DNA of 10,945 nucleotides. It comes from an uncultured Bacilli bacterium. Lineage in GTDB: Bacteria > Bacillota_I > Bacilli_A > RF39 > UBA660. Positions 1 to 10,945 of the stretch are shown here, one piece after another; the stretch's first letter is position 1; every line of letters starts with the position of its first letter. Below the pieces are notes generated by a model, which saw only the letters and a list, made by a program, of their open reading frames with translations, was not told where the DNA came from and ran no database searches. The translations under genes and the position numbers were made by a program. The stretch is from assembly GCA_949746915.1 (NCBI GenBank), contig CATKEA010000155.1, forward strand, positions 1-10,945, in the 5' to 3' direction.

Positions 1-50
1 AGAAGAGTAGCTAATGATAAAGCTAAAACTTTTTTGCTATTTTTGTTCAT
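1..50 (-). CDS. N-terminal fragment of a probable exported protein (runs off window)
   Basis: Only the first 16 codons are present. They read on the minus strand from the ATG at 50-48 and leave the window at base 1. The visible start (MNKNSKKVLALSLATL) has a basic stretch followed by a hydrophobic run, as in a Sec signal peptide or lipoprotein leader. AAGGAGG lies at 68-62, 11 bases upstream of the ATG, which is slightly long, and a good vegetative promoter lies further upstream at 111-83. These two signals support a real start. It is divergent from the sporulation operon to its right. No mature-protein sequence is visible, so no function can be given. Confidence 0.6.
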   Translation of the reverse strand, partial: MNKNSKKVLALSLATL

Positions 51-82
51 GTATTATTATGCCTCCTTTAAAATACAAATAT

Positions 83-111
83 ATCATAACAAATCTAAGA
101 ATAAATTACAA
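83..111 (-). promoter_or_regulatory. Sigma-A-type promoter for the exported-protein gene
   Basis: Read on the minus strand, TTGTAA (111-106) and TATGAT (88-83) are separated by 17 bases. This is close to the vegetative consensus with optimal spacing. The predicted transcript start is near 76, just before the AAGGAGG at 68-62. The element is assigned by eye. Confidence 0.55.
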
Positions 112-140
112 TAATTTGAATAAATTTTGTGATAACATAG

Positions 141-169
141 AACCTTTTATTACTACTTGCCATAAAATA
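141..169 (+). promoter_or_regulatory. Sigma-K-like mother-cell sporulation promoter
   Basis: AACC at 141-144 is followed by exactly 16 bases and then CATAAAATA at 161-169. This fits the published Bacillus sigma-K consensus, mACm-16-CATAnnnTA, at every defined position. The predicted transcript start is near 176-178, about 25 bases before the first YjcZ-like start codon. The downstream genes belong to a sporulation-associated family, which supports the call. It has not been tested experimentally. Confidence 0.65.
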
Positions 170-201
170 ATGTGAGTAGAAGAAAAAAGGAGGAATACAT
201 T

Positions 202-282
202 ATGAGTAACTATGTATCAAATTCTGCTATAGTTTTAGTATTATTTATTTTATTAGTAATTATTCTAGGCGCATATATCTAA
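202..282 (+). CDS. YjcZ-like tiny transmembrane sporulation protein, 26 aa
   Basis: A 26-residue protein made almost entirely of one membrane helix. A short polar start (MSNYVSNS) is followed by a hydrophobic run with the core VLFILLVIILGA. This matches the YjcZ family of tiny membrane proteins of spore formers, which typically carry an ALIVVLFILLIIVGA-type core after a glycine-rich start; the glycine-rich part is missing here. The ribosome site AAGGAGG at 187-193 is 8 bases before the ATG. A sigma-K-like promoter lies directly upstream, and a second family member follows after 23 bases. Family members are linked to sporulation and the spore coat, but a biochemical role is not known to me. 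Confidence 0.75.
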   Translation: MSNYVSNSAIVLVLFILLVIILGAYI

Positions 283-305
283 TTAATTAAAAGGAGGTGT
301 TACTT

Positions 306-419
306 GTGTCATGTCAAAATACAGGAAATGAATGCTCTAGAGGTGGAACAGGATATGTAATCATCATTGTATTATATATTCTTTTAGCTATCATCTTAGG
401 TGCATGTGTTTCATACTAA
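306..419 (+). CDS. YjcZ-like tiny transmembrane sporulation protein, 37 aa, GTG start
   Basis: A second tiny membrane protein, starting with GTG at 306 and preceded by AAGGAGGTG at 291-299 with good spacing. The N-terminal half (MSCQNTGNECSRGGTGY) is polar with two cysteines. The C-terminal half is a single hydrophobic helix with the core IVLYILLAIILGA, which parallels the helix of the preceding protein, then CVSY. The shared helix and tandem placement indicate a duplicated YjcZ-like pair in one transcript. The three cysteines, absent from the partner, could allow disulfide crosslinking in a coat layer; that is inference. The transcript ends at the hairpin at 427-460. Confidence 0.75.
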   Translation: MSCQNTGNECSRGGTGYVIIIVLYILLAIILGACVSY

Positions 420-426
420 AAATAAT

Positions 427-460
427 AATAAAGTCGCTATTTTATGATAGCGGCTTTATT
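427..460. terminator. Bidirectional rho-independent terminator between convergent genes
   Basis: The arms AATAAAGTCGCTA (427-439) and TAGCGGCTTTATT (448-460) pair with one G-T wobble around an 8-base loop. T-rich stretches follow in both directions: TTTATTGTTTTAT on plus, TTTATTATTATTTTT on minus. It ends both the YjcZ-like operon and the HIT-family gene. The last HIT codons (442-460) form part of the stem. Confidence 0.8.
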
Positions 461-870
461 GTTTTATAGATATCATCTAATTTTATAAGTCCATTTGAAT
501 CATATACATGTTTCAATTTATCATCTTTATACCTTGGTGTCATATGAACATGAAAGTGTTTAACTTCCTGTCCATATTCATTATTCTGAATTATTGTCAT
601 ACCTATACAATTAAGTTTTTCCTTAAGTAAATCGAAAATTTTTCTTTCAACATCGAGTAAATGCTTAAATGTAGTATTATCTATATCATAAATATTTAAA
701 ATATGTTTTTTAGTTACTATCAAACAATCCCCATTAGTAGAGGGATTAATATCTAAGAAGACTTTAAATATCTCATCTTCATATAAAGTATAGTTAGAAA
801 CTTCATCTCTAATAATTTTACAAAATAAACAATTATTAATAATATCACTCCTTAAATTATTTATATACAA
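442..870 (-). CDS. HIT-family nucleotide hydrolase/transferase
   Basis: A small cytoplasmic histidine-triad protein of 142 residues from the TTG at 870. The triad is HFHVHM, with His105, His107 and His109; the middle His is the nucleophile in the family. A CLFC pair (Cys14, Cys17) fits the zinc-binding cysteines of bacterial HIT proteins. The downstream text (CKII, YEDE, FLDINP) is typical of the Hit/HinT branch, which hydrolyses AMP-linked phosphoramidates and related nucleotides. The physiological substrate cannot be told from sequence. The start is uncertain: TTG at 870 has AAAGGAG 6 bases upstream, but a good promoter overlaps it (860-888), and a second strong site, AAGGAG at 853-848, precedes in-frame ATT codons at 843-841 and 840-838. 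Starting there would remove 9 or 10 residues and better match family length. Confidence 0.9.
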   Translation of the reverse strand: MYINNLRSDIINNCLFCKIIRDEVSNYTLYEDEIFKVFLDINPSTNGDCLIVTKKHILNIYDIDNTTFKHLLDVERKIFDLLKEKLNCIGMTIIQNNEYGQEVKHFHVHMTPRYKDDKLKHVYDSNGLIKLDDIYKTIKPLS

Positions 871-888
871 GAAAAACTCCTTTGTAAA
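860..888 (-). promoter_or_regulatory. Sigma-A-type promoter overlapping the annotated HIT start
   Basis: On the minus strand TTTACA (888-883) and TATAAA (865-860) are separated by 17 bases. The predicted transcript start is near 853, right at the AAGGAG ribosome site (853-848). If this promoter is used, the TTG at 870 lies upstream of the transcript. That would favour an internal, non-standard start. Confidence 0.5.
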
Positions 889-1005
889 AGGAGAAGTGTA
901 TTAATTACACTTAGTTTTGTGAATACAGCGAGTATCCATTAATATTATGAATTTACATCAGATATTTTATACATAATTGGTAAATACTATTATTGAGGTG
1001 ATTAT

Positions 1006-1143
1006 ATGAAAAGAAAAAGCTATAGTGTTAAGAGAAAAAATGGTTTGAAGAAAAAAATAAAAACAATGGAATATGGTAAAAAGTATTATGAAGATGTTCT
1101 TAATAAGAAGAAAGAAGTTACTAAAAAAGATAATTTAATGTAA
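1006..1143 (+). CDS. Small highly basic protein of unknown function, 45 aa
   Basis: An ATG at 1006 with GAGGTG at 995-1000 five bases upstream opens a 45-codon frame ending in TAA. It starts MKRKSYSVKRKNGLKKKIK, and about a third or more of the residues are Lys or Arg, spread over the whole length. It has no hydrophobic segment and no cysteine. Such charge would suit nucleic-acid or spore-DNA contact, but no family is recognised and this is only a guess. No clear promoter was found at 871-1005. The 65-base gap to the next gene has no terminator but does carry a separate promoter. Confidence 0.5.
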   Translation: MKRKSYSVKRKNGLKKKIKTMEYGKKYYEDVLNKKKEVTKKDNLM

Positions 1144-1152
1144 ATTTTTTTC

Positions 1153-1181
1153 TATACTTATATCTACTATTATGTTATAAT
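1153..1181 (+). promoter_or_regulatory. Extended -10 promoter for the surface-protein gene
   Basis: TATAAT at 1176-1181 is preceded by TG at 1173-1174 with one base between, an extended -10 element. The -35 position 17 bases upstream is TATACT (1153-1158), a poor match that the extended -10 could offset. The predicted start is near 1188, about 20 bases before the ATG. Confidence 0.5.
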
Positions 1182-1208
1182 TAAAATAATAGTACAGAGG
1201 TAAAAATA

Positions 1209-2390
1209 ATGAAAGAAAAAATTTTAAAATGGTGTGAAAATAAAAGATTAATTGTATTGTTATCTATAATAGTAATAATATTATCTATATTCATTGCTAA
1301 AACTAGTCTAGCCTCATGGGAACTTAATTTAAAGCAGCCAGGAAATAATAAAATAACAATTAAAAGTAATGATGGTCTTTATGCTCATATTAAGTCACAA
1401 TCGCGTGGAAGTGATATTGATAACAATCTTAATTATAATGCCCTTACTAAAGATACTAATGAATCTGGGGTTTATTCAACAACTAAGACAAATAATAATT
1501 TAGAAGTCTATTTTTATCGTGGAAAAGTTGATAATAATAATATCTTGTTTGGTGGGTTTTGTTGGAAAATAGTAAGGACTACAGAAAGATATGGAGTAAA
1601 ACTTATATATAATGGAATTCCTAATAATGGCAATTGTAATGCTACAGGTAGTCAAACTACTATTGGAGAAAGTGTATGGAATGAAGTAGTTAATGATAAT
1701 GCCTATGTTGGCTATATGACAGGTAAAATAAATACATACAATTATTTAGAGGCTCAGGGAAATATAGGGGATTCAAAAATAAAAACAGTAATAGATAGTT
1801 GGTATGAAGAAAATCTTAAAGGGACTGAGGCAGAAGATTTAATTATTGATAGTGTTTATTGTAATGACAGAACAATGGAAAGTGATTGGTCGAATTATAG
1901 ATATAATGATTGGGTTAGCAAGAGTGATATCACTCAATATGGATTTGGGAGTACCTACAATACAATTTTTAAAGGCTCATCAAGAGTAGGAACAGCAGTT
2001 GGTGTAACTGAACCAACATTAGTATGTCAGCAAGATAATGATAAATTTACAACTAAGGCTAAATATGGAAACGGAAAGTTAACTTATCCAATTGCTTTGT
2101 TAACAGCAGATGAAGCAGTATTTGCTGGTTCAAAAGGGGGAATACTTGAGAATATGAATATGAGTAATCCTGATATGTATTTAGCAATTGGTGGTAGCCA
2201 AAATTTTTGGACCATGACTCCCCATCGTTATTACAAACAAGCTATTATTTATCTTGCTGTTAATAGTGTTGGACTTAATACAAATGAAGGAGCAACAGTT
2301 AAGGCTTTAGTTAGACCAGTAATAACTATAAATGGTAATGCTAAATTAAAAACAGGTGACGGAACATCTAGTAATCCATATCAAATATAA
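1209..2390 (+). CDS. Membrane-anchored extracellular protein, DUF6273-like, 393 aa
   Basis: A short cytoplasmic start (MKEKILKWCENKR) leads into one hydrophobic helix at about residues 14-31. The remaining roughly 360 residues are Asn- and Thr-rich, as expected outside the cell. The conserved-looking core begins with VYFYRGKV-like text (YFYRGKV, 101-107) and GGFCWKIVRTT (115-125). It continues with LTYPIALLTADEAVFAG (291-307) and FWTMTPHR (333-340), and closes with LVRPVITI and GDGTSSNPY. This arrangement resembles secreted DUF6273-like proteins common in gut Bacillota; I assign it from memory of the pattern, not a search. Cys118, 143, 218 and 273 could form disulfides. GAGG at 1197-1200 precedes the ATG. 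The role is unknown; adhesion or ligand binding is possible. Confidence 0.6.
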   Translation: MKEKILKWCENKRLIVLLSIIVIILSIFIAKTSLASWELNLKQPGNNKITIKSNDGLYAHIKSQSRGSDIDNNLNYNALTKDTNESGVYSTTKTNNNLEVYFYRGKVDNNNILFGGFCWKIVRTTERYGVKLIYNGIPNNGNCNATGSQTTIGESVWNEVVNDNAYVGYMTGKINTYNYLEAQGNIGDSKIKTVIDSWYEENLKGTEAEDLIIDSVYCNDRTMESDWSNYRYNDWVSKSDITQYGFGSTYNTIFKGSSRVGTAVGVTEPTLVCQQDNDKFTTKAKYGNGKLTYPIALLTADEAVFAGSKGGILENMNMSNPDMYLAIGGSQNFWTMTPHRYYKQAIIYLAVNSVGLNTNEGATVKALVRPVITINGNAKLKTGDGTSSNPYQI

Positions 2391-2462
2391 TCTTTTAAGA
2401 AAATGGAAAGTTTATGTATATTTAATTTTATCAGTATCACCTAAAAAATATTTAATTAATTA

Positions 2463-2493
2463 AAAAACTAGGAGTTAAACCTAGTTTTTGTTT
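2463..2493 (+). terminator. Rho-independent terminator after the surface-protein gene
   Basis: AAAAACTAGG (2463-2472) and CCTAGTTTTT (2480-2489) form a perfect 10-bp stem with a 7-base loop. The U-tract is TTTTTGTTT. It separates the surface-protein gene from the suf operon and lies about 73 bases after the stop codon. Confidence 0.8.
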
Positions 2494-2531
2494 GAAATTA
2501 AAATTTTATCTATCAAAAAAATGGAAATAAG

Positions 2532-2561
2532 TGTAAAAAAAATAGCGATATATGTTATACT
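2532..2561 (+). promoter_or_regulatory. Candidate suf operon promoter (extended -10)
   Basis: TATACT at 2556-2561 has an upstream TG (2553-2554) giving an extended -10. The -35 region is weak (TGTAAA at 2532-2537, 18-base spacer). The predicted start near 2568 would leave a leader of about 45 bases before sufC. I saw no convincing dyad for an Rrf2/SufR-type repressor in the leader. Confidence 0.45.
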
Positions 2562-2613
2562 AATAATACTTTTAAATTAATCCAAAAAGTGATAAAATTA
2601 AGTAGGTGATATC

Positions 2614-3378
2614 ATGCACATATTAATGAAAAACTTAGTAGTGAAATCTTTAGATAATAAAACAATCTTAAATGATTTTAATTTAAATATAGCTAGTGGA
2701 GAAACTCATGTTATCATGGGTCCAAATGGTACAGGAAAAAGCACACTATCTAAAACAATCTTAGGTAGTAACGATTATACTGTAATATCAGGTGATATCC
2801 TAGTTGACAATAAATCAATTATAAAAATGCCAACAGATGAAAGAGCAAGACTTGGAATATTTTTAGCCAATCAGTCTCCAATTAGTATAGAAGGTGTAAC
2901 AAATAGTGAATTTTTAAGAACAGCCCTAACTAGTATAACTAAAGAAAAAGTTGGGATTTATCAATTTATGAAGGAAATGAATTCATGTATTAATGACTTA
3001 CAAATGGATAAAACTATGATGCATAGAGCAATAAATAAAGATTTTTCTGGAGGAGAAAGAAAGAAAAACGAAATTCTTCAAATGAAAATATTAAAACCTA
3101 AGTTTATTATTTTAGATGAGTTGGACAGTGGTCTTGATGTTGATAGTTTAAAAGTTGTATGTAGTAATATTAATAAGTATAAAGAAGAACACCCAGATAC
3201 CTCTATTTTAATGATTACGCACTATCCTAGAATTTTAGAATACATTAAACCAGATTTTGTTCATGTCATGCTAAAAGGACAAATTACTAAATCAGGAACT
3301 AAGGAATTAGCCTTTGAAATAGAAAAAAAAGGTTATGAAATGATAAATGCAATGGAAGAAGCAAGCAGTTATGAATAG
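2614..3378 (+). CDS. sufC: SufC, Fe-S cluster assembly ATPase
   Basis: The ABC-type ATPase of the SUF system, 254 residues, normal length for SufC. It contains Walker A GPNGTGKST (36-44), a Q-loop NQSP (Gln87), the signature FSGGERKK (144-151), Walker B with the SufC-typical DELDSGLD (168-175), and the switch His203 in ITHYPR. In the cytoplasm it drives conformational change of SufB/SufD scaffolds. The ATG at 2614 is preferred because AGGTGAT (2604-2610) lies at the correct distance; the ATG at 2626 is also in frame but too far away. It is the first gene of the operon, and its last 8 bases overlap the sufD start, suggesting translational coupling. Confidence 0.95.
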   Translation: MHILMKNLVVKSLDNKTILNDFNLNIASGETHVIMGPNGTGKSTLSKTILGSNDYTVISGDILVDNKSIIKMPTDERARLGIFLANQSPISIEGVTNSEFLRTALTSITKEKVGIYQFMKEMNSCINDLQMDKTMMHRAINKDFSGGERKKNEILQMKILKPKFIILDELDSGLDVDSLKVVCSNINKYKEEHPDTSILMITHYPRILEYIKPDFVHVMLKGQITKSGTKELAFEIEKKGYEMINAMEEASSYE

Positions 3379-4126
3379 AATATTATTAGATAACAATCAG
3401 ATAAAATATGAATGCGATGACTCTGTAATTATTACCAATTGTAAAAATGCTATTAATATTAAAATATTCAAAGATACAATTTTAAATATATGGATAAAAG
3501 AATCAAATATTAACATTGAAATAAATGTAGAAAATAGTGTAAAGCTAAAAGTGAATATTCTGTCAAAAAATGATAGTAATCAAGTAATATATAATATTTC
3601 AGAAAATGCACAAGTTATCACAAATAAGTTAGCAACAGACAATAATGATAATATTACTATTAATTTAAATGGTTATCAAGCAAGTGTAATATACAATTAT
3701 AGTACTGTAAACTATAAAGAAAGTTTTTATAAAATTGATGTAAAACATAATGTAAATAAAACAGTCAGTCATATTTATAACTATGGTCTAAGCGAGACTG
3801 ATAAAAAAATGACCTTCAGTATAAATGGATATGTTTATAAAACGTCTAGCCAATGTACATGCAATCAAGATAATAAAATAATTTATATGAAAGAAAATAA
3901 GTCTGTAATAGAACCTAATTTGTTTATAGAAAATTATGATGTTGAAGCAAATCATGCAGCTTACATAGGAAAATTTAAAGAAAAAGACCTATTTTATTTA
4001 ATGTCTCGTGGAATCAAAAAGGAAGATTGTTATAAATTATTTATAAAATCATTTATTTTAGGTAAGATGATTTTAGAAAAAGATGAGAGAGATCTTTTTG
4101 AAAAAGAATTAAAAAATCTATTTTAA
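3371..4126 (+). CDS. sufD: SufD-like scaffold protein, short form (251 aa)
   Basis: Identified by position between sufC and sufS and by its C-terminal SufBD core. ENYDVEANHAAYIG (187-200) aligns with the conserved scaffold segment that carries the functional His (here His195), and FYLMSRGIKKE (208-218) is the family helix also present in SufB. The middle, roughly residues 40-180, reads as a beta-rich repeat region as in SufBD beta-helices. Typical SufD proteins are about 420-440 residues, so an N-terminal region of about 170 residues is missing. The start at ATG 3371, overlapping sufC by 8 bases, is preferred to the upstream ATG at 3347. The flanking genes are intact and the frame is open, so this looks like a compact form, not decay. 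Its role in SufBC2D assembly is inferred. Confidence 0.85.
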   Translation: MNRILLDNNQIKYECDDSVIITNCKNAINIKIFKDTILNIWIKESNINIEINVENSVKLKVNILSKNDSNQVIYNISENAQVITNKLATDNNDNITINLNGYQASVIYNYSTVNYKESFYKIDVKHNVNKTVSHIYNYGLSETDKKMTFSINGYVYKTSSQCTCNQDNKIIYMKENKSVIEPNLFIENYDVEANHAAYIGKFKEKDLFYLMSRGIKKEDCYKLFIKSFILGKMILEKDERDLFEKELKNLF

Positions 4127-4139
4127 AAGGAGGTGCTGT

Positions 4140-5336
4140 ATGAATAGGGAAGATTTTAAAATACTAGACACCAATTTAGTTTATTTTGATAATGGTGCAA
4201 CAACATTAAAACCAGCTCAAGTAGTTGACAGTATTGTAGATTACTATACAAATTATACTGCCAATGCTCACCGTGGAGATTATGACAATAGTTTAAAAGT
4301 TGATATGATGTATGAAGGTGTCCGTGATAAAGTAAAAAAATTTATAAACTCTGATAAAACAAGCGAAATCATTTTTACATCAGGAACAACTGATTCACTT
4401 AATCGAGTTGTATTTGGTTTTATGAAATATCATTTATCTAAAGGTGATGAAGTTTTAATTACTAAAGCAGAACATGCTTCTAATGTTTTACCATGGTTAG
4501 AACTAGAAAAAGAACTAGGTATTATTGTAAAATATATTCCTTTAAATGAACAAAACATAGTATTAATGGAAAATGTAAAAAATAGTATAACTGAACATAC
4601 AAAGGTAATATCATTAGCCCATGTCACAAACGTTTTAGGTGATACTAGACCAATTGAAGAAATCGGAAAGCTATGTAAAGAAAAGAATATTTATTTTGTA
4701 GTTGATGGTGCTCAAAGTGTTCCGCATATGAAAACTGATGTTCAAAAAAATAATATTGATTTTCTTGCATTTTCAGCTCATAAAATGTTAGGACCAACAG
4801 GAGTTGGAGTCTTATATGGAAAATACGAATTATTAGATGAACTAAAGCCAACAATAGTAGGTGGAGGAATGAACTCTTTATTTGAGGCCGACGGTATGGT
4901 TGAATATAAAATGTTACCAACAAGATTAGAAGCAGGAACTCCAAATATCGCAGGTGTCATAGGTTTAGGAAGAGCAATAGATTACTTACTTGAAATTGGT
5001 ATGGACAAAATTCATGACTACGAAATAGAATTAAAAAAATATTTAATAAAACGTTTAGAAGAAATACCTGATATTATTGTATATAATAAAAATATTGAAG
5101 GAGCAACAGTTGCATTTAATATAGACAAAGTATTCGCTCAAGACACAGCAGTTTATCTTAACCATTATCATATCTGTGTAAGAGCAGGAAATCACTGTGC
5201 AAAGATTTTAAAAGATGAATTACATGTGAAAAATACTTGTCGCATAAGTTTTTGTTTATATAATACAAAGGAAGAAATAGATAGATTAATAAATGCACTA
5301 AAAAATAGTAAAGATATATTTAATATAGTATTATAG
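4140..5336 (+). CDS. sufS: SufS cysteine desulfurase
   Basis: A PLP-dependent group II cysteine desulfurase of 398 residues, full family length. It removes sulfur from L-cysteine to give alanine and a persulfide for SufU. Visible landmarks are the N-terminal VYFDNGATTLKP, NAHRG (42-46), EHASN (111-115), the cofactor-contacting DGAQS (189-193), the PLP Schiff-base Lys215 in FSAHKMLGPTG, the RLEAGTPN segment (262-269), the persulfide Cys353 in RAGNHCAK, and Arg369 in the substrate-binding RISF. A strong ribosome site, AAGGAGGTG (4127-4135), precedes the ATG. It lies 13 bases after sufD and 10 bases before sufU, the paired layout expected of a SufS-SufU relay. Confidence 0.96.
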   Translation: MNREDFKILDTNLVYFDNGATTLKPAQVVDSIVDYYTNYTANAHRGDYDNSLKVDMMYEGVRDKVKKFINSDKTSEIIFTSGTTDSLNRVVFGFMKYHLSKGDEVLITKAEHASNVLPWLELEKELGIIVKYIPLNEQNIVLMENVKNSITEHTKVISLAHVTNVLGDTRPIEEIGKLCKEKNIYFVVDGAQSVPHMKTDVQKNNIDFLAFSAHKMLGPTGVGVLYGKYELLDELKPTIVGGGMNSLFEADGMVEYKMLPTRLEAGTPNIAGVIGLGRAIDYLLEIGMDKIHDYEIELKKYLIKRLEEIPDIIVYNKNIEGATVAFNIDKVFAQDTAVYLNHYHICVRAGNHCAKILKDELHVKNTCRISFCLYNTKEEIDRLINALKNSKDIFNIVL

Positions 5337-5346
5337 AGGTGATAAA

Positions 5347-5760
5347 ATGGATCCGAATTTAAGAAGAGAAATATTACTAGATAATTATCAAAATCCTGAA
5401 CATAAAAAGTTAACAGATGATCCTAGTTATATAAAAATAAATACAAATAATGAGAGCTGTATCGATAATTTAGATATTATGTATAAAATTGAAAATGACA
5501 AAATTGTTGATATTTGCTTTGATGGAGAAGCCTGTGCTATTTCAACTTCTGCAACATCTATTATGATAAAAGAATTGATTGGAAAAACTATCGAAGAAGC
5601 TAAAGTAATTGTAAATGAATATGAAAAAATGTTAAATGAAGAACCATATGATGAAAATATTCTTGGAGAACTTATCGTATATAATGAAATATATAAACAG
5701 CCAAATAGAAAAAAATGTGCTTTACTACCATTTGAAAGTATAAAAAAAGTAATAAAATAA
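5347..5760 (+). CDS. sufU: SufU, zinc-dependent sulfur acceptor for SufS
   Basis: A 137-residue SufU-type protein, slightly shorter than the Bacillus one. The four zinc ligands established for Bacillus SufU have counterparts here: Cys38 and Asp40 (ESCIDN), Cys63 (GEACAIS) and Cys124 (RKKCALL). The Asp and the insertion between Cys63 and Cys124 mark SufU and not a simple IscU scaffold. SufU takes the persulfide from SufS and passes sulfur to the SufBCD complex. The usual NPxCGD around the first ligand is NESCID here, so the glycine is lost. AGAGGTG (5334-5340) provides the ribosome site and overlaps the sufS stop. Confidence 0.93.
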   Translation: MDPNLRREILLDNYQNPEHKKLTDDPSYIKINTNNESCIDNLDIMYKIENDKIVDICFDGEACAISTSATSIMIKELIGKTIEEAKVIVNEYEKMLNEEPYDENILGELIVYNEIYKQPNRKKCALLPFESIKKVIK

Positions 5761-5784
5761 ACAAAATAGAAAAGTGGTGTTTAG

Positions 5785-7095
5785 ATGGAAATTAAAGGAT
5801 TAAATCTAAATAATATAAGAAAAATATCAGAAATAAAAAATGAAGATAATTGGGTAAAAGAATATCGTGAAAAAAGTTTTGAATATTTTACTAAAATGCC
5901 ACTTCCTCATTTTGGACCATCCGCTGATGTTGATTTTGAAAAGATAATTTATTATAAAACAAGTGAAGAAGATCGTATTCAGAATAGTTGGGATAATATA
6001 AATACTAATGTTAAAAATGAACTAGACTCTTTAGGTGTTATTGAAAGTGAAAAACACTTGATGGGAATAGGAGTTCAGTATGAAAGTGAAGTAATATATC
6101 ACAATATGATTAATGAGTTAAAGTCTAAAAATATTATCTTTACTTCCATAGAAGATGCCTTAAAGAACTACCCAGAAATATCTAGAAAATACTTTGGTAA
6201 AATTGTCCCAAATACTGATAATAAGTATACAGCTTTAAATAGTTCTGTATTTAGTGGAGGAAGTTTTATTTATATTCCACCTAATACTAAGTTAGATAGA
6301 CCATTACAAAGTTATTTTAGAATAGCATCTAAGAATATGGGACAGTTTGAACGAACTTTAATAATTGTTGATAATAATAGTGAACTTCATTATATCGAAG
6401 GATGTACAGCTCCAAGTTATAGTGAATCTTCACTTCATGCTGCTGTTGTTGAAATATTTGTAGGAGAAAATAGTAAGTGTCGTTATACCACAATTCAAAA
6501 CTGGGCTCATAATGTTAATAATTTAGTTACCAAAAGAGCTCTTGTAGAAAAAAATGGGACTATGGAATGGATTGATGGGAATATCGGAAGTAAAGTTACA
6601 ATGAAATATCCTTGTTGTATTTTAAAGGGAGATGATTCAACTGGAACTTGTATTACTATAAGTGTTGCAACAGCTAATCAAGAACAAGATACAGGAAGCA
6701 AAATGATTCACCTAGGTAAAAGAACTAAAAGTAATATCTTATCAAAGAGTATTGCAAGTAATGGAGGAAACGCTACATATCGTGGTATAGTAGATATCAA
6801 AAAAAGTGCAATTAATAGTGAATCTATTGTAAAATGTGATACCTTGATATTAGATGATATTTCAAAAAGTGATACTATTCCTACGAATAAGGTGTTTAAT
6901 GATTCAAGTAATATTGAACATGAAGCTTCAGTATCAAAAATTAGTGAAGATAATTTATTCTATCTAATGAGTAGAGGTATTGATAAAGAAAGAGCAACTG
7001 AATTGATTCTTTTAGGATTTTTAGAGAAATTCCGAGAGGAATTACCAATGGAGTATGCTGTTGAACTAAATCAACTATTAAAAAGAAATTTATAA
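5785..7095 (+). CDS. sufB: SufB, Fe-S cluster scaffold
   Basis: The scaffold subunit of the SUF complex, 436 residues, slightly shorter than the usual ~465. Landmarks are an N-terminal KMPLPHFGPSAD segment (38-49), then SSVFSGGSFIYIPP (153-166) at the start of the beta-helix, QNWAHNVNN (238-246), and a C-terminal core with Cys351 in IVKCDTLI and His379-Glu380 in NIEHEASVSK. These match residues implicated in cluster binding in characterised SufB. FYLMSRGIDKERA (392-404) is the conserved terminal helix. SufB is the last gene of the operon, 24 bases after sufU, and is followed by a hairpin at 7141. The ribosome site is weak (AGTGGTG near 5772-5778), so expression may depend on coupling to sufU. 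Confidence 0.96.
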   Translation: MEIKGLNLNNIRKISEIKNEDNWVKEYREKSFEYFTKMPLPHFGPSADVDFEKIIYYKTSEEDRIQNSWDNINTNVKNELDSLGVIESEKHLMGIGVQYESEVIYHNMINELKSKNIIFTSIEDALKNYPEISRKYFGKIVPNTDNKYTALNSSVFSGGSFIYIPPNTKLDRPLQSYFRIASKNMGQFERTLIIVDNNSELHYIEGCTAPSYSESSLHAAVVEIFVGENSKCRYTTIQNWAHNVNNLVTKRALVEKNGTMEWIDGNIGSKVTMKYPCCILKGDDSTGTCITISVATANQEQDTGSKMIHLGKRTKSNILSKSIASNGGNATYRGIVDIKKSAINSESIVKCDTLILDDISKSDTIPTNKVFNDSSNIEHEASVSKISEDNLFYLMSRGIDKERATELILLGFLEKFREELPMEYAVELNQLLKRNL

Positions 7096-7140
7096 AAGTA
7101 TAAACTTTAAGTTTTAAAATATTAAAATCGAAGAAAATTT

Positions 7141-7170
7141 AAGAATTCTAAAATAGAATTCTTTTCTTTT
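7141..7170 (+). terminator. Terminator of the suf operon
   Basis: AAGAATTCTA (7141-7150) and TAGAATTCTT (7154-7163) form a perfect 10-bp stem with a 3-base loop. The tail TTCTTTT ends at 7170. The stem has little GC, so termination may be incomplete. It lies 46 bases after sufB. Confidence 0.65.
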
Positions 7171-7207
7171 GGGTAAAATTGGTAAAAAGATTGTTCTTTT
7201 TATTAAT

Positions 7208-7236
7208 TTGTTAAACTTTTTAGACTTTTGTATCAT
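7208..7236 (+). promoter_or_regulatory. Sigma-A-type promoter of the ssb gene
   Basis: TTGTTA (7208-7213) and TATCAT (7231-7236) are separated by 17 bases. The predicted start near 7243 leaves a short leader containing AAAGGAGGAG. This gives the SSB gene its own transcription unit, separate from suf. Confidence 0.5.
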
Positions 7237-7262
7237 AACTTTCCAGAAAGGAGGAGATACTA

Positions 7263-7604
7263 ATGTTAAACCAAATAGTTTTAGTGGGAAGATTAGTAAA
7301 AAAACCCGAATTAAAAGAAAGTGAAAATGGTAAAAAATTCTCGTTTATTACTTTAGCTATTCCCCGTAGTTTTAAAAATATGAATGGTGAATATGACACA
7401 GACTTTATTGATTGTACATTATGGGATGCTGTTGCCTTATCAACAGTTGAATATTGCAACAAAGGAGATATAGTAGGTGTTAAAGGAAGAATACAGAGCA
7501 GGGTAATAGAACGTGAAACAACCAAAGAGTACACAATAAATGTTATTGCAGAAAAGGTAACTTTTTTAACTAAGTCTAAAGCAACTCAAGAAGAAACTGA
7601 ATAA
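7263..7604 (+). CDS. Short single-stranded DNA-binding protein, SsbB-like (no acidic tail)
   Basis: An OB-fold SSB of 113 residues. Family landmarks are NQIVLVGRL at the start, PRSFKNMNGEYDTDFIDCTLW (34-54) and YCNKGDIVGVKGRIQSR (64-80). It binds single-stranded DNA, probably as a tetramer. The protein stops at KSKATQEETE: the long disordered linker and the acidic DDD-I/L-P-F tip of housekeeping SSBs are missing. Bacillus SsbB, the competence paralogue, is likewise 113 residues and tail-less, and its text is similar as I recall it. It is not flanked by rpsF and rpsR, the usual setting of the main ssb gene, so a second, specialised SSB is likely. AAGGAGGAG lies at proper distance before the ATG. 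Confidence 0.9.
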   Translation: MLNQIVLVGRLVKKPELKESENGKKFSFITLAIPRSFKNMNGEYDTDFIDCTLWDAVALSTVEYCNKGDIVGVKGRIQSRVIERETTKEYTINVIAEKVTFLTKSKATQEETE

Positions 7605-7629
7605 GAAGCTTAATAAAAGTTTCTTATTT
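7600..7629 (+). terminator. Weak terminator at the end of the ssb gene
   Basis: AATAAGAAGCTT (7600-7611) and AAGTTTCTTATT (7617-7628) pair over 12 bp with one G-T wobble and a 5-base loop. The stem includes the ssb stop codon. The T-tract after it is poor and the stem is AT-rich, so read-through into the regulator gene is possible. Confidence 0.5.
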
Positions 7630-7668
7630 GCTAACTTTAGCTAATCTCTGCTTCTATTTCACTATAAT
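7630..7668 (+). promoter_or_regulatory. Candidate promoter and operator of the XRE regulator
   Basis: TATAAT at 7663-7668 is a perfect -10 lying 23 bases before the chosen GTG start. The -35 region has no good match. It instead holds a dyad, GCTAA-CT-TTAGC (7630-7641), overlapping a second palindrome TTAGCTAA (7637-7644). XRE regulators often bind such dyads and repress their own promoter; autoregulation here is inference. Confidence 0.35.
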
Positions 7669-7690
7669 TGAAAATAACGAGGTGAAGTAT

Positions 7691-8047
7691 GTGCTTTTGT
7701 TAAGTAAAAGATTGAAAGAGGCAAGAAAAGCTAAAGGAATGACTCAAGAGAATCTTGGAAAGGAAATTGGTGTTACTAAAGTAAGTATTTGTTGCTATGA
7801 AAATGGCTCACGAACACCAACTCTTGATACATTAATTGATTTAGCTAACGTTTTAAGTGTCGAAATTACGTACCTATTAGGTGTAGATAAGTTCGAAGTA
7901 GCTGAAAACGATAGTCAGTATGGTATCAATTTATCTAAAGAAGAGATACAACTAATTAAAGAACTAAGAAAAGAAACAGTTCTTTATAAAAGACTGCTAG
8001 AAGATCCTAAAAGAAGTGCCGAATTAATCAAAAGAAAATTAGGATAA
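7691..8047 (+). CDS. XRE/Cro-CI-type transcriptional regulator, 118 aa
   Basis: A DNA-binding protein with one N-terminal HTH_3 domain at residues 5-61. Its text is the classic form: LKEARKAKGMTQENLGKEIG, then VSICCYENGSRTPTLDTLIDLA, and a closing SVEITYLLG. The rest (66-118) is charged and probably helical (LSKEEIQLIKELRKE), suited to dimerisation, with no recognised sensor domain. GTG at 7691 is chosen because GAGGTGA (7679-7685) lies 6 bases upstream and the HTH then starts at the usual distance. The longer frame opening at 7628 begins inside the ssb terminator and before the -10. The targets are unknown; the adjacent ssb gene, pdp, or itself are candidates. TTG at 7697 is an alternative start. 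Confidence 0.88.
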   Translation: MLLLSKRLKEARKAKGMTQENLGKEIGVTKVSICCYENGSRTPTLDTLIDLANVLSVEITYLLGVDKFEVAENDSQYGINLSKEEIQLIKELRKETVLYKRLLEDPKRSAELIKRKLG

Positions 8048-8051
8048 TAAT

Positions 8052-8086
8052 AGGTGATATTGCTTAAAATATCGCCTTTTAATTTG
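8052..8086 (+). terminator. Terminator after the XRE regulator
   Basis: AGGTGATATT (8052-8061) and AATATCGCCT (8068-8077) form a 10-bp stem with one G-T wobble and a 6-base loop. The tail TTTTAATTT follows. It lies just 4 bases after the stop codon and separates the regulator from pdp. Confidence 0.75.
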
Positions 8087-8115
8087 TCAGATGAAATTTT
8101 TATATGATTAAAAAC

Positions 8116-8144
8116 TTGAAGTTTAGAAGCAATTACCGTATAAT
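8116..8144 (+). promoter_or_regulatory. Sigma-A-type promoter of pdp
   Basis: TTGAAG (8116-8121), a 17-base spacer and a perfect TATAAT (8139-8144) form a strong vegetative promoter. The predicted start is near 8151, leaving a leader of about 19 bases with TAGGAG as ribosome site. No CRE-like or DeoR-type operator was recognised around it. Confidence 0.65.
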
Positions 8145-8169
8145 TAAACTATGATAGGAGTTGACATAA

Positions 8170-9459
8170 ATGAGTATAGTTGATGTCATAAATAAAAAAA
8201 GACTTGGTTTTGCATTAAATAATGAAGAATTAAAATATGCATTTAACAATTTCATGAAAGGGAACATTACTGACTATCAAATGTCAGCTCTTTTGATGGC
8301 TATTTGTATAAATGGTATGAATGATGAAGAAATATATTACTTAACAGATATTTTTATCAAGAGTGGAGATATTCTAGATTTAGAAAAAATAACAGGAATA
8401 ACTGTTGATAAACATTCAACTGGTGGTGTTGGAGATAAAACTACTTTAGTTATTGCATCAATCGTAGCAGCAAGTGGATTAAAAGTTCCTAAAATGAGTG
8501 GACGTGGCCTAGGTCATACAGGAGGAACAATAGATAAATTAGAAAGTATTCCTGGATTTAAAACAGAATTGACTAAGGAAGAATTTTTAAATCAAGTAGA
8601 AGAAGTTGGCTTTGCAATTACTTCTCAAACAGCTAATTTAGCACCACTAGATAAAAAAATCTATGCCCTAAGAGATGTAACAGGAACTGTTGAATCAATA
8701 CCATTAATTGCATCATCAATAATGAGTAAAAAGATTGCTAGTGGAGCTAAGAATATTGTAATAGATGTAAAAGTAGGTAAAGGAGCTCTATTAAAGAATA
8801 AAGAAGATGCTATAAGATTATCAGGAATAATGCGAAAAATCGGTGCAAGATACAAAAGAAATGTAGAAACCATGATAACTTATATGGATATTCCGCTTGG
8901 AACTTCTATTGGTAATGCTTTAGAAATAAAAGAAGTAATAAATATATTATGTGAAAAAGAAGAAAACTATCTTGTAGAATTATCAAAAGCACTGGCAAGT
9001 AAAATGATTGCAATGGGAAAAGGAATAAGCGTTCTTGAAGCTAGTAAAGAGGTAAATGAATTAATTCATAACAGAAGTGCTTACAATAAATTTTTAGAAA
9101 TGATAAAACGTCAAGGAGGAAATATTGATAAGTTAGAAGTAAGTACTAATATTCAAGAAATTCACTCTACTAAAAAAGGTCACATTATTGATATGGACGC
9201 TTATGAATTTGGAAAACTATCATTAGAACTTGGAGGAGGAAGAATAACTAAAGAAGATAAGATTGATCCAAGTGTTGGAATTGTTTTAAATAAAAAAATC
9301 GGTGATGATGTTGAAATTGGAGATGTCATTTGTACTCTATATCTAAAAAAAGGAGCTTCTTTTATAGACAGGGATATAACTACGTTTTATAAGTTTGAAA
9401 ATAGTAACACTAACTCTGATGTTAAAGTAATGGAAGAGTCAAAATCAGAAAAAAAATGA
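8170..9459 (+). CDS. pdp: Pyrimidine-nucleoside phosphorylase
   Basis: A cytoplasmic enzyme of nucleoside salvage, 429 residues, which splits uridine, deoxyuridine and thymidine with phosphate to the base and (deoxy)ribose-1-phosphate. Landmarks are KHSTGGVGDK (81-90, phosphate-binding), MSGRGLGHTGGTIDKLE (109-125, the family signature), and Arg168, Ser183 and Lys187 in the base-binding region. Their numbering equals that recalled for the Geobacillus enzyme. Lys108 before the signature matches dual-specific PyNP, where strict thymidine phosphorylases such as E. coli DeoA have Met; this favours broad pyrimidine specificity. The C-terminal alpha/beta domain is intact (GHIIDMDAYEFG, LELGGGR). 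The usual salvage partners (deoC, cdd, nupC) are not adjacent. The gene ends in TGA 13 bases before the pilin-like gene. Confidence 0.95.
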   Translation: MSIVDVINKKRLGFALNNEELKYAFNNFMKGNITDYQMSALLMAICINGMNDEEIYYLTDIFIKSGDILDLEKITGITVDKHSTGGVGDKTTLVIASIVAASGLKVPKMSGRGLGHTGGTIDKLESIPGFKTELTKEEFLNQVEEVGFAITSQTANLAPLDKKIYALRDVTGTVESIPLIASSIMSKKIASGAKNIVIDVKVGKGALLKNKEDAIRLSGIMRKIGARYKRNVETMITYMDIPLGTSIGNALEIKEVINILCEKEENYLVELSKALASKMIAMGKGISVLEASKEVNELIHNRSAYNKFLEMIKRQGGNIDKLEVSTNIQEIHSTKKGHIIDMDAYEFGKLSLELGGGRITKEDKIDPSVGIVLNKKIGDDVEIGDVICTLYLKKGASFIDRDITTFYKFENSNTNSDVKVMEESKSEKK

Positions 9460-9472
9460 AGGAAAAAGCTAT

Positions 9473-10945
9473 ATGAAAAAGAAGAAAGAAGGATTCACCT
9501 TAATAGAGTTACTAACAGTATTAGTGATAATAGGAATAGTATTAATGATAGCAATACCAAGTGTATCAAAATTAATGTATAATCAAAACGAAAAGAAATT
9601 AAAAGCATTGATAGATGCAGCCCTAAAAGCAAGTAATGTCTATATAGATGAATATAAAAGTGGATTTATAGAAAGCCATGATAAGTATAACTTTACATAT
9701 GAAACATTACTAGGAAAGAATTATGTCAAAGAAGAAGATATCAAATGTAGTGGAACAATCCAAGCAACAAGAAAGAAAGGAAATAACTACACATATAAAG
9801 CATATTTGATGTGTAAAGATAAAAATGGAAATGTAGTAAGTGATAATACAAATGAACTACCAGAAGGAGGAATAAGTATCCAAGGGAAGTTCATAATGGA
9901 TTATGAAATAAGATATAATGATAAAAATGGAAACAAATACGATAATAATTATACAAGAAATAATTTGTATAATGAGTTTATAGCATATGATTTAGAAAGA
10001 GTAGGACCAACAGCAGGAATAAGTAAATATAAATATTCGTATGATAATAAAAACTGGATAGAGTTAAGTGCAAATGAAGTAACAGGAATGGGAAGTTTTG
10101 TAATAAGTAGTAACTATGTAGGGAAAGTATATTTCAAAGCATATGATATGTATGGAAATGAAAGTGAGACAATAAGTTATAATATAAAAATAGATAAAAT
10201 ATCGCCAACAGGAACAATCACAATAGAAAGAAATGGAGGAAGTTATAATAGCTTAAGTGTAAAAGCGAACTTAAATGCCAAAGATAACCCAAATGGTTCA
10301 GGAGTAAAACAGATGTGTGTGCAAGAATCAAGTAATGTCAATTTGTGTAGTTGGGTAGGATATCAAACAAGTAAGAGCTTAACCCTAAGTGGAAGTTTAG
10401 ATGGAAGGCCAAGAAGAGTATATGCCTGGTTTAAAGATGGAGTAGGAAATATAGAACAAGCAAAATCAGGAAGTGGAGATGGAACAACAGGGGCAGACTA
10501 TACGCCATATAAAGAAGGAACAGAAATAGAGATGACAGGGTGGAGTATATGTAGTAAAGTATGTGGAGGAGGAACTCAGAGAAATATAGCAACAGATAAA
10601 TATACCAAAAAGGAAATACCAGAGAAAAGTGAAATTAGAGAATGTAATACAATGGATTGTTGTAGTAAAACAATAAGGACAGGAAATAGTAATTGGAGTA
10701 CATGTAGTAAAACATGTGGAGGAGGAACCCAAACAAGAGATGTATATTATAAAAGTTACTATAATGGACAAACGTGTCCAACAGCAGTAAAAGGAGAAAG
10801 TCAAAGTTGTAATACCCAATCATGTGATGTAACCCCACCAACATTTAGTATAGTAAAGGCAACAAGTTGGGTAACATCAGATAATATAAAAGTAACGATA
10901 AAAGACCAAGAAAGTGGAGTAGTAGCATATCAATGGACAACAACA
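9473..10945 (+). CDS. Type IV prepilin-like protein with Ig-like segments and two thrombospondin type-1 repeats (partial, no stop in window)
   Basis: An open frame of 491 codons continuing past the window. The leader MKKKKEG ends at a prepilin peptidase site, and FTLIE follows with Glu at mature position 5, then a hydrophobic helix to about residue 29. This is the standard type IV pilin or pseudopilin N-terminus, predicting export and assembly into, or anchoring by, a pilus-like machine. After a 30-180 region come Ig-like beta segments at about 185-242 and 246-330. Two thrombospondin type-1 repeats follow (355-397 and 406-451), each with WSxCSKxCGGGTQ. A third Ig-like segment starts near 455. 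Codon use is strongly skewed, with almost no T-ending codons in four-fold boxes. AAGGA (9459-9463) lies 9 bases before the ATG. Co-transcription with pdp is likely from the 13-base gap. An adhesive pilin-like surface protein is inferred. Confidence 0.85.
   Translation, partial: MKKKKEGFTLIELLTVLVIIGIVLMIAIPSVSKLMYNQNEKKLKALIDAALKASNVYIDEYKSGFIESHDKYNFTYETLLGKNYVKEEDIKCSGTIQATRKKGNNYTYKAYLMCKDKNGNVVSDNTNELPEGGISIQGKFIMDYEIRYNDKNGNKYDNNYTRNNLYNEFIAYDLERVGPTAGISKYKYSYDNKNWIELSANEVTGMGSFVISSNYVGKVYFKAYDMYGNESETISYNIKIDKISPTGTITIERNGGSYNSLSVKANLNAKDNPNGSGVKQMCVQESSNVNLCSWVGYQTSKSLTLSGSLDGRPRRVYAWFKDGVGNIEQAKSGSGDGTTGADYTPYKEGTEIEMTGWSICSKVCGGGTQRNIATDKYTKKEIPEKSEIRECNTMDCCSKTIRTGNSNWSTCSKTCGGGTQTRDVYYKSYYNGQTCPTAVKGESQSCNTQSCDVTPPTFSIVKATSWVTSDNIKVTIKDQESGVVAYQWTTT
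10541..10579 (+). repeat. Copy 1 of the thrombospondin-repeat core (39 bp)
   Basis: Encodes WSICSKVCGGGTQ at residues 357-369 of the pilin-like protein. It matches copy 2 at 10694-10732 in 34 of 39 bases by direct count. The similarity fades beyond this core, which suggests an old internal domain duplication, or strong constraint on the WSxCSxxCGGG motif with shared codon bias. Confidence 0.8.
10694..10732 (+). repeat. Copy 2 of the thrombospondin-repeat core (39 bp)
   Basis: Encodes WSTCSKTCGGGTQ at residues 408-420. It is the partner of the copy at 10541-10579. The five differences fall at copy positions 8, 19, 20, 36 and 39. Positions 19 and 20 form part of the Val-to-Thr change; the Ile-to-Thr change comes from position 8. 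Confidence 0.8.

Follow-up and report, generated by a model that had tools for sequence, protein, structure and literature searches.

A modular prepilin with thrombospondin type-1 repeats in uncultured Bacilli, with unrelated C-terminal modules on a shared type of scaffold

An uncultured, probably animal gut-dwelling member of the Bacilli encodes a 919-residue prepilin in which a pilin N-terminus is followed by Ig-like domains, two thrombospondin type-1 repeats (TSRs) and a separate C-terminal module, and among its relatives near-identical pilin–Ig–TSR scaffolds carry unrelated C-terminal modules that begin right behind the last repeat. The protein is probably a modular minor pilin, with the Ig-like domains and TSRs as stalk and joint, the C-terminal module as the binder of the target and the ends exchanged on a common scaffold, a reading held with moderate confidence. 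An animal-type adhesion domain would sit at a definite place within a bacterial pilin, and little-studied Bacilli could retarget their pili by the suggested rule that stalk and junction stay the same while the end module changes; within one species, variation among strains is predicted to lie chiefly in the module that follows the TSRs.

The stretch of DNA analysed (the window; 10,945 nucleotides) is the whole of contig C155 of the metagenome-assembled genome G000 (1,420,423 bases over 274 contigs; completeness 86.8%), with the following features:

9460..9463, + strand: AGGA, candidate ribosome-binding site, read in the 13-base gap between the phosphorylase and pilin genes
9473..10945, + strand: first 491 of the 919 codons of the modular prepilin gene, the rest being on contig C193
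9473..9493, + strand: class III leader MKKKKEG (PF07963, TIGR02532), with cleavage expected after Gly7
9494..9664, + strand: N-terminal helix of the pilin, Glu at position 5 of the mature protein (Pfam; helix at residues 10–64 in the model)
9665..9883, + strand: pilin head, residues about 65–137, from model secondary structure (boundary approximate)
9884..10507, + strand: two Ig/FN3-like domains, residues 138–345
10535..10660, + strand: thrombospondin type-1 repeat 1 (PF19028, 22.4 bits; model blocks at pLDDT 78–92)
10688..10825, + strand: thrombospondin type-1 repeat 2 (PF00090, about 35.3–36.6 bits; PF19028, 40 bits)
10826..10945, + strand: beginning of a further Ig-like segment that runs on into C193

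The pilin reading frame (9473–10945, +; 491 residues) starts 13 bases 3′ of a pyrimidine nucleoside phosphorylase gene, both on the + strand, with no promoter-like site found on that strand in 9200–9700. It is open at the contig end, as the first-pass annotation had recognised, and the remainder is supplied by P0101 (919 aa) and by contig C193 of the same genome, which opens with the same 99 bases that end the window. P0101 is identical to the window frame at 491/491 residues and to the C193 frame at 459/461; the first difference from C193 lies at residue 492, directly past the window end, and a strain polymorphism at this position is therefore the probable cause of the assembly break. That the contig break reflects a swapped tip of the window gene was rejected, P0101 and C193 differing at only two residues. 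Just 3′ of the pilin stop on C193 (L052), positions 1392–1444 hold an inverted repeat, possibly a terminator, whose 25-nt arms are 80% complementary and enclose a loop of 3 nt.

The N-terminus, MKKKKEG|FTLIE, matches PF07963 (N_methyl) at residues 2–28 (E 1.2e-7, 31.4 bits; cut-off 21.2) and the NCBIfam prepilin cleavage/methylation model TIGR02532 above its cut-off, and the class III leader ending in Gly, the Glu at mature position 5 and the hydrophobic helix are all present. Beyond the window, P0101 and C193 add further Ig-like domains and then a 184-aa C-terminal module, so that 468 residues of P0101, ending in this separate module, lie behind the TSRs; the P0101 model past residue 450 is of low confidence.

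Both repeats are recognised by TSP1_spondin (PF19028; two stretches of the window frame, E 7.6e-13, 49 bits, cut-off 41), the match in six-frame scoring being 40 bits, just below that cut-off, and TSP_1 (PF00090) is matched at residues 406–451 above its cut-off of 21.6. The best solved structure for full-length P0101 by sequence is thrombospondin-1 (3r6b; E 2e-5, residues 353–461, covering both repeats), and the model places strands at 352–357, 367–375 and 387–391 in repeat 1; Ig-like and propeller matches filled the results given by the structure searches, with no TSR among them. The frame coordinates, the prepilin N-terminus, the Ig-like segments, the two repeats and the unusual length given in the first-pass annotation are borne out. 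Because of the cysteine pattern, disulphides are expected in the TSRs; of two disulphide-oxidant models, VKOR was matched in 0/6 genomes and Thioredoxin_4 in 1/6, which was not G000.

Animal and apicomplexan TSRs bind heparan sulphate or matrix proteins, and the first-pass annotation proposed that the bacterial repeats likewise bind host glycan, heparin or matrix. Such binding by the TSRs themselves is unlikely, even with the Trp of WSxC kept in both window units and the repeat number differing among relatives: the repeats sit in the middle of the protein, with a variable module behind them, and the scaffold that contains them is constant where the end module differs. Among 41 motif-defined TSR units in 26 proteins, the animal-type WxxW occurs in 3 and RxR in 9, and the window repeats carry small net charges (7 basic and 6 acidic residues in one, 4 basic and 2 acidic in the other). 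In 24/41 units, both window units among them, a W precedes the first cysteine by three residues, and in 31/41 an Arg follows GxG within nine residues. A role for the TSRs as stalk and joint is favoured because of their position, their varying number and the fixed junction behind them.

The architecture recurs in the kind of survey of relatives that the first pass had suggested: PF19028 matches were found in 18/291 genomes of the same family (14/150 genera), just one of them over the 41-bit cut-off, while neither PF19028 nor PF00090 was matched in any of 14 control genomes; at class level, TSP_1 was found in 4/395 genomes, each of them from the window's family. Twenty-six TSR frames were counted in the family, three truncated at the start by a contig edge and P0101 substituted for the window frame. 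At E ≤ 0.01, the 23 with a readable start match PF07963 in 22, PF19028 in 22 and PF00090 in 19 cases, and therefore TSRs in this sample sit almost exclusively on pilins; the lone exception (G166:C12) reads KGYIMTEA by eye and has a PilB-like gene nearby. In a larger protein search, 29 of 99 matches had both prepilin and TSR domains in a precomputed domain list, and many TSR proteins had no listed prepilin domain, a group that takes in animal proteins as well as a protein of a Bdellovibrionaceae bacterium. A first scan of contigs for relatives returned none; a second gave 79 loci, with a motif-defined TSR only in L059 (the start-truncated gene of G001:C73) and in a 101-aa chance frame.

Genes for a type IV filament machine are found in the same genome, where nine prepilin-motif matches, three T2SSE ATPases (404.6 bits for an assembly ATPase) and one prepilin peptidase (Peptidase_A24, 50.5 bits; no NCBIfam match at 1e-3) were identified. 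The ATPase on C53 scores best as GspE and PilB and shares its contig with minor pilins, a GspF/PilC-like protein adjoins the prepilin peptidase on C88, and three pilins of ordinary size lie together on C47; PilT, the retraction ATPase, was the best score for none of the three ATPases in this incomplete genome. The other two ATPases, on C82 (L019) and C124 (L020), score best as TadA and VirB11, so that this small genome holds two TadA/VirB11-like loci besides its type IV pilus genes. All NCBIfam equivalog scores of the GspE/PilB-, GspF/PilC- and TadA/VirB11-like proteins are below the cut-offs. With this proviso, the check for pilB, pilC and pilD named in the first pass came out in its favour, and the TSP1 match, the peptidase and the ATPase, the absence of which it had listed as counting against it, are present. 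It is improbable that the protein is instead a competence- or secretion-type pseudopilus subunit, or a stalked surface protein held in the membrane, rather than a pilus adhesin: its N-terminus has ComGC as best NCBIfam pilin family (below cut-off), the assembly ATPase scores best as GspE and the gene lies outside any pilus operon, but the three ordinary-sized pilins on C47, together with the PilB-like ATPase and minor pilins on C53, make a pilus possible. A minor-pilin role, suggested in the first pass for so long a protein, is supported as the probable one.

The discordance between scaffold and tip is seen in the sister species represented by G001, where the TSR pilin on C3 is 644 aa long. 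P0004 (818 aa) and P0005 (724 aa), both from metagenome contigs without flanks (3211 and 2530 bases), are 98.2% and 97.8% identical to the C3 scaffold over 445 aa and agree with one another at 99.6% over 452 aa; the tips of the three have no mutual BLAST match at E 1e-3, and all three modules join directly after the last TSR cysteine. The P0004-type tip is a beta-propeller in the predicted structure. G001:C72 opens within the last TSR and continues into the P0004 tip, while C3 of the same genome has another. The match of C72 to P0004 (98.7% over 437–666, then, after a frame break, 89.2% over 663–818) marks a propeller tip (L202; 4382–5535, −) broken by a frame change that may be an assembly error, decay or phase variation.

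In a comparison set of 15 proteins, one tip class comprises P0003, P0004, P0009 and G001:C73, a second P0001, P0002, P0007 and P0016, and a third G001:C48 and P0010, which are near-identical over their whole length. The same classes are found on clearly different scaffolds, and the tip match starts 1–2 residues behind the last TSR, with one, two or four motif-defined repeats in the scaffold. In G000, the N-terminus of P0001 lies at the end of C119 and that of another TSR pilin at the end of C53, whereas C251 opens within a last TSR and goes on into a tip resembling that of P0100; C53 and C251 are taken, by inference, as parts of one gene. Several TSR pilin genes thus stop at contig edges, paralogues with near-identical start regions are present and the P0004 and P0005 contigs are short, all of which would suit an assembly artefact in which near-identical paralogue scaffolds were joined to the wrong tips. 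Such an artefact is nonetheless doubtful as the source of the discordance: a misjoin still requires one scaffold sequence leading to two tips, as seen within one genome in C3 and C72, and the tip classes recur on clearly different scaffolds.

The tip of the window gene matches only itself among proteins of 505–1608 aa and occurs in one of the 291 family genomes, its own; a single comparison with the C3 tip gave E 0.006. In G001 no synteny with the window is seen at the phosphorylase gene (C33), behind which another kind of secreted-protein gene begins before the contig ends. L068 (569–9637, +) holds a tandem of five large pilin genes with near-identical N-termini and different ends. The window itself encodes, at 1209–2390 (+), a 393-aa secreted protein with no Pfam or NCBIfam match, the C-terminal part of which recurs on large pilins (L068, L071, L079, L089, L096) and on other secreted G000 proteins (L014, L017, L021). 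On G000:C206 (L014; 3984–7689, −), a 722-aa Ig-like pilin and a 133-aa membrane-anchored protein are followed by a 181-aa frame like the pilin's C-terminal part, lacking a pilin start, and a 138-aa relative of the small protein, which may be an orphan tip with its partner gene.

As to how tips are exchanged, a tentative proposal, given somewhat less than even credence, is that the TSR array serves as a joint in two senses, mechanical and recombinational: homologous recombination at the repeated TSR stretches would swap complete C-terminal adhesin modules among pilin genes, pilins would exchange modules with other secreted surface proteins as well, and strain-level variation of the pilus tip in uncultured, probably gut-dwelling Bacilli would result. 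Nucleotide identity between G001:C48 and C73 peaks around the TSRs; gene conversion between them is not claimed, same-residue codons being identical at 36/39 positions in that region and 79/103 elsewhere (p 0.053). One recent repeat duplication is clear: at the DNA level, units 2 and 4 of C73 share 99% identity, against 72–76% for the other unit pairs of that gene. No shufflon-type repeats were recognised in the four stretches searched, where contigs end near the genes, and inverted-repeat arms among those listed (for L053, the 5 longest of 16 pairs) are at most 29 nt long and 70–83% complementary.

For the preferred reading as a modular minor pilin, the following sequence of events is proposed. 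The prepilin peptidase would cut the leader off the 919-aa protein, and a PilB/PilC-type machine would place it in a type IV filament via its N-terminal helix. As stalk and joint, the Ig-like domains together with the cysteine-rich pair of TSRs would keep the C-terminal module, the probable ligand-binding part, off the filament. Combination of the common scaffold with several unrelated modules, at a junction that in all proteins compared lies right after the last TSR, would leave strains or gene copies with different ends on the same stalk, with recombination as the putative cause of the swaps. The pilus-tip cap is described as without Glu5 in the part of PMC10191384 consulted, and the conserved Glu5 of the window pilin does not fit a position at the very cap.

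Compared with the TSRs of animals and apicomplexans, those of the window type share the PF19028 and PF00090 matches, with thrombospondin-1 as the best solved relative, but are prepilin-anchored and rarely contain WxxW or RxR. In the PilV shufflon of IncI plasmids, a constant pilin part is likewise combined with alternative C-terminal segments, whereas no shufflon-type counterpart of its repeats was recognised in the stretches searched here. In the open-licence literature, no description of TSRs on pilins was recognised: thrombospondin is named in one passage each, on other matters, in the portions consulted of PMC9210963 and PMC5817068, and is absent from the main text of PMC8179133 and PMC10191384, although Dataset S1 of the former may list TSR pilins. 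PilC/PilY1 tip adhesins, as described in the sections consulted of PMC8179133, share a carrier with exchangeable modules and a beta-propeller, here predicted only for P0004-type tips; PilY1, however, is not a pilin, whereas in the present proteins a pilin carries the propeller as a fused end module. Modular type IV pilins such as Streptococcus sanguinis PilB and PilC (PMC8179133; PMC9934059, both consulted in part) combine, as defined by Raynaud et al. 2021, an N-terminal prepilin motif with a domain not specific to type IV pilus biology, a definition that the window protein fits. With PilB and PilC it shares this arrangement, a proposed role as tip-exposed adhesin and a monoderm host, but it is much longer, with an Ig-like/TSR chain and unrelated end modules behind a fixed junction. 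What is new relative to known modular pilins is the Ig–TSR stalk with unrelated end modules behind one junction.
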